The translations under genes were made by a program, and so were the position numbers. The notes under the pieces are model-generated. The model had not been told where the DNA came from. It worked only from the letters and a program-made list of their open reading frames with translations, and did not search any database. DNA of 64,000 bases from an uncultured Bacteroidales bacterium (GTDB lineage Bacteria > Bacteroidota > Bacteroidia > Bacteroidales > Muribaculaceae): assembly GCA_947176235.1 (NCBI GenBank), contig CAMWPM010000006.1, forward strand, positions 1-64,000, in the 5' to 3' direction. Positions 1 to 64,000 of the stretch are shown here, piece after piece (the first letter of the stretch is position 1; each line of letters starts with the position of its first letter).

Positions 1-1152
1 GGGGCGGACGGTGCCGAGGAATCGGGAGGAGAAGGTGGAGAGGAGTTGGTCGGAGAGGGCGAGCATCCGGCGGGTGCGCCGGTGTTTTTCGTCCTGGGGT
101 ACGACGGGGGTGATGGTGAGTGCGCGTGTGCCGGGGCGTTCGCTGTAGGTGAAGACGTGGAGGCGGGAGATGGGGAGGGTCTGGATGAAGTCGTGGGAGC
201 GGCGGAAGCGTTCGGGTGTCTCTCCCCGGGCTCCGACGATGAGGTCGACGCCGATGAATGCGTGGGGGATTGCCTGGCGGATGCGCTGCATTTTGTGGCG
301 GAATAGGGTGGTGTCGTAGTGGCGGCGCATGAGGGCGAGGACTTCGTCGTCGCCGCTCTGGAGGGGGACGTGGAAGTGGGGCATGAAGCGGCGTGAGGTG
401 GCTACGAAGTCGATGATTTCGTCGGTGAGGAGGTTGGGCTCGATGGATGATATGCGGTAGCGGTGGATGCCGTCGACGGTGTCGAGGGCGCGGATGAGGG
501 AGAGGAATGTGTCGGGGGTGCCGTTGCCGAAGTCGCCGATGTTGACGCCTGTGATGACGATTTCTTTTCCGCCTTGCTCGGCGACGCGGCGTGCCTGGTC
601 AATGATGGACGGGATGGTGCCGGAGCGTGAGCGTCCGCGTGCCATGGGGATGGTGCAGTAGGTGCAGTAGTAGTTGCATCCGTCCTGGACTTTGAGGAAG
701 TAGCGTGTGCGGTCGCCGCGTGAGCATGAGGGGGTGAAGGTGCGGATGGCGGGTGTGGGTGTGACTTCGAGGAGGGTGGTGCGTGACTGGAGCCAGCGGT
801 CGAGGTAGGCGAGGAGCTGGTGCTTGCGGTCGGTGCCGGCGACGATGGCGACTCCGGGTAGTGCGGCTATCTGGGGTGCCTGAAGCTGTGCGTAGCAGCC
901 GGTGACGATGATGGGGGCGTGGGGGTAGCGGCGGTGGAATGAGCGGATTGTCTGGCGGCATTTTTTGTCGGCAATCTCGGTGACGGAGCAGGAGTTGATG
1001 ACGATGATGTCGGGGGTCTCGCCTGTGGCGACGCGTCGTAGCCCTCGCTCGGCGAAGAGTGTGGCGATGGTGGATGTCTCGGCGAAGTTGAGCTTGCAGC
1101 CGAATGTGTGGTAGAGGACTTTGGCGGATTGGAATGCTGTGGGGTCGATCAT
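1..1152 (-). CDS. mtaB: tRNA t6A37 methylthiotransferase MtaB (3' end outside window)
   Basis: Radical-SAM enzyme that methylthiolates N6-threonylcarbamoyladenosine at tRNA position 37. The minus-strand reading frame is open from the ATG at 1150-1152 to the window edge (384 codons), so the C-terminal TRAM region is missing. The N-terminal UPF0004 domain shows the three cluster cysteines (about C19, C55, C86; HTFGCKLN, NSCSVTE, VTGCYAQ). The radical-SAM motif is DGCNYYCTYCTIP (C159, C163, C166), followed by GVNIGDFG and HVPLQSGDD. The HTFGCKLN start and the gap pattern favour MtaB over MiaB or RimO. The start codon overlaps the stop of the upstream small membrane protein by ATGA, implying translational coupling. 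Confident at family level. Confidence 0.93.
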   Translation of the reverse strand, partial: MIDPTAFQSAKVLYHTFGCKLNFAETSTIATLFAERGLRRVATGETPDIIVINSCSVTEIADKKCRQTIRSFHRRYPHAPIIVTGCYAQLQAPQIAALPGVAIVAGTDRKHQLLAYLDRWLQSRTTLLEVTPTPAIRTFTPSCSRGDRTRYFLKVQDGCNYYCTYCTIPMARGRSRSGTIPSIIDQARRVAEQGGKEIVITGVNIGDFGNGTPDTFLSLIRALDTVDGIHRYRISSIEPNLLTDEIIDFVATSRRFMPHFHVPLQSGDDEVLALMRRHYDTTLFRHKMQRIRQAIPHAFIGVDLIVGARGETPERFRRSHDFIQTLPISRLHVFTYSERPGTRALTITPVVPQDEKHRRTRRMLALSDQLLSTFSSRFLGTVRP

Positions 1153-1556
1153 CGCAGGTGGCGTCGGACTATGATGGGGATCATGATTGAGGTGTAGATC
1201 TGTATGGCTCCTCCGGCGAGGGTGAATGCGAGCCAGTCGCGTGCGGTGGTTGGGTTGTAGAATAGGAAGAATGCTGCGACGCAGAAGAACAGTGCGCTCC
1301 AGGATTCGATGCGGTAGAGGCGACGGAGGCGTAGAATCTCGCCGGTGTAGGGGGTGAATATGCGGCAGATGATGAGGAGCAGGGCTCCTGCGGCGTAGAT
1401 GTAGCGGAAGGTTTGTGACCCGAGGCGGAATACGGGGAGGATGGTGCCTGTCATGATAAGGAGCATGGCGATGGTGGTGAGCCAAAGCCAGATGGGGCGG
1501 GGCTGTCGGCCAAGGACTGCCTGGGGTGTGCCGGGGGCTTGTTGTCGGGGATCCAT
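1149..1556 (-). CDS. small four-helix membrane protein, unknown function
   Basis: 135 residues with four hydrophobic segments, at roughly residues 23-43 (WLWLTTIAMLLIMTGTI), 50-66, 85-101 and 108-128. A proline-rich, positively charged N-terminus precedes them and a basic tail IVRRHLR ends the protein. No family is recognised with certainty. It sits between the FtsB-like gene (18 bp stop-to-start gap) and mtaB (ATGA overlap), so the three are probably one transcript. It is an inner-membrane protein by composition; no catalytic motif is visible. Confidence 0.75.
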   Translation of the reverse strand: MDPRQQAPGTPQAVLGRQPRPIWLWLTTIAMLLIMTGTILPVFRLGSQTFRYIYAAGALLLIICRIFTPYTGEILRLRRLYRIESWSALFFCVAAFFLFYNPTTARDWLAFTLAGGAIQIYTSIMIPIIVRRHLR

Positions 1557-1574
1557 GGGGTGCGTGGGTGGGAT

Positions 1575-1874
1575 TTATTTTTCAAATACGTAGACGTCTT
1601 CGTTGGTGCGCTGCATGTGGTACTGCTCGCGGACGATTTTTTCGAGTGTAGCGGGATCGGTGGCGAGGCGCCGGTTGAGTGACTGGTAGTAGAGGAATGT
1701 GTCGCGATGGTGCTCGATCTCGATTTCGAGGCGTTCGATCTCGGTGTTGTACTCGTAGTATTTCATCATTGAGTTGTCGTTGAAGAACGTGAGGAACACG
1801 ATAACTCCGACGACGGCGAAGAATGGCCATTTGCAGTAGCGGTGGCACCAATGGATGAATCTGTTGGTCTGCAT
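1575..1874 (-). CDS. FtsB/DivIC-like septum formation initiator
   Basis: Bitopic division protein of the FtsB/DivIC type. A short cytoplasmic N-terminus is followed by one membrane segment (WPFFAVVGVIVFLTFF), a coiled-coil (EYNTEIERLEIEIEHHRD) and the family's C-terminal pattern in which a leucine/isoleucine stretch precedes a REQYHM motif. That motif corresponds to the conserved aRE.y.m signature of Bacteroidetes FtsB homologues. The ATG at 1872-1874 (MQTNRF) is chosen over a further upstream TTG because the -10-like TAAATTTG box lies at 1913-1920. That leaves a leader of about 30 nt. Length of 99 residues is normal. In the cell it would act in the FtsQLB-type complex at midcell. Confidence 0.85.
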   Translation of the reverse strand: MQTNRFIHWCHRYCKWPFFAVVGVIVFLTFFNDNSMMKYYEYNTEIERLEIEIEHHRDTFLYYQSLNRRLATDPATLEKIVREQYHMQRTNEDVYVFEK

Positions 1875-1912
1875 CAAGAGAGATTGGATGGTGGATGTCA
1901 ATTATAGGGATG

Positions 1913-1920
1913 CAAATTTA
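1913..1920 (-). promoter_or_regulatory. Bacteroidetes -7 box for the ftsB-like/mtaB transcript
   Basis: TAAATTTG on the minus strand matches the TAnnTTTG -7 element of Bacteroidetes sigma-ABfr promoters and lies 39 nt upstream of the ATG. No good -33 TTTG is visible, so the call rests on the -7 box and position. Confidence 0.45.
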
Positions 1921-1998
1921 CGAAAAAAGCGTGACATGGGATAATTTTTGTGTTTTTTTGACAGGTGGGGCGTGGTATTTTGGTTGTAATTTTGTGTG

Positions 1999-2026
1999 GG
2001 AGTTAGGAGTTAGGAGTTAGGAGTTG
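1999..2026. repeat. short tandem repeat (GGAGTTA)
   Basis: Three perfect copies of GGAGTTA followed by a GGAGTTG copy lie in the intergenic gap between the ftsB-like gene and the acquired-looking operon. No function is evident. Heptamer slippage would alter only spacing in non-coding DNA. Confidence 0.8.
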
Positions 2027-2117
2027 GGGAGGGAAAGAGGAATTTGACATTGCGGGAAAAATGAGGTCCACGCCTGATGTGGGGGCGTGGACAGGGGGAG
2101 GGGGATGGGATATGGGG

Positions 2118-4277
2118 TTATCTGGATGCCCAGGTTGCTAATTCATCGAGCAGGGATGAGCAGGAGTGACCGGCTTTTCGGACTTCGTCGACCATAAGTA
2201 CCTGAGGAGTGCGCCACCAGATGATATAATCTCCAACGAAACGTGATGGATATGTCTGGAAAATCTGTTTAGGAGAGGAAAGGAGACATTCAAACGGTGT
2301 CTTATATCCTTTCTCTCTGTTGACCCATCCAAAGTTGTATTCGCTACGAGCAAAGAAGCGGTTCCAGTGCCATTGGAGAATGTCGGTGGTGATGATGTAG
2401 AGGATGAACAGCTGTTCCTTGGGGTCAGAAACCTTATCGAGTGCGCCCTCATTCTTTGCCATCATTTCAGCAATAAAGTCCTTATGACGCGCAGTCCTCC
2501 ATGCCATAACGTTACAACCGAGATTCATAACTTCCTTGGCAAAACGGCATACAACGGGATGGTTGGCGTAGTCGACGTAATCGTTTTCGCCGGTTTCCCA
2601 CCAACAAACGTTGCTATTGGATTGATAAATTCCGGTAGAGAGGAACTCTCCCCAAATGCCGTTGAATTCTTTTTTATCGTTATCGTTGAAGCATCTTATT
2701 GCCACGTAAGCCTTAAATATGGCAGAGAGATTCTCAAAGGTTATGTCTTTTAACATGTTCTTCTCTTCAGCCAGAGCGAACTCGATTGAGAAAATTTCCG
2801 GCTCGAGTTCCAGAACGAGATTACCGATACGTCCTTTCAATGCCGAATCATTGTCCATCTGTTTTATGAGGTCCTTGAATCGTGAATCGGAATTGATCAA
2901 GAATGCTTTGTAGCGCTCGATGTCACGCTGTTCGGTACGGAAGCCCTGCAGGACCGGATTGTCGACCCTAAGAGTCTGATAGACATCGGGAGAAATCAGC
3001 CTGCGGATTGATTCTATCATAGCCGGCCACTCACGGATAGCACGATCGGCGGTGTTACCAATGAGATTTCTCACCACTCTAAGAAACTCGGAGATACCAT
3101 TGAGTGACCCATATTTACGGATAAATAGAATGGCAGCAAACAACCCAAGTTGATACAGGGGATGATTTTCAGAAGAATCGGACAGAATCCATTCTATGGG
3201 CTTTTTCAGTCCTTCGGCCTCATCCCAGTTAAGGCTGACTGTAATATTGGGACTCAGAAGAAAATCGTCAGTCAGGATGTCGAAAGAGTGAATCAACAGC
3301 GCAAGGTTTGAATCGTCGGAATATATCAATTGAAGGACAGGAGGAGCCATGTAGTCAAAATCCTTAGGGGGTGTCTCACGTCGCTTCAATGAGCTTATGA
3401 AGATCATCTGAGTCATGAATCTAAGCCATGCAATGAATTGCTTATCGGTGACAAACTCATTCTTTTCGCGGAATCTCCAAAGGTTCTTTACCCAGTCATA
3501 TTCAATTTTACCCTTTACGTCGGCACTCAACTCGGATTCATCGATAATCTTATAGAAATTGGATTTGAATATTTCAAAATTACTAAGCTTCTTACCGCGA
3601 GCATTCATACGAGTGTAAATTTCCTCACCAAGTCCAAACTTGCGGAGTGGGAGGAAGTAGAATGATACGGCTGCGATTTCGGGATCAGCGGTCAGCCGCT
3701 CAAATAGTACACCACAATCATTACCAGCAAGACGCGGATGAGTACGAATGGCCTCAAGAACGTTGATGAAGCCCATCACGGATGGGTCGAGCTTCCAGTT
3801 CTCGTCAAACCAGTCGGCTTCTTTGAGAAAGAAGTGATTAAAGTTATTGTCAGTCGGTATGATCTCGGTGCATAATCTGAACAAGAAATCGGCACTCGAC
3901 GGACGGGTCTGATAAACGAATCGAAGCAGAATCCGAGCTATTTCACTGTCAGGAGTCAGTCTGCCTGCTTTGTTTGCCAGAAACCAGTGGATCAGCCAAA
4001 GAGTGGTCAGTCTCTGCTGCCCATCGATAGGAATGAACGCAGTCTTTTCGGTGTCGTTCTCGTCGTATTTGCGTTCGTATCCATAAATAAAATCAAGCGG
4101 AGCGGGAGAATTGTCAACAGCTGCCGAAAGGATGTGATTGAGAATTCCGTCACGGATTTTTGTCGCATTATCGCGTCCTTGAGCGTAATCACGTTGAATA
4201 ACCGGAATCTCGATACGGTTGTAATCTGCCAACGTGCTCCACAAAGTACGTTTCTTTCCAAGAGAGTCGTCACACAT
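2118..4277 (-). CDS. DUF262 (GmrS/ParB-like) protein with unassigned C-terminal half
   Basis: About 719 residues. The N-terminal DUF262 domain is clear: the VIQRDYAQGR motif near residues 26-35, the nucleotide-handling DGQQR motif at 85-89 (FIPIDGQQRLTTLWL), and the second conserved block YTRMNARGKKLSNFEIFKS near 225. In GmrSD-type and SspE-type systems this domain binds or hydrolyses nucleotides and senses modified DNA (family knowledge). The C-terminal 450 residues show no DUF1524 His-based nuclease motif, so it probably lacks its own nuclease or uses an unknown one. The ATG at 4275-4277, 5 bp after the upstream stop, is preferred to an overlapping TTG. It is the last gene of the four-gene operon and AT-rich relative to its flanks. 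Confidence 0.85.
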   Translation of the reverse strand: MCDDSLGKKRTLWSTLADYNRIEIPVIQRDYAQGRDNATKIRDGILNHILSAAVDNSPAPLDFIYGYERKYDENDTEKTAFIPIDGQQRLTTLWLIHWFLANKAGRLTPDSEIARILLRFVYQTRPSSADFLFRLCTEIIPTDNNFNHFFLKEADWFDENWKLDPSVMGFINVLEAIRTHPRLAGNDCGVLFERLTADPEIAAVSFYFLPLRKFGLGEEIYTRMNARGKKLSNFEIFKSNFYKIIDESELSADVKGKIEYDWVKNLWRFREKNEFVTDKQFIAWLRFMTQMIFISSLKRRETPPKDFDYMAPPVLQLIYSDDSNLALLIHSFDILTDDFLLSPNITVSLNWDEAEGLKKPIEWILSDSSENHPLYQLGLFAAILFIRKYGSLNGISEFLRVVRNLIGNTADRAIREWPAMIESIRRLISPDVYQTLRVDNPVLQGFRTEQRDIERYKAFLINSDSRFKDLIKQMDNDSALKGRIGNLVLELEPEIFSIEFALAEEKNMLKDITFENLSAIFKAYVAIRCFNDNDKKEFNGIWGEFLSTGIYQSNSNVCWWETGENDYVDYANHPVVCRFAKEVMNLGCNVMAWRTARHKDFIAEMMAKNEGALDKVSDPKEQLFILYIITTDILQWHWNRFFARSEYNFGWVNREKGYKTPFECLLSSPKQIFQTYPSRFVGDYIIWWRTPQVLMVDEVRKAGHSCSSLLDELATWASR

Positions 4278-4282
4278 AATAA

Positions 4283-6133
4283 TCAATTATTGCGGAATTC
4301 ATTAATAATACGTTTAATTTCATCAAAATATGCTTGCTGATCGTTTTTGCTCCAATAATATGGTTGAGTATCAGCATTGCTATAGAATTTGAGAAATACA
4401 TTACGTGTACAAGGAGGAATAAAACTGCCTTTTTTCTCGAGATGAATAATGCGGTCGCGTTTTACGGGGAATATAAAATTATTAAGAGCAGAATTATCAG
4501 GTTTAGAGAGTAGAGCCATGTTACCAAGAACGTGCTTATAATCCCCTTCGTTGAAAAGATTGTCAAATCGACTTCGAACCTCACTAACAATATCAATTGT
4601 CAGTTCATTTTCAGGTAAATCATAAAGACACTTGAGAGTGTTTTTATCAGATTCTATATCAATTGTCACAGTCTGTTGATTACCATTATAATCAATGAAT
4701 GTCTTACGGATTGAAGAGATATTGAGAACTGATTTCCAAGTGTCTTCTATCCATTTACGCATTGCAGCAGTGGATTTAAGAGGTTCCTGAGAATTCTGAG
4801 CATTTATGTGTTCAAGACTCCACTTCTCCTTATTATCAATCCTGTTGTAGCGGTCGAAAGGGAATCGATTGAAGGGACCTTCCGTTACGGCATCACATGT
4901 TAGAACATTAAATAGGAGGAGAATGCGTTTTACGGCTTCCTTATCCGTCTGATAGTCGATTTTTGAGAGTTCGATATCATGAATAGATTCAAGAATCTCC
5001 GTTTTCAGTGCTTTACGAAATGCTTCTCTTCCGTTTCCTTCTGCTAACTTAAATATCTCATAAACTGTTTTACGATGAGAAGCGAGCAGGAATCCTACAT
5101 AGTGATATATAGTAGCGGATGTGTCGGGGGTGGCATCACAGAACCATGAGTCGACACGCGCGAATGCCTGTTTTATCTCAAGCCAAAGGCGGATAGCATT
5201 TTCAGCCTGAATAAGCGTAGATGCGTCATTTTCGGTAACCTTTTTTTCAAAGTAGAGATATGTGCCATACTGACCTTTGTTCTCTTTTTCGGCGAGCAGG
5301 CGGAAAATCAGTTCAATGTGATTATCGAGACCTTCGGACAAGGGGGATGCGAGAAAACCCCATTTTGACGGTTTCCTCAATTCAATCTCCATTCTATGCC
5401 ACTCATTGTTCAATTCGGACTGACGCAAGGACAGCTCTTCTCCCTGGTAAATCCCCTTGAGTTTAGTCAGTAACAGGGCCTTGACGAGTTCAGCATTAGT
5501 CAGGGGAATTTTCCCTACGTTAAGACGATTGAAAACATCAATATTCTCATTACGGTCGGTTGACTCAGTGTTGTACCAAATGATATTGACATGATTGCGG
5601 AGGACTGTGATATATGACAGAATAAATCCGTTGTCTTTCTTTTTCTGTTCTGAAATCCAATTGTTGATCTTAGTCCATGCTTCACTCATGTAGTGAAAAT
5701 CCGGGTCATCGTGATTCAATTTTCCGTTCACAACTAAATCGGAGATAAAATTATTACTCTTCGTACGTGTTTCAAACTTGATTTCAAATGGCTTATAGAA
5801 CGAGCCTGAAGGATCAAGAGCATGAAGAAGCAGATATAGGGTGGTGAGACGTTGCTGACCATCAATTACTTCCCAAGCTCCCGGGAAAGAAACGGACGGG
5901 GCAACGACGATAGGTTGGAGACAGTAGCTATCAGATGAATTACGTTGCATTTTTGAGAATGACAAAATATCATTCAAAAGAGCCTCGACATGGATGTCGG
6001 CGTCCCAGCGATAACCTCTCTGATAATCGGGAATTAAAAAAGTTTCACGTTCAATTCCGCGTGATTCCGCTGTGGGGGAAACTGATATAAGACGGTCAAG
6101 TTCGTTGACCGGGATTGCCTTGATAATATTCAT
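4283..6133 (-). CDS. GmrSD-like DUF262-DUF1524 protein (putative modification-dependent nuclease)
   Basis: 616 residues. DUF262 N-terminal domain: PDYQRGYRWD at 35-44, DGQQR at 91-95, and FNRLNVGKIPLTNAELVKA at 201-219. DUF1524 HNH-like C-terminal domain: WSLEHINAQN with the candidate catalytic His at 442, then LGNMALLSKPDNSALNN and the KRDRI stretch near the end, as in the GmrD half of type IV restriction enzymes. Both halves are present, so it resembles fused GmrSD or SspE. Family knowledge suggests NTP-stimulated cleavage or nicking of modified DNA; the substrate here is unknown. It is preceded by the KAP NTPase (51 bp gap) and followed 5 bp later by a second DUF262 protein. Confidence 0.88.
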   Translation of the reverse strand: MNIIKAIPVNELDRLISVSPTAESRGIERETFLIPDYQRGYRWDADIHVEALLNDILSFSKMQRNSSDSYCLQPIVVAPSVSFPGAWEVIDGQQRLTTLYLLLHALDPSGSFYKPFEIKFETRTKSNNFISDLVVNGKLNHDDPDFHYMSEAWTKINNWISEQKKKDNGFILSYITVLRNHVNIIWYNTESTDRNENIDVFNRLNVGKIPLTNAELVKALLLTKLKGIYQGEELSLRQSELNNEWHRMEIELRKPSKWGFLASPLSEGLDNHIELIFRLLAEKENKGQYGTYLYFEKKVTENDASTLIQAENAIRLWLEIKQAFARVDSWFCDATPDTSATIYHYVGFLLASHRKTVYEIFKLAEGNGREAFRKALKTEILESIHDIELSKIDYQTDKEAVKRILLLFNVLTCDAVTEGPFNRFPFDRYNRIDNKEKWSLEHINAQNSQEPLKSTAAMRKWIEDTWKSVLNISSIRKTFIDYNGNQQTVTIDIESDKNTLKCLYDLPENELTIDIVSEVRSRFDNLFNEGDYKHVLGNMALLSKPDNSALNNFIFPVKRDRIIHLEKKGSFIPPCTRNVFLKFYSNADTQPYYWSKNDQQAYFDEIKRIINEFRNN

Positions 6134-6184
6134 AATATTGGGGTACTCTTAATGATTAGTCTCTTAATAAGTCAGGGCTTATTG

Positions 6185-8173
6185 TTATTTCCAATTCATA
6201 AGAGCCATGTGATAGTCATAGGCATGAATAATCAGTTGGGCGATTATTTCAATGACTTTATCATCCTCAAATTGAAATGTGCTCTTGAAGTTAATCCAGT
6301 AAGAAACCATCACACTAAGATGGTCGTTCTGCCAACCTTTGTTGCATCTATAAGCCTGTTCTTCGGTGAAACTCGGGAATATCTTAATTTCTGTTTCGGG
6401 GTAGGTGCGACCTTCAAAAAAGTATTTATCTCTAAGTAAGGGAATCAGGAATGAGTCAAAATTGTCAAGTGCATTTTTCACAATTACCTCAGAATACAAT
6501 GTTTCCCAATCAGACCCAATAACCCTATCGGGGCGTCGGACCTTAGTTTCCAACTCAATCTCCAAAGCAATCTTTTCAGGGCGAACAACGGGACGGAACG
6601 CAACATTGAAACGTTTGCCATCAGGAAAGTAGACAAAAAGACCCCCTTTATCGGTGATCGGTCGTTGCTTAATCATCGGAATATCGTTACGGACATCCTT
6701 TATGTAGCTGGAAACTTTGGACTGAAGTGTATGGAGGAGCCTGTTGACGTCGACAGTTGGAAGTGAGGATGAGTCGGATACATTAGTAATAGATGACTTG
6801 TCAATAATCGATCGGATTCGTCTCTCGAAAAATTCTGCTTTATCTCCATCGAGACCACCCAAAGATTTGTCAATACAACCCTCAATTTTCTCCAACAGAA
6901 AAATAATATCATTAAGTCGTCTGGAAAGAAAGGGATCCTGTTTACAGGCACCTTCAAGGACCATCCTCCAGTCGACATCCTCTTCGTCGGACTCAATATC
7001 AATATTGAATTTTGAAGCTATTGCTTTGTTCCAAGAAGTGAAATTGGGGGACTCGGAAAGCATCCTGTAAACTTTAGGATAACTAATCTGAATTGAAACA
7101 ACTGCAAATGTAGATATACGACCTTCCCTTGATTTGGAGAATTCTTCATCCGAGTCCTTCCCGTCAGCAGCAATACAGGAAAGTAGAGACAATGTGTTGA
7201 TCAACCGCTTGATTGAACGAGGATTTTTCCCAACAGAATGTTCAACAATCTCGTGAATTGGATTCATCAGTACCGGATCCTCCATTTCGCTCGGATTAAC
7301 AAATTGGATCTTCACTAAAGATTTCATGACAAAATCGTCAGGTTGATAACTACTTACCGGTAAAGAGAAAGGAACCTGAATAATTTTGTCGAAGAATGAG
7401 CGGAATTCTCGTTCATTCTTTTCCGTCATTTCTCCAAATTTCGGTTTCAACCCTTTTACAATAACATCGTAATCAATAGCGAGGACAAAAATGCAATTTT
7501 CAAGTGTGAAAACATTTTTGAGAAGCTCCAGGATTTCAACGGCAAGAGGAGGATTAAGACGATCAAGGTCATCTACAAAAACAATAACTCCTTTTTTTCG
7601 ACTATAACTTTTGTCATTTTCATTCTTAGGCTTGATCAAATGGTCAATTGCCTTACTGATTTCTTTCCGAAGATCGGAAATACTGAAAATCGGAGGAGTG
7701 TCGGATTCCGAAAATTTTGTCCTGACTCCAAATCCTTCAATAATTTTAGCGCCAGTGTCACCGACCGAAATTTTCAGAGCTTCACGACCAAATCCTAATG
7801 CGAAGTTTCCAAGCCCTGACAAAATCTTGCGTGCCTTGTCTCTCAAATCGTGATTGTCTTTAGCAATGCAATCGATAATGTGCTCAAGAATCCGGACAAC
7901 AGTCATTTCAGGGGAGGAGAGCATTGAATATTCCCATGTATTTACCGTAACCCCAACGAAAGACTTCTCTTTTCCACAAAGTTTATCGTGAAGATTATTC
8001 ATCAAAGAAGTCTTACCGCTACCCCATTCGCCTTGCAGAGCAATAGTGATAGGCGCTGAAGAACTTTCAATGAATTTAACGAGACCATTGATATATCTGT
8101 TAATGCCCAAATCGCTATCCTTTTTTTCGGGCATATCAGACAATGAAGTAGTAAAATAAATATCTTCGTTCAT
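6185..8173 (-). CDS. KAP-family P-loop NTPase
   Basis: 662 residues. Walker A GEWGSGKTS sits at about 48-56 and Walker B VIVFVDDLDR at 196-205, with the DDLDRL signature typical of the KAP clade of STAND-like P-loop ATPases. KAP members usually carry membrane segments within the NTPase domain; here the stretch between the Walker motifs (FALGFG region, about 120-150) is only weakly hydrophobic, so it may be soluble. The last 170 residues match nothing I recognise. KAP NTPases recur in phage-defence loci (family knowledge). A role here as the energy-dependent sensor or switch for the DUF262 nucleases is inference. It starts 35 bp after the zinc-finger gene and is AT-rich. Confidence 0.88.
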   Translation of the reverse strand: MNEDIYFTTSLSDMPEKKDSDLGINRYINGLVKFIESSSAPITIALQGEWGSGKTSLMNNLHDKLCGKEKSFVGVTVNTWEYSMLSSPEMTVVRILEHIIDCIAKDNHDLRDKARKILSGLGNFALGFGREALKISVGDTGAKIIEGFGVRTKFSESDTPPIFSISDLRKEISKAIDHLIKPKNENDKSYSRKKGVIVFVDDLDRLNPPLAVEILELLKNVFTLENCIFVLAIDYDVIVKGLKPKFGEMTEKNEREFRSFFDKIIQVPFSLPVSSYQPDDFVMKSLVKIQFVNPSEMEDPVLMNPIHEIVEHSVGKNPRSIKRLINTLSLLSCIAADGKDSDEEFSKSREGRISTFAVVSIQISYPKVYRMLSESPNFTSWNKAIASKFNIDIESDEEDVDWRMVLEGACKQDPFLSRRLNDIIFLLEKIEGCIDKSLGGLDGDKAEFFERRIRSIIDKSSITNVSDSSSLPTVDVNRLLHTLQSKVSSYIKDVRNDIPMIKQRPITDKGGLFVYFPDGKRFNVAFRPVVRPEKIALEIELETKVRRPDRVIGSDWETLYSEVIVKNALDNFDSFLIPLLRDKYFFEGRTYPETEIKIFPSFTEEQAYRCNKGWQNDHLSVMVSYWINFKSTFQFEDDKVIEIIAQLIIHAYDYHMALMNWK

Positions 8174-8208
8174 TTTCTAAAGGATGTCGAGCAGAGTGAG
8201 TAACTTTG

Positions 8209-8589
8209 TTATCTTGCGGGAGCGTGTTTGCCTTTTCCGTTTCCATTTGGGTGACGAGAGCAATAACTTGAAGTGAGAGAAGAAAGGGTAGAAGAACTAA
8301 TGCCGCAAAATCTACATGTGTATTTGCTTTTTATTCCTCCAGGGAATGGCTTATGCTTTCCCTTACCGTTCCCAAGTGGATGGCGTGAGCAATAACTTGA
8401 GGTTAAAGATGAAATGGAGGGTGATGAGGTGCCACAATATTCACAAATGTACTTAGAAGATTCAGGACCATCGTAAAGAGAATGCTTGCCCTTCCCATTT
8501 CCAAGAGGATGACGGGAGCAGTAGCTTGATGTCAGAGAAGAGACACTTGAAAAAGATGTCCCGCAATATTCACAATAATATTTTGCCAT
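8209..8589 (-). CDS. triple C2CH zinc-finger repeat protein
   Basis: 126 residues made almost entirely of three 43-residue repeats. Each reads C-x2-C-x14-C-x2-H (C6, C9, C24, H27; C49, C52, C67, H70; C92, C95, C110, H113). Each ends in an RHP-x-GNGKGKH box with a further conserved His (36, 79, 122). The pattern predicts three zinc knuckles with a basic Gly/Lys tail, suited to nucleic-acid or protein binding. Function is unknown. It is the first gene of the operon with the KAP NTPase and the two DUF262 proteins. The near-identical repeats (SSLTSSYCSRHP in all three) point to recent internal duplication. ATG at 8587-8589. Confidence 0.8.
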   Translation of the reverse strand: MAKYYCEYCGTSFSSVSSLTSSYCSRHPLGNGKGKHSLYDGPESSKYICEYCGTSSPSISSLTSSYCSRHPLGNGKGKHKPFPGGIKSKYTCRFCGISSSTLSSLTSSYCSRHPNGNGKGKHAPAR

Positions 8590-8637
8590 ATTATAAGATT
8601 TATTTAGGGTTTATATCATTAGATTAATAGATTTAAT

Positions 8638-8675
8638 AAGAGTGGTTGTGTCAAAAAAGAGGACACAACACTCTT
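8638..8675 (-). terminator. strong hairpin downstream of the structured RNA
   Basis: AAGAGT plus GTTGTGTC (8638-8652) pairs with GACACAAC plus ACTCTT (8662-8675), a 14-bp stem with one bulge. On the minus strand the loop is U-rich and the stem is followed by UUAUUAAAU, so it could terminate or attenuate minus-strand transcription about 50 nt before the zinc-finger gene. The plus strand has no U-tract. Confidence 0.55.
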
Positions 8676-8679
8676 AGTC

Positions 8680-8830
8680 GCAATCTTTTCGGTTGGGCTC
8701 TGGTAAAGCCGCGGGTCAAGATCAGGAAAAAGAAGCCTGTGCCCTCCAGTATGGAGGACGCACCGGGCAAGCTTTGACCTTTCTGTCGACCCTCAGTCAG
8801 ATTTACCAGATTTAACCGAATCGAGTTGAG
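8680..8830 (-). ncRNA. rod-shaped structured RNA, 6S-like candidate or operon leader
   Basis: Nested complementary arms form one long interrupted rod. CGGTT 8690-8694 pairs with AACCG 8814-8818, CTGGTAAA 8699-8706 with TTTACCAG 8802-8809, GGTCAAG 8714-8720 with CTTTGACC 8772-8779, and CCTCC 8743-8747 with GGAGG 8753-8757 (loop of five). An asymmetric internal loop of about 22 by 6 nt separates outer and inner stems, as in 6S RNA. Minus strand is favoured because a TATATTTG -7 box lies upstream (8917-8924) and a hairpin follows at 8638-8675. Alternatives are a cis-acting leader of the downstream operon or an RNA partner of that system. No long ORF is conserved through it. Confidence 0.45.
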
Positions 8831-8848
8831 TCAATGCATGTCAATGCA
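8830..8848. repeat. 9-bp direct repeat GTCAATGCA
   Basis: Two perfect copies (8830-8838 and 8840-8848) separated by 1 bp, just 5' of the rod-shaped RNA on the minus strand. It could be a protein-binding direct repeat; nothing more can be said. Confidence 0.6.
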
Positions 8849-8916
8849 AGTCGTTATGTGTGCAAGATATTATTTGTTATGTCTTTTTCGTAGGTTAAAG
8901 TATTTGAGTTATACTG

Positions 8917-8924
8917 CAAATATA
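8917..8924 (-). promoter_or_regulatory. -7 box upstream of the structured RNA and the four-gene operon
   Basis: TATATTTG on the minus strand is a perfect TAnnTTTG element; a matching TTTG about 20 bp upstream is not seen. It is the only good promoter-like box between here and the zinc-finger gene, so RNA and operon may share it. Confidence 0.4.
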
Positions 8925-9172
8925 CGAATAATTTGGAGACGGAAGGATATGTTGCACAACATGTTTTTTTACAGGCTTCGGGGATAAAGGTAGGGTGGAG
9001 GTGTCGCGATTTTCGTGACGGATTGGGATTTTTGAGGTACGGAATGCTGGGTTATGGGGATTTTGGTTATCTTTGTGATGAATAATGTTGGTGCCGGGTA
9101 GTGCATTTATGACTGATTCTGACCGGTAGGCTTATATACGTTTGATAAATTTCTAACTAATTGATAAAAATA

Positions 9173-9670
9173 ATGAGACAGATGAAGATGGTGGTGATTT
9201 CGGCTGCGGTGGCGATCGCGGGTGTGATCAATGGTGCGGTGGCTTACGGACAGTCTCCGGTGCTGAGGCATGTGATGGACATAAGGGCTGAGATCAGCGG
9301 CGCATACAACGGGGGGAAGGCTCCACACGGGGAGCGTGTGGTGATCCCGATCACGGGTGGTGAGGTGACCGGTGATGTGAAGGGGAAGATAATCCCCGGG
9401 GGTGTGGACTATCAGCTTGTGGACGGTGGTAGGGCTCGCGGTGAGCTGTGTGCAATCTATTCGATAATGACTGAGGATTCAACGCTGATTAATGTGAGGA
9501 ATGAGGGGATTAATTGCTGGGGCGAGGGGAATCAGTATTTCATGACTTCGCCTCGATTTGAATGCAATGTCGACAGTAAATACGGGTGGCTTAATGACCG
9601 TATTTTCGTGTGCCGACCTGTGGGGTTCGAGCCGGGTGCGATTGTGCTGAGGGTCTGGGCTGTGGAGTGA
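9173..9670 (+). CDS. secreted DUF3237 (UPF0311) family protein
   Basis: 165 residues from the ATG at 9173; the frame extends to a TTG 12 nt upstream that I do not favour. A signal peptide (MRQMKMVVISAAVAIAGV, then AVAYG) suggests export. The mature part follows the DUF3237 pattern: GGEVTGDVKGKIIPGGVDY, a C-terminal MTSPRFE, then YGWLNDRIFVC and a closing VLRVWAVE. DUF3237 proteins are lipocalin-like beta barrels of unknown function. The gene stands alone between the structured-RNA region and a terminator, on the opposite strand to both neighbours. Confidence 0.82.
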   Translation: MRQMKMVVISAAVAIAGVINGAVAYGQSPVLRHVMDIRAEISGAYNGGKAPHGERVVIPITGGEVTGDVKGKIIPGGVDYQLVDGGRARGELCAIYSIMTEDSTLINVRNEGINCWGEGNQYFMTSPRFECNVDSKYGWLNDRIFVCRPVGFEPGAIVLRVWAVE

Positions 9671-9676
9671 AGTAAA

Positions 9677-9704
9677 AAAAGCTCGCATCCGCGAGCTTTT
9701 TTGT
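9677..9704 (+). terminator. rho-independent terminator of the DUF3237 gene
   Basis: AGCTCGC, loop ATCC, GCGAGCT followed by a run of T's, 7 nt after the stop codon. Confidence 0.9.
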
Positions 9705-9769
9705 GTGGAGTGGAGGTGGATGGACTTGTTCCTAACACTCCAAATATCGCTATATCAATTATATACAAA

Positions 9770-9799
9770 TTCAAAATTTGAAATAGTAACGAGTGTTAA
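9770..9799. repeat. left copy of an imperfect direct repeat flanking the toxin-antitoxin island
   Basis: TTCAAAATTT, GAAA, TAGTAACGAGT, G, TTAA. The right copy at 12442-12465 reads TTCAAAATTT, TAGTAACGAGT, TAA without the GAAA insert. The pair encloses about 2.7 kb of AT-rich cassette genes. It could be a recombination scar or attachment-like site; no recombinase gene is present. Confidence 0.45.
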
Positions 9800-9941
9800 A
9801 CTGACCTCTGCCTGCATCCTCAACGACTCCGAGACACGTTCTAATCTTGTTACAAAAGAAGAAAATTTTCTCCATCCACACAAGTCCGAGGGCTCATTTA
9901 AGCTATTCTTTTATAAACTGTTAAATGCACTTGAACTTCCT

Positions 9942-10211
9942 TTAAAACAATTCTGAATGTGTGCCGAATCTTACCAACTTGATTATGTCGGATTCCTTAT
10001 CCCACCATATCAGTAGTGTGTCGTTTTCCACATGGCATTCCATGTGTCCACGATAATTGCCCGCCAGTGGGTGAGGTTTGTTTTCTTCAGGTATTGGCAA
10101 TTCATATTGAAGCAATCCGAGAATGGACTCCAATTTCTCGATAACCTTAGGCCGATTTTTATATCGTTTGAGATCCTTCTTAAATTGAGTTGTTATCTTC
10201 AGAGTCTTCAT
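9942..10211 (-). CDS. YafQ/RelE-family toxin
   Basis: 89 residues, the normal size for YafQ-type mRNA interferases that cut mRNA on the ribosome. It begins with a basic TTQFKKDLKRYKNR helix. The family's HPLAGNYRGHMECH block (H47, H56, H60) is followed by WWD at 69-71, then GTHSELF with H85 and terminal F89. These match the positions of the His, Asp, His and Phe catalytic set of E. coli YafQ. The start codon overlaps the antitoxin stop by ATGA. Antitoxin-first order is as in dinJ-yafQ. Confidence 0.9.
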   Translation of the reverse strand: MKTLKITTQFKKDLKRYKNRPKVIEKLESILGLLQYELPIPEENKPHPLAGNYRGHMECHVENDTLLIWWDKESDIIKLVRFGTHSELF

Positions 10212-10456
10212 AGAGAATCAACGAAGTTGCGGAAGTTGGAGAGGTCGAGTGTCTCTAAATTATCAGATGTTTCAGCCTCCTTCATCGCAGCTAAGGTTGT
10301 CTTATTCGGCTTTTCCGAAACAAAAGCGAGGAGCACACTCTCAACAAGATTGTTAAGACTGCGGTTATGTTTCTTAGCCTCTATCTGGAGACGTTCCAGC
10401 AAATTTTCACTTAATCGAAACGAGGTCTGTTTTCTTGTTACTGATGCTGTATTCAT
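10208..10456 (-). CDS. ribbon-helix-helix antitoxin (RelB/DinJ-like)
   Basis: 82 residues from the ATG at 10454-10456. A longer upstream frame is rejected because the promoter lies inside it. A ribbon-helix-helix fold is suggested by KQTSFRLSENLLERLQIEAK followed by NRSLNNLVESVLLAF; the remaining C-terminal tail would wrap the toxin. It would repress its own promoter through the inverted repeat over the -7 box. Translationally coupled to the YafQ-like toxin. Confidence 0.82.
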   Translation of the reverse strand: MNTASVTRKQTSFRLSENLLERLQIEAKKHNRSLNNLVESVLLAFVSEKPNKTTLAAMKEAETSDNLETLDLSNFRNFVDSL

Positions 10457-10473
10457 AGTTATACCATTTTGTA

Positions 10474-10508
10474 ATGCAAAGATAGTGCATTTGTATAACA
10501 TATCCAAA
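10474..10508 (-). promoter_or_regulatory. antitoxin-toxin promoter with overlapping operator-like inverted repeat
   Basis: On the minus strand, TTTG (10505-10508), 20 bp, then TATCTTTG (10477-10484): a full Bacteroidetes promoter. The inverted repeat ATGCA (10486-10490) / TGCAT (10474-10478) with a 7-nt spacer straddles the -7 box and is a candidate RHH operator for autorepression. Confidence 0.75.
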
Positions 10509-10570
10509 TTCCGATGGTTCAAGTGCTGATTTGTAGAGTCCAACAGCAATAATCTTTCTATTCAAGGTAC

Positions 10571-10852
10571 TTAAAGATTACTATTTATCTCAGCAACCTG
10601 AATAATAGGATGACCCAGCACGTTTTCTATTGATGATATAGTATCAATAGTAAAGTTATGAGTACCTCTCATCCATTTACTGATTTCAGACTCCTTCTTA
10701 CCAAGCATATTGGCAAGATCCTTTTGTTTAAGGCCTCTTGCTTCTAAAATGGCGTGTATTCTGTCTACAATAAGGAATGACAGAGATACGCTTCTACGGA
10801 CTTCAGGCGAAACTTTAGCCCGGCGAGCTTCTATAATACTACTTCTTTTCAT
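10571..10852 (-). CDS. XRE-family helix-turn-helix antitoxin (HigA-like)
   Basis: 93 residues. The HTH is clear: RIHAILEARGLKQKDLANML, then KKESEISKWMRGTHNFT and a third helix TIDTISSIENVLG. Its start lies inside the upstream toxin gene (14 bp overlap), so the order is toxin then antitoxin, as in higBA. It would bind both toxin and promoter. Confidence 0.85.
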   Translation of the reverse strand: MKRSSIIEARRAKVSPEVRRSVSLSFLIVDRIHAILEARGLKQKDLANMLGKKESEISKWMRGTHNFTIDTISSIENVLGHPIIQVAEINSNL

Positions 10853-11324
10853 CGCGGGTAAAATTTAGATTTCCTATAATCTCTTTATCTACTATATAAA
10901 GGGTACCATTTGACAATCTGGAAGAAATAAAGCGACTCGTATCAACAAGCATCTCTACATATTCAGCTAATGTCTCGCTTTCTTGCCAAGTAGCACAGTC
11001 TTTTACTCCACCATTGCCAAAAACAAGTATCTTATCTGAAAGACGAATACAGTAAAGGCGTAGATTACTTGTTTCAATAGGTATCGCACTAACTCCATCG
11101 CCAAACTTACCCTCATAGCGGAAATATCTTTCTAAGGCACCACTTTCACCAATCCTATCAAGCCAAGCGATTATGGTGTCAATGTCATGATCGTATTCGC
11201 TACCTTCTGGAAACTTCTCAAAGAACCTTTCAAGTTCAGAGAGTTCTTCCTCGTCGAGTCGAACACTATAGAAATTCACGGCCTCGTGCTCTTCAATCAG
11301 TTCTATTGAATATTTCTGCGTCAT
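10839..11324 (-). CDS. putative HigB/Gp49-like toxin
   Basis: 161 residues, with no strong catalytic signature. The central part (SNLRLYCIRLSDKILVFGNGG then VKDCATWQESETLAEYVEML) resembles the strand-turn-strand core of RelE/HigB-like and phage Gp49-like toxins. The acidic N-terminal extension (EEELSELERFFEK) is typical of the Bacteroidetes variant. Position directly before an overlapping XRE gene and a dedicated strong promoter support a toxin role. It could instead be another stress or immunity protein paired with an XRE regulator. Confidence 0.6.
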   Translation of the reverse strand: MTQKYSIELIEEHEAVNFYSVRLDEEELSELERFFEKFPEGSEYDHDIDTIIAWLDRIGESGALERYFRYEGKFGDGVSAIPIETSNLRLYCIRLSDKILVFGNGGVKDCATWQESETLAEYVEMLVDTSRFISSRLSNGTLYIVDKEIIGNLNFTRDEKK

Positions 11325-11347
11325 ACTTAACTTATAAATTAACTATG

Positions 11348-11379
11348 CAAAGTTAGCAACTCTTTTCCAATATAACAAA
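11348..11379 (-). promoter_or_regulatory. promoter of the HigBA-like pair
   Basis: On the minus strand, TTTG (11376-11379), 20 bp, then TAACTTTG (11348-11355); the ATG follows 24 nt downstream. Confidence 0.8.
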
Positions 11380-11399
11380 AAATTCACCTTAAAGTTAAG

Positions 11400-11788
11400 T
11401 CGGCTATTTGTTTTTATTCACATCGAAGAAAACTCCGAGAGGCACAACGGCAGAGGCATTGTAATCGCAAGCGAACACTCCGATTAAGTGATGATGCCGT
11501 CAACGGCGTTCCACTGGCTACACTACCGCAGACCGCATCATCGCAATATTTGAGAGGACTAAACACCGAGAGGCTTACGGTCTTTGCAGGTTGCTCCGCA
11601 AGCTTCGCTGTACCTGCTTTCGCCTTTAAGCCACTCCGTGTTCTTAACGCCCTCTCCATACTCAATCTTTTCAGAGCCGTTGCGCCACTCTACGTTTATC
11701 AGCAGTCCACGGTTCGAGACAGTGATAATCCGTATTCGTTTCTTGTCGGCTTATCACAGACTCGCCTTTCGGGGACTGGCTTGTGCCA
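11400..11788. other. gene-free GC-richer segment between cassette genes
   Basis: About 390 bp whose base composition is richer in G and C than the genes on either side. It holds GCCGT/ACGGC (11497-11508) nested inside a larger inverted repeat, GATGATGC (about 11489) with GCATCATC (about 11532). Short frames exist on both strands but show no recognisable domain. It may be a degraded gene or a dispersed intergenic element; I cannot tell which. Confidence 0.4.
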
Positions 11789-12154
11789 TTATTCTATTTC
11801 ATAATCAGACTGAGACAAGATAGCCAGTGCTTTATCGAAATTCTCAGACTTGACAAGCACATAATCGGTGTTAAAAGTTGAGATAACAAATATTCCAATC
11901 TTATTTTCAGCCAAAATATTTGAAATTTTGGATAATATTCCAATCATTGAGAAATCAAGAATACCCTCGATTCTGAATCCTTTCCATCCGTCTTCTCTTT
12001 CAATAGTATTGTGGGGCGTTTTCTCGGTCTGGCACACTAAGGAAATCTCTTCATCAGTCTTTCCGATGAAATAGAAATTATCATTCAGATCTATATCTAT
12101 TTCTGATGAAACTTTGCAGACGGTGAGATTGTATGGAAGTTTTTTAAGTATCAT
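11789..12154 (-). CDS. ACT-domain protein (CASTOR/COG3603-like)
   Basis: 121 residues. The N-terminal half (LTVCKVSSEIDIDLNDNFYF) and the C-terminal half (LDFSMIGILSKISNILAENK, then IGIFVISTFNTDYVLVKSEN) form the two-lobed ACT arrangement of the COG3603 family. These are small stand-alone putative amino-acid-binding proteins of unknown role. A TAACTTTG -7 box lies upstream (12187-12194, minus strand). It looks like a single-gene passenger of the cassette island. Confidence 0.75.
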   Translation of the reverse strand: MILKKLPYNLTVCKVSSEIDIDLNDNFYFIGKTDEEISLVCQTEKTPHNTIEREDGWKGFRIEGILDFSMIGILSKISNILAENKIGIFVISTFNTDYVLVKSENFDKALAILSQSDYEIE

Positions 12155-12425
12155 ATTTAAGTATCATATTATAGTAATTTAGAATGCAAAGTTAATTATT
12201 TTCAGTGAGTTTTTCAGTAGCCAATATGTTGTGATTCGTTTTCACCGGCGCGGACTCTACGCTCCAATTTATTGCCGTACCATCTACTAAGGAAGCCTTG
12301 CTTGCTCGTAATTGAAAATGTGAGGAGCCGGGCTATTCTTTTGCCTTTCGACTGAGAAATCTCCAGACGTAAAAATGTGTAACTAACGCTATATCAAGCT
12401 TTTATTCTTATAATCGCCACTATTC

Positions 12426-12459
12426 CGTTACTATTTTGATTTTCAAAATTTTAGTAACG
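12426..12459. repeat. perfect inverted repeat next to the right-hand direct repeat
   Basis: CGTTACTA (12426-12433) and TAGTAACG (12452-12459), with inner TTTTGA/TCAAAA arms. It could be a terminator-like hairpin or a recombination core; it overlaps the 12442-12465 repeat copy. Confidence 0.6.
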
Positions 12460-12465
12460 AGTTAA
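12442..12465. repeat. right copy of the island-flanking direct repeat
   Basis: TTCAAAATTT directly followed by TAGTAACGAGT and TAA; partner of 9770-9799. It lies 130 bp beyond the 3' end of ssrA, a common integration neighbourhood. Confidence 0.45.
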
Positions 12466-12525
12466 TAACGAATTTCGGTCTGTTGCGGTCTTTTTTCGGT
12501 CCTTAATCCGAAAGGATAAGACATG

Positions 12526-12559
12526 AAAAAACCTCGGAACTATCTGATAGTCCGAGGTT
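12526..12559 (-). terminator. ssrA terminator
   Basis: On the minus strand AACCTCGGA pairs with TCCGAGGTT (12530-12538 with 12551-12559) around an inner CTATC/GATAG, followed by six U's. It sits about 40 nt after the tmRNA 3' end. Confidence 0.88.
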
Positions 12560-12596
12560 TGACTTCTTTTGTCCGAAGAAGTTTGGTAGTACATAG

Positions 12597-12993
12597 TGGA
12601 GATGGAGGGGGTTGAACCCTCGTCCAAACGCGGAATTAATGAGCTTTCTACATGCTTAGTCACTACTTGGTTTTCGTGGCACCACAGGCAAGCGACGACC
12701 AATGGTGTCCTTATCCTCTAAAGTTTCGGAATCATCGCGAGGCTTTCAGATTCCTATTCCCGATTTACCTGCACCACCTGTTCGATCCGTCTCGGGACGT
12801 TGACAATCGGGTGATGTCTTGTCTCAGCAACTGTTGCCGAGATTAAGCTGATCTACTGTACTTCAATCAAGCAGCAAGAGCGTAGTTGTTTTCGCCATTT
12901 AAATTTTTGATGTCCCAGATTAAAGAGCGTAGCCATCATTGCTCTGCATGCTTACTTCACCACTTCTACACGCTGTCAAAACCGGTCATCCCC
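12597..12993 (-). ncRNA. ssrA: tmRNA
   Basis: Transfer-messenger RNA for trans-translation. The 5' end GGGGATGACCGG pairs with the 3' end CATCTCC to make the tRNA-like acceptor stem. The T-arm GGGTTCAACCC is near the 3' end and the tag frame GGC GAA AAC AAC TAC GCT CTT GCT GCT TGA encodes GENNYALAA then stop, the known Bacteroides-type tag. The genome has CTA rather than CCA after the discriminator A, so CCA must be added enzymatically. Length of about 397 nt is normal. The minus-strand terminator is at 12526-12559. Confidence 0.96.
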
Positions 12994-13064
12994 GTGTTGA
13001 CTTACGCCGAAAGGCGACATAAGGGATGCAAAGGTAGGAAACGGCGCGGAAATGAACAAGCGTT

Positions 13065-13424
13065 TTATAGATTATTAACAGTGCCGGTGGGGCCGGCGAG
13101 GCTGTCGGAAGGCTCAGCTTCGGCGGTTTCTGTCTGCATCAGGGCTGTGTACTTGGCTTCGAGGAGCTGCTGGATGCTGTCGGCGAGGTCGTCGATGCGT
13201 TCGCGGCGCTCGGGTGTAAGCTTTACGTCGTCCATCTCGAATGCCTGAACGATGTCGTTGAGGCTTACGAGATAGCCGGCGTAGGATGCGGGGGAGGAAA
13301 TTGTGTCGATGATGGCGGGCTGTTCCTGGAGGGTGGAGACGAAGTCATCGTAGTTGCGTGTGGCGCCACCACATGATGCAAGGATGGCGGCGAGGACGAT
13401 GGAGGATATAAGGGGGAGTCGCAT
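13065..13424 (-). CDS. small lipoprotein, unknown function
   Basis: About 119 residues from the ATG at 13422-13424. The signal peptide MRLPLISSIVLAAILASC ends in a lipobox (LASC), so the mature protein would be a lipidated periplasmic or outer-membrane protein. The remainder is acidic and helical (LTPERRERIDDLADSIQQLL) with no recognised domain. It starts about 30 bp after the MFS carrier stop and is probably co-transcribed with it. Confidence 0.72.
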   Translation of the reverse strand: MRLPLISSIVLAAILASCGGATRNYDDFVSTLQEQPAIIDTISSPASYAGYLVSLNDIVQAFEMDDVKLTPERRERIDDLADSIQQLLEAKYTALMQTETAEAEPSDSLAGPTGTVNNL

Positions 13425-13453
13425 ATTCAAATTTCAGTGTTAATGGTGAATGG

Positions 13454-15331
13454 TCAGTCTTCTTTGATGATGGTGACGCAGCATGCGCCGATGATGAGGG
13501 AGATGCCTGCCACGATCATCATGGTTGCCTGTGGTGCAAGTTCGGCGGGATTGCCGAGAAGGGTGAGAATCCAGCCGCCGGCAAGGGCTCCGACGATCTG
13601 GGGAACGCAGATGGAGCAGTTGAAGAGTCCGAGATAGGTGCCGATGTTGCCGCCGCGGAGGGAGTTGGTGAGGATGGTGAATGGCCATGCAAGCATTGCC
13701 GCCCAAGCGCAACCGATAAGGACGAAGGAGATGAAGAGCATGTAGGGGTTGGTGAACATGCCTGCGGTGATGAAGCCGACGGCTCCGAGGAGGAGGGAGA
13801 GGGAGTAGGAGAATTTGCGGCTTCGGAACATCGGGAGGATTACTGCCCAGATGACGGATCCGATTGCCTGAATGGCGAAGAGGATGCCGACCCAGTTGCC
13901 GGCGTCGTTGTACTGGGGTGACTCGGTGTTGAGGACGATTGAGGTCTTGTAGGTGGCTCGGGAGGCGTCGCGGAGAGTGACGTGGGACACTTCGTCGAGG
14001 AAGAGCGCTCCGGTGGATGGCTCGTGGGTGTAGATGCCTACGAGCTGGAGGGGAACGTTGCCGGATAGGCGGGAGAGATGGTCGACAAGTGTGATGGATT
14101 TTGCGCCGTCAAGTGCTACGGGTTTTCCATCGACAAGGATCTCGGGGTTGGGTTCAAGTGGAATTGGTGTGGCAAAGGAATAGTCGGCAACGCCGTTGGT
14201 CGAGGCTATGAATCCGTCGGAGGCGAGGGTGCGGGAGAGGGGGATGCCGAGGGCGGGTGCTGTGATGCTGACGGGTCCGGTGATGTGGAATTCGGGGACG
14301 TTGCGGCTGACTTCGGTGACTGATGTTCCGGGGATGAAGCGTCCGTCGGGGAGTGTGATTCCGGCAACGGTGGCTTTGCCGTGGGCGAGGATGAGGGTGG
14401 AGTCGGGGAGGAGGACGTACTTGGCGTTGTAGGTGGCGGCAACGTGTCCGTCGACTATTTCGTTAATGCCGTTGATGGTGAGTGTGGCGGGGGTGTCGAA
14501 TGCGTTCTTAGCCACGGTGCCGTTGGTGTAGGTCCACATGAAGAGGAATGCGAACCAGCAGAAGAACTGGACGAGTGAGACGGTCCAGAAGGTGCGGGGG
14601 GCTTCGACGAGCAGACGCCACATGCTTTTCTTGGGCGCGGAGTCGGATTCGGTGTCGGGTCCGCCGTTGTATTCGGCGTAGACGTGGGGGGGCCACTCCT
14701 TGATCTTGATGAGGGAGTAGAGGACGCAGAGGAGGAGGATGGCGGCTCCGATATAGAAGGAGTAGACGACGGTGGGGGGGATGACGCCTTCGGCGGCGGT
14801 GTTCTCAAATCCGAGCCATGTGAGGAGGAAGGGGAACACAAATCCCACGATGCTTCCGGCATTGCAGAGGAAGCTCTGGATGGAGTAGGCAAGTCCTTTC
14901 TGCCGCTGGTTGACCATGTCGCCGACGAGCATCTTGAATGGCTGCATAGCCATGTTGATGGATGTGTCGAGAAGCATGAGGGCGAAGAGTCCGATGAGGA
15001 TGGCGGAGGATACGGTGAGACCGAAGCTTCCGGCATTGGGCAGGAGGCACATCACGGCTACTGCGATGAGGGCTCCGACGATCAGGTAGGGGAGACGGCG
15101 CCCGAGGCGTGTCCAGGTCTTATCGGAGGCTGATCCGACGATGGGCTGGACGATGAGTCCCATAAGCGGGGGGAGGATCCAGAAGTAGCTTAAATCGTGG
15201 GGGTCGGCGCCGAGTGTGGCGAAGATGCGGGAAACGTTGGCGCTCTGGAGAGCGTAGGCAATCTGCACTCCGAAGAAGCCGAAGCTAAGATTCCAGAGCT
15301 TCCAGAAGCTCAAATCGGGTTTTTGTTTCAT
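13454..15331 (-). CDS. MFS sugar transporter (SLC45-like) with large periplasmic insertion
   Basis: 625 residues against about 430-490 usual for this group. The N-terminal half is classic: WKLWNLSFGFFGVQIAYALQ, the SDKTWTRLGRRLPY loop-2 motif and SINMAMQPFKMLVGD. After TM7 (WFAFLFMWTYTNG, about 258-272) a hydrophilic beta-rich segment of roughly 190 residues (about 280-475) is inserted. Then the expected YNDAGNWVGILFAIQAI helix resumes and TM8-12 follow. Family members carry glucosides such as maltose or sucrose (family knowledge); the substrate here is unknown. It is first in a two-gene unit with a lipoprotein. Confidence 0.85.
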   Translation of the reverse strand: MKQKPDLSFWKLWNLSFGFFGVQIAYALQSANVSRIFATLGADPHDLSYFWILPPLMGLIVQPIVGSASDKTWTRLGRRLPYLIVGALIAVAVMCLLPNAGSFGLTVSSAILIGLFALMLLDTSINMAMQPFKMLVGDMVNQRQKGLAYSIQSFLCNAGSIVGFVFPFLLTWLGFENTAAEGVIPPTVVYSFYIGAAILLLCVLYSLIKIKEWPPHVYAEYNGGPDTESDSAPKKSMWRLLVEAPRTFWTVSLVQFFCWFAFLFMWTYTNGTVAKNAFDTPATLTINGINEIVDGHVAATYNAKYVLLPDSTLILAHGKATVAGITLPDGRFIPGTSVTEVSRNVPEFHITGPVSITAPALGIPLSRTLASDGFIASTNGVADYSFATPIPLEPNPEILVDGKPVALDGAKSITLVDHLSRLSGNVPLQLVGIYTHEPSTGALFLDEVSHVTLRDASRATYKTSIVLNTESPQYNDAGNWVGILFAIQAIGSVIWAVILPMFRSRKFSYSLSLLLGAVGFITAGMFTNPYMLFISFVLIGCAWAAMLAWPFTILTNSLRGGNIGTYLGLFNCSICVPQIVGALAGGWILTLLGNPAELAPQATMMIVAGISLIIGACCVTIIKED

Positions 15332-15395
15332 GGAAAAGGTATGAGATAAGAAATTGGAATGTGAGTAATCGAACGTAACGGGAGGAGAGAGGTGA

Positions 15396-16238
15396 TTATT
15401 CGACGAGTGAGTAGAGCCACGCTATCTCCTCAGCCCAGCGGGAGGGCTCGGGGGTCTCGAGGATCATGGGTATGCCGTCGATGCGGGGATCGTTCATGAG
15501 GAGGCGGAAGAATTCGGTGCCGATCTCGCCCTGCCCGAGGGGGGCGTGGCGGTCGACGTGGGATGCGACGCCTTTTTTTGAATCGTTGATGTGCATTCCT
15601 GAGAGATATTTGAAACCGATGACGCGGTCAAAGTCAGCCCAGGTGGCTTCGTAGGCTTCGGGGGTGGTGAGGTCGTAGCCGGCGGCGAGGGTGTGGCAGG
15701 TGTCGACGCATACGCCTACCCGGCTCTTGTCGTTGACTCCGGCGATGATGCGGGCGATCTGCTCCCATGTGAATCCGAGGTTGGAGCCTTGCCCGGCGGT
15801 GTTCTCAATCACGGCTTTAACGCCCGGGGTGGCGTCGAGGGCGAGGTTGATTGACTCGGCGATGAGGTCGAGGCATTTGTCGGGGTCCATGAGCTTGAGG
15901 TGGCTTCCGGGATGGAAGTTGAGCATGGTCAGTCCAAGCTGGGCACAACGCGCGAGCTCGTCGGCGAATGCTTCGCGTGACATCTGCAGTTTTTCGGGGT
16001 CGGGTGCTCCGAGATTGATCAGGTAGCTGTCGTGGGGGAGAATGACCGAAGGATCGAAGCCGAGTCGGGAACAGTTGTCGCGGAAGGCTGTGGCTTCGGC
16101 GGGAGAGATCTCCTTGGATTTCCAGCGGGAGGGGTTGCGTGTGAAAAGTGCAAATGCACGGGCACCGATAGCTTCGGCAGCTAGCGGGGAGTGGGAAACA
16201 CCACCTTCAGTGGAGACGTGGGCACCGATGAACTTCAT
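15396..16238 (-). CDS. nfo: endonuclease IV (AP endonuclease)
   Basis: Zinc-dependent abasic-site endonuclease of base excision repair, TIM-barrel fold, 280 residues as usual. The metal ligands lie in the family motifs [60 protein letters not shown] and MILETPE. Start MKFIGAHVS is standard. It stands alone, 64 bp upstream of the MFS gene and separated from fbp by about 135 bp with no obvious gene. Confidence 0.96.
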
Positions 16239-16373
16239 GCGGGAATAGAGTAAGGATTAATCACAAATCGTAGGGCCGCGATGCCGCGGGAGGGAGTAAG
16301 AATCGGACGGCAAAAGGCGTTAAAGTCCACAAATTTATGAAAAAAATCCGGGAGAGGACGAAAAAAGGGGTGA

Positions 16374-18368
16374 TTATTTTTTGACATTTTCCTTGAGGTA
16401 GCCGTGACGGTAAGCCCAAAGGAGCTCGGTGAGCTCGTCGATCTGAGCCTGGAGGACGGCGCCCATGTCGGTGTCGCGGACGCGAATGCGATGGTCGGAG
16501 GTCTCGACGAGGGTGATTGTGGAGATGATGTCGGTGCCGTTGGCGATGGCTTCGTCGGCTGACGTGAATGGCTCGTGCTGGACGAGCTGGAAGCCTTTGG
16601 AGTGGTAGACGAGGGTGTAGCCTGCGATTCCGGTGCGTTTGTGATAAGCCTTGGCGAATCCTCCGTCGATGACCATGAGATGACCGTCGGCTTTCACGGG
16701 ATTTTCACCGATGCCTGCTCGGACGGGTACGTGACCGTTGATGATGTGGCGGTGGGGACCGGTGACGGAGAAGGCGTCGAGGATGCGGTTGCAGACGTCG
16801 GCAGAGTCGCGGAGCTTGTAGTAGTTGCCTTTCTCTTCGTGGTGGGTGGCGGGGTCGGTGAGGAAGTAGCGCTCGAATGTAGCCATCTTTGATTTGTCGA
16901 AGAGGGGGGAATCGGGACCGCACCAGAGGTACCAGTAGTAGTCGCGCGCCACCCGTCGCTCCTCGGCAGGGACGTCGGAGTTGAAGGCAGAGCGCATGAG
17001 CATGCCGAGACGGTTGAAAAGCTCGCGTCCGGAATAACTGCCTCCTCCGGGGATGGTGACTTCCTTTAGGGTGCCGTCGGGGTTGAGGGGCATGGAGGCG
17101 TGGAAGAGGAGGTTGGAGTTGGCGACCAGGTAGAGGCAACCGTGGGAGAAGAGGCACTTGACGTGCTTACGGAGCTTGTCGGAGACGCGGAAGGAATGAT
17201 GCAGACGTTTGACAAGATCCGCCTCCTCGGGTGTGAGCCGGTAGGGGTCGGCGGGATCGACGGTGGGGAAATTGGTGTCGCGCATCTCGTAGTCGACGCC
17301 GTCAAGAGTGAAAACGCCGCGATTGAAGTCGATGTGCTCAAGGAGCTTGCGGTCAGACATTCCCCATTCGGGGTGGGCGTCGATGAGCGCGGCTTCGAGC
17401 TTGAACTGGATGACGCTTATCGCCTTGTGCATGCGGGCGATGAGGAGCCGGGATTTTTCGTCGTGGACGGGTTCGACGTCGGGGTCGAGGGTGGGACCGA
17501 AGTAGGAGCAGGGGTCGTCGCCGTAAACTTCCATGGCGAAGGTGGCGAGGGAGAGGAGGTTGATGCCGTAGCCATCCTCAAGGGTTGCCATGTTGCCGTA
17601 GCGGAGGGAAAGGCGGAGAACGTTGGCGATGCACGCGTCGTTGCCGGCGGCGGCTCCCATCCAGAGTGCATCGTGGTTGCCCCACTGGATGTCGAAACGG
17701 TCGTAGTCGCAGAGGGTGTCCATGATGATGTGAGCGCCGGGACCGCGGTCGAAGATGTCGCCGAGGATGTGGAGGCGGTCGATCGAGAGGCGCTGGATGA
17801 CGTTGCAGATGGCTGTGATGAACGCATCAGCCTGTCCGGTGAGGATGATTGTCTCGATGATGCGATTGTAGTAAGCCTGCTTGTCGGCGACTTCGGATGA
17901 CTCGTGAAGCAGCTCTTCGATGATGTAGGCGAACTCGGGAGGGAGCGCCTTGCGGACCTTGGAGCGGGTGTACTTTGAGGACACGGACCGGCAGACACGG
18001 ATGAGACGATGGAGGGTGATGTTGTAGAACTCGTCAAGATCCTCGTCGGTGGCATGGATGCGCTGCAGCTTTTCCTCGGGATAGTAGATGAGGGAGCATA
18101 ACTGGCGAATCTCGCTTTCACGAAGCGCGTTGCCGAACACTTCGGTGACTTTTCGCTTGATGTTGCCGGAAGCATTCTTGAGGATGTGGCGGAACGCCTG
18201 ATGCTCGCCGTGAAGGTCGGCAACGTAATGTTCGGTGCCTTTCGGTAGGCTCAGGATGGCTTCGAGGTTGATGATCTCGGTGGAGGCTGCGGATGCGTTG
18301 GGAAAAGTGGCAGAAAGGAGTTCGAGGACGCGGCGGTCGCGTTCGATGTTTTCGCGCAGTGGGGTCAT
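16374..18368 (-). CDS. fbp: class III fructose-1,6-bisphosphatase
   Basis: Gluconeogenic phosphatase of the Firmicutes/Bacteroidetes type, 664 residues, the usual length. Metallophosphatase motifs are spread along the chain: YVADLHGEHQAF near 50, LHILGDIFDRGPGAH and QWGNHDALWMGAAAGND in the middle, and INGHVPVRAGIGENP with VIDGGFAKAY towards the C-terminus. The start is 4 nt from the birA stop, so it is the last gene of the porX-tsaE-birA-fbp transcript. Confidence 0.95.
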   Translation of the reverse strand: MTPLRENIERDRRVLELLSATFPNASAASTEIINLEAILSLPKGTEHYVADLHGEHQAFRHILKNASGNIKRKVTEVFGNALRESEIRQLCSLIYYPEEKLQRIHATDEDLDEFYNITLHRLIRVCRSVSSKYTRSKVRKALPPEFAYIIEELLHESSEVADKQAYYNRIIETIILTGQADAFITAICNVIQRLSIDRLHILGDIFDRGPGAHIIMDTLCDYDRFDIQWGNHDALWMGAAAGNDACIANVLRLSLRYGNMATLEDGYGINLLSLATFAMEVYGDDPCSYFGPTLDPDVEPVHDEKSRLLIARMHKAISVIQFKLEAALIDAHPEWGMSDRKLLEHIDFNRGVFTLDGVDYEMRDTNFPTVDPADPYRLTPEEADLVKRLHHSFRVSDKLRKHVKCLFSHGCLYLVANSNLLFHASMPLNPDGTLKEVTIPGGGSYSGRELFNRLGMLMRSAFNSDVPAEERRVARDYYWYLWCGPDSPLFDKSKMATFERYFLTDPATHHEEKGNYYKLRDSADVCNRILDAFSVTGPHRHIINGHVPVRAGIGENPVKADGHLMVIDGGFAKAYHKRTGIAGYTLVYHSKGFQLVQHEPFTSADEAIANGTDIISTITLVETSDHRIRVRDTDMGAVLQAQIDELTELLWAYRHGYLKENVKK

Positions 18369-18372
18369 ATCA

Positions 18373-19161
18373 CTATAAAACGTCGGGAGTGAGGATTGAT
18401 GAGACTTCTTTGAAAGCGTAACGGCGGTGACAGCCGTCGGTGTCGATGAGATTGAGGATGCCGTCGGTGTCGACTGAAAGAATGCGTGCCATGAACCGGG
18501 AGGATGTGGCTACGTCGAGATAAGGATGGAAGCCTTCGCCTCGCCACAGCAGTCGGGCATAACGGGCAGAGAGAGCTTCGGCGGACTCGTCGGAGAGGGC
18601 GTCGACCTCGCGGAGGATATCGGAGGCAAAGCGGTTGAGGAGGGGAGGCAGGGGATAGTCGGTGGCGGTGAGGAGGGAGAGGGATACGGGGTTGGGGGCA
18701 TCGGAGATGAAGCGAGCCTGATTGACGTTGATGCCGATGCCGGCTATGGACCATGAAATGAAGGGACCGCTGAGGGAGTTCTCGATCAGGATTCCGCAGA
18801 TTTTACGGTCGTCGACATAAATGTCGTTGGGCCACTTGATGGCGACGGTGCCGGCGTCGGACGGTATGAGGTCACGGAGCCGGTGGGCGATAGCCACTGA
18901 CACAGCCATCGAGAGGCGGAACTGCTCGCGTGCGTGGAGCGAGCGTGGGCGGAGGAGCATCGAAAATGTGAGGTTGGCACCCGGAGCGGATTCCCAGGAG
19001 TTGCCTCGCTGTCCACGACCGGCAGTCTGCGCCCACGCTGAAAAGACAGTGCCGTGGGGCAACGGCTCACCTGCCTGCTCTGCGTCGCGTATGGCGAGGC
19101 GAAGGCAGGAGCTGGTGGACGTGCATGACGGAATGGACAGAATCAGCGGAGGGGCGATCAT
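18373..19161 (-). CDS. birA: biotin-[acetyl-CoA-carboxylase] ligase, class I
   Basis: Attaches biotin to carboxyl-carrier proteins via biotinyl-AMP. Catalytic motifs are present: AWAQTAGRGQRGNSW (biotinyl-AMP loop), IKWPNDIYV, GILIENSLSG and GIGINVNQ. The DNA-binding N-terminal domain is absent, so it is not an auto-regulating BirA. The ATG at 19159-19161 (MIAPPLILS) is chosen over an upstream GTG that would overlap tsaE. About 262 residues. Confidence 0.92.
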   Translation of the reverse strand: MIAPPLILSIPSCTSTSSCLRLAIRDAEQAGEPLPHGTVFSAWAQTAGRGQRGNSWESAPGANLTFSMLLRPRSLHAREQFRLSMAVSVAIAHRLRDLIPSDAGTVAIKWPNDIYVDDRKICGILIENSLSGPFISWSIAGIGINVNQARFISDAPNPVSLSLLTATDYPLPPLLNRFASDILREVDALSDESAEALSARYARLLWRGEGFHPYLDVATSSRFMARILSVDTDGILNLIDTDGCHRRYAFKEVSSILTPDVL

Positions 19162-19165
19162 CGGA

Positions 19166-19606
19166 TCATTCGGGAATGTCGACGGTGACGATGCGGGCAC
19201 CGTCGTCGGCGGGATCGACGGATATCGAGACCTTCACAGTGTCGTCGGGGAGGAGCGGCTCGATACGTTCGGGCCATTCGAGGAGGCAGAGCGCCCCGGA
19301 GTCGAAATAGTCCTCGACGCCGATGTCGTAGGCTTCCTCGACGGATTCGAGCCGGTAGAGGTCGAAGTGGTAGATGAGTTCGGCGGTGGTGTCGGAACGG
19401 TACTCATTGATGATGGAGAAGGAGGGGGAGGAGGTGGCGTCCTGCCCGACGCCGAGAGCACGGGAGATGGCATTGATGAAAGTGGTCTTGCCGGCGCCCA
19501 TAGGACCGAAGAAGGCGTAGACGGTCTCGTCGCCCATGAGGGAGATGAATTCGGAGGCGGCTCGGGTGAGATCGTCGACGGAGGAAATGCGGATAACGTG
19601 TTGCAT
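19166..19606 (-). CDS. tsaE: tRNA t6A biosynthesis ATPase TsaE
   Basis: P-loop ATPase that works with TsaB/TsaD/TsaC to make threonylcarbamoyladenosine-37, the base later methylthiolated by MtaB. Walker [12 protein letters not shown], the switch-like [20 protein letters not shown] and LLEWPERIE are all family signatures. 146 residues from the ATG at 19604-19606; a longer TTG-started frame is less likely. 4 bp separate it from birA. Confidence 0.95.
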
Positions 19607-19637
19607 TGCGGATGAATAAGTAGTCAAAATGTCACGG

Positions 19638-21227
19638 TCAGGACTTTGGGGAGAGGGAGATGAGGGGGACGAGCATTTCTTCGAGAGAAATGCCGCCGTG
19701 CTGGAAAGTCCCGGTGTAATATTGCACGTAGTAATTGTAGTTGTTGGGGTAGGCGAAGAAGTCGCGGTTGCCCGCCATGATGTAGGTGGTGGAAAGGTTG
19801 GGTGCCGGGAGCCCGAACCGGCGAGGGTCGCGGACTTCGTAGACCTGACGGGCGGGATAGGAGAGGGTCTTGCCGAGCTTGTAGCGGAGCGCGGTGTTGG
19901 TGTTGCGGTCGCCTACCACCTTTACGGGATTCTCGACGCGAATCGTGCCATGGTCGGTGGTGAGGATGACACGGCGTCCGGTGAGCGCCATACGGCGGAA
20001 GAGTTCGATTGCCGCCGAGTGGCGGAACCATGACTCGGTGAGAGAGCGGTAGGCGGCATTGCTCGACGCCAGCTCGCGGATCATGCGCGACTCGGTGCGT
20101 GCGTGGGAGAGCATGTCGATGAAATTGATCACGATGACGTTGAGGTCGGCATCGAGGAGGGAATTGAAATTGCGGATCAGAGTCTCGCAAGCGGGCGTGT
20201 CGTTGAGCTTATTGTAGGTGAAGCGGACGGAGGAGTCGAGGCGGAAACGCTTAAGAAGAGACTCGATGAGCGGGGACTCGTTGAGATTCTTGCCTTCCTC
20301 CGAATCTTCATCGACCCACAGATCGGGGAAAAGCCGCTCGATCTCGACGGGCATGAGTCCGGAGAAGAGGGCGTTGCGGGCATACTGGGTGGCGGTGGGG
20401 AGAATGGAGCAGTAAAGAGACTCGTCGAAACTGAAAAAATCGGCAAGGAGTGGCTTTACGGCCTCCCACTGATCGAGTCGGAAATTGTCGATAACCACAA
20501 GGAACGGCTTTTCACCGGAACGGAGAAGGGGAATGACACGATCGCGCATGATGCGATGGCTCATAAGAGGCGCGTCGGGGTCATCGGGGTCGAGCCAGCT
20601 TTCGTAGTTGCGGCGAACGTGCTTGAAAAACTCGGAATTGGCGTCGTTTTTCTGCAACTGGAGCATCTCGATCATGTCGGTGGCAGAGTCGGCAAGCTCG
20701 AGTTCGCGGCGGGTGAGCCGACGGTAGATCTCAGTCCAGTCGGCGAGAGATGCGGCACAGTTGATGGCATCGGATATCTCGGGGAACTGCTGACGGTAGG
20801 AGTCGGTGGTCTGGCGCGAGATAAGGTCGCCGGAGTGCAGAATCTTCTTGATCGAAAGAAGAATCTGGCTTGGATTTACCGGCTTGATGAGGTAGTCGGC
20901 GATCTTGTTGCCGACAGCCTGATCCATGATATTCTCCTCCTCGCTCTTGGTGATCATGATTACGGGGAGGAGCGGGGCAATCTCCTTGATGCGGGAAAGG
21001 GTCTCCAGCCCGGTGAGTCCCGGCATGTTCTCATCAAGGATCACGAGGTCAATATCCGCTCCGGCATCGGAAACGACGGCGAGGGCGTCGCGCCCGTTGT
21101 TGGCGGTCGTGACGTCGTAACCCTTTCCCCGGAGGAAAAGGATGTGGGGCTTGAGCAGTTCGATTTCATCGTCAGCCCATAGGATGTGGAGAGGTCGCTG
21201 CGGCATATCAACATAGAGGCGCGCCAT
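19638..21227 (-). CDS. porX: PorX-type response regulator with PglZ/alkaline-phosphatase-like effector domain
   Basis: 529 residues. The receiver domain comes first: [15 protein letters not shown], phosphoacceptor D65 in VILDENMPG, and the [11 protein letters not shown] lysine. A helical linker follows, then a zinc-dependent PglZ domain: [27 protein letters not shown] with the catalytic Thr, [10 protein letters not shown] and [11 protein letters not shown]. PorX regulates type IX secretion in P. gingivalis and is a phosphodiesterase on cyclic oligonucleotides in vitro (literature). It is the first gene of the tsaE-birA-fbp operon with its own promoter. The start could also be M8 at 21206. Confidence 0.93.
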
Positions 21228-21246
21228 CAGAGGCTTGCCATCACAG

Positions 21247-21278
21247 CAAAGTTAGGGGATATGTCCGTGTTATGCAAA
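21247..21278 (-). promoter_or_regulatory. promoter of porX-tsaE-birA-fbp
   Basis: On the minus strand, TTTG (21275-21278), 20 bp, then TAACTTTG (21247-21254). The predicted transcript begins about 10-15 nt before the porX ATG, giving a very short leader. Confidence 0.8.
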
Positions 21279-21531
21279 TTTTGGGATGCAAATGTTGGAG
21301 GGAGGGTGGAAGAAAGGGGGAAAAGGGTGGGATAAAAGTCGAATTGTGCTTTTTTGACAACAGAAGTGGAGAAAAATGTGTTAATTTTGCAGACGGAAAT
21401 GATTCGAGGACGAATCCGCTCCGACCGGTCAAGGCTCTAACGACTGTTAAACACCGAATAAGAACTATCTAACAAAGCGACGAGGCGCGCGACCACACGT
21501 AGTCCGGCCTCCACACAACGTTTCGACAAAA

Positions 21532-22725
21532 ATGACACGGATAATAAAGAGATTTCTGGCGCTTGCAACTGTGATACTGACGGCATCGATGGCTGTCGGG
21601 ACGAGCGCGCAGCTTGTGGTGGACGAACCGACCGACACCGTGAGAAGTCAGCGTGGCAAGGGCTTTTTCGGCAAGGTGCTCCGCTATTTCGACGATTCCA
21701 ATAAGGTGAAGGATCCCACGAAGTTTGACTTCAGTGTGGTGGGTGGTCCCCACTACTCCAAGGAGGTGGGCTTCGGTCTCGGCATCCTTGCATCGGGCAA
21801 CTACCACACCGACGTGCACACGGCACCGAGCAACGTCTCGCTGTTCTTCGACATCACCACCACAGGCTCCTATACAATCGGAGTGACCGGCGACCATATC
21901 CGCCCCAACGACATGCAACGCCTCACCTACGAGATCTATTTCAACTCCGTGCCGACATACTTCTGGGGTATCGGATTCGATAACGGCAACACGGCAGCCA
22001 ATAAGACGAAATATCTCGAAAAGAGAGTGGACATGGACATCAAGTACCGCTGGCGCCTGGGCGACAATATCTTTATCGGTCCGACACTAAGATTCTACTA
22101 CGCAGCCGCACGCAAGATTCATGAACCGGCGGAGGGAGAGCCGGGAGGCGTGGCGTTATGGCAGGGCGAGCGCCTGACCACTCATTCCTACGGACTCGGT
22201 GCATTGGTGGCGTACGATACCCGTGACAATCTGACCGCCCCGACCCGCGGCTGGCACCTGGAACTTACACAGCGATTCTTCCCACGATTCCTATGGAACC
22301 GGATGTCGTTCACATCAACTGAATTCACAGCAAGCCATTATGAAAAGGTGTGGAAGGGCGGCATCTTAGCCATGCGTCTGCACGGCAAGTTCAACTACTG
22401 GGGCACGGCTCCATGGTCGATGCTTCCGACCGTGGGGGGACGTTCCGACCTCCGTGGCTACTACAAGGGCCGCTACCGTGATAACTGTGAGGCTGACTTT
22501 ACTGTGGAGCTACGTCAGAAGGTCTGGCGCCGCAACGGTATCGCAATCTGGGGCGGTGTGGGAGAAGTGTTCCCATCGTTCGACAAACTGTCAGGGAAAA
22601 AACTTCTGCCCAACTACGGTATCGGTTACCGCTGGGAATTCAAGAAGCACGTAAACCTTCGCATCGACCTTGGCTTCGGGCGCAAACAGTCCAACTTCCT
22701 TTTCAGCATCAACGAAGCTTTCTAA
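21532..22725 (+). CDS. Omp85/BamA-TamA-family outer membrane beta-barrel, no POTRA domains
   Basis: 397 residues with a signal peptide (ALATVILTASMAVGTSAQ). The rest alternates amphipathic beta strands and contains the Omp85 lid-lock motif as GGRSDLRGYYKGRYRD (VRGF/Y equivalent) and a C-terminal strand ending in phenylalanine (LFSINEAF). It is too short for POTRA repeats plus barrel, so it resembles the stand-alone 'surface antigen D15-like' barrels of Bacteroidetes. Translation starts 50 nt after a GC-rich leader. The next gene follows after 49 bp, possibly in the same transcript. Confidence 0.82.
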   Translation: MTRIIKRFLALATVILTASMAVGTSAQLVVDEPTDTVRSQRGKGFFGKVLRYFDDSNKVKDPTKFDFSVVGGPHYSKEVGFGLGILASGNYHTDVHTAPSNVSLFFDITTTGSYTIGVTGDHIRPNDMQRLTYEIYFNSVPTYFWGIGFDNGNTAANKTKYLEKRVDMDIKYRWRLGDNIFIGPTLRFYYAAARKIHEPAEGEPGGVALWQGERLTTHSYGLGALVAYDTRDNLTAPTRGWHLELTQRFFPRFLWNRMSFTSTEFTASHYEKVWKGGILAMRLHGKFNYWGTAPWSMLPTVGGRSDLRGYYKGRYRDNCEADFTVELRQKVWRRNGIAIWGGVGEVFPSFDKLSGKKLLPNYGIGYRWEFKKHVNLRIDLGFGRKQSNFLFSINEAF

Positions 22726-22774
22726 CCGCCAGATAGACCGCACCATCACATTCAAGAGATTCAATCGACATTAA

Positions 22775-24451
22775 ATGACAGGAAAAGAGAAAAAGGCGCT
22801 TGCGCTTGCATTGGTCACGCCGCTTTTGCTTATCGTCCCCAACATACTGCTCAACATCACCGACGGCTACTACATGACAGCCGGGGAAAAGATACTTAAC
22901 ATCGCGGGTCCACTCGCGGTGTATTATTTCATAACGATGGGATGGAAGAAGACCGGCGGAGCCGTCCTTTGCCTTATTCCGGTGATGGTGCTCGCCGCGT
23001 TTCAGATAGTACTTCTCGATCTCTACGGTGAGTCGATAATCGCGGTGGATATGTTTCTGAACGTTGTGACAACTGACGCTGATGAGGCGGGCACGCTGCT
23101 CGCCAATCTGCTGGGAGCAATCGGAGTGGTGGTGGCGCTTTATCTCCCGCCGATAGTGTTTGGCATCGTAGCGCTCGTGAAAGGCTGGAAATTGCCGAGC
23201 GCCGCAAGCCGCTCCACAAAGTCAGTGATCGCGTGCATCTTGCTGACGATTGTGGCTGAAGGGATAAAACATAGATGGCTTGAGAACATCTTCCCGGTGA
23301 ATGTGACCCGCAACATGATTACTGCTGTGGAACGCACGGTGCAGTCAAAGAATTATCTTAAAACATCGGCGGGATTCAGCCATAATGCGGAACTGACTAC
23401 TAAAGAAGCGACGGATTCGCTGCCGACGACACTCGTGCTTGTGATCGGCGAAACGGGTCGTTCGTGCCGCTGGCAACTCGGAGGCTATGAGCGGGAGACC
23501 AATCCGCGACTGAGCCGAAGAGCCGGCGTGACCTATTTCGGAAAAGCGATAACCGAAAGCAACACGACGCACAAGAGTGTGCCGATGCTTATGTCGGCAG
23601 TGGTGCCGGAGACATTCGACTCCGTGATGTACTACCGCAGCGTGATCGAAGCCTTCAACAACGCCGGATATCACACAGCTTATTTTTCCAATCAGCCGCC
23701 AAACGGAAGCTATAACCAGCGATTCGGCGAGGAGGCGGACGTGACGGTGTTCATGCAGGATGTGGAGGGTTCGACCGGACTTGACAGGGATCTGCTGGGT
23801 CAGGTAAAGAATTATCTCGATACGACGAAGATGGCGCAACGCCGACTGATCGTGCTCCATACATACGGCAATCACTTCAGATACAACGAACGTTATCCAG
23901 CAGACGAAGCCCGATTCAAGCCGGACTCGCCCATGGACGCCGTGAAGAGCAACCGCGAGGCTCTGTGGAACGCTTACGATAACGCGACGCTCCAGGTTGA
24001 CCTGCTTCTTGATTCCCTCGCCACGCTGACGACGACGCAAGGCGGTAAATCGGCGATCGTCTATGCCGCCGATCATGGAGAGGATATGTACGACGACGAA
24101 CGCGAGAGATTCCTTCACGCTTCTCCGGTGCCTACCTACTATCAGCTTCACGTGCCTATGGTGGTGTGGATGTCGGAAGGAATGGAGGAAACTTATCCTG
24201 AAATGGTGTCGGCACTGAAAGAGAATGCCGAAAAGCGAGTGAGCCCGTCGGAAAGTCTGTATCCGACGCTGCTGCAGCTTGGAGGGTTAAGCACCCGTTA
24301 TCTCAACAGGGAGCAGGCGGTGACGGATCCATCATTTCAATCGCCTCGTCCGATCTATCTCACCGACCGCAATGTCACTGTAGCACTCGAAGATTCGGGA
24401 GTAAAAAAAGCCGATCTCGATTCGCTAAGGGCGAGGAAAATCATCGACTGA
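22775..24451 (+). CDS. phosphoethanolamine transferase-like inner-membrane enzyme
   Basis: 558 residues. Five N-terminal membrane helices within about residues 1-165, then a periplasmic sulfatase/alkaline-phosphatase-fold domain. VLVIGETGRSCRWQLGGYER carries the nucleophilic Thr of the GET-x-R signature, SNTTHKSVPML follows, and AADHGEDMYDDERERFLHASPVP supplies the zinc-binding Asp/His. This is the EptA/CptA-type architecture that adds phosphoethanolamine to lipid A or core sugars. Which glycan is modified cannot be read from sequence. It follows an Omp85-like barrel, consistent with an envelope theme. Confidence 0.88.
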   Translation: MTGKEKKALALALVTPLLLIVPNILLNITDGYYMTAGEKILNIAGPLAVYYFITMGWKKTGGAVLCLIPVMVLAAFQIVLLDLYGESIIAVDMFLNVVTTDADEAGTLLANLLGAIGVVVALYLPPIVFGIVALVKGWKLPSAASRSTKSVIACILLTIVAEGIKHRWLENIFPVNVTRNMITAVERTVQSKNYLKTSAGFSHNAELTTKEATDSLPTTLVLVIGETGRSCRWQLGGYERETNPRLSRRAGVTYFGKAITESNTTHKSVPMLMSAVVPETFDSVMYYRSVIEAFNNAGYHTAYFSNQPPNGSYNQRFGEEADVTVFMQDVEGSTGLDRDLLGQVKNYLDTTKMAQRRLIVLHTYGNHFRYNERYPADEARFKPDSPMDAVKSNREALWNAYDNATLQVDLLLDSLATLTTTQGGKSAIVYAADHGEDMYDDERERFLHASPVPTYYQLHVPMVVWMSEGMEETYPEMVSALKENAEKRVSPSESLYPTLLQLGGLSTRYLNREQAVTDPSFQSPRPIYLTDRNVTVALEDSGVKKADLDSLRARKIID

Positions 24452-24651
24452 CACGTGACGCCTGAAACAGAGACGGATAGAAACTTTTTTGAAAGCATTA
24501 CTTTCAAAAATAGGAATAAAAGGAAAACGGGGAATTCGTAAAGTTATCCAAAACCAACTGTTATATCATTGAAAATCAGGGGTATGTGAAAATTGCGATG
24601 TTAAAAAGTTGTCCAAAATGGTGAATCGACGATAAAAAGATACGATAAAAG

Positions 24652-24682
24652 TTGGTGGTTTGCGGAATAGTGTTTAGCTTTG
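24652..24682 (+). promoter_or_regulatory. promoter of nrdD
   Basis: TTGG (24652-24655), 19 bp, TAGCTTTG (24675-24682). The leader to the ATG is about 60 nt. No NrdR-like box pair is evident in the 300-bp gap upstream of nrdD. Confidence 0.65.
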
Positions 24683-24752
24683 CGGTGTCAAAAAGAATCA
24701 CCAAAACCAACTACCTTAAAACCAACCTCAGGGTAAAAATCCCCAACAACCA

Positions 24753-26960
24753 ATGATCCAGACAGTCATCAAGCGCGACGGCCGAATCGTCGGGTACAAC
24801 GAAGAGAAAATCAAGGCAGCGATACGCAAAGCAATGCTGCAGACCGCCCTTGGCGAAGATGAATCGCTGATTCAGCGCATCTCAGACCGAGTGGGCACTA
24901 CAGGCAAGGAGCAGATGACCGTGGAGGACATTCAGGACCGCGTGGAGATAGAGCTGATGAAAAGCCCCCGCAAGGAGGTGGCGAAACGCTACATAGCCTA
25001 CCGCGACCAGCGCAACATAGCCCGCCGGAGCAAGACCCGCGACATGTTCCTGGAAATCATCGAGGCAAAAAATAACGAGATCACGCGCGAAAACGCCAAT
25101 ATGAACACCGATTCGCCCGCAGGCATGATGATGAAATTTGCGAGCGAGACGACAAAACCGTTCGTCGATGACTATCTGCTGAGCGAGGAAGCTCGTGAAG
25201 CAGTGAGGAACGGATATCTGCATATCCATGACAAAGATTATTACCCGACCAAGAGCCTGACTTGCGTGCAGCATCCGCTCGACCGCATCCTTGAATACGG
25301 CTTCATAGCCGGACATGGTGAGTCGCGCCCCGCCAAACGCATCGAGACCGCGAGCATCATAGGCTGTATCTCGCTTGAAACCGCCCAGAATGAAATGCAT
25401 GGCGGACAGGCAATCCCGGCGTTTGACTTCTATCTGGCTCCCTTCGTACGTTCATCGTTCAAGGAGGAGCTTGATTACGTGGGTCAGATCATGGGCGAGG
25501 ACATGAGCGAATACCATGACATCGAACTCGACGACTACGTGACGCGCCCGCTCAATGGACTAAAAGGAAAAGAACGCGCACTGCAGCATGCCATGAACCG
25601 CACGGTGAGCAGGGTGCATCAGGCGATGGAAGCATTTATCCACAACATGAATACTATCCACTCGCGCGGAGGCAATCAGGTGGTGTTCAGCTCGATCAAC
25701 TACGGTACGGACACTTCCGCGGAAGGACGGTGCATCATCCGCGAACTCCTCAAGTCGACATACGAAGGCGTGGGTAACGGTGCAACCGCGATCTTCCCCA
25801 TTCAGATCTGGAAAAAGAAGAGAGGCGTGAACTACGAGAAGGGTGACCGCAACCGCGACCTCTTCGAATATGCCTGCAAGGTGACCGCACGCCGATTTTT
25901 CCCCAATTTCGTGAATCTTGACGCGACGTTCAACCGTCACGAGAAATGGCGCGCCGACGATCCGAAACGCTACGAATACGAGGTGGCGACGATGGGTTGC
26001 CGCACGAGAGTGTTCGAGAACCGTTACGGCGAAAAGACCTCGATAGGACGCGGCAATCTAAGTTTCTCGACCATCAACATCGTGAGAATAGCCATCGAGT
26101 GCATGGCGATAGTGGATCAGGAGGAGAGAATCCGCCGCTTCTTCAATAAGCTTGACGAGGTGCTTGACCTGACAGCCCGCCAGCTTCATGACAGATATGA
26201 ATTCCAGAAAACGGCTCTCGCCAAGCAGTTTCCGCTGCTGATGTCGCGCCTCTGGAACGGCTCCGAAACCTTGAAGCCGACCGACACGATCGAGAGCGTG
26301 ATCAACCAGGGAACGCTCGGCATCGGGTTCATCGGACTTGCCGAATGTCTGACAGCACTCACCGGCAAGCATCACGGAGAAAGCGAGGAGTCGCAGAAAC
26401 TCGGACTCCGCATCGTGTCGCACATGCGTAGCCGCGTGAACGAATTCTCTGAGACATACGGACACAACTACTCGGTGCTCGCCACTCCGGCAGAGGGACT
26501 TTCCGGCAAGTTCACGACTAAGGACCGCAAGTCGTTCGGCATACTTCCAGGAATTACCGACAAAATCTACTACACCAACTCCAATCACGTGCCCGTGGGA
26601 TACAAATGCTCGCCGACCCACAAAGCAAAGGTGGAGGCTCCCTACCACGAGCTGACGCGCGGCGGTCATATCTTCTACGTGGAGATCGACGGCGACGCCA
26701 CGCACAATCCGGAAGCCATCATGGACATCGTGGCACTGATGGACAAGCATAACATGGGCTACAGTTCGGTGAACCATAACCGTAACCGCTGCATGGACTG
26801 CGGATACGAGGATGCGCAGGAGAATCTGGAGACGTGCCCGAAGTGCGGCGGCAAGCACATAGACAAGCTGCAACGCATCACGGGCTATCTGGTGGGCACG
26901 ACCGACCGCTGGAATGCCGCGAAACTTGCAGAACTCAACGACCGCGTGGTGCATAAGTAA
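24753..26960 (+). CDS. nrdD: anaerobic (class III) ribonucleoside-triphosphate reductase
   Basis: Glycyl-radical enzyme making dNTPs without oxygen. 735 residues: the N-terminal ATP-cone (IKRDGRIVGYNEEKI to about residue 95), the catalytic barrel with SLTCVQHP and GCISLETAQNEMHGGQAIP, and NRNRCMDCGYED with ETCPKCGGKH forming the C-terminal zinc site. The glycyl-radical loop RITGYLVGTTDRW has the radical Gly at about 711. No nrdG activase follows within the next genes, which is unusual. Confidence 0.96.
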   Translation: MIQTVIKRDGRIVGYNEEKIKAAIRKAMLQTALGEDESLIQRISDRVGTTGKEQMTVEDIQDRVEIELMKSPRKEVAKRYIAYRDQRNIARRSKTRDMFLEIIEAKNNEITRENANMNTDSPAGMMMKFASETTKPFVDDYLLSEEAREAVRNGYLHIHDKDYYPTKSLTCVQHPLDRILEYGFIAGHGESRPAKRIETASIIGCISLETAQNEMHGGQAIPAFDFYLAPFVRSSFKEELDYVGQIMGEDMSEYHDIELDDYVTRPLNGLKGKERALQHAMNRTVSRVHQAMEAFIHNMNTIHSRGGNQVVFSSINYGTDTSAEGRCIIRELLKSTYEGVGNGATAIFPIQIWKKKRGVNYEKGDRNRDLFEYACKVTARRFFPNFVNLDATFNRHEKWRADDPKRYEYEVATMGCRTRVFENRYGEKTSIGRGNLSFSTINIVRIAIECMAIVDQEERIRRFFNKLDEVLDLTARQLHDRYEFQKTALAKQFPLLMSRLWNGSETLKPTDTIESVINQGTLGIGFIGLAECLTALTGKHHGESEESQKLGLRIVSHMRSRVNEFSETYGHNYSVLATPAEGLSGKFTTKDRKSFGILPGITDKIYYTNSNHVPVGYKCSPTHKAKVEAPYHELTRGGHIFYVEIDGDATHNPEAIMDIVALMDKHNMGYSSVNHNRNRCMDCGYEDAQENLETCPKCGGKHIDKLQRITGYLVGTTDRWNAAKLAELNDRVVHK

Positions 26961-26999
26961 GCCGCGCCGACGATTAAGATAAAACGGGTTAAATAAAGC

Positions 27000-27050
27000 A
27001 AGGGAGGACACCGGGCATGGATTGCCCACCGTCACTCCCTTCTTTGTTGC
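27000..27050 (+). terminator. nrdD terminator
   Basis: AAGGGAG ... CCGGGCA, loop, TGCCCACCG ... CTCCCTT followed by CTTTG: a long hairpin about 40 nt after the nrdD stop. Confidence 0.75.
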
Positions 27051-27143
27051 CGTAACGCGAGGCGCCGACTCGTGGCTCCTGACGAAAAATGAAAAGCCGG
27101 AAAGAGTCCCTGTGGTAGAAAAAATGAAAAATGTGGCTGAAAA

Positions 27144-27176
27144 TTGTTGCGATTTAAAAATAAAGACGTAACTTTG
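27144..27176 (+). promoter_or_regulatory. promoter of the Phe/Tyr biosynthesis operon
   Basis: TTGTTGC (27144-27150) as -33, then TAACTTTG (27169-27176); the spacing is 18 or 21 bp depending on which TTG is used. Predicted start near 27183, giving a leader of about 255 nt before pheA that carries the peptide and terminator described below. Confidence 0.7.
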
Positions 27177-27245
27177 CATCGAAATCTTTAATCCTGCCAT
27201 GCGCCAGATGACAAACGGCGGGACTAAACAAACAAGAAACAGAGA

Positions 27246-27320
27246 ATGACACGATTTTTCGCATACTATTATTTTTACTTTTATTTCGCAGGGAATAAGA
27301 GCGGGAATGAGTGTGCGTGA
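27246..27320 (+). CDS. Phe/Tyr leader peptide of an attenuator
   Basis: Too short for ordinary gene calling: ATG at 27246, TGA at 27318-27320, 24 residues. After MTR, positions 4-14 read FFAYYYFYFYF, ten aromatic residues of eleven (five Phe, five Tyr), then AGNKSGNECA. The downstream operon makes exactly these two amino acids. The frame is followed by a small hairpin CGAC...GTCG (27327-27350) and a terminator at 27368-27405. This is the classical leader-peptide architecture, in which ribosome stalling at Phe/Tyr codons under starvation would prevent terminator formation. Not a recognised annotated gene; function inferred. Confidence 0.85.
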   Translation: MTRFFAYYYFYFYFAGNKSGNECA

Positions 27321-27326
27321 GAATCC

Positions 27327-27350
27327 ACGACAGCCGAAAGGCAAAGTCGA
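27327..27350 (+). promoter_or_regulatory. pause-type hairpin in the Phe/Tyr leader
   Basis: CGAC-A-GCC, loop GAAA, GGC-AAA-GTCG. Its GTCG (27347-27350) could alternatively pair with CGAC at 27388-27391, which overlaps the 3' arm of the terminator, giving a candidate antiterminator. Confidence 0.5.
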
Positions 27351-27367
27351 CAAGACGAAAAAAGCAG

Positions 27368-27405
27368 TTCCCGCGGTGAGCAACCTCCGACGGGAAATTT
27401 TTTTT
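27368..27405 (+). terminator. attenuator terminator upstream of pheA
   Basis: TTCCCG (27368-27373), inner GG/CC, CGGGAA (27391-27396), then A and eight T's. It lies between the leader peptide and the pheA ATG (27438), so full-length transcription of the operon requires read-through. Confidence 0.85.
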
Positions 27406-27437
27406 ATAAAAGCAAAAAACGAAACGAAAATAACGAC

Positions 27438-28286
27438 ATGAAACGAAGAGTGACAATCCAGGGTGTGGCAGGGTGCTTCCATGATGCAGCAGCCCGTGGC
27501 TACTTTGAAGGCGAAGAGGTGGAAACGGTGCCTTGCGACTCTTTCCCTGAGCTTTTCGAGCAACTTCAAGCCGATGCGTCGCTCTTAGGCATTGTGGCGA
27601 TCGAGAATACGATAGCCGGCAGCCTTCTGCCGAATCACGAACTGCTGAGGCTCGGCAATCACGTGATAGTGGGTGAATACAAAAAGCGGATCTCGCACGT
27701 GCTCTGCGCGCTTAAGGGCCAGACGATAGATGATCTGACGGAAGTGAATTCGCATCCTATGGCTCTGATGCAGTGCGAACAGTACCTGCGCCGTCATCCC
27801 AACATGAGGATGGTGGAGAAATTTGACACAGCGGGAAGCGCCCGTGAGATAGCCGAGAAGCAGCTGGAAGGGCATGGAGCAGTGTGCGGGGAACTTGCCG
27901 CCGAACTCTACGGACTCGACATCCTGGAGCGCGGAATAGAGACGAACAAGCGAAATTTCACGCGTTTCCTCGTGCTTGCCGATCCTCTGACCGCGCCCGA
28001 ACTAAAACCACGCGACGAGGAACTGAACAAGGCGTCGGTGGTGTTCACGCTCCCACACACCCACGGCGCACTCTCGAAGGTGCTGACGATATTCTCATTC
28101 TACGATATCAATCTGTCGAAAATCCAGTCGATGCCGATACTGGGGCGCGAGTGGGAATACCGGTTTTACGTGGATCTGACGTTTGACAGCTTCGTGCGTT
28201 ACCGTCAGGCAATAGATGCCGTCAGGCCACTAATGAATGATTTCAAGGTGCTCGGCGAATACATGGAGTGCAATAACGAAGTGTAG
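27438..28286 (+). CDS. pheA: prephenate dehydratase
   Basis: Converts prephenate to phenylpyruvate for phenylalanine. 282 residues, monofunctional: the PDT domain starts VTIQGVAGCFHDAAARGYF, has VAIENTIAGSLLPNHELL and the NFTRFLVL catalytic TRF motif near 178. A C-terminal ACT domain (HTHGALSKVLTIFSFYDINLS, then KIQSMPI in place of ESRP) gives allosteric control by Phe. It is the first structural gene after the attenuator; the next gene follows in 38 bp. Confidence 0.95.
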   Translation: MKRRVTIQGVAGCFHDAAARGYFEGEEVETVPCDSFPELFEQLQADASLLGIVAIENTIAGSLLPNHELLRLGNHVIVGEYKKRISHVLCALKGQTIDDLTEVNSHPMALMQCEQYLRRHPNMRMVEKFDTAGSAREIAEKQLEGHGAVCGELAAELYGLDILERGIETNKRNFTRFLVLADPLTAPELKPRDEELNKASVVFTLPHTHGALSKVLTIFSFYDINLSKIQSMPILGREWEYRFYVDLTFDSFVRYRQAIDAVRPLMNDFKVLGEYMECNNEV

Positions 28287-28324
28287 AAGCATAGCTGACA
28301 AACATATTAAATAGAGTAATAATA

Positions 28325-29506
28325 ATGAACGAAATAGCGAAAAAGATAGTGCCGGCTGAGCGCGTGAATGAGGTGAAGGAATACTACTTCTCGCGCAAGC
28401 TGAAAGAAGTGGCGGAACTCAACGCCCGCGGGCTCGACATCGTGTCGCTCGGCATCGGCGGTCCTGACCGGATGCCTGCTCCCGAGGTGATCGACACCCT
28501 CTGCGATGCAGCGCGTCAGCCCGGCAACCACAGCTACCAGCCATACGTGGGAATAGCGGAACTCAGGAAGGCGATGGCTGACTGGTATGACCGCACATAC
28601 GGCGTGAAGCTTGATCCGAAGACCGAGGTGCAGCCCCTCATCGGATCGAAAGAGGGAATACTGCACATCTCGCTGGCTTTCCTCAATCCCGGCGACGGAG
28701 TGCTCGTGCCGAATCCGGGTTATCCGACTTACACGTCGGTGAGCCGTCTCGCCGGAGCCGAGATATTCAACTACGACCTGAAGGAGGAAAACGGCTGGAT
28801 GCCTGACTTCGAGGCTCTGGAGCGTCTGCCCCTCGACAGGATAAAACTGATGTGGGTGAACTATCCGCACATGCCCACGGGCACTCCGGCGAGCATGGAA
28901 CTGCTGGAGAAGATAGTGGCTTTCGGGCGTCGGCACGGCATTGTGATAGCGCACGACAATCCCTACAGCTTTATCCTTAATGACTGCCCGCTGAGTCTGC
29001 TGCAGGTGGAGGGGGCGAAGGATGTGGCGATCGAGATGAACTCTCTGAGCAAGAGCCACAATATGGCAGGGTGGCGCATAGGCATGTTGGCGTCGAACCC
29101 TACATTCGTGCAGTGGGTGCTGAAAGTGAAGAGCAATATCGACTCAGGGCAGTTCAAGCCGATGATGCTTGCCGCGGTGAAGGCTTTGGGAGCCGATCAG
29201 GAATGGTATGACTCGGTGAATGAAGTGTACGCCGACCGCCGCAAGGTGGCTGAAGAGATAATGACTGCTCTCGGCTGCACTTATGATCCCCGTCAGCGTG
29301 GACTCTTCCTCTGGGGCAGAATCCCGGAAGGAGCAGAGTCGAGCGAGCGGCTTGCCGATGATGTGCTCTACGGCGCACGTGTGTTTGTCACCCCCGGCTT
29401 CATCTTCGGAAGCAACGGCGAGCGATACCTTCGCATATCGCTCTGCGCCACCCGCGAGAGGATGGAAGAGGCTCTGAGGCGTATCAAAGAATGGAAAAAG
29501 AAATAA
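28325..29506 (+). CDS. PLP-dependent aminotransferase (aromatic amino-acid type)
   Basis: 393 residues, fold-type I aminotransferase of the AspC/LL-DAP group. The N-terminal SLGIGGPDRMP, the VLVPNPGYPTYTSVSRL substrate loop, HDNPYSF with the PLP-contacting Asp, and NSLSKSHNMAGWRIGML with the Schiff-base Lys are all present. In this operon it most likely transaminates phenylpyruvate and 4-hydroxyphenylpyruvate to Phe and Tyr (inference from neighbours). Substrate range cannot be read from sequence. Confidence 0.9.
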   Translation: MNEIAKKIVPAERVNEVKEYYFSRKLKEVAELNARGLDIVSLGIGGPDRMPAPEVIDTLCDAARQPGNHSYQPYVGIAELRKAMADWYDRTYGVKLDPKTEVQPLIGSKEGILHISLAFLNPGDGVLVPNPGYPTYTSVSRLAGAEIFNYDLKEENGWMPDFEALERLPLDRIKLMWVNYPHMPTGTPASMELLEKIVAFGRRHGIVIAHDNPYSFILNDCPLSLLQVEGAKDVAIEMNSLSKSHNMAGWRIGMLASNPTFVQWVLKVKSNIDSGQFKPMMLAAVKALGADQEWYDSVNEVYADRRKVAEEIMTALGCTYDPRQRGLFLWGRIPEGAESSERLADDVLYGARVFVTPGFIFGSNGERYLRISLCATRERMEEALRRIKEWKKK

Positions 29507-29547
29507 TAAAATAACTATATTATATATAAAGGTAAAAAATCACGAAA

Positions 29548-30621
29548 ATGGAAGATATTCTCCCCCTTCAACTCAACGGACAGGATCTGGACCGTCCGAT
29601 AATCATCAGCGGTCCGTGCAGCGCCGAAACAGAAGAACAGGTGCTGACCACGGCTCACGAACTTAGCCAGAACGGAATCAAGATATTCCGCGCGGGCATC
29701 TGGAAGCCGCGTACGAAGCCGGGTGGCTTCGAGGGTGTTGGTGTCCCCGGACTTGAATGGCTCAAGAAAGTGAAGGAAGAGACCGGCATGGCAACATCGA
29801 CGGAGGTGGCAACCCGCGCTCACGTGGAGGCTGCACTCGCCGCCGGTGTGGATCTGCTCTGGATCGGCGCACGCACGTCAGCCAACCCGTTTGCGATGCA
29901 GGAGATAGCCGATGCTCTCGCTGATGCCAAAGCCGACGTGCCGGTGCTCGTCAAGAATCCGGTTAACCCCGATCTGGAACTGTGGATCGGCGCCCTGCAG
30001 CGCATCTACAATGCGGGAATACGCCGTCTCGGTGCGATCCACCGCGGATTCAGCGCCTACGGCAAGCATCTCTACCGCAATCTGCCGCAGTGGCATATTC
30101 CCATCGAGCTACGCCGCCGTATGCCCAATCTGCCTATCATCTGCGATCCGAGCCATATCGGCGGTAAGCGCGAGCTGGTGGCTCCGCTGTCGCAGCAGGC
30201 GATGGACATGGGATTTGACGGCCTGATCATCGAATCGCACTGCGAGCCTGACTCGGCGTGGAGCGACAAGAGCCAGCAAGTGACGCCCGACGTGCTCAAC
30301 TATATTCTCAACACGCTCGTGCTCCGCTCCGAATCACAGTCGACGGAGAATCTGACGCTTCTGCGCCAGCAGATCGACACGATAGACAACGAGCTGCTGG
30401 AGACGCTCAACAAGCGAATGCGCGTGAGCCGCGAGATCGGTCAGTACAAAAAGGAGCACCGGATGCCCGTGCTGCAGGCGGCACGCTACGACGACATCAT
30501 GCAGACACGCGTGAAGCTTGCCGAAGAAATGGGGATGAGCGCTGAATTCATGCGTACGGTGCTTGCCGCAATCCATGAGGAGTCAGTGAGGCAACAGATC
30601 AATGTGCTCAACCAGCGATAA
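29548..30621 (+). CDS. bifunctional DAHP synthase / chorismate mutase
   Basis: 357 residues. The N-terminal AroG-type (type I-beta) DAHP synthase covers about 1-250: PIIISGPCSAETEEQV, FRAGIWKPRTKPGGFEG, VLVKNPVNPDLELW, GAIHRGFSAYG and ICDPSHIGGKREL. A type II chorismate mutase helix bundle lies at about 265-350 (LRQQIDTIDNELLETLNKRM, REIGQYKKEHRMPV). One chain thus opens the shikimate pathway and commits chorismate to prephenate. The fusion order DAHPS-CM is common in Bacteroidetes. Confidence 0.94.
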   Translation: MEDILPLQLNGQDLDRPIIISGPCSAETEEQVLTTAHELSQNGIKIFRAGIWKPRTKPGGFEGVGVPGLEWLKKVKEETGMATSTEVATRAHVEAALAAGVDLLWIGARTSANPFAMQEIADALADAKADVPVLVKNPVNPDLELWIGALQRIYNAGIRRLGAIHRGFSAYGKHLYRNLPQWHIPIELRRRMPNLPIICDPSHIGGKRELVAPLSQQAMDMGFDGLIIESHCEPDSAWSDKSQQVTPDVLNYILNTLVLRSESQSTENLTLLRQQIDTIDNELLETLNKRMRVSREIGQYKKEHRMPVLQAARYDDIMQTRVKLAEEMGMSAEFMRTVLAAIHEESVRQQINVLNQR

Positions 30622-30632
30622 ATGACTGAAAA

Positions 30633-31403
30633 ATGAAGATACTGATACTTGGCGCCGGCAAAATGGGGTCGTTTTTCTGCGACCTGCTGTCGTTTGACCA
30701 CGATGTGGCGATTTATGATGTGGATCCCGAACGTCTGCGGTTCACGTTCAACTGCCGACGCTTCACGACGATTGACGAAATCCGTGAGTTTGATCCTCAG
30801 CTCGTGATCAATGCGGCGACGGTGCGCTACACGCTCGATGCATTCCGCGCGGTGATGCCTGCGCTCAGCAAAAGTGCGATCCTCAGCGACATCGCCTCGG
30901 TGAAAACGGATCTGCCGGAGTTTTATGCCACGTGCGGTCATCCGTTCGTATCGACACACCCGATGTTTGGACCGACATTCGCTTCACTCAACAATCTGCA
31001 GAACGAGAACGCCATCATAATCAAGGAGGGTGATCATCTGGGAAAAGTGTTTTTCAGGGATCTCTACAACCGGCTGCATCTGCACATAGAGGAATACACG
31101 TTTGCGGAGCATGACGAGACGGTGGCTTATTCGCTGTCGACGCCGTTTGCCTCTACGCTTGTGTTTGCTTCGATGATGAAGCATCAGGATGCGCCGGGCA
31201 CGACGTTCAAGCGACACCTGGCGATTGCTCACGGGCTGATGTCGGAGGATGACTATCTGCTGAGCGAAATCCTCTTCAACCCTCTGACGTCGAGGCAGCT
31301 CGAAGGCATACAGCAGCAGCTGAGCCGACTTCAGGAGATCGTGGAACAACGTGACTCCGAGGCGATGAAGAAATATCTGGCGGAGGTACGGGAAAATTTA
31401 TAA
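30633..31403 (+). CDS. tyrA: prephenate dehydrogenase
   Basis: 256 residues. Rossmann dinucleotide motif ILGAGKMGSFF at the start, ILSDIASVKTDLPEFY, then STHPMFGPTFA as in TyrA enzymes. An all-helical C-terminal dimerisation domain follows, with HDETVAYSLSTPFASTL. It makes 4-hydroxyphenylpyruvate for tyrosine. No ACT domain is attached, so feedback may act on other enzymes or through the leader attenuator. It starts 11 bp after the DAHP synthase-CM gene and closes the operon. Confidence 0.92.
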   Translation: MKILILGAGKMGSFFCDLLSFDHDVAIYDVDPERLRFTFNCRRFTTIDEIREFDPQLVINAATVRYTLDAFRAVMPALSKSAILSDIASVKTDLPEFYATCGHPFVSTHPMFGPTFASLNNLQNENAIIIKEGDHLGKVFFRDLYNRLHLHIEEYTFAEHDETVAYSLSTPFASTLVFASMMKHQDAPGTTFKRHLAIAHGLMSEDDYLLSEILFNPLTSRQLEGIQQQLSRLQEIVEQRDSEAMKKYLAEVRENL

Positions 31404-31410
31404 TGACGCA

Positions 31411-31462
31411 GACTTCTGAAAGCAGCCCGAGAGCGGGATTCATTCCGCCGCCAGCTTTCAGA
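31411..31462. terminator. convergent hairpin between tyrA and the PHP phosphatase
   Basis: CTGAAAGC (about 31414) pairs with GCTTTCAG (about 31454-31461) around GCCCG/CGGGA. There is no clear U-tract, and the 3' arm runs into the stop of the minus-strand gene. Confidence 0.5.
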
Positions 31463-32216
31463 GCGAGTCGTTGAGCAGGCGCCCTTCAAGATGATTGAAG
31501 TGGCGCTTGCTTGCGCTTGAGGTGAGATATTCCTTCAGTGCGTCGGCGTGGCGGAGATGGTGCATGTCGGAACCAAGCAGATCGATGTAGTCATGCTCAA
31601 GCAGCCATTCGGCTACTTTGCGTACGTCCTTACCGTTGTAGCCGGCGAGGGAAAGGAGATTGACCTGGAAGAGCGTGCCGGAGGCGTGGAGCGCTTCGTA
31701 GCGGTCGCGGTGGGAATGGTAGTAGAGATATCGCTCCGGATGGGCGAGGACGGGTCGGTAGCCTTTGAGGCGGAGGTCGAAAAGAATGGAATCGAGGTCG
31801 GCACGCTGCACGGCGTAGGAGTTTTCGACAAGCAGCAGTGGGGAGTCGGTAGGTTCGGATCCCGGTCCGACAAGGGGCATGATGTCCTGACTGTCGAGGC
31901 GCAGGAAATCGTCGTCGATACGATGCTCGGCTGCGAGTGATACGGGTGGCAGGATGACGCTCTGTGCGTCGGCTTCCGCCTTTAGGCGGCTGTAGGCGTC
32001 GGCTATTGTGGCGCGTCGGTTGGGGAAGGTGCCCTCAGTGATGTGAGAGGTGGCTATGATTCGTCTGACGCCCATTTCCTGCAAGCGGCTGATAAGGGCG
32101 AGGGATGATGAGGGATCGGGCGCACCGTCGTCGATTCCGGGGAGGATGTGGCAATGGACTTCGGTGGAATAGGGTAGCGGCAGCGGATCGTGCCGACGTG
32201 ACGGGAACAAGAACAT
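31458..32216 (-). CDS. CpsB/YwqE-type protein-tyrosine phosphatase (PHP domain)
   Basis: 252 residues. PHP metal-binding motifs: STEVHCHILPGIDDGAPD near 20, RRIIATSHITEGTFPN, AEHRIDDDF, VLAHPERYLYY and LLGSDMHHLRH near the C-terminus. These enzymes dephosphorylate tyrosine kinases that control capsule and exopolysaccharide synthesis. No capsule genes are adjacent, so its partner is elsewhere. A terminator at 32290-32323 isolates it from upstream transcription. Confidence 0.9.
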   Translation of the reverse strand: MFLFPSRRHDPLPLPYSTEVHCHILPGIDDGAPDPSSSLALISRLQEMGVRRIIATSHITEGTFPNRRATIADAYSRLKAEADAQSVILPPVSLAAEHRIDDDFLRLDSQDIMPLVGPGSEPTDSPLLLVENSYAVQRADLDSILFDLRLKGYRPVLAHPERYLYYHSHRDRYEALHASGTLFQVNLLSLAGYNGKDVRKVAEWLLEHDYIDLLGSDMHHLRHADALKEYLTSSASKRHFNHLEGRLLNDSL

Positions 32217-32289
32217 ATACCGGAGCGGTGGTTTTTTTGATTCAGTTGTGGAAAAAACGACGCATCGCGTCGACTAATTTTTGACAAAG

Positions 32290-32323
32290 ATACAAAAAAA
32301 CAGCCTCGTTTCACAACGGGGCT
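32290..32323 (-). terminator. minus-strand rho-independent terminator
   Basis: CAGCC-CGTT, loop, AACG-GGCTG, followed on the minus strand by seven U's. It stops read-through from the L19 side before the PHP phosphatase gene. Confidence 0.75.
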
Positions 32324-32379
32324 GCATCATTAAAACCTTTATCTTAATCTAATACTATGAAAAACACACATACAAAGGA

Positions 32380-32811
32380 AATCATTTTTTTTGAGATACA
32401 CAAGTCCTGCGTATCTTATGAATTATAAGGTGTGAATGGCTAAAAAGAGATTGATTGAGCTTTAAAAGGTTGATTCCATTATAGTTGTATGAATTACACT
32501 TATTATGTCGTATCATATTGAGATTTATCGAATTAACATATTTTAACGGGGGGGGGGTAAAATTCCCTTTTTCATGCCTTTTGAAGGCATGAATGGAGCG
32601 GCTCCGGAGGAGTGCGGACGGTCGGGTGGCTGACGGGAAGGAAGAGTTGAGTGTGGAGTTTCGACGACAGGTGGAGTTGAGTCGCAACCTTAGGATCGGG
32701 GAGATTGAAAGGACGGCGTCGCGGGGGGAAGGAGAGTGGAAGCGAGGCGAATCCGAAATATGAGAAATGTTCCGGCGGTCTTTTTGTGCCGGACTCTTGA
32801 AACAGAACAAA
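32380..32811. other. gene-free stretch with a G10 homopolymer and a short hairpin
   Basis: About 430 bp with no convincing ORF. It contains ten consecutive G's at 32548-32557 and a hairpin CATGCCTT, TTG, AAGGCATG at 32573-32593. Otherwise nothing recognisable. Confidence 0.6.
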
Positions 32812-32843
32812 AAAAGGGCTGACATTGTGAAAATGTCAGCCGA
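32812..32843. terminator. bidirectional terminator downstream of L19
   Basis: GGCTGACATT / AAATGTCAGCC stem with A-run on the left and T-run on the right; it works for rplS on the minus strand (CTTTTTTTG follows). Confidence 0.88.
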
Positions 32844-32878
32844 CTTTTTTTCGAACTTAAAATTTAAGAAGCGCGGAA

Positions 32879-33235
32879 TTACTTGTTGATTACGCGACGC
32901 TCTTTGATGCGTGCCTTCTTACCGGTGAGGTTGCGGAGGTAGTAGAGCTTGGCGCGACGTACCTTACCGTACTTGTTGACGGTGATGGAGTCGATGAACG
33001 GCGACTCGATGGGGAAGATACGCTCAACACCGATGTTGTCGGAAATCTTGCGGACAGTGAAACGCTTCTTGTTGCCTTCGCCCGAGATGCGGATAACTAC
33101 GCCGCGATACTGCTGGATACGCTCTTTGTTACCTTCCTTGATACGGTAAGCGACGGTGATAGTGTCGCCGGGACCAAACTCGGGGTGCTGCTTGCCGGTG
33201 GCAAATGCTTCTTCGGCAATCTTAATGAGATCCAT
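32879..33235 (-). CDS. rplS: 50S ribosomal protein L19
   Basis: 118 residues, standard size. [54 protein letters not shown] and [20 protein letters not shown] are conserved L19 blocks. It is monocistronic, with its own promoter at 33319-33350 and terminator at 32812-32843. Confidence 0.98.
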
Positions 33236-33318
33236 TTTTAATTGATATTTAAAATGTTAACAATAATCGCAATATTCACGGGCTGCTTGTCCCGCCAGAG
33301 ATTACGAAATTCCGGGTG

Positions 33319-33350
33319 CAAAGATAAGATAAATAATTGGAATCCACAAT
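33319..33350 (-). promoter_or_regulatory. rplS promoter
   Basis: ATTG (33347-33350), 20 bp, TATCTTTG (33319-33326) on the minus strand. The leader of about 75 nt contains a CGGG...CCCG hairpin (about 33281-33296) that could mediate ribosomal-protein feedback. Confidence 0.65.
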
Positions 33351-33418
33351 GATTTTGTCGGATAAAAAGACATGCATCAGCAAAAGGGGGCTTGCAGAGC
33401 GGGTGGAGGAGATGAGGA

Positions 33419-36400
33419 TCAATCGTCTGTTGTGCCGGCGTCGGGTGATGAGACGGGTGCTGACGGGATGTCGGAATCGCGCTGGCGGAATTCGGATGGT
33501 GAGAATCCGGAGAATCGCTTGAATGCCGTGGAGAAGTGGGGCTGTGACACGAAACCGACGCTATAGGCGATCTGGGAGATGTCGATGTCGGGCTGACGAA
33601 GGAGTTCGGCGGCTTTACGCAGACGCATGTTGCGGATAAATTCAGATGGGGTGACTCCGAAGAGGTCCTTCATCTTGCGGTTGAGATGCGCGCGCGACAT
33701 TCCGACGAGTTCGCAGAGCTTCTCCACATTGAGATCCGGATTGTCGAGGTGGCGCGAGATTTCCTGTGTGATGCGCTCGATGAGTGCTGCGTCATTGCCC
33801 TTGAGGACGGGAGTTTCGATCTTGTCGTCCTGCTGCTGAACGCCCGAGAACTTACCTCGCAGACGCAGACGATTGTCGAGCGCGCTGTCAATCAGAGCCT
33901 GCAGTTCGTTGAGGTCGAACGGTTTGCCCAGATAGCCGTCAGCACCCTTGTCCCATGCAGCCATGCGGTCAGCCACTTCGTTCTTCGAACTGAGGAGGAT
34001 GACGGGAATGTGGTTGGTGTCGATGCGTGACTTGAGGTTGCGCAGCAGGTGCAGCCCGTCCATTCCGGGCATCACGACGTCGGAGAGAATGAGGTCGTAG
34101 GGGGTATCGGCGATTTTGTGGAGAGCGTCTTCGCCGTTGACGGCTTCGTCGACGCGTCCTTGCGGAGCAAGGACTTCGCGGAGATAGGCGCGTATCTCCG
34201 GATCGTCGTCGACCACGAGGATTCTGACGGAAGCACGGCGCGGACGCTGACGGGGGGCGTCGGGCATCGGCGAGGAGGGAATGACGAAAGTGGAGTGCTG
34301 ACGCGCCGGAAGTGTATCTGCAGCTGCCTTTTCGGAGTGCGTGGATGCAGGAACCGTTGTCAGTATCTTGCCGTCGGGGTTGGCGGGGCGCAGGGGGATG
34401 CGGACGGTGAATACGGAGCCTCGGGCGTCGGTGCGGTTGTTGGCGGAAATGGTGCCTCGGTGGAGATCGACGAGCAGGCGGCAGAAGTCGAGTCCGATGC
34501 CGAATCCGAGCGGAACGCTGTCCTTGTTGAATTTTCCCTGATAGAAACGGTCGAAGAGGTGTGGGAGATGGTTGGCGTCGAGTCCGATACCGTCGTCGGT
34601 GACAGTGATCTCGGCATATTCTCCCATTTCCTGCGACTCGCCGCGGCTCACTGCCACCTCGATGTTACCGCCGTCGGGGGTGTACTTGATGGCGTTGGAG
34701 ATGAGATTGACAAGCACTTTGTCGAAGTTGTTGCGGTCTATCCAAGCTTCGAGCCCGGATTCGAGTGGTGAGGAGAACGACAGTCCGATGTGCTTTTCGT
34801 CGGCTTGCGGACGGAAGATGTCAACAAGATCGCGGGTGAATCCGACGATCTCGGTGGGTGAGTACTCGATCTCCATGCGTCCCTTTTCGATCTTGCGGAT
34901 GTCGAGGAGCTGGTTGATGAGCGCGAGAATACGGTTGGCGTTGCGGTGGATGGAGTTGAGACGGCGTGATGTCTCGGGGTCGTTGTCCTCGCGTCGCAGA
35001 AGCTGCTCAAGCGGACCGAGGATAAGGGTGAGCGGGGATCGGATCTCGTGGGAGATGTTGATGAAGAATTTGATTTTTTCCTCGTTGATCCGGTCGGCGT
35101 TCTTCTGACGCATAAGTCGGAGAGTGAGGAAGATCAGTGCCAGGAATATGACGAGGTAGAGAATGCGTGCGGGGAGCGTGAGGTACCAGGGCGCGTCAAC
35201 GCTGATTGTGACGATCTTGACGGGGGAGATGGCGCCGTTGTCGATGATGCGGAGTTCGACCTTGTGGGTGCCGGGATGGAGGTGGGGGAGAGGGATTCTG
35301 CCCGTGCCCGGAGGTGTGGTGAGCCATTGGTCGATAACGCCGGGAATGCGCCACTGGAAAATGGCGTTACCGTCGTCGGTGATTCCGTCGGTTGTGACGA
35401 ACAGGGTCACGGAGTTGTCGCGGTGGGAGATGCGCAGACGGTCCATGTCGGGCCATCGGAGCACGTGCTTGCCGCCAGCCGACAGTGTCTCGCCCGTCAC
35501 GCGGGCATCGTTGAGGTAGATGGCTGATACCTTTATGCCAGGAGCATCTTTGCCGACGGATTTTTCGGCGACTTCGGGATTGACGGAAGCTATGCCGTTC
35601 TCGCCGCTGAAATAGACGCGGCGGTCGGCAGGGGAGTAGACTGAAGAGAAGTAGCCGGAATCGGAGACGTGCGGCCGGGTGTTGAATGTCGTCACCGTGA
35701 AGTCGGGGGATATGCGGTTGATGCCGTCGTGCGTTGCAGCCCAGGCATAGCCGTTGTCGTCAATGGAAATGGTCGACACATAGTTGTCGGACAGTCCTTC
35801 CGATGTGGTGAGTCGGGTGAACGGGAAGGATGGATCCGAGGGGTCGATAATGTAGATTCCGTGGCTTGACGCGACCCATATTCTGCCTTGCGGATCTTCG
35901 GCTATGTCGTTGTGGACGCCCTTGACGAGGGCGGGATGGAGGTCGGAGATGGAGGTGTGGATGCGGTTGACGGGATCGAATACGCTGAGACCACCGAACA
36001 GTCCGAGCCAAAGCTGACCGCGCGAATCGAAGAACAGCGACGAAATCCAGCGCGGGGTGAATCCGGCGTTGGAATCAGTGATCCATGACGTGGCGAGCGT
36101 GGCGGGGTCGACCGCCATCACGCCCTCTCCGTGGATACCTATATATATGGTACCTGAGGAATCGGAGGTGAGTGCGGGGGCAATGTAGTTGCCTTTGACG
36201 GCGGCGAGATTGCGGACGGCGCGTGTGGTCGGATCAAATTCGTAAAGCCCGCTGTTGTCGACCGCCACAGCCACACGTCCTGACGGCGTGACGTGGAGAG
36301 CGTGGACCCTTCCGGGGAAATGATGGACTAAGGAAGATGTGCCGAGAGAGTCGACATGCATCAGCCATCCGTCCTCAAGTCCGACCCATACGTCGTCAGG

Positions 36401-37483
36401 TCCGGCTGCCGACGGGGTGACGGTGATGACGGTGGCGCCGGGGATGAATCCCTGATAGGCGCGATCCATATTGGTGAAATTGAAGAGCCCTTCGTTCTGC
36501 GGTGCCATTATGACGCCCTGGTGGGAGCATCCGAGCCAAAGGTTGCCCTCGGTATCCTCAAATACGGATGAAATGCGCGCTCTGTTGATGTCGACGGAAG
36601 GATTGGTGAGATCCTTGAACGGCACGAGTTCGAATGATCCGGGTTCGAGGACGTAGACTCCGCAGCCTGCAGTGCCGAAATATACGGTACCGTCGGCGGC
36701 GAGTGTGGCGTTGTCGATGTAGGGGTGGGGAGAATCGGGGATTGATATGGGTGTGAAGGAATCGTCGTTGACGTGCCAGATCCACGCATCGGTGGTTGTG
36801 GTGACGAGAACGTCGCCGTCAGGCATCCGCATGAGGGTCTTTATGTAATTGTCGGCTGCTTTCACCACACGGCTCTGTCCGTTTGGTGAAATGCGGACTA
36901 TGTCGCCGGAATGATTGCCGCCGATCAGGTCGCCGGTCAGTGTCTCTGAAAGAGTGTTGACGGTGCGGGAAATGTCGACCTGAGGCATGAATTTCACTGC
37001 AACAGGCTTTCCGTCGGGTGCTGAGAAGTCGAGAACGTAAAGCCCGACGCCAGCCACCATGAAAATTATGTCGCCGTTTTTCATCTGGAAAATGTCGGAT
37101 ATGTATCCGCGGTGGGAGTAGCCGGGGAGAGAGATGCGCGTGAAGGAATCGGAATACGGGTCATAGAGATTGAGCCCTTCGGCAGTGGCAGCCCAGATAC
37201 GGTCGGAATTGTCGCGCATCACCTTGAGGATACGGTTGTCGGAAAGAGAGTTTTCGGAATTTTCATCGTAGCTGTAGCGGATGAAATTAGTGCCGTCGAA
37301 GCGAAGCAGCCCTGATTGAGTTCCGATCCACAGTGAACCGGCGGCATCCTGACAGAACCCGCCATAAGCCGACGTGACGACATCGCGTTCGTCGAAAAGA
37401 CGGGTGCTTCTCTGGGAAGCTGAGGCGACGAACCCGGCGATGAGACAAATAGAGAAAAGGATAGTTAGACGGAAATGTTTCAT
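33419..37483 (-). CDS. hybrid two-component system sensor/regulator (HTCS) for the xylan-type PUL
   Basis: 1354 residues. A signal peptide (MKHFRLTILFSICLIAGFVA) leads into two seven-bladed propellers of Reg_prop-type repeats (SLWIGTQSGLLRFDG, RIWAATAEGLNLYD, GQLWLGLFGGLSVFD, RIWVASSHGIYIID). A Y_Y_Y domain and a membrane helix (ILYLVIFLALIFLTLRL, about 785) follow. The histidine kinase has FFINISHEIRSPLTLILGPL and LVNLISNAIKYTPDGG. The receiver is RILVVDDDPEIRAYL with LILSDVVMPGMDG, and a C-terminal AraC HTH closes the chain (QIAYSVGFVSQPHFSTAFKR). HTCS proteins bind oligosaccharide in the periplasm and activate adjacent PULs (family knowledge). It faces the GH43 gene. Confidence 0.96.
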   Translation of the reverse strand: MKHFRLTILFSICLIAGFVASASQRSTRLFDERDVVTSAYGGFCQDAAGSLWIGTQSGLLRFDGTNFIRYSYDENSENSLSDNRILKVMRDNSDRIWAATAEGLNLYDPYSDSFTRISLPGYSHRGYISDIFQMKNGDIIFMVAGVGLYVLDFSAPDGKPVAVKFMPQVDISRTVNTLSETLTGDLIGGNHSGDIVRISPNGQSRVVKAADNYIKTLMRMPDGDVLVTTTTDAWIWHVNDDSFTPISIPDSPHPYIDNATLAADGTVYFGTAGCGVYVLEPGSFELVPFKDLTNPSVDINRARISSVFEDTEGNLWLGCSHQGVIMAPQNEGLFNFTNMDRAYQGFIPGATVITVTPSAAGPDDVWVGLEDGWLMHVDSLGTSSLVHHFPGRVHALHVTPSGRVAVAVDNSGLYEFDPTTRAVRNLAAVKGNYIAPALTSDSSGTIYIGIHGEGVMAVDPATLATSWITDSNAGFTPRWISSLFFDSRGQLWLGLFGGLSVFDPVNRIHTSISDLHPALVKGVHNDIAEDPQGRIWVASSHGIYIIDPSDPSFPFTRLTTSEGLSDNYVSTISIDDNGYAWAATHDGINRISPDFTVTTFNTRPHVSDSGYFSSVYSPADRRVYFSGENGIASVNPEVAEKSVGKDAPGIKVSAIYLNDARVTGETLSAGGKHVLRWPDMDRLRISHRDNSVTLFVTTDGITDDGNAIFQWRIPGVIDQWLTTPPGTGRIPLPHLHPGTHKVELRIIDNGAISPVKIVTISVDAPWYLTLPARILYLVIFLALIFLTLRLMRQKNADRINEEKIKFFINISHEIRSPLTLILGPLEQLLRREDNDPETSRRLNSIHRNANRILALINQLLDIRKIEKGRMEIEYSPTEIVGFTRDLVDIFRPQADEKHIGLSFSSPLESGLEAWIDRNNFDKVLVNLISNAIKYTPDGGNIEVAVSRGESQEMGEYAEITVTDDGIGLDANHLPHLFDRFYQGKFNKDSVPLGFGIGLDFCRLLVDLHRGTISANNRTDARGSVFTVRIPLRPANPDGKILTTVPASTHSEKAAADTLPARQHSTFVIPSSPMPDAPRQRPRRASVRILVVDDDPEIRAYLREVLAPQGRVDEAVNGEDALHKIADTPYDLILSDVVMPGMDGLHLLRNLKSRIDTNHIPVILLSSKNEVADRMAAWDKGADGYLGKPFDLNELQALIDSALDNRLRLRGKFSGVQQQDDKIETPVLKGNDAALIERITQEISRHLDNPDLNVEKLCELVGMSRAHLNRKMKDLFGVTPSEFIRNMRLRKAAELLRQPDIDISQIAYSVGFVSQPHFSTAFKRFSGFSPSEFRQRDSDIPSAPVSSPDAGTTDD

Positions 37484-37490
37484 GGTGATA

Positions 37491-37498
37491 CAAAGGTA
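37491..37498 (-). promoter_or_regulatory. -7 box of the HTCS gene
   Basis: TACCTTTG on the minus strand, 8-15 nt before the ATG; no optimal -33. Would give a nearly leaderless mRNA, so it is tentative. Confidence 0.35.
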
Positions 37499-37646
37499 TA
37501 AAAAATGAGCGTCAAAAATTCAAAAAAGAATGGAAAAACAGCTGAGTGAGTCAAAAAAACAAAAAAAAGACACGAAAAGACAAAGTAAGCAATCAATGAT
37601 TGAAATGAATGTGTCTTTTAGATATGAGGATGGAAAAGATATTGAG

Positions 37647-37654
37647 TAATTTTG
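37647..37654 (+). promoter_or_regulatory. -7 box upstream of the first GH43 gene
   Basis: TAATTTTG, 44 nt before the chosen ATG. No TTTG at the expected -33, consistent with an activator-dependent (HTCS) promoter, which is inference. Confidence 0.45.
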
Positions 37655-37697
37655 CATTGTGAAAAACCGATTGATTAACTTTCAAAAATACCATGCA

Positions 37698-39317
37698 ATG
37701 AGAAACGCTTTCAAGAACATACTTAGACTGACAACTGCGTTGGCTGCCACTGCGGTCATTGCCTCTGGTGCCAGTTCGTGCGGACGTGCTCAGGCAGAAA
37801 CCACCGAGCGGGAGAATCCGGTGATCTGGGCTGACGCCCCTGATCCCGACGTGATCAGGGTAGGTGACGACTATTATATGGTCACCACTACGATGCACCT
37901 GATGCCCGGCGCTCCGATCATGCACTCGCGCGATCTCGTCAATTGGGAAACCATAGGATATGTGTTTGACCGTCTTGCCGACACTCCCCGCTACGATCTT
38001 GAAGAGGGAACCGTGTACGGTAAAGGACAATGGGCGACATCTCTCCGCTATCACGACGGAAAATTCTATGTGCTTTTCTCACCTAACGATCAGCCGTACA
38101 AGTCATATATATATACTGCTGAAAATCCTGCGGGTCCATGGACGCTCGTCACTCACGATCTTCCCCATTTTCATGACTCTTCCCTGCTGTTTGATGATGA
38201 CGGAAAGGTCTACGTTTACTATGGCGGAGGAAAAATTATGGTCCGCGAACTGAATCCCGACCTCACGGGAGTGAAGGAGGACGGACTTGACTGCGTGGCG
38301 ATCGTCCCCGATTCAACCGAGACAGGACTTCATGAAGGAAGCCGCGTGGTGAAACACAACGGGAAATATTATGCGCTTGTGATTTCATGGCCGGCAGGCA
38401 AGCCGCGCCGTCAGCTCTGCTACCGTGCGGATTCCGTGGCAGGTCCCTGGGAGAAGCAAGTGATCCTTGAGTCTCAATTCGGCGGATTCCCTTACGTCGG
38501 TCAGGGCGCTCTTGTCGATGGCAAGGACGGTGAATGGTGGGGCATGATTTTCCAGGACCGCGGCGGCGTGGGACGTATTCTGACGCTCAACCCCGTCAGC
38601 TGGACTGACGGCTGGCCCATGCTCGGCGATGCCGAAGGCAAAGTGCCTGCCACTCTGTCCGTGACTGAAGTGCCGGTAGAAGGTGATGGAATCGCCGTAT
38701 CCGACGACTTCTCGAACGGGAAGAAATCTATTCTGTGGCAATGGAATCATAATCCCATTGATTCAGCGTGGTCGCTCACTGAGCGCGACGGCTGGCTGCG
38801 ACTCAGGACTCAGCGCGTTGTCGGCAACCTATACGAAGCTCCCAACACGATAAGTCAGCGCATGCCGGGTCCGACTTGCGAAGGCGAGGTGCTCCTTGAC
38901 ATATCGGCAATGAAGCCTGGCGATGTAGCAGGACTGGCTGCCTTCAACGGCGACTCCGGAGTGCTTGAGGTTGTGCGCGAAGCCGACAAGACGTGGCTTA
39001 TAGCAATGGCGTCGTCGGTTGAGCTTGGCGAACCTGGGCATCGTGTGACGGGAGTGAAAGATGCAGAGATGGCACGTGTGGAGCTTGGTGATGCAAGTCA
39101 GGTCTGGCTCAAAATCAAGGGCGATTTCAATCCCGGTCGTGACATCGCTACATTTGAGTGGAGTCTCGACGGAAAGGACTGGAATGTAATCGGCGATGAC
39201 TTCAAGATGATATTTGACTATCGACGCCTCTTTATGGGTACAAGATTTGCCATCTTCAATTATGCCACGCAGGAAGCAGGTGGCTATATTGACGTTGATT
39301 ATTTCAAGTTGTCATAA
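37698..39317 (+). CDS. GH43-family lipoprotein glycosidase with C-terminal beta-sandwich
   Basis: Likely beta-xylosidase or alpha-L-arabinofuranosidase acting on xylan side chains or ends. About 539 residues from the ATG at 37698, giving signal peptide MRNAFKNILRLTTALAATAV and lipobox ASSC. The five-bladed propeller runs to about 310: WADAPDPDVIRVGDDYYM (catalytic-base Asp), SSLLFDDDGKVYVYYGGG (pKa-modulating Asp) and GLHEGSRVVKHNGKYY (acid Glu). A concanavalin-like C-terminal module (about 330-530) is typical of GH43 subfamilies near 12. The frame runs upstream to a GTG but the ATG fits the lipoprotein signal. It is divergent from the HTCS and separate from the main operon. Confidence 0.9.
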   Translation: MRNAFKNILRLTTALAATAVIASGASSCGRAQAETTERENPVIWADAPDPDVIRVGDDYYMVTTTMHLMPGAPIMHSRDLVNWETIGYVFDRLADTPRYDLEEGTVYGKGQWATSLRYHDGKFYVLFSPNDQPYKSYIYTAENPAGPWTLVTHDLPHFHDSSLLFDDDGKVYVYYGGGKIMVRELNPDLTGVKEDGLDCVAIVPDSTETGLHEGSRVVKHNGKYYALVISWPAGKPRRQLCYRADSVAGPWEKQVILESQFGGFPYVGQGALVDGKDGEWWGMIFQDRGGVGRILTLNPVSWTDGWPMLGDAEGKVPATLSVTEVPVEGDGIAVSDDFSNGKKSILWQWNHNPIDSAWSLTERDGWLRLRTQRVVGNLYEAPNTISQRMPGPTCEGEVLLDISAMKPGDVAGLAAFNGDSGVLEVVREADKTWLIAMASSVELGEPGHRVTGVKDAEMARVELGDASQVWLKIKGDFNPGRDIATFEWSLDGKDWNVIGDDFKMIFDYRRLFMGTRFAIFNYATQEAGGYIDVDYFKLS

Positions 39318-39464
39318 GAAATGAATAATGTGTATGATTGATAAGGTAAAAAAGATCAGAATGGTTTGAATAAGGTGTTTTTCTATTGGATAATATAATG
39401 ATTTGAATGAATAAGGTTAGTAAATGGTCTATTTAAAAGGCTTGATAATTGGTAATTAAACAAT

Positions 39465-39541
39465 GAGCGTAAAATTCGCTCGATGCAGTAAAAACACACA
39501 CTGCAACTTGCAGGCGTCGGTCAGTGATGATCGGCGCCTGC
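39465..39541 (+). ncRNA. cluster of three hairpins after the GH43 gene (possible small RNA or terminator array)
   Basis: Consecutive stems: GAGCG/CGCTC (39465-39481), GCAGT/ACTGC (39485-39504) and GCAGGCG-CGGTC/GATCG-CGCCTGC (39510-39541). No U-tract follows the last stem, so this is not a plain terminator. Strand unproven. Confidence 0.35.
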
Positions 39542-40129
39542 TGCTTGTGCATGAATAGCGGATAATACTATTGATTGTCGACGTTCTCTTCCTGTACGAT
39601 AATTTGTTGATAACGCAGTTCGTCCTACCTTAAGTATGTGCAGGTGTACTCCTTTTTGTCGGGTAGATGTGTGATGTGTATGAATGGTCTCCTATGGTAT
39701 CACGGTCGATTCCCATTGTAATATTACGGAGACCGAGGTGATGCGATTCATTCTTTATCTTGAAATCGGAAGCCTGTAATTGTCTGACGGAGCTTTTGCG
39801 GTTTCTTTTACGGTCATTAAAGGAGAAAACCGTAGGTTGGATCGGGAGGCGGAATGATAGATTAGTACTGGTGTTTGTACTATCATGGCATCGCGAATAG
39901 GCAGGTTTTGGACAGGGGATAAGGGCAAAATATCGGGATTTAGTTACAGATATGTGTCAAAACGAAGAAAATCAACATTGGTGAGAGTGTGGGCGGTGAA
40001 GATTTAACATTTCAAAGTTATGGATTGATAATCAGTTTATTATGTTTAAAATGAGACATACTGAAATGAAAATGAGACATGAAAAATGCCCAATGATACA
40101 AATAAGAAAATAATGGATTGATGAAAAGG
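39542..40129. other. long gene-free gap inside the PUL
   Basis: No plausible ORF. Inverted repeats are visible: GGTCTCC (39686-39692) with GGAGACC (39728-39734), and ATGATAG (39854-39860) with CTATCAT (39880-39886). Together with 39465-39541 it makes an unusually large structured intergenic region upstream of the SusC/D operon promoter. Confidence 0.5.
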
Positions 40130-40159
40130 TTGCGGTGTCAAACTAAATGGATAAATTTG
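40130..40159 (+). promoter_or_regulatory. promoter of the main GH43-SusC/D operon
   Basis: TTGC (40130-40133), 18 bp, TAAATTTG (40152-40159). It predicts a 5' leader of about 360 nt before the GH43 ATG at 40526, long for this class. Confidence 0.6.
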
Positions 40160-40525
40160 CATGTGATAAATAGCGGCTAAATGTAGCCACTTTTATCGGA
40201 GAGTAAATCAACCTAATCACAAAATCATATCACAAACAAAACTTTCAAAACAAATTAACCCTTAAACCTAATCCCAGGAGGAACAGAAAACAGATAGTAA
40301 AACAAAAAACCGGAAAAACTTAAAGGTCAATATCCCGGATTGAAATCGCAACCCCCCTTGGCGACTTTGTCGGCAAGTTCAATTGAACGGACGCAACCGG
40401 AATGATGTCGAAACTGAAAAGACGTCGCCCCGATAAGGCGGACTGGCAGTGTGGCGGCGAATGAGAAAAAGGATCACAAGACCTACCGACGAGAAATCAA
40501 TCATTTTTTAACCCAACATCATTAC

Positions 40526-42412
40526 ATGAATTCAAAATTAACCTTAATTGCGGTGACAGCCTCGGTGCTGACAGCAGGAGCGGGCGGCTTATGGTACAGC
40601 TGCACGACCGCTTCGGCGCAGGACGAGATCGATCCGCAAAAGTCGGTTGCGATTTTTGACTCCTTCGCTTACGAGGGTGATGATGACTACTACAAGAGCC
40701 ATGATCTGGAGGACGCAAGTTCGTTCTACAATCCTGTGCTTGCGGGGTGGTACTCGGATCCTTCGATCTGCACCAACGGCGACGGAGACTATTATCTCGC
40801 CACATCGACTTTCACCTATTTCCCCGGGGTGCCGCTGTTCCACAGCCGCGACCTGGTGAACTGGGAGCAGGTGGGTTATGTGCTTTCGCGTGAGTCGCAG
40901 CTTCTCAATCTCGAGAAGCAGCACGTGAGCGGGGGCATCTTTGCGCCTGACATCGCCTATAATCCGGCGAATCAGACGTACTACATGATCACGACCAACG
41001 TGGGATGCGGCAACTTCTTCGTGAAGACGCAGGATCCGGCGGGGGAGTGGTCCGATCCCATCATGTTGCCGGAGGTGCAGGGCATTGACCCGGCGTTCTT
41101 CTTTGACGAGGACGGCAAAGCCTACATCGTCAATAATGATGACGCCCCCGAAAACAAGCCGGAATATCCGGGCCACCGCACGGTGAGGGTTGTGGAGTTT
41201 GACACCACGACTGACAAGTGTGTGGGGGAGCGGAAAATTGTGGTGAACAAGGGTTGCCGTCCCGAAGAGAAGCCCATCTGGTGCGAGGGTCCTCATATTT
41301 ATAAGGTGAACGGCGAATACTACCTGATGACCGCCGAGGGTGGCACGAGCACGTGGCACAGCGAGGTGATCTACAAGGGTCCGACTCCTTTCGGTCCGTT
41401 CACTCCGTACGAGGGAAATCCGATTCTGACGCAGCGCACGCTGAGTCCTGACCGCGAGAACCCTGTGACCTGTGCCGGGCACGCTGACTTAGTGAAGGTC
41501 AGCGATGACGAGTGGTGGGCGGTTTTCCTTGGAGTACGTCCTATCAAGGATGACATGGAAAATCTTGGTCGTGAGACATTTATCCTTCCTGTCAAGTGGA
41601 CTTCGGACGGTTGGCCCGTGATTACGGAACCCGATGAGACAGTGGCACTTACGTTGAAGCGAAAAAATGCGGAACGCGGCGAAAACGTGACTTTCGGCAA
41701 CTTCGCGCGCAACGACGAGTTCAACGACACGGTGCTCGGATTTGACTGGATGACGCTGCGCGGACCGGCGCGCGAGTACTACTCGCTGACGGAAAACCCC
41801 GGCTACCTCACCATCAAGTGCGCCGACGTGACTTCGGGCGAGAAGGCAGTGCTTCCTTTCGTGGCACGCCGCGTGCATCACCACAACTATCAGGCAGAGA
41901 CCGGACTGACGTTCATTCCCGAAAACGACGGTGAATGTGCGGGAGTGCTCCTGATGAAGGACGAGACACATCAGTATATGCTCGTGCGCGCGCAGGACGG
42001 CGACGACCAGGTGGTCGTGCTCCGTCGGGTGGGCATGGACGGCACTGACGAGCTCGGAAAGCAGAAGGTAGCCGACTCCACCAAGAAGGTGAATCTGAAA
42101 GTGGTGTCGAAGGGTCTGGATCTGGCGTTCTATTGCTCCGAGGACAACGGGGCAACGTGGAAAGAGGTGGCGAAAGGCGTGGACGCCGGCTACACCTCGA
42201 CTGCGAAAGCCGGAGGATTCACAGGCACGACAATCGGCCTCTATGCATCCAATGCCGAGAGATCGGGAAAGAAATCCGAGGCGTCAGCCGAGGGTGACAA
42301 CGCCGGAAGCGCCAGCGCTGACGGAACGGGCGCGGAGGCTCCTGCAGCCGAAGATGCCAACGCCGAGGGTGACACCGAGGCATCAAACAATGCAGAATCT
42401 AATCAACAATAA
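40526..42412 (+). CDS. GH43-family glycosidase with Ala/Glu-rich tail
   Basis: About 628 residues from the ATG at 40526 (MNSKLTLIAVTASVLTAGAG...); the frame extends 25 codons further but lacks a signal there. Propeller catalytic positions: AGWYSDPSICTNGDGDYYLA (base), GIDPAFFFDEDGKAYIVNND (pKa modulator) and IWCEGPHIYKVNGEYYLMTA (acid). A C-terminal beta-sandwich of the xylosidase/arabinofuranosidase type follows (FGNFARNDEF onward). The last 45 residues are low-complexity Ala, Glu, Asn, Ser (for example GDNAGSASADGTGAEAPAAE) with no fold. It is the first gene of the SusC/D operon, 21 bp before SusC. Likely attacks xylo- or arabinoxylo-oligosaccharides. Confidence 0.9.
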   Translation: MNSKLTLIAVTASVLTAGAGGLWYSCTTASAQDEIDPQKSVAIFDSFAYEGDDDYYKSHDLEDASSFYNPVLAGWYSDPSICTNGDGDYYLATSTFTYFPGVPLFHSRDLVNWEQVGYVLSRESQLLNLEKQHVSGGIFAPDIAYNPANQTYYMITTNVGCGNFFVKTQDPAGEWSDPIMLPEVQGIDPAFFFDEDGKAYIVNNDDAPENKPEYPGHRTVRVVEFDTTTDKCVGERKIVVNKGCRPEEKPIWCEGPHIYKVNGEYYLMTAEGGTSTWHSEVIYKGPTPFGPFTPYEGNPILTQRTLSPDRENPVTCAGHADLVKVSDDEWWAVFLGVRPIKDDMENLGRETFILPVKWTSDGWPVITEPDETVALTLKRKNAERGENVTFGNFARNDEFNDTVLGFDWMTLRGPAREYYSLTENPGYLTIKCADVTSGEKAVLPFVARRVHHHNYQAETGLTFIPENDGECAGVLLMKDETHQYMLVRAQDGDDQVVVLRRVGMDGTDELGKQKVADSTKKVNLKVVSKGLDLAFYCSEDNGATWKEVAKGVDAGYTSTAKAGGFTGTTIGLYASNAERSGKKSEASAEGDNAGSASADGTGAEAPAAEDANAEGDTEASNNAESNQQ

Positions 42413-42433
42413 AGTAATCTTAAATTAATCACA

Positions 42434-45400
42434 ATGGAAAATGTAAAGAAATCTCTTCGATGCATTTGGCTCCTGATGCTGTTCATCGGGTTCGGGACGA
42501 TGTGGGCGCACGCCGACACCGTCAAGGGTACCGTGGTGGACGACAGTGGAGAACCACTTATCGGAGTGACAGTGCTCCTTCAGGGAACAACGCAGGGTGT
42601 AGCGACCGACTTTGACGGTAACTACATTATTAATGTGCCCAACGCGAAGACGGCTGTTCTGCAGGTGTCGTACGTGGGCATGAAGACCCAGACCGTCGAG
42701 GTGAAGGGTCGCAGTGTGGTAAACATCACCATGATGGCGGACAATGCTGTCCTCGATGAAGTGGTGGTGGTCGGCTACGGCCAGCAGAAGAAAGCGTCGG
42801 TGGTAGGTGCCATCACGCAGACCACCGGTGAGGTGCTCGAGCGCGCCGCCGGTATCCACGATCTTTCTGCCGCCCTTACCGGTAACCTCCCCGGCGTTGT
42901 GACGGTGCAGTCCTCCGGTATGCCCGGTGACGAAAGCGCCAAGATCACCATCCGCGGCGCCTCTTCGTGGAACAACTCGGATCCTCTCGTGCTCGTCGAC
43001 GGCGTAGAGCGCCCGATGTCGACGGTGGACGTAAGCTCCGTGCAGTCAATCTCCGTACTTAAGGACGCATCCGCAACCGCCGTTTACGGTGTGAAGGGTG
43101 CAAACGGCGTAGTGCTCATCACCACCAAGCGTGGTGAGGAAGGCCGCGCAAAGATCGACGTAGGCTTCACCGCTACGATGAAGACCGTGTCGAAGCTTCC
43201 CGAGAAGTACGATTCCTACGGCTCACTGCTCCAGCGTAACTATGCTGTAATGCACGAGCTCGCCGTGAATCCCTCTTCCTGGTCCTACATGACTCCCCAG
43301 GCAATCCTTCAGAAGTACCGCACTCCCGCCAACCTCGAGGAGTACGAGCGTTACCCCAACGTTGACTGGCAGGATGTCCTCTTCAAGGATCACGCAATGT
43401 CGTACAACGGCAACGTGGCGATCTCCGGCGGTACACGCTTCGTGAAGTACTACGCAGTGATCGACTTCGTGCACGAAGGTGACCTCTTCAAGGACGTGAA
43501 CAACGGTCGCGGCTATCCCACCGGTTTCGGCTACAACCGTATCAACGCCCGCTCCAACCTCGACTTCTCCCTGACCAAGACCACCACCTTCAAGGTGAAC
43601 ATCGCAGGTTCGAACGGTCAGAAGAAATCAACCTGGCCTAACGACGGCAACGGCTTCAACCAGGGCAACTGGAATGACCAGCAGATCTGGGCAGGTGTCT
43701 ACAACATCGCACCTAACGCATTCCTCCCCGTCTACTCCGACGGCAGCTACGGTTTCTACCCGATGTTTAAGTCGCAGGTTGCCAACTCGCTTGAGCAGCT
43801 CGCCATGGGCGGTGCATTCACCACTACCCACACCCGCATCAACACCGACTTCACTCTCGAGCAGAACCTCGACTTCATCACCAAGGGCCTGAGCGCACGC
43901 GGCCTGATCTCGTGGGACAACGCTTTCGTTGAAGCACAGCGCGGTGTCAATGACCTCTATAACGCTCCTCAGCACAAGTGGATCGATCCCGCTACCGGTA
44001 TCGCCCAGACTGACCAGCCTTTCGACAACCTGACCAACTACGACTATGCCCCCGGCACGCTGTGGTCGACTCAGGGTGGTAGCGTGCAGAACTGGAACAC
44101 TCTCCGCAACCTCTACTATCAGGTACAGCTCAACTACAACCGTTCGTTCGGCCGCCACGACGTGGGCGTGACCGGCGTATGGAACCGCCAGGAAACGGCT
44201 ACCGGCTCCATGATTCCTATCCATCGTGAGGACTGGGTGTTCCGTGCCACCTACGCTTTCGACGACCGCTACTTCGTAGAATATAACGGTGCATACAACG
44301 GCTCCGAGAAGTTCGGTAAGGGCTACCGCTTCGGTTTCTTCAACTCAGGCGCTATCGGCTGGCGTCCCTCTCAGGAAAAATTCTGGAGCGCCCTCGGCCT
44401 CAACACCTGGTGGGAATCCCTCAAGATCCGCGCATCCTACGGTGAAATCGGTGACGACTCCGGCGCACGCTTCCTCTACATGGACCAGTGGGCTTACGGT
44501 GGCGTGACCAAGATGTCGCAGACCGGCTATGACTTCAACAACGGTTCGATCTATCAGTTCTACCGCCAGAGCGCGCTCGGCAACCCCGACGCACACTGGG
44601 AAAAGGTGACGAAGTACAACCTCGGTATCGACTTCGGCATGTTCAACAACATGATCTCCGGTACGGTCGAGCTCTTCAAGGACAAGCGTAAGGACATTCT
44701 CGTAGCCGGCGGCGACCGTGCGATGCCCTCCTACTTCGGTCAGACTCCTCCCACCGCCAACCTCGGACGCGCCGAGGTGAAGGGTTACGAGCTTGAAATC
44801 CGCTTCACCAAGGATCTTGGCCGCGACATGCGCATCTGGGCTAACGCCTCGATGACCCACGCTGCCAACAAGATCATCAACCGTGACGATCCCGAGCTGA
44901 AGCCTTCCTACCAGAAGCAGGCAGGCTACATCATCGGTCAGACCCGCAGCCACATCTCCGGTCAGTTCCTCAACAGCTGGGACGCCCTCTACGGCGCACC
45001 TGCCCACGACGTTGACAACGGCCACCGTCTGCCCGGCGACTACTATATCGTCGACTTCAACGGTGACGGTATCGTCGACGTACAGGACTCTGCACCCTAC
45101 GGCTACAGCGGCACTCCTCAGAACACCTACAACGCCACCATCGGCTTCGAGTGGAAGGGCTTCAGCTGCTTCGCTCAGTTCTACGGTGTAACCGGCGTAA
45201 CACGTGACGTGAACCTCGCATCGTTCACCAACCACATCGACAACGTCTACAACCTCGGCAAGTGGTGGGACGGCCAGACACTCAGCGGCGACGTGATGAT
45301 TCCCCGCTGGTACTCTTCGATCAGCTCCTACAGCAACGGCACACAGTACCTCTACGACGCTTCCTACTTCCGTCTGAAGAACGTCGAGGTAGCCTACCAG

Positions 45401-45583
45401 TGGAACAAGGGCTGGATCAAGAAGCTCGGTCTCAGCTACCTCAAGGTTTACCTCAACGGTAACAACCTGTGGCTCTGGACCCGCATGCCCGACGACCGTG
45501 AGTCGAACTTCTCCGGTGGTTCAGGCTCGGGTGCTTACCCGACGATGCGCCGCTTCAACCTCGGCATCAAGTTTAACCTTTAA
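42434..45583 (+). CDS. SusC-like TonB-dependent transporter (first pair)
   Basis: 1049 residues. Signal peptide (IWLLMLFIGFGTMWAHA), a carboxypeptidase-regulatory-like domain (VKGTVVDDSGEPLIGVTVLL), then the SusC plug signature LDEVVVVGYGQQKKASVVGA and a long outer-membrane barrel ending MRRFNLGIKFNL. It imports oligosaccharides across the outer membrane with its SusD partner 20 bp downstream. Codon use is strikingly biased to C- and G-ending codons (CTC, AAG, AAC, TAC), suggesting high expression. Confidence 0.97.
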   Translation: MENVKKSLRCIWLLMLFIGFGTMWAHADTVKGTVVDDSGEPLIGVTVLLQGTTQGVATDFDGNYIINVPNAKTAVLQVSYVGMKTQTVEVKGRSVVNITMMADNAVLDEVVVVGYGQQKKASVVGAITQTTGEVLERAAGIHDLSAALTGNLPGVVTVQSSGMPGDESAKITIRGASSWNNSDPLVLVDGVERPMSTVDVSSVQSISVLKDASATAVYGVKGANGVVLITTKRGEEGRAKIDVGFTATMKTVSKLPEKYDSYGSLLQRNYAVMHELAVNPSSWSYMTPQAILQKYRTPANLEEYERYPNVDWQDVLFKDHAMSYNGNVAISGGTRFVKYYAVIDFVHEGDLFKDVNNGRGYPTGFGYNRINARSNLDFSLTKTTTFKVNIAGSNGQKKSTWPNDGNGFNQGNWNDQQIWAGVYNIAPNAFLPVYSDGSYGFYPMFKSQVANSLEQLAMGGAFTTTHTRINTDFTLEQNLDFITKGLSARGLISWDNAFVEAQRGVNDLYNAPQHKWIDPATGIAQTDQPFDNLTNYDYAPGTLWSTQGGSVQNWNTLRNLYYQVQLNYNRSFGRHDVGVTGVWNRQETATGSMIPIHREDWVFRATYAFDDRYFVEYNGAYNGSEKFGKGYRFGFFNSGAIGWRPSQEKFWSALGLNTWWESLKIRASYGEIGDDSGARFLYMDQWAYGGVTKMSQTGYDFNNGSIYQFYRQSALGNPDAHWEKVTKYNLGIDFGMFNNMISGTVELFKDKRKDILVAGGDRAMPSYFGQTPPTANLGRAEVKGYELEIRFTKDLGRDMRIWANASMTHAANKIINRDDPELKPSYQKQAGYIIGQTRSHISGQFLNSWDALYGAPAHDVDNGHRLPGDYYIVDFNGDGIVDVQDSAPYGYSGTPQNTYNATIGFEWKGFSCFAQFYGVTGVTRDVNLASFTNHIDNVYNLGKWWDGQTLSGDVMIPRWYSSISSYSNGTQYLYDASYFRLKNVEVAYQWNKGWIKKLGLSYLKVYLNGNNLWLWTRMPDDRESNFSGGSGSGAYPTMRRFNLGIKFNL

Positions 45584-45603
45584 TCCAATCAGGAACAAAC
45601 GCA

Positions 45604-47538
45604 ATGAAAAAAATATTCAAACCCTTTGCTGCAGTTGCTCTCGCGCTCTTAGCGTCGATGACAATGACCTCCTGCGAGGACTACCTCGACAAGGAGCCTG
45701 ATTCCGACGTGTCGCCCGAGACTCCTTTCAAGGACTTCACCAACCTCCAGGGCTACATCGAGGAAATCTACAACTGCATCCCCAATAAGGCCCAGTGCTA
45801 CTGGACTTCCATCTGGAATCTCGGCGACGACGAAATCCAGAATCCCCAGGCCGACGGCATCATGCTCCATCAGGTCGACCTCGGCAACTACTGGGCATGG
45901 ACCAACAACGATCAGTTCTGGTTCGCCTCCAACAGATTCAACCCCACTTCCAACAATCCTTTCGATCACCGTCTCTACGGCAACGCATGGTACTGCATCG
46001 CCAAGGTGAACAAGGCTCTCGAAAGCATCGACGAACTCTTCACCGGCACTGCCGAGGAGAAGAACATGCTGCTCGGTCAGCTCTACTTCTTCCGCGCATG
46101 GTGGCACTTCGAGATGATGGAATACTTAGGCGGCCTTCCCTACGTGGATCGCGTGATCCCCGCCGGTGAGTCACCCCGTCTGCCCCGCGAATCTTACCTT
46201 GAATGCGCCGAGAAGGTAGCCGACGACTTCCAGAAGGCAGCCGACCTCCTTCCCGTGGACTGGGACAACACCACCGTCGGTAAGCGCACCCTCGGTAAGA
46301 ACGAGCTCCGCATCAACAAGATCACCGCTCTCGCTTATCTGGGCAAGAACTACCTCTGGGCAGCAAGCCCGCTGATGCAGCACGGCGCACAGAAGGGCGG
46401 CGGCCGCACCTACGACTACAATCAGGATCTCGCTGCCAAGGCAGCTCAGGCACTCGGTCAGATCATCGACCTTCAGGAGAAGGGTCAGACTCAGTACGAG
46501 TTTGCATCGTTCGACTACGAGAACATCTACGATCACACCAAAGCAAAGAACGTGGACTACTCCTACAGCGAAATCTTCTTCACCACCGGTCGCAGCTGGC
46601 TCCAGCCCGGCGGCAAGGAAGCAATCCTCCGCGGACCCTCCGCAGGCTGGTCGTTCACCCGCTACAACTACTCCCGCACATTCGGCCCCAACGCCCTCTG
46701 CGCACAGGACAACCACATCCATCAGCCCACAGCCAACTACGTCAACAACTACGGTATGGCTAACGGTCTGCCTATCGACGATCCCGAGTCGGGCTACGAT
46801 CCCAACTATCCCTTCAAGGACCGCGACCCGCGCTTCTACCACGACATCGTGTTTGACGGCATGGAGTACATCAAGGCTAAGCCCGACGCAGGTGATGCCA
46901 ACATGAAGTATGCAGGTCTCGCCACCGGCGGCTCGATGCGCGCCGTGGAGAATGCATCCCGCACCGGCTACTTCTATCAGAAGCTCGTGCCCCACGTATG
47001 TCAGAAGTATGACGGCGGTTCAGGCGACGACTACGGTCCCAACCCCCACGCCTACATCCCCTACCTCCGTCTCGCCGACGTGTATCTGATGTATGCCGAG
47101 GCAACCGCAGTGCTCGGTGGTCCTTCCGGAAAGAGCTCCAACTGCTCGCTGACTTCGGTTGACGCACTCAACGTGCTCCGCGACCGCTGTGGTGCAGGTC
47201 ACGTCAACGCCAAGTTCTCCGGCAACGCCTACATGGACGAGGTACGCCGCGAGCGCGCCGTAGAGCTTTCGTTCGAGGGCTTCCGCTTCAACGACCTCCA
47301 GCGCTGGCTTCTCCTCACCGAGCCGAAGTACACCGTTAAGACTTCCGCCGAGTTCATCCGTGTGGATGGTGCCGACGAGACCTACTTCGCCGAGAACGAC
47401 CCGCGCAACGCCCGCGTAGCCGAGTACCACGAGGAAGTGATCCTTCAGCGCAACTTCGATGCCAAGCACTACTGGTTCCCGCTCCTGCGTGACGATACAT
47501 ATATCTATGCAGAGTTCGAGCAGAACCCCGGCTGGTAA
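45604..47538 (+). CDS. SusD-like surface glycan-binding lipoprotein (first pair)
   Basis: 644 residues. Lipoprotein signal ending MTMTSC, then EDYLDKEPDSDVSPETPF and TPR-like helices (WYCIAKVNKALESIDELF, GQLYFFRAWWHFEMMEYLGG). The SusD C-terminal signature LSFEGFRFNDLQRWLLL leads to the final FEQNPGW. It caps the SusC barrel and binds xylan-derived oligosaccharides. At 644 residues it is longer than most SusD proteins. Confidence 0.96.
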   Translation: MKKIFKPFAAVALALLASMTMTSCEDYLDKEPDSDVSPETPFKDFTNLQGYIEEIYNCIPNKAQCYWTSIWNLGDDEIQNPQADGIMLHQVDLGNYWAWTNNDQFWFASNRFNPTSNNPFDHRLYGNAWYCIAKVNKALESIDELFTGTAEEKNMLLGQLYFFRAWWHFEMMEYLGGLPYVDRVIPAGESPRLPRESYLECAEKVADDFQKAADLLPVDWDNTTVGKRTLGKNELRINKITALAYLGKNYLWAASPLMQHGAQKGGGRTYDYNQDLAAKAAQALGQIIDLQEKGQTQYEFASFDYENIYDHTKAKNVDYSYSEIFFTTGRSWLQPGGKEAILRGPSAGWSFTRYNYSRTFGPNALCAQDNHIHQPTANYVNNYGMANGLPIDDPESGYDPNYPFKDRDPRFYHDIVFDGMEYIKAKPDAGDANMKYAGLATGGSMRAVENASRTGYFYQKLVPHVCQKYDGGSGDDYGPNPHAYIPYLRLADVYLMYAEATAVLGGPSGKSSNCSLTSVDALNVLRDRCGAGHVNAKFSGNAYMDEVRRERAVELSFEGFRFNDLQRWLLLTEPKYTVKTSAEFIRVDGADETYFAENDPRNARVAEYHEEVILQRNFDAKHYWFPLLRDDTYIYAEFEQNPGW

Positions 47539-47573
47539 TATAATCCTTTAATCATCAAAGATACCAATCAATC

Positions 47574-50417
47574 ATGATATCCATTTATAAGAAATATCTT
47601 CCGGCGGCAATGCTCGCCTCGATGATGGCAGTGGCTCCCGCAGTCACCGCACAGGAGGAAGCCGACACCACGGCAACGCCGATGGTGCAGCTCGCCTACC
47701 GTCAGGTGGCAGCCGATGAAGTGCTTGGTGGTGCCGAAACCATCAACATCGCCGACCTGATGAAGAAAAACTACATCAACGACCTGAACGGCACGACACT
47801 GAAGGGCTACGTCCCCGGCTACAACGGCAACTCCCTCTGGGGCAGCGACGCCAACGACGGTCGCCTTCTGGTGCTTATCGACGGTGTACCCCGCGACATG
47901 AACAACATTCCCCCGATCGAGGTGGAGAGCGTGACCTTCCTGAAGGGCGCACAGGCAGTGCTTCTCTATGGCAGCCGTGCAGCCGAGGGTGCAGTCTACA
48001 TCACCACCAAGCGCGGTCATGACGGCGACCTGAAGATCGACGCACACGCAAGCACCGGCTGGGCTGTGGCAAAGCGTCTGCCCGAGTACCTCAACTCCGC
48101 CAGCTATATGACCCTCTACAACGAGGCCCGCGTGAACGACGGACTCGATCCCCTCTATTCCGCCGAGGACATCTACAACACCGCATCGGGCGTCAACCCC
48201 TTCCGTTACCCCGACGTTGACATGTACTCGAAGGACTACGTGCGCCGCACGTTCAACCGTACCGACGGTGACCTCGAGATCTCCGGCGGTAACCAGCGCG
48301 CCCGCTTCTACACCAACATCAACTACTACCGATACGGCGATTACCTGAAGGTGGGCGAGAGCAAGAACAACTACACCGACCGCTTCAGCGTGCGCGGTAA
48401 CGTGGACGTCGACATCGTTGACGCCGTCAGCGCCTACGTGAATGCAGCCGCTACTTTCTACGGCTCTCACTCGGCAGTGTGCGACAATGACAAGTTCGGC
48501 AACTACTGGAGCGCCGCCAACACGTTCCGTCCCAACCGTGTGTCGCCCTTCATTCCCATCAGCATGATCAACCCCGGCGCTCTCGCAGCCCTCGAGCTGG
48601 TCAACAACTCATCGAACCTGCAGAACGGCATGTTCCCCGGCGGTACGATCTCCGACCCCAACAACATCTTCTCGGAGTACAACTTCGCCGGCGACAGCAA
48701 GTTCACCTCGCGTCAGTTCCAGTTTGACGCCGGTGTCAACGTCGATCTCGCATCGGTGACCAAGGGCCTTACGTTCAACGCTAAGTTCGGCATCGACTAC
48801 GCCACTTCCTACACCACGAGCTACAACAACAAGTACGCTACGTTCGTGCCCGTATGGCAGAACTTCAACGGCAAGGACGAGATCGTGAGCATCTCGCAGG
48901 AAGGCAAGGACGAGCACTCCGGCGTGCAGAACATCAGCGGCTCCACCTCGCGCCAGACGATCAACTTCTCGGCACAGTTTGACTACGCCCGCCGTTGGGC
49001 CGACGTGCACAACTTCCATGCAATGGTAGTGGCAGCCGGCTGGCAGCGCACCTTCTCGGGTGAGTACCACAAGACGTCGAGCGTCAACCTCGGCTTCGAA
49101 GCTGACTATAACTATGACAAGCGCTACTACGCTGAGTTCGGTCTGACCGGCGTTCACTCCTCACGTCTGGCTCCGGGCCACCGTCAGGGATGGTCGCCCT
49201 CCGGAACCATCGGCTGGCGTCTGAGCCAGGAAGAGTGGCTTAAGGACAGCGAGGCTGTCAACGAGCTCATGATCTCGGCATCGGCAAGCAAGCTGAAGAC
49301 CGACCTCTACCTCACCGACTACTACATGTACTCCGCCAACTACACCAACGGCGGCTGGTACTCCTGGGCTCCCGGCGGACAGGCAGCAGCTTACCCCAAG
49401 CGCGGTGCCAACGAGAACCTGACGTTCATCGACCGCACCGAGTTCTCCGCCAACATCCGCGGTGACTTCTTCAACAATGCATTGAGCCTCAACGCATCGT
49501 TCTTCACCCACAAGCTCTCGGGTCTGCCCATCAACAACTCCACGAAGTTCCCGACCTTCTTCTCGACCTACTATCCCGCATCATCGTTCGTGCCCTGGCT
49601 CAACTGGGATGCCAACCGTCGCACGGGTTACGACTTCGGAATTACCGGCCGCAAGCAGTTCGGCGACGTTTACCTCGAACTCGGTGTGAACGCCACCTAC
49701 TACAAGACCAAAGCCACCAAGCGTGACGAAATCCACGAGGATGCTTACCAGAACGCAGTCGGCAAGCCCGTCGACGCCATCTGGGGCTACCGTTGCCTCG
49801 GCTTCTTCAAGACTGACGAGGAAGCAGCATCCGTGGATCAGAGTGCACTCGGATCGGCTGAGCTCAAGGCTGGCGACCTCCGCTACGAGGACGTCAACAA
49901 GGACGGCGTGGTTGACTCGAAGGACCGCGTTTACCTCGGCCGCGGCGGCTGGTACGGCGATCCCTTCACCCTCGGCGTCAACCTGACCGCCAAGTACAAG
50001 GGCTTCACCCTCTTCGTACACTGCACGGGCAGCTACGGCGCCAAGTCATACAAGACCGGCAGCTACTACCGTCCCGCAGGTGAGAACAAGTACTCATCCT
50101 ATGCTCTCGACCGCTGGACTCCCGCCAATGCCAACTCCGCAACCCTCCCGCGCCTGACCACCACGAACGCCAACAACAACAATCGGGACTCCGACTTCTG
50201 GTTGTACAGCCGCGACCGCTTCGAGATCGCCAAGGTGCAGCTCACCTACGACTTCCCGACCCACCTCTTCTCGGGCAAGGTAGTGAAGGGCATCTCTCTC
50301 TTCCTGAGCGGCGATGATCTGGTAATGTTTGGCAAAAACCGCAAAATCATGGAAACAACCGTAGGCGGAAGCCCGCAATACCGCTTCTACAACTTCGGTG
50401 CTCAAGTAACCTTCTAA
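47574..50417 (+). CDS. SusC-like TonB-dependent transporter lacking the N-terminal carboxypeptidase-like domain (second pair)
   Basis: 947 residues. The signal peptide (LPAAMLASMMAVAPAVTAQ) leads almost directly to the plug: TINIADLMKKNYINDLNGTT, LLVLIDGVPRDMNNIPPIEV, SVTFLKGAQAVLLYGSRAAE. The KGTVVD-type domain and the DEVVVVGYG box of the first SusC are missing. A complete barrel follows, ending SPQYRFYNFGAQVTF. Second SusC proteins of this shortened form accompany tandem SusC/D pairs in xylan loci (family knowledge). 35 bp after the first SusD. Confidence 0.95.
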   Translation: MISIYKKYLPAAMLASMMAVAPAVTAQEEADTTATPMVQLAYRQVAADEVLGGAETINIADLMKKNYINDLNGTTLKGYVPGYNGNSLWGSDANDGRLLVLIDGVPRDMNNIPPIEVESVTFLKGAQAVLLYGSRAAEGAVYITTKRGHDGDLKIDAHASTGWAVAKRLPEYLNSASYMTLYNEARVNDGLDPLYSAEDIYNTASGVNPFRYPDVDMYSKDYVRRTFNRTDGDLEISGGNQRARFYTNINYYRYGDYLKVGESKNNYTDRFSVRGNVDVDIVDAVSAYVNAAATFYGSHSAVCDNDKFGNYWSAANTFRPNRVSPFIPISMINPGALAALELVNNSSNLQNGMFPGGTISDPNNIFSEYNFAGDSKFTSRQFQFDAGVNVDLASVTKGLTFNAKFGIDYATSYTTSYNNKYATFVPVWQNFNGKDEIVSISQEGKDEHSGVQNISGSTSRQTINFSAQFDYARRWADVHNFHAMVVAAGWQRTFSGEYHKTSSVNLGFEADYNYDKRYYAEFGLTGVHSSRLAPGHRQGWSPSGTIGWRLSQEEWLKDSEAVNELMISASASKLKTDLYLTDYYMYSANYTNGGWYSWAPGGQAAAYPKRGANENLTFIDRTEFSANIRGDFFNNALSLNASFFTHKLSGLPINNSTKFPTFFSTYYPASSFVPWLNWDANRRTGYDFGITGRKQFGDVYLELGVNATYYKTKATKRDEIHEDAYQNAVGKPVDAIWGYRCLGFFKTDEEAASVDQSALGSAELKAGDLRYEDVNKDGVVDSKDRVYLGRGGWYGDPFTLGVNLTAKYKGFTLFVHCTGSYGAKSYKTGSYYRPAGENKYSSYALDRWTPANANSATLPRLTTTNANNNNRDSDFWLYSRDRFEIAKVQLTYDFPTHLFSGKVVKGISLFLSGDDLVMFGKNRKIMETTVGGSPQYRFYNFGAQVTF

Positions 50418-50432
50418 ACCAATCGCACAGAA

Positions 50433-52205
50433 ATGAAAAATTCAATCAAAATAATGGCAGCCGGTCTGCTGATGGTCTCCACCGCATCCTGCGACGACCT
50501 CTTTGATCCGGCTATCGAAAATATCCGTGACGCCAACGCCATGGACACGGAGGCAAAGTATGCCGACGCCATCCTGGGCAGCGCTTACATCCTCATGCCT
50601 TATTCGAGCGGTCCCGTCAACGACGTAGCCACCGACGATGCCGTCAGCAATGACCTGAGCAACGCATGGCTTACGATGGCAGGCGGCGGCTGGACCTCGC
50701 AGACGGGCGTATCGACCGACAACTGGCGCGACCGCAACGCTTCGATCCAGTTCCTCAACCTCTTCCTTGAGCGCGTCGACAACGTGCCTTTCTCCACGAC
50801 TCCCGGCATCAACCAGATGTTCGTTGACCGTCTGAAAGGCGAGGCTCTCGGCCTCCGCGCCCTCAACATGTACTATCTGCTGCAGAACTACGGCGGCAAG
50901 GGTACGTCAGGCGAACTTCTCGGTGTGCCCATCTGGCAGGAGTCGTACGACGCCACCACCGACATGAACGTTGCGCGCAACACCTTCGCCGAGTGTATGG
51001 AAGCTCTCCTTAAGGACGTGAACGAAGCTTCACAGCTTCTTCCCACCGACTTCGTGGACCTGAGCAACAACAACCAGATTCCCGCCAAGTACGCCGGCCT
51101 GGGAGTTGACTTCATGGACTACAACCGTGTGTTTGGTTCGACCACCTGGACCCGTATGTCGGGCCGTATCGCCGAGGCTATCGGTGCCCAGGCATCCCTT
51201 CTCGCCGCCAGCCCCGCATTCCAGGGCTCGGGCGTTGAATGGAGCGAAGCAGCCGACTATGCAGCCCGCGTGATCGACCGTGCCGGCGGCCTCGCAGGCA
51301 TGGCTCCCGACGGCCACAAGTGGTACACCGCCGAAGTGATCGGTAACAACACTATCTCTACCGCCAACCACGACGAGATCATCTGGCGTGGCGGCTACGA
51401 GGAGAACAGCTCGATCGAGGGCGACAACTTCCCCCCGTCGCTCTACGGCAAGGGCCGCGTGAACCCCACGCAGAACCTCGTTGACGCGTTCCCCGCCCTC
51501 AACGGCTATCCCATCAGCGATCCCCGCTCGGGCTACGACAAGAACGATCCCTACAGCAACCGTGACCCGCGCCTCGACCTCTACATCGTGACCAACGGCT
51601 CGACCTTAGGCGTCAACAACGCTATCGTGGAGACCTCAACCGATGCAGCGTCCACCGACGGTATCAACAAGGAGTCAGGCCGCTCCACCCGCACCGGCTA
51701 CTATCTCCGCAAGCTTCTCCGCAACGACGTGAACCCCAACTCGACCAACGAGGTGAAGAAGTACCACTACACGAAGCGTATCCGCTACACCGAGATCTTC
51801 CTCGCTTACGCCGAGGCTGCCAACGAGGCATGGGGCCCGACAGGCAAGGGCACCCATCCCTACTCAGCCTACGACGTGATCAAGGCTATCCGCAGCCGCG
51901 CCGGCATCGGCACTGCTAACGGCGACGCCTACCTCGAGGAGTGCAAGGCAAGCAAGGAGACCATGCGCACGCTCATCCGCAACGAGCGTCGCCTCGAGCT
52001 CTGCTTCGAGAACATCCGCTTCTGGGATCTCCGCCGCTGGCAGGCTGACCTCAAGGAGACCGCACGTGGCGCAAGCATCACCGGCACTTCGTTCAACTAC
52101 ATCGACGTTGAGCCCCGCAACTTCGCCGACTACATGATCTACGGTCCGCTTCCCTACGGCGACATCCTCAAGTTCAGCAACCTTGAGCAGAACGCCGGAT
52201 GGTAA
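50433..52205 (+). CDS. SusD-like lipoprotein (second pair)
   Basis: 590 residues. Signal and lipobox MVSTASC, then DDLFDPAIENIRDANAMDTE. Helical TPR-like body (EALGLRALNMYYLLQNYGGK), NYEERRLELC-like end reading LIRNERRLELCFENIRFWDL, and terminal FSNLEQNAGW. 15 bp after the second SusC. A stable hairpin follows the stop codon, as often seen after susD genes. Confidence 0.96.
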   Translation: MKNSIKIMAAGLLMVSTASCDDLFDPAIENIRDANAMDTEAKYADAILGSAYILMPYSSGPVNDVATDDAVSNDLSNAWLTMAGGGWTSQTGVSTDNWRDRNASIQFLNLFLERVDNVPFSTTPGINQMFVDRLKGEALGLRALNMYYLLQNYGGKGTSGELLGVPIWQESYDATTDMNVARNTFAECMEALLKDVNEASQLLPTDFVDLSNNNQIPAKYAGLGVDFMDYNRVFGSTTWTRMSGRIAEAIGAQASLLAASPAFQGSGVEWSEAADYAARVIDRAGGLAGMAPDGHKWYTAEVIGNNTISTANHDEIIWRGGYEENSSIEGDNFPPSLYGKGRVNPTQNLVDAFPALNGYPISDPRSGYDKNDPYSNRDPRLDLYIVTNGSTLGVNNAIVETSTDAASTDGINKESGRSTRTGYYLRKLLRNDVNPNSTNEVKKYHYTKRIRYTEIFLAYAEAANEAWGPTGKGTHPYSAYDVIKAIRSRAGIGTANGDAYLEECKASKETMRTLIRNERRLELCFENIRFWDLRRWQADLKETARGASITGTSFNYIDVEPRNFADYMIYGPLPYGDILKFSNLEQNAGW

Positions 52206-52243
52206 TAAACCACACATCGTCAGCTAAAAGATAACACCACAAA

Positions 52244-52277
52244 GGCAGAAAGCAGAATCTCTCTCCTGCTTTCCGCC
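52244..52277 (+). terminator. hairpin after the second SusD gene (attenuating element)
   Basis: GGC-AGAAAGCAG, loop, CTGCTTTCC-GCC without a U-tract, 39 nt after the stop. Probably an mRNA-stabilising or partial-termination element that sets the ratio of SusD to the genes downstream. Confidence 0.6.
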
Positions 52278-52299
52278 AATATCAAAAACGAAAACAGCA

Positions 52300-53352
52300 A
52301 TGATAAAAGCAATCAAATACACAGCACTCGCAAGCGTGGCACTTCTGGCTCTCGGCGTGACTTCGTGCAAGAACTCCGAAAACGACTTCCCCGATCACGA
52401 AGGCGGCCTCAAGACCTACTTCGCCTACCAGTACCCTGTGCGCACGATCACCATCGGTGAGGATCCGCAGGTGGACAACTCGATGGACAACCAGCACAAG
52501 TGCTACATCATGGCAACTCAGGCTGGTGCCTACAAAAGCAAGAAAATCACGATCGAGGTGGCAGTGGACAACTCACTGACCGACAACCTGACCTTCCCCG
52601 ACGGCCGCCCCGTGAAGGTGATGCCCACCAACTACTACTCTCTGGCATCGACCACCCTCACCGGCATCGAGGACTATCTCTTCGGCACCGAGGTGACCCT
52701 GACCGACGCATTCTTCGCTGATCCCGACGCCGTGAAGGAGACCTACGTGATTCCCCTGCGCATGGTATCGGCAAAGGGCGCTACCATCCTTACCGGCACT
52801 CCTCTTGATCCCGACGCTCATCCGGCACTCACCGACGAGCTCGCATGGGAAGTGCAGCCTAAGGACTTCGTGCTCTACTGCGTGAAGTACGTGAACGAGT
52901 GGAGCGGCAGCTACTGCCGTCGCGGCACCGACGAGATCACCGACAACGTGACCGGCGCCACCACCACCCAGAAGCGTCAGGAAGAGTTCGTAGAGCGTGA
53001 CGAAGTGGTGTACCTCACCACCGAATCCCTCTCGAAGTGCCTCTTCCCCGTATCGGTCATCGTGCCCGATGGCGAGAGCGTGAAGACTCTGACCTGCGTG
53101 CTTGAGCTTACCTTCGGCACCGACGGCAACTGCACCATCACCACCTCCACCGCCGGCATGAGCGCAAGCGGCTCCGGCAGATGGGTGAAGGACGGCGAGA
53201 AGCACAGCATCAACAACGAGGACTGCGACGCTCTCTACCTGAACTACACGGTCAACTTCGGCCCCGTGACCTACAAGACCGACGACACTCTGGTGATGCG
53301 TCACCGCGAAGTGGCTCCGATCTTCGACTTTAACCCTGAATATAACAAATGA
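52300..53352 (+). CDS. DUF1735/DUF5627-like surface glycan-binding lipoprotein
   Basis: 350 residues. Lipoprotein signal ASVALLALGVTSC. The N-terminal BACON/DUF1735-like region (KKITIEVAVDNSLTDNLTFP, MPTNYYSLASTTLTG) ends near ILTGTPLDPDAHP. A C-terminal domain with YVNEWSGSYCRRGTDEI and FVERDEVVYLTTESLSKC matches the partner proteins found after SusD in xylan PULs. A role in surface glycan binding is inferred from family and position; there is no catalytic motif. Confidence 0.82.
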   Translation: MIKAIKYTALASVALLALGVTSCKNSENDFPDHEGGLKTYFAYQYPVRTITIGEDPQVDNSMDNQHKCYIMATQAGAYKSKKITIEVAVDNSLTDNLTFPDGRPVKVMPTNYYSLASTTLTGIEDYLFGTEVTLTDAFFADPDAVKETYVIPLRMVSAKGATILTGTPLDPDAHPALTDELAWEVQPKDFVLYCVKYVNEWSGSYCRRGTDEITDNVTGATTTQKRQEEFVERDEVVYLTTESLSKCLFPVSVIVPDGESVKTLTCVLELTFGTDGNCTITTSTAGMSASGSGRWVKDGEKHSINNEDCDALYLNYTVNFGPVTYKTDDTLVMRHREVAPIFDFNPEYNK

Positions 53353-53366
53353 TTATCACAGAAGCA

Positions 53367-55607
53367 ATGAAATACGTTAAATATCTCACAGCGTTTGCTG
53401 CCGGCATGGTGATGCTGTCGAGCTGTACCGACGATTTCGTCGATACGTTCAACACCGTCGAGAAGCCCAACACGCTTGCACAGCTTGAATATCTCAACGC
53501 ATACGCTCCTCTGAAGGAGGCCCTGCGAGGCAACATGTCGCGCTCGATCAACCCCAACTTCCTTCTCGGTTCAGGCGTAACGGCGTCGGAGTACGTAAAG
53601 CGCACCGGTGTGTATGCACTGACCAACTCCAACTTTGATCAGGTGACAGCCGGCAACGCCATGAAGTATGCCTCGATTGTCAATGATCAGGGCGAGATGA
53701 ACTTCGCAAATGTCATCGACTTCGTATCGGCAGCCACCAATGCAGGACTGCAGGTGTACGGTCACACTCTCTGCTGGCACGCACAGCAGAACGTAACTTG
53801 GCTCAACAGCCTTATCGCAGATCGTGAGCTCCCAAATGATCCCAGCCAAGGCAATGAAATTGTGGACTATAGAATTGACTATAGCGAACAGGATTCGTAC
53901 GGTTTCTGGGGTCAGTGGGGTAAAGACGCCGTAGCAAGCATCAACAAGGAAGGCGGCTACCTCCAGATCGAGAACACGACTCCCGTTAATTTCTGGGAAG
54001 TTCAGTTTATGATTGCCGATAATTTCCAGCTCGTCAAGGGTCAGAACTACAAACTTAAGGTAGAGGCTTGCGCAACAGGTGAAGGTGCTCTTCAGGGTAA
54101 CGTAGGTTCTTGGAATGACAATGTTGGTATGCGTCTCGGATTCGGCACTGATTGGGAAGTGCTTGAAATGGACTTCACCGCAGCTACTGATGAAGGTAGC
54201 CACGTACTTGCACAGTGCGGTGACTTCATCGGTACTGTAATGATTAAGTCTGTTGAAATTACCCATCAGGAGGCTCCTGCTGTCGAATTTGAAACCATCG
54301 AGGAGCGCGAATGTATTCAGGTCATCACCGACGAGATGGTAGATGCTGCCTGGGACAGCCAGTTCTGGCTCGTCTTCGAGGGTATCACTTTCAACGAGGG
54401 TGACAAATGGGAAGTTTCGATGGATGTACGCGCACTTAAGGACGCTTCTATCGGCACCCAGGTACACAAAGAGCCGGGCGGCTACCTCCACTGGTCGGCA
54501 ATTGGCAATGTACCGTTCAAGCAGGCATGGACGACATTTACCGCAAGTGGAACTTGCGATGCAAATTGGAATGGAGGATATTCAATTGCTTTCAACCTGA
54601 ATGACTACTCAGGCGCCAATGAATACTTCTTCGACGATATCAGCTTCAAGCTCAATGGTCAGGAACTCATCAAGAATGGCTCCTGCGACATGGGCGGTTC
54701 AACTGAAAGCTATGTATCGAAGGAAATGCGCGGCGAACTCGTTCCCTCACGCCTTGTCGACAAAGCAAAAATCATCATGAAGGGTAACACCAAGCCCCTT
54801 ACCACTGAAGAAAAGGCTGAAATCCTCACCAATGAGATGGAGCGCTGGATCAAGGGTATGATGGACGCTACCGAAGGCAAGGTTAAGGCCTGGGACGTAG
54901 TGAACGAGGCTATCTCCGGCGGTCCGTGGGGTCAGAAGTATGACCTGCAGCACGGCTCAGCCGCAAGCAAGACCGACTTCTTCTGGCAGGATTACCTCGG
55001 CGACAACTTCGTACGCATCCCCGTGAAGTTTGCCCGCCAGTACTTCGCAGAGCAGGAAGGTGCTAATCCCGACGACCTGAAACTCTTCATCAACGACTAC
55101 AACCTCGAGAGCGACTGGGACGACAACCAGAAGCTGAAGAGCCTGATCATGTGGATTGAGCAGTGGGAGAGCGACGGCGAGACGAAGATCGACGGTATCG
55201 GCACCCAGATGCACGTGTCCTACCACATGAATCCCGCAACCCAGGCTTCGAAGGAAGAGCACGTAGTGAAGATGTTTGAGCTCATGGCTGCCACCGGCAA
55301 GCTCTGCCGCATCACCGAGCTCGACATGGGTATCTGCGACGAAGAGGGCAAGGCTATCAAGACTGCCGACGTGACCTTCGAGCAGCAGAAGCAGATGGCT
55401 AAGTACTACAACTTCATCATCACCAAGTACTTCGAGATCATCCCCGAGGCTCAGCAGTACGGTATCTGCCAGTGGGCACAGACCGACAGCCCCGAGAACT
55501 CAGGCTGGCGCGGCGGCGAGCCGATCGGTCTGTGGGATCTCAACTACACCCGCAAGCCCACCTACGGCGGCTTTGCCGACGGTCTGATGGGTCGTCCCAC
55601 CGAATGA
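53367..55607 (+). CDS. GH10 endo-xylanase lipoprotein with CBMs inserted inside the catalytic domain
   Basis: 746 residues from the ATG at 53367, giving signal and lipobox MVMLSSC; an ATG at 53349 overlapping the previous stop is less suited. The GH10 barrel begins around residue 60 and reaches YGHTLCWHAQQNVTW. About 300 residues comprising two jelly-roll CBMs (CBM4/22-like) then interrupt it (roughly nt 53830-54720). The barrel resumes: AWDVVNEAISGG supplies the acid/base Glu, ITELDMGICDE the nucleophile Glu, and WAQTDSPENSGWRGGEPIGL the C-terminal strands. This insertion matches the known Bacteroides/Prevotella cell-surface xylanases. It makes the endo-cut that feeds SusC/D. Confidence 0.95.
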   Translation: MKYVKYLTAFAAGMVMLSSCTDDFVDTFNTVEKPNTLAQLEYLNAYAPLKEALRGNMSRSINPNFLLGSGVTASEYVKRTGVYALTNSNFDQVTAGNAMKYASIVNDQGEMNFANVIDFVSAATNAGLQVYGHTLCWHAQQNVTWLNSLIADRELPNDPSQGNEIVDYRIDYSEQDSYGFWGQWGKDAVASINKEGGYLQIENTTPVNFWEVQFMIADNFQLVKGQNYKLKVEACATGEGALQGNVGSWNDNVGMRLGFGTDWEVLEMDFTAATDEGSHVLAQCGDFIGTVMIKSVEITHQEAPAVEFETIEERECIQVITDEMVDAAWDSQFWLVFEGITFNEGDKWEVSMDVRALKDASIGTQVHKEPGGYLHWSAIGNVPFKQAWTTFTASGTCDANWNGGYSIAFNLNDYSGANEYFFDDISFKLNGQELIKNGSCDMGGSTESYVSKEMRGELVPSRLVDKAKIIMKGNTKPLTTEEKAEILTNEMERWIKGMMDATEGKVKAWDVVNEAISGGPWGQKYDLQHGSAASKTDFFWQDYLGDNFVRIPVKFARQYFAEQEGANPDDLKLFINDYNLESDWDDNQKLKSLIMWIEQWESDGETKIDGIGTQMHVSYHMNPATQASKEEHVVKMFELMAATGKLCRITELDMGICDEEGKAIKTADVTFEQQKQMAKYYNFIITKYFEIIPEAQQYGICQWAQTDSPENSGWRGGEPIGLWDLNYTRKPTYGGFADGLMGRPTE

Positions 55608-55714
55608 TAATTCACACCTGACTAATCATTTCCCCCGCCAATCAGGAAAGGAAACACTGAAATCGAAATAATTACTGTTTTTTGTTTTGGTAGAAGGTGA
55701 CCAACCTATTGGTC

Positions 55715-55770
55715 AAGTTCACCGCCGGGAGGCTCCACTGTGCACTCCCTCCCGACGGTGAACTTTTTTT
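55715..55770 (+). terminator. strong terminator between the SusC/D-GH10 unit and the downstream enzyme genes
   Basis: AAGTTCACCG and GGGAGG pair with CCTCCC and CGGTGAACTT (55715-55765), followed by a T-run. A smaller GACCAA/TTGGTC hairpin (55698-55713) precedes it. No new promoter box is seen before the next ATG at 55873, so the downstream genes may rely on read-through. Confidence 0.88.
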
Positions 55771-55872
55771 CATTTATTCTTTCCCGAGAAAAAAAGAGAC
55801 CGCACGGACATCCAATCATTTCCCAACAAAAACAAAGACTTACGGCAGCCCATCCCTGCCGACAATCAATCC

Positions 55873-58347
55873 ATGAAGCTGACTTTTACACGCAAAATCG
55901 CACTTGCTGTGCTCGCCACGGCTCTGCCGGCGGCTGTCGCGGCAGCACCCGACTTCACCCGCACCTCCGACGGCGCCACCGCCACGGCAGGGGGCTCGGA
56001 CATCACGCTGACCTACTATACGCCCTCGACCGTAAGAGTGGTGAAGACCCCCGCAGGCTCGAAGAGCGGGGCAGGGGAGAGCCTCAGCGTGAGCATGAAG
56101 CCGCAGGGCGTGAAAGTGAAGGCTCAGGAGAAGGATGGACGGCTCACGCTGACGTCGGACTCGCTCGTCACGCTTCTCGACCTGACGACGGGCGAGGTGA
56201 CTTTCACCGACCGCAGCGGACGCACCCTGCTCGCGGAGAAGGGTACAGCCGTATTCACCCCCGCCGACGATGCCGGCACGCCCACATATCGCGTGCGCCA
56301 GGACTTCGCCCTGGAGGGTGACGAGGCTATCTACGGACTCGGAAATCTGGAAAACGGACACCTCTCGCAGCGCGGCGTAAAGCGACAGCTGATGCCGGGC
56401 AACGTGGAGGACGGCATACCGGTGTACGTCTCAGCCAAGGGCTACGGCGTGTTCTGGGACAATTATTCCCCCACCGACTTCATCGACGGCGACGGGACAA
56501 CATACTTTGAAAGCTCGGTAGGCGACCGTGCTGACTATTATTTCATGCGCGGGAGCAACGTGGACGGCGTGGTGGCGGAGATGCGCGAGCTTTCGGGACG
56601 CGTGCCCATGATGCCGCTCTGGAGCTATGGTTTCTGGCAGAGCCGCGAGCGCTACAAGACTCAGAATGAGATCGTTGACGTTGTAAATCGCTATCGCGAG
56701 CGTGAAATCCCCCTCGACGGCATCATCCAGGACTGGCAGTACTGGGGCAACAATTATCTCTGGAACGCCATGGAATTCATGAACGCCGATTTCAACCGCG
56801 CCGACAAGATGGTGAAAGACATCCATGATCAGAATGCAAAGATCATCATCTCGATCTGGTCGTCGTTCGGTCCTGCCACGAAGCCCTACAAGGAGCTTGA
56901 CGAGAAGGGGATGCTCTTCAACATCTCTACGTGGCCCCAGTCGGGCATCTCGGAGCAGTGGCCCCCCCGCATGGACTATCCGTCGGGCGTGCGCGTCTAC
57001 GACGCCTACAACCCCGAGGCGCGTGACATCTACTGGAATCATCTGAAACGCCTCTACGACTACGACCTCGACGGATGGTGGATGGACTCGACCGAGCCGG
57101 ATCATCTGGACTGGAAGCCGGAGGACATGGACACCCCCACGCACCTCGGATCATTCCGCAAGGTGCGCGGCGCCTATCCTCTGCTGACGGTGGGAGGCGT
57201 GTATGACCACAACCGTGCCGAATCGGATGCCAAGCGAGTGTTTATCCTCACCCGCTCGGGCTTCTTCGGACAGCAGCGCACGGGCAGCAACGTCTGGACC
57301 GGCGACGTGTCGTCGACATGGCAGTCGCTGCGCAATCAGGTGCCCGCACTACTCAACTTCACACTGACCGGCAACCCCAACAGCAACAGCGACATAGGCG
57401 GTTTCTTCGCAGGAGCCTACAATAAGGGCTTCGGCGACAATTCGGCAGTGAAAAATCCTCAGTTCCAGGAACTTTACGTGCGCTGGATGCAGTTCGGAGC
57501 CCTCACCCCCATGATGCGCTCACATGGCGCCGATATCAAGCGCGAGGTGTACTACTTTGGAAATCAGGGCGAACCGGTGTACGATGCACTGCTTGACGCT
57601 ATCAAACTGCGCTACTCCCTGCTGCCTTACATCTATTCGACCGCCCACGACGTCACCGCCAGTCACTCCAGCTTCATGCGCCCGCTGGTGATGGATTTCC
57701 CCGCCGACAAAGCAGGACATGACCGTGCCGACCAGTACATGTTCGGCAAAAACATCCTTGTGGCTCCGATCATTGATCCGCACTACACACCCGAAAAGAT
57801 TCTCAATATCGACGAGAACAGCGGATGGAACAAGGAGGAGCGCGCGGGGGGAGAAAACGGCGCCACTGCAGCCGTGGACTTCACCGTCCCCTATGAGACT
57901 GAGGTCTACCTCCCCGCCGGCACCGCATGGTGGGACATGGAGACCGGGGAAAAGCACGAGGGCGGACAGACCATAAGCAAGACCGTGACGCTCCGCTCCC
58001 TCCCCCTCTACCTCCGCGCCGGCACGATTCTGCCGATCGGTCCGGACGTGCAGTGGGCGACGCAGAAACCGTGGGACGAGCTTGAGGTGAGGGTATATCC
58101 CGGAGCCGACGGCGAGTTTACGCTCTACGAGGACGAGGGTGATAACTATAACTACGAGAAGGGCGCGTACTCGACCATAAAGATGAAATGGAACGACCGC
58201 TCCCGCACCCTCACTATCGAGCCGCGCAAGGGAGAATATGACGGCATGATCGGCTCCAGAACTTTCAACGTCACGCTCCACGACGGCAACGCCAACAAGA
58301 CCGTGGCAGTGAGCTACGACGGCAAAAAGAAAACAGTGCGCCTCTGA
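55873..58347 (+). CDS. GH31 glycosidase (probable alpha-xylosidase)
   Basis: 824 residues with signal peptide (KIALAVLATALPAAVAAA). N-terminal galactose-mutarotase-like domain (ENGHLSQRGVKRQLMPGN), then the (beta/alpha)8 barrel: IIQDWQYWGNNYLWN, catalytic nucleophile Asp in DGWWMDSTEPDHLDW, acid/base Asp in NVWTGDVSSTWQSLRNQ. A C-terminal beta-sandwich with DUF5110 follows. In a xylan locus it most likely removes alpha-linked xylose or glucuronate-proximal sugars; alpha-xylosidase versus alpha-glucosidase cannot be settled by eye. First gene after the terminator. Confidence 0.93.
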   Translation: MKLTFTRKIALAVLATALPAAVAAAPDFTRTSDGATATAGGSDITLTYYTPSTVRVVKTPAGSKSGAGESLSVSMKPQGVKVKAQEKDGRLTLTSDSLVTLLDLTTGEVTFTDRSGRTLLAEKGTAVFTPADDAGTPTYRVRQDFALEGDEAIYGLGNLENGHLSQRGVKRQLMPGNVEDGIPVYVSAKGYGVFWDNYSPTDFIDGDGTTYFESSVGDRADYYFMRGSNVDGVVAEMRELSGRVPMMPLWSYGFWQSRERYKTQNEIVDVVNRYREREIPLDGIIQDWQYWGNNYLWNAMEFMNADFNRADKMVKDIHDQNAKIIISIWSSFGPATKPYKELDEKGMLFNISTWPQSGISEQWPPRMDYPSGVRVYDAYNPEARDIYWNHLKRLYDYDLDGWWMDSTEPDHLDWKPEDMDTPTHLGSFRKVRGAYPLLTVGGVYDHNRAESDAKRVFILTRSGFFGQQRTGSNVWTGDVSSTWQSLRNQVPALLNFTLTGNPNSNSDIGGFFAGAYNKGFGDNSAVKNPQFQELYVRWMQFGALTPMMRSHGADIKREVYYFGNQGEPVYDALLDAIKLRYSLLPYIYSTAHDVTASHSSFMRPLVMDFPADKAGHDRADQYMFGKNILVAPIIDPHYTPEKILNIDENSGWNKEERAGGENGATAAVDFTVPYETEVYLPAGTAWWDMETGEKHEGGQTISKTVTLRSLPLYLRAGTILPIGPDVQWATQKPWDELEVRVYPGADGEFTLYEDEGDNYNYEKGAYSTIKMKWNDRSRTLTIEPRKGEYDGMIGSRTFNVTLHDGNANKTVAVSYDGKKKTVRL

Positions 58348-58393
58348 CCGGGGGCAAACTCAGACAGGAAATTGTCAGAACTAAAAATAATAA

Positions 58394-59581
<1,188 letters not shown>

Positions 59582-59591
59582 TCATAGCGAT

Positions 59592-60968
59592 ATGAAGATC
59601 ACAAGAATACTCGCCGTCACTGCAGCCGCAGTGATGTGCCTGACAGCCGCCAAGGCAGTCAATCCTCTCGTAAGCACCTGCTTCACCACCGACCCCGCGC
59701 CGATGGTGCACAATGACACTCTCTACGTCTACACCGGTCACGATGAAAACGGTGCCGACTTCTTCTGGATGCAGGAATGGCGCGTCTATTCCACCACCGA
59801 CATGGTGAACTGGACCGATCACGGCTCCCCCCTCGCCATCGAGGACTTCGAATGGGGCGATGACCGAGCGTGGGCACCGCAGTGCATAGAGCGCAACGGT
59901 AAATTCTACTTCTACGTTCCCCTCCACTCCAAGCTTACCGGCACCATGGCAATAGGCGTGGCAGTGGGCGACACTCCCACCGGACCCTTCAAGGATGCGC
60001 TGGGCAAGCCGCTTGCCGACGGCGACTGGGCATACATCGATCCCACCGTGTTCGTCGACGATGACGGTCAGGCTTATCTCTACTGGGGTAACCCTAACAT
60101 CTACTATGTGAAGCTCAACGAGGACATGATCTCCTTCGACGGTGAAGTGCAGATGATCCAGCAGTCGCCCGAGGGATTCGGTGAACCGAAATTCGTGCCG
60201 GCAGAAGCTGACAAACGTTACTTCTCCACTTACACCGAAGGTCCGTGGGTGTATAAGCGCAACGGTAAATATTACTTCATCTATGCCGCAGGAGGAATCC
60301 CCGAGCACATCGGCTATTCAATGAGCGATTCGCCCGTGGACGGATGGAAATACATGGGCGAGGTGATGCCGCTCAGTGACACCGGATCGTTCACCAATCA
60401 TCCCGGCATCATCGACTTCAAGGGTAAATCGTACTTCTTCTACCACACCGGCAAGCTTCCCGGCGGCGGTGGATTCGCCCGCAGTATCGCCGTCGAGCCA
60501 TTTGAATACAACGCTGACGGAACTATCCCGACCATCACCCCCACCGACGAAGGTGCCCCCGCCATCGGCTATCTTGATCCGATGCGCCGCGTGGAGGCGG
60601 AGACAATGGCGAGCTCCAAAGGCGTAACAACGGAATCCAACGATAAGACCGGCGTCTACGTCAGCGACATTCATGACGGCGATTACATCCTCGTGAAAAA
60701 CGCCAACTTCATGAGCGGGAATCCGAAAACGTTTGGCGCGGCAGTGGCAAGCGCACTCCGCGGAGGCACCATCGAGGTGCACGCCGACGCACCTGACGGA
60801 GAGCTGATCGCCACTCTCCCCGTCCCCCACACCGGCGGCTGGGAAGAATGGCAATACCTCGAAGTGCCGGCACAGGCAGAAGTGTCGGGCGTGCACGACA
60901 TCTATTTTGTGATGAAGGGCCGCAAGGGACCTAAACTCTTCAACTTCGACTACTGGCAGTTCAAATAA
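59592..60968 (+). CDS. GH43-family arabinofuranosidase/xylosidase with C-terminal CBM6
   Basis: 458 residues with a short signal (ILAVTAAAVMCLTAAKA). GH43 propeller: FTTDPAPMVHNDTLYVYTGH (base Asp), AYIDPTVFVDDDGQAYLYWG (modulator), YTEGPWVYKRNGKYYFIYAA (acid Glu), FTNHPGIIDFKGKSYFFYHT. A CBM6-like domain follows (about 335-458), beginning RVEAETMASSKGVTTESN and ending LFNFDYWQFK. This organisation is typical of GH43 enzymes removing arabinose from arabinoxylan. 10 bp after the esterase stop. Confidence 0.92.
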   Translation: MKITRILAVTAAAVMCLTAAKAVNPLVSTCFTTDPAPMVHNDTLYVYTGHDENGADFFWMQEWRVYSTTDMVNWTDHGSPLAIEDFEWGDDRAWAPQCIERNGKFYFYVPLHSKLTGTMAIGVAVGDTPTGPFKDALGKPLADGDWAYIDPTVFVDDDGQAYLYWGNPNIYYVKLNEDMISFDGEVQMIQQSPEGFGEPKFVPAEADKRYFSTYTEGPWVYKRNGKYYFIYAAGGIPEHIGYSMSDSPVDGWKYMGEVMPLSDTGSFTNHPGIIDFKGKSYFFYHTGKLPGGGGFARSIAVEPFEYNADGTIPTITPTDEGAPAIGYLDPMRRVEAETMASSKGVTTESNDKTGVYVSDIHDGDYILVKNANFMSGNPKTFGAAVASALRGGTIEVHADAPDGELIATLPVPHTGGWEEWQYLEVPAQAEVSGVHDIYFVMKGRKGPKLFNFDYWQFK

Positions 60969-61007
60969 TAGGACAGACCAAGAATACCAAAACAAACAGA
61001 CCAATCA

Positions 61008-63059
61008 ATGAAAAAACTCTTTCTGACACTTACCGCCCTTGTGGCAGCGCTCACGGCATTGGCATGGCCCGGGATGGACATGCCGGTGCTGAAGGTGGAG
61101 GGCCGCTACCTGACGGATCCTGACGGCAACATCGTGAATCTGCACGGATTCGGACAGACTTACAGCCCGTGGTTCAACGAGCAGGGCAAGAAATGGTCGA
61201 ACTACGATATCAATGCGTGTCTTGCCTACAACAAACAGAAGATTGACGAAATCATGGCTGCGGGATGGAAAATGAATTACATCCGCATGCACATGGATCC
61301 GTACTGGTCCAATACACCGGGTGTCAACGTGTCCGGGGAAAACGACATCTCCGCTTTCAGCCTGACACGCTTCCGCACGTATCTTGAACGCGTGTTTATC
61401 CCGATGGCGGAGTATGCTATCTCCAAGGGACTTTACGTGGTGATGCGCCCGCCGGGTGTGTGCCCCGAGAATATCGCAGTGGGCGACGCCTACCACGACT
61501 ATCTGAAACAGGTGTGGGATGTGGTGTCGAAGAAGAAAGTGCTCGTCGATAACCCCCACGTCATGTTTGAGCTCGCCAATGAGCCTGTAAGAATCAAGGA
61601 TACTGACGGACAGTACCGCTCCAACACTGACGGCTGCAACAAGAATCTTACGCAATTTTTTCAGGAAATCGTGGATCTGATGCGTGCCAACGGCTGTAAG
61701 AACATTCTCTGGGTGCCGGGCACGGGCTATCAGTCGCAATATGCAGGCTTTGTGAAATATCCCGTCAAGGGTGAAAACATCGGCTACGCGGTGCATGTGT
61801 ATCCGGGGTGGTACGGCAGCGACGCGATAGAGCCGAGTCACGAACTCGGAGGCAGCTACGGAGGCGGATTTACCGCTTTCTCCGCCGGCTGGGACGCTCA
61901 GATCAAGCCTGTGGCAGAAATCGCTCCCGTGATGGTGACTGAAATGGACTGGGCTCCTTCAAAGTACAATGCCTCGTGGGGTAAGAGTATCACCGGAAAG
62001 ATGCTCAATGAGGGTTTCGGTGCCAACTTCAAGGTGCTTGCCGACAACACCGGCAATGTGAGCTGGATGATCTTCACCGGTCCGGAACTTCTGGGACAGT
62101 TCAAGGATGTGCCCGCAAATGGCGGAAACTATACCTTCTTCAATGATCCGGAGGCTTGTCCGTGGCCCGTCTATCATTGGTTCAAGGATTATGCCGGGGA
62201 AGCGCTCCCCGATCCGGTGAAGACCGAACTGATTTTCTCCTCGAAGCTCAAGCAGGGTAATGTGTGCGACATCATGACGGGCAGTTCGGTTGCCGCAACG
62301 GTGATTTCGGACTATGCCGACGGGTACCAGCTCAACGGTGTGGACGACATCGACGTCAGAATTGACGACGAGAGCATCCTGAAATGGGATGACGGAAAAT
62401 TCACCGCCCTCGCGATGGGTTCCACCAAAGCAGAGATAGAATATGCGGTCAATGGTAAAACCGAGCGAATGACCGTCACGTTCAATTCGACTCCCTTCCC
62501 CCTGATCAGCGGACTATTCAATCCGTCGATCTGGGAAAACGGCTCGTTCAACGAGACAACCGGAGTGGTCACGACCGGTCAATACGGCTTTGCGGGTTGG
62601 ACCTACGCCTCCGGACTCGATCTGTCGGCTTTCAAATATCTGGTGGCAGAGATCGAGGGTGACAACAGCGTGAATCTTTCGTTCCGCGTGTTTGATGACA
62701 ACAATTACTGGGGTGATCCTGCAATGTACGATTTCGGAAGCAAGAAGCGCGTGATCGTCGACCTTGCCCAAATGAAATCGGACAAGGGGCGCACACTCTC
62801 CCCCGCGCACATCCACATCGTGGGGTTCTGGTCGCTCGGCGGTCGACCGTTCACGCTCAAAGGCGTGTGGGTGAGCAATTCACCTGACGGCACTTCCGGA
62901 CTTGTGGACGTAATGCCTGCCTATGATACGACCGTCGACGTCTATAACCTCCAGGGCGTGAAGCTGAGGAGCGGAGTGCCCGCCGACGAGGCTGCCGAGG
63001 GGCTCGCTCCCGGCATCTATATCGCCGGTGGCAAGAAGATCGTGGTAACCCGCAGATAA
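61008..63059 (+). CDS. GH5-family endoglycosidase with Ig-like, CBM-like and C-terminal sorting-like modules
   Basis: 683 residues. Signal (LFLTLTALVAALTALA), then the GH5 barrel: NIVNLHGFGQTYSPWF, MNYIRMHMDPYW, MFELANEPVRIKD with the acid/base Glu, YAVHVYPGWYGSD, and MVTEMDWAPSKYN with the nucleophile Glu. Following modules: an Ig-like stretch (about 395-490), a jelly-roll (about 490-620), and a short C-terminal domain (VDVYNLQGVKLRSGV, then APGIYIAGGKKIVVTRR). The last resembles the T9SS type A sorting domain, notable with porX in the same window. Xylan or mixed-linkage glucan is a likely substrate. Confidence 0.88.
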   Translation: MKKLFLTLTALVAALTALAWPGMDMPVLKVEGRYLTDPDGNIVNLHGFGQTYSPWFNEQGKKWSNYDINACLAYNKQKIDEIMAAGWKMNYIRMHMDPYWSNTPGVNVSGENDISAFSLTRFRTYLERVFIPMAEYAISKGLYVVMRPPGVCPENIAVGDAYHDYLKQVWDVVSKKKVLVDNPHVMFELANEPVRIKDTDGQYRSNTDGCNKNLTQFFQEIVDLMRANGCKNILWVPGTGYQSQYAGFVKYPVKGENIGYAVHVYPGWYGSDAIEPSHELGGSYGGGFTAFSAGWDAQIKPVAEIAPVMVTEMDWAPSKYNASWGKSITGKMLNEGFGANFKVLADNTGNVSWMIFTGPELLGQFKDVPANGGNYTFFNDPEACPWPVYHWFKDYAGEALPDPVKTELIFSSKLKQGNVCDIMTGSSVAATVISDYADGYQLNGVDDIDVRIDDESILKWDDGKFTALAMGSTKAEIEYAVNGKTERMTVTFNSTPFPLISGLFNPSIWENGSFNETTGVVTTGQYGFAGWTYASGLDLSAFKYLVAEIEGDNSVNLSFRVFDDNNYWGDPAMYDFGSKKRVIVDLAQMKSDKGRTLSPAHIHIVGFWSLGGRPFTLKGVWVSNSPDGTSGLVDVMPAYDTTVDVYNLQGVKLRSGVPADEAAEGLAPGIYIAGGKKIVVTRR

Positions 63060-63083
63060 TGAAAACAGAATAAACTTAGGAAT

Positions 63084-64000
63084 ATGAAACTCCTTAAATC
63101 AATCGTTATGACAATGTGCCTCGGGGGAATGCTTGCCCCGTCAGCTAAGGCGCAGGATCCCAATTTCTATATCTACCTGTGTATCGGACAGTCGAACATG
63201 GAGGGCAACGCCGTGATCGAGCCGATAGACCGCCAGAACGTGCCGGAACGCTTCCAGCTTCTCCCCACCGTCGATTTCAACAATCCCAAACGGACGAAAG
63301 GGGAGTGGTGCGTAGCAGTTCCCCCGCTCGTGAGAGAGTACACCGGACTGACCCCGATGGATTACTTCGGACGCACGATGGTGGATAATCTGCCTGAAAA
63401 CGTCAGGGTCGGAGTCGTGCCTGTGGCTATCGGCGGATGCAGCATCCGTCACCTTGACAAAGACTATGACCCCTCGACCGTGTCGAAGGAAGCCGATTGG
63501 TTCCAGAACTTCATGAAGGCTTACGATAACAAACCTTACGACCGTCTGATCGAATGTGCGAAAATCGCCCAGAAGGATGGTGTGATCAAGGGTATTCTCC
63601 TTCATCAGGGTGAGACCGATACCGGCAAAAAAGAGTGGCCCGCTCAGGTGAACAAGGTCTATACTGACATTCTCAACGATCTGGGTCTCAATGCAGAGGA
63701 CGTGCCCCTGCTTGCCGGCGAAGTAGTGACTTCGGCTATGGGAGGCGTGTGCGGCAGCATGAATCCGATCATCAACTCTCTCCCGCAGACCATCAAGACC
63801 GCAAAGGTGATCTCCGCCGCCAACCTTGAGCAGAAGGGTGACGGACTGCATTTCACCCCCCACGCCTACCGCGTGCTGGGCTGCCGCTATGCCGAAGCCA
63901 TGCTTGCGGAATACGGCATCGACAATCCCCGCATCGAGTACTCGGAGGAGAAGCCTTTCGTCCCCACCCCGGATCCAGGCGAGGGAGATTTCGTGTTTGA
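63084..64000 (+). CDS. CE6-type acetyl xylan esterase / sialate O-acetylesterase-like (truncated by window end)
   Basis: Open to the window edge, at least 305 codons. Signal peptide (SIVMTMCLGGMLAPSAKA), then the SGNH-type motifs: FYIYLCIGQSNMEGNAVIEP with the Ser nucleophile, GVVPVAIGGCSIRHLD, ILLHQGETDTGKKEWPA and GDGLHFTPHAYRVLG with Asp/His. These match the DUF303/CE6 family that deacetylates xylan. 24 bp after the GH5 stop, same operon. A linker (PFVPTPDPGEG) at the very end suggests a second domain outside the window. Confidence 0.9.
   Translation, partial: MKLLKSIVMTMCLGGMLAPSAKAQDPNFYIYLCIGQSNMEGNAVIEPIDRQNVPERFQLLPTVDFNNPKRTKGEWCVAVPPLVREYTGLTPMDYFGRTMVDNLPENVRVGVVPVAIGGCSIRHLDKDYDPSTVSKEADWFQNFMKAYDNKPYDRLIECAKIAQKDGVIKGILLHQGETDTGKKEWPAQVNKVYTDILNDLGLNAEDVPLLAGEVVTSAMGGVCGSMNPIINSLPQTIKTAKVISAANLEQKGDGLHFTPHAYRVLGCRYAEAMLAEYGIDNPRIEYSEEKPFVPTPDPGEGDFVF

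Follow-up and report, generated by a model that had tools for sequence, protein, structure and literature searches.

Candidate phenylalanine/tyrosine leader-peptide attenuation of the pheA operon in Muribaculaceae and other Bacteroidia

Known attenuators and the pheA locus

The enterobacterial pheL leader (Rfam RF01859, Phe_leader) and the attenuators of the trp, his, leu and thr operons have in common with the locus described here a short ORF with codons for the product of the operon, the alternative pairings 1:2, 2:3 and 3:4 of the transcript, and an intrinsic terminator. The present locus differs from enterobacterial pheL in possessing both Phe and Tyr codons, in standing before an operon of four genes that includes aroG and tyrA, and in its Bacteroidetes promoter. 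Attenuation in bacteria has reportedly been compared by Lopatovskaya et al. 2010, possibly including Bacteroidetes.

In Flavobacterium psychrophilum, strong clues of leader-peptide attenuation before amino-acid operons are described, and a structured 5' element of pheA is conserved in other Flavobacteriaceae and absent from Rfam (PMC9723704). This element shares phylum and gene with the Phe/Tyr leader, but the main text contains no peptide, no analysis of Phe/Tyr codons, no alternative pairings and no spread into Bacteroidales. The Bacteroid-trp RNA motif (RF01692; PMC2864571) is cis-regulatory in Bacteroidetes as well, and both of its loci that were examined here encode WWW leaders; however, it concerns Trp and not Phe/Tyr, and no match to it was found in the window, in the pheA leader of the window or in the respective genome. 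For B. thetaiotaomicron, sORFs reminiscent of leader peptides are reported, pheA not being named (PMC7366714). A literature search with few subscription journals yielded no paper on a dual Phe/Tyr leader. A preliminary description of the locus had considered a dual Phe+Tyr version in Bacteroidales not commonly described; the idea has some precedent in the phylum, given the Flavobacteriaceae work (PMC9723704) and the WWW leaders.

The window, i.e., the whole stretch of 64,000 nt that was analysed, contains the following features:

27144..27176 (+): Bacteroidetes-type promoter, TTG(TTG) at 27144-27149, spacing of 19 nt, TAACTTTG at 27169-27176 (from sequence and relatives)
27246..27320 (+): leader peptide ORF MTRFFAYYYFYFYFAGNKSGNECA plus stop, 24 residues, 25 codons with the stop (from sequence; 141 similar leaders in relatives)
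27255..27287 (+): regulatory codon run, codons 4-14 (F F A Y Y Y F Y F Y F), constituting switch segment 1 (from the 1:2 own-versus-swapped test and synonymous-codon order)
27290..27325 (+): segment 2, partner of segment 1, duplex of about -30 kcal/mol (from pairing tests and folding)
27301..27308 (+): core of segment 2, GCGGGAAT, 5' arm of the antiterminator (from 2:3 pairing tests)
27367..27376 (+): segment 3, GTTCCCGCGG, partner of segment 2 (antiterminator) or segment 4 (terminator) (from pairing tests)
27387..27405 (+): segment 4, CCGACGGGAA, and T8 tract, 3' half of the intrinsic terminator (from hairpin prediction)
27438..28286 (+): pheA, prephenate dehydratase, PDT and weak ACT (Pfam, PDT E 1e-50)
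28325..29506 (+): class I/II aminotransferase, AT (Pfam)
29548..30621 (+): DAHP synthase fused to chorismate mutase, aroG/CM (Pfam)
30633..31403 (+): tyrA, prephenate dehydrogenase (Pfam PDH_N)

The region with promoter, leader and terminator is situated between the end of an anaerobic ribonucleotide reductase gene (26960) and the start of pheA (27438). Elsewhere in the window, a tmRNA gene is found at 12594-12993 (-) (RF00023, E 1e-55).

Transcription presumably starts near 27183. Among relatives, a TAnnTTTG box is present at most 90 nt upstream in 115 of 139 leaders (83%, versus 6% in shuffles), at a median distance of 26 nt before the leader ATG. The leader (M-T-R-F-F-A-Y-Y-Y-F-Y-F-Y-F-A-G-N-K-S-G-N-E-C-A-stop) carries Phe or Tyr at 10 of the 11 codons 4-14, and when the 450 nt preceding pheA were shuffled 1000 times with dinucleotides preserved, no short ORF with more than 5 Phe/Tyr per 12 codons arose; the leader ORF is thus enriched in codons for the products of the operon. 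A genome-wide search with its codon pattern gave a single exact match, the pheA leader itself, and looser matches were not more frequent than in the control. Between the leader ORF and pheA, an intrinsic terminator is predicted (hairpin 27368-27396, -14.1 kcal/mol, followed by T8 at 27398-27405), which is absent from the list of a simple consensus scanner, probably due to its bulge and loop. The aromatic-rich ORF of 24 codons, the promoter upstream of it, the terminator with eight T's and the downstream Phe/Tyr operon had all been named in the preliminary description, and hold on closer analysis; Pfam recognises all four genes of the operon (pheA-aminotransferase-aroG/CM-tyrA).

Leader ORFs near genes may boost translation, with an excess at 11-14 bp in Bacteroidetes (PMC4833913), such that translational coupling or reinitiation from the leader might take the place of transcription attenuation. 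Here, however, the leader stop lies 117 nt upstream of pheA, and the intervening intrinsic terminator with its U tract is kept in nearly all leaders, which renders this explanation extremely improbable.

Alternative pairings and ribosome position

Three mutually exclusive pairings are found: 1:2, a long hairpin in which the aromatic run binds the end of the ORF (in the window, about -30 kcal/mol), 2:3, the antiterminator, and 3:4, the terminator. The sequence of segment 4, the 3' arm of the terminator, recurs in segment 2, and the two are rivals for segment 3. In the window, GCGGGAAT (27301-27308) pairs with GTTCCCGC (27367-27374), the counterpart in segment 4 being CGGGAA (27391-27396); the layout in relatives is ..CGGGATTTTATGTGCG-stop .. 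ATATAAAATCCCG-loop-CGGGATTTTTTT. Concerning these pairings, the preliminary description has to be corrected. It had proposed a pause-type hairpin and an alternative GTCG/CGAC pairing, and a hairpin of CGAC (27328) with GTCG (27346) is indeed predicted in the window sequence alone; however, the spacer at 27321-27360 shows no conservation in relatives, so that this pairing is ruled out as the antiterminator, and the relevant upstream hairpin is 1:2 instead of the one in the spacer.

All three pairings are maintained through compensatory changes in orthologous leaders, which had been suggested beforehand as a check. Matched changes in 2:3 comprise GGTGGGA/TCCCACC (L146), GCAGGATTT-AAATCCTGC with one shift (L030), AGGATTGT/ACAATCCT (L193) and GACCGGGA/TCCCGGTC (L149). 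Over 134 leaders, the best 2:3 duplex has a mean of -15.8 kcal/mol, compared to -6.7 kcal/mol with the segment 2 region shuffled and -11.3 kcal/mol with partners swapped among leaders (z -20, 0/5000 permutations), and 1:2 is likewise stronger with its own than with swapped partners (z -18, 0/5000 permutations), both differences being seen in every group, with effects of common descent not fully removed. Permuting the synonymous Phe and Tyr codons inside a leader weakens 1:2 in 107 of the 134, and the hairpin is predicted to form as a protector when the leader is not translated.

When a ribosome footprint was imposed on the window RNA and its A site moved codon by codon, positions at codons 6-15 gave the antiterminator, whereas the terminator resulted at codons 3-5 and 16-24, at the stop codon and with naked RNA. 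A point against the switch is that equilibrium folding of the full leader is terminator-dominated in many of the relatives: just 52 of the 134 leaders form the antiterminator at one or more codons of the run and the terminator at the stop, and many relatives keep the terminator even with a stalled ribosome. Folding was therefore supplemented with that of the transcript before segment 4, in which segment 3 pairs upstream with a mean probability of 0.74-0.81 when the ribosome is stalled in the run and of 0.12-0.18 when it is at the stop codon. Since many leaders stay terminated at equilibrium, the switch there would have to be kinetic, i.e., decided co-transcriptionally as in the classical model. 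It also counts against the switch that naked RNA is predicted to form 2:3 before segment 4 in many relatives (mean of about 0.6), though not in the window (0.13). The covariation and the simulation both support an antiterminator incompatible with the terminator, which the ribosome would free or mask depending on its position.

A metabolite- or tRNA-binding riboswitch or T-box, with an incidental ORF, would likewise possess antiterminator and terminator in a structured 5' region. Yet conservation is highest in the ORF and its codons and lacking in the spacer, every pairing involves the ORF or the terminator, and the window leader has no match in Rfam, such that a riboswitch or T-box has hardly any probability left. 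RF01859 in particular gave no match in the window at its gathering score; sub-threshold matches at the leader site exist in several Bacteroidales leaders (L161, 36.9; L162, 33.6; L139, 30.2; L142, 30.0 bits; gathering score 55), 36.9 bits being the maximum among relatives. The Phe/Tyr leader element is without an Rfam family of its own. A weak match of leader L031 to the Rfam sRNA BTnc005 (E 0.065) was discarded, since the BTnc005 hits in 19 genomes are situated at other loci and score below the cut-off.

From the conserved run, the compensatory pairings and the correspondence between codons and gene content described below, the Phe/Tyr leader-peptide attenuator proposed in the preliminary description receives support, and we regard it as very probable that the element works by ribosome-mediated transcription attenuation of the trp/pheL type, sensing charged tRNA-Phe and charged tRNA-Tyr. 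Transcription would begin at about 27183, and a ribosome would start on the leader ORF. With Phe or Tyr in short supply, it would stall in codons 4-14 and open the 1:2 hairpin, segment 2 (GCGGGAAT) would capture segment 3 (GTTCCCGC) ahead of the synthesis of segment 4, and with the antiterminator formed, RNA polymerase would continue into pheA-AT-aroG/CM-tyrA. With both amino acids plentiful, the ribosome would reach the stop codon and cover segment 2, such that 3:4 would pair and transcription end in the T8 tract. What we infer from the sequences is that the ORF is translated, that ribosomes stall, that transcription terminates or reads through, and that the element responds to Phe and Tyr.

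Distribution and codon composition of the leaders

Upstream regions of pheA were taken from the family, the order and the class. A first set of 110 loci, 100 of them non-redundant, contained an aromatic leader in 66 of the 100, with a consensus of about MTRFYAYYFSYFYFAKNKNGILCA; among the 34 without one, five are truncated by a contig end. Further loci of Bacteroidales possess it in 60 of 65 cases, across about 40 family-level groups according to genome-set labels, and other orders of the class Bacteroidia in 15 of 27. In total, 141 leaders were analysed, spanning Muribaculaceae, about 40 additional family-level groups of Bacteroidales and several further orders of the class. The aromatic run, on whose conservation among relatives the preliminary description had staked its reading, is hence conserved.

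Within Muribaculaceae, codons 1-13 of the leaders exhibit 242, 540 and 654 nucleotide differences at codon positions 1, 2 and 3, respectively, as expected if exchanges between Phe and Tyr (position 2) and synonymous substitutions (position 3) do little harm. The N-terminus MTRF(Y/F)AYY is well conserved in this family, and functions of leader peptides in trans have been reported (PMC7298713), which might speak for a functional small peptide similar to peTrpL. Outside the family, however, the N- and C-terminal residues vary freely while the aromatic run and the pairings persist, such that a product acting in trans appears very unlikely as the explanation of the ORF, although it could coexist with attenuation.

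What also counts against the reading is that a sizeable minority of the Muribaculaceae pheA genes has no leader. At 11 loci (L052, L053, L057, L058, L059, L063, L068, L072, L076, L081 and L100), pheA lies close behind another gene whose end resembles YchF or MetH, as judged by eye, and no leader is found within 420 nt of pheA; here, attenuation has apparently been lost.

Two complete Phe/Tyr leaders in series before pheA, each with its own terminator, are observed at about twelve loci of several family-level groups (L122, L123, L124, L141, L146, L161, L162, L163, L167, L170, L180 and L210), whereas the pheA leader of the window is a single gate. The arrangement resembles the tandem attenuators of Salmonella mgtCBR with their two short ORFs in series (PMC3641672), but both gates of the pheA loci carry Phe/Tyr codons, unlike in mgtCBR, where the signals are different.

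Concerning codon composition, Tyr makes up a mean share of 0.49 in the 131 leaders that precede an operon containing an aminotransferase, aroG or tyrA, with at least one Tyr in each, whereas the 16 leaders of stand-alone pheA (e.g., MITINNSFFFFFFRSDPEKGL and MTRFFTHFFFFFTQQ) have a mean Tyr share of 0.04, with at most one Tyr each. Stand-alone means here that no aminotransferase, aroG or tyrA was detected downstream; at four of the 16 loci no such gene was found by Pfam among the neighbours examined, which are ilvD-ilvB, a C25 peptidase, DUF5320/ARMT1, and an ORF without family, and for most of the remaining loci the comparison, by tblastn, covered 1.5 kb downstream. Left out of the comparison were the leaders at five f28 loci and at L303, which look like unrelated reading frames and lack a terminator, as well as three doubtful operon cases (L078, L090 and L135). 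One apparent exception, L276, a seemingly stand-alone pheA with a Phe/Tyr leader, was dismissed: tyrA is found two genes downstream by Pfam, so that the rule holds.

Three changes in the stand-alone state are seen in the PheA tree, each accompanied by a Phe-rich leader. In one genus (G062 and G421), the operon is split: the pheA leader possesses the Phe-only run FRFFFFFAFFF, and the detached AT-aroG-tyrA lies on a different contig, preceded by a leader, MIKNISVFAYFYYYFYFSKK (FAYFYYYFYF), and a terminator of its own. The coordinates of the Phe/Tyr leader of a split-off AT-aroG-tyrA, with a terminator and with pheA having a Phe-only leader, are 2878-2937 in L316 and 2921-2980 in L317 (both reverse-complement). 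If codons set the specificity, the make-up of the leader should follow the genes it controls, and this is what is observed: leader codons match the products of the operon across evolution.

These data also bear on the possibility that the leader senses Phe only, the Tyr codons being passive and TWY supplying the pyrimidine-rich strand for the 1:2 hairpin. The codons of both amino acids are rich in pyrimidines, or nearly so, and the segment with which the run pairs is purine-rich; a purely structural need, however, would not follow gene content. Leaders of stand-alone pheA lose Tyr but retain the run, at all three changes in the tree, those of operons with aroG or tyrA stay at about half Tyr, and the detached AT-aroG-tyrA operon likewise has a Tyr-rich leader. 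Sensing of Phe alone is thus unlikely, though less remote than a peptide acting in trans. The way in which leader codons follow gene content once operons have split amounts to a natural experiment, and suggests that specificity resides in the codons and not in the hairpin alone.

Other leaders in the phylum and implications

His-rich short ORFs are found before hisG in about half of 19 loci of Bacteroidales, many of them with a terminator-like hairpin (L318, L322, L326-L329 and L332-L335; e.g., MTNLLTSHHHHHGISLKEAW in L332, and MRLNRHHHRHHHHYSTGGAE). The Bacteroid-trp loci L213 and L214 contain, near position 1520, the Trp-run leaders MVNRFWWWHLQLLEM and MNLTSVNKFWWWHLQLQQS. At L263 (about 1137-1270), an Ile-rich short ORF, MRHMLTSIIFIILTCHGKK, is followed by a terminator-like hairpin upstream of ilvD-ilvB and likely constitutes an ilv attenuator.

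In view of the His leaders at hisG and the WWW leaders at Bacteroid-trp, leader-peptide attenuation looks general in the phylum, which indicates a standard device for Phe/Tyr and also for His and Trp. For gut Bacteroidales, the attenuator would be a clear means of controlling the synthesis of aromatic amino acids, and one that can be tested. Regarding its history, it is somewhat more likely than not that the pheA operon was under dual Phe+Tyr attenuation already in the ancestor of the class Bacteroidia, that the leader codons were re-tuned to nearly Phe-only about three times where pheA became separate, and that some lineages acquired two serial gates. If this is true, the class would offer natural variants for two-amino-acid sensing and for multiplicative gating, readable from sequence and directly testable.
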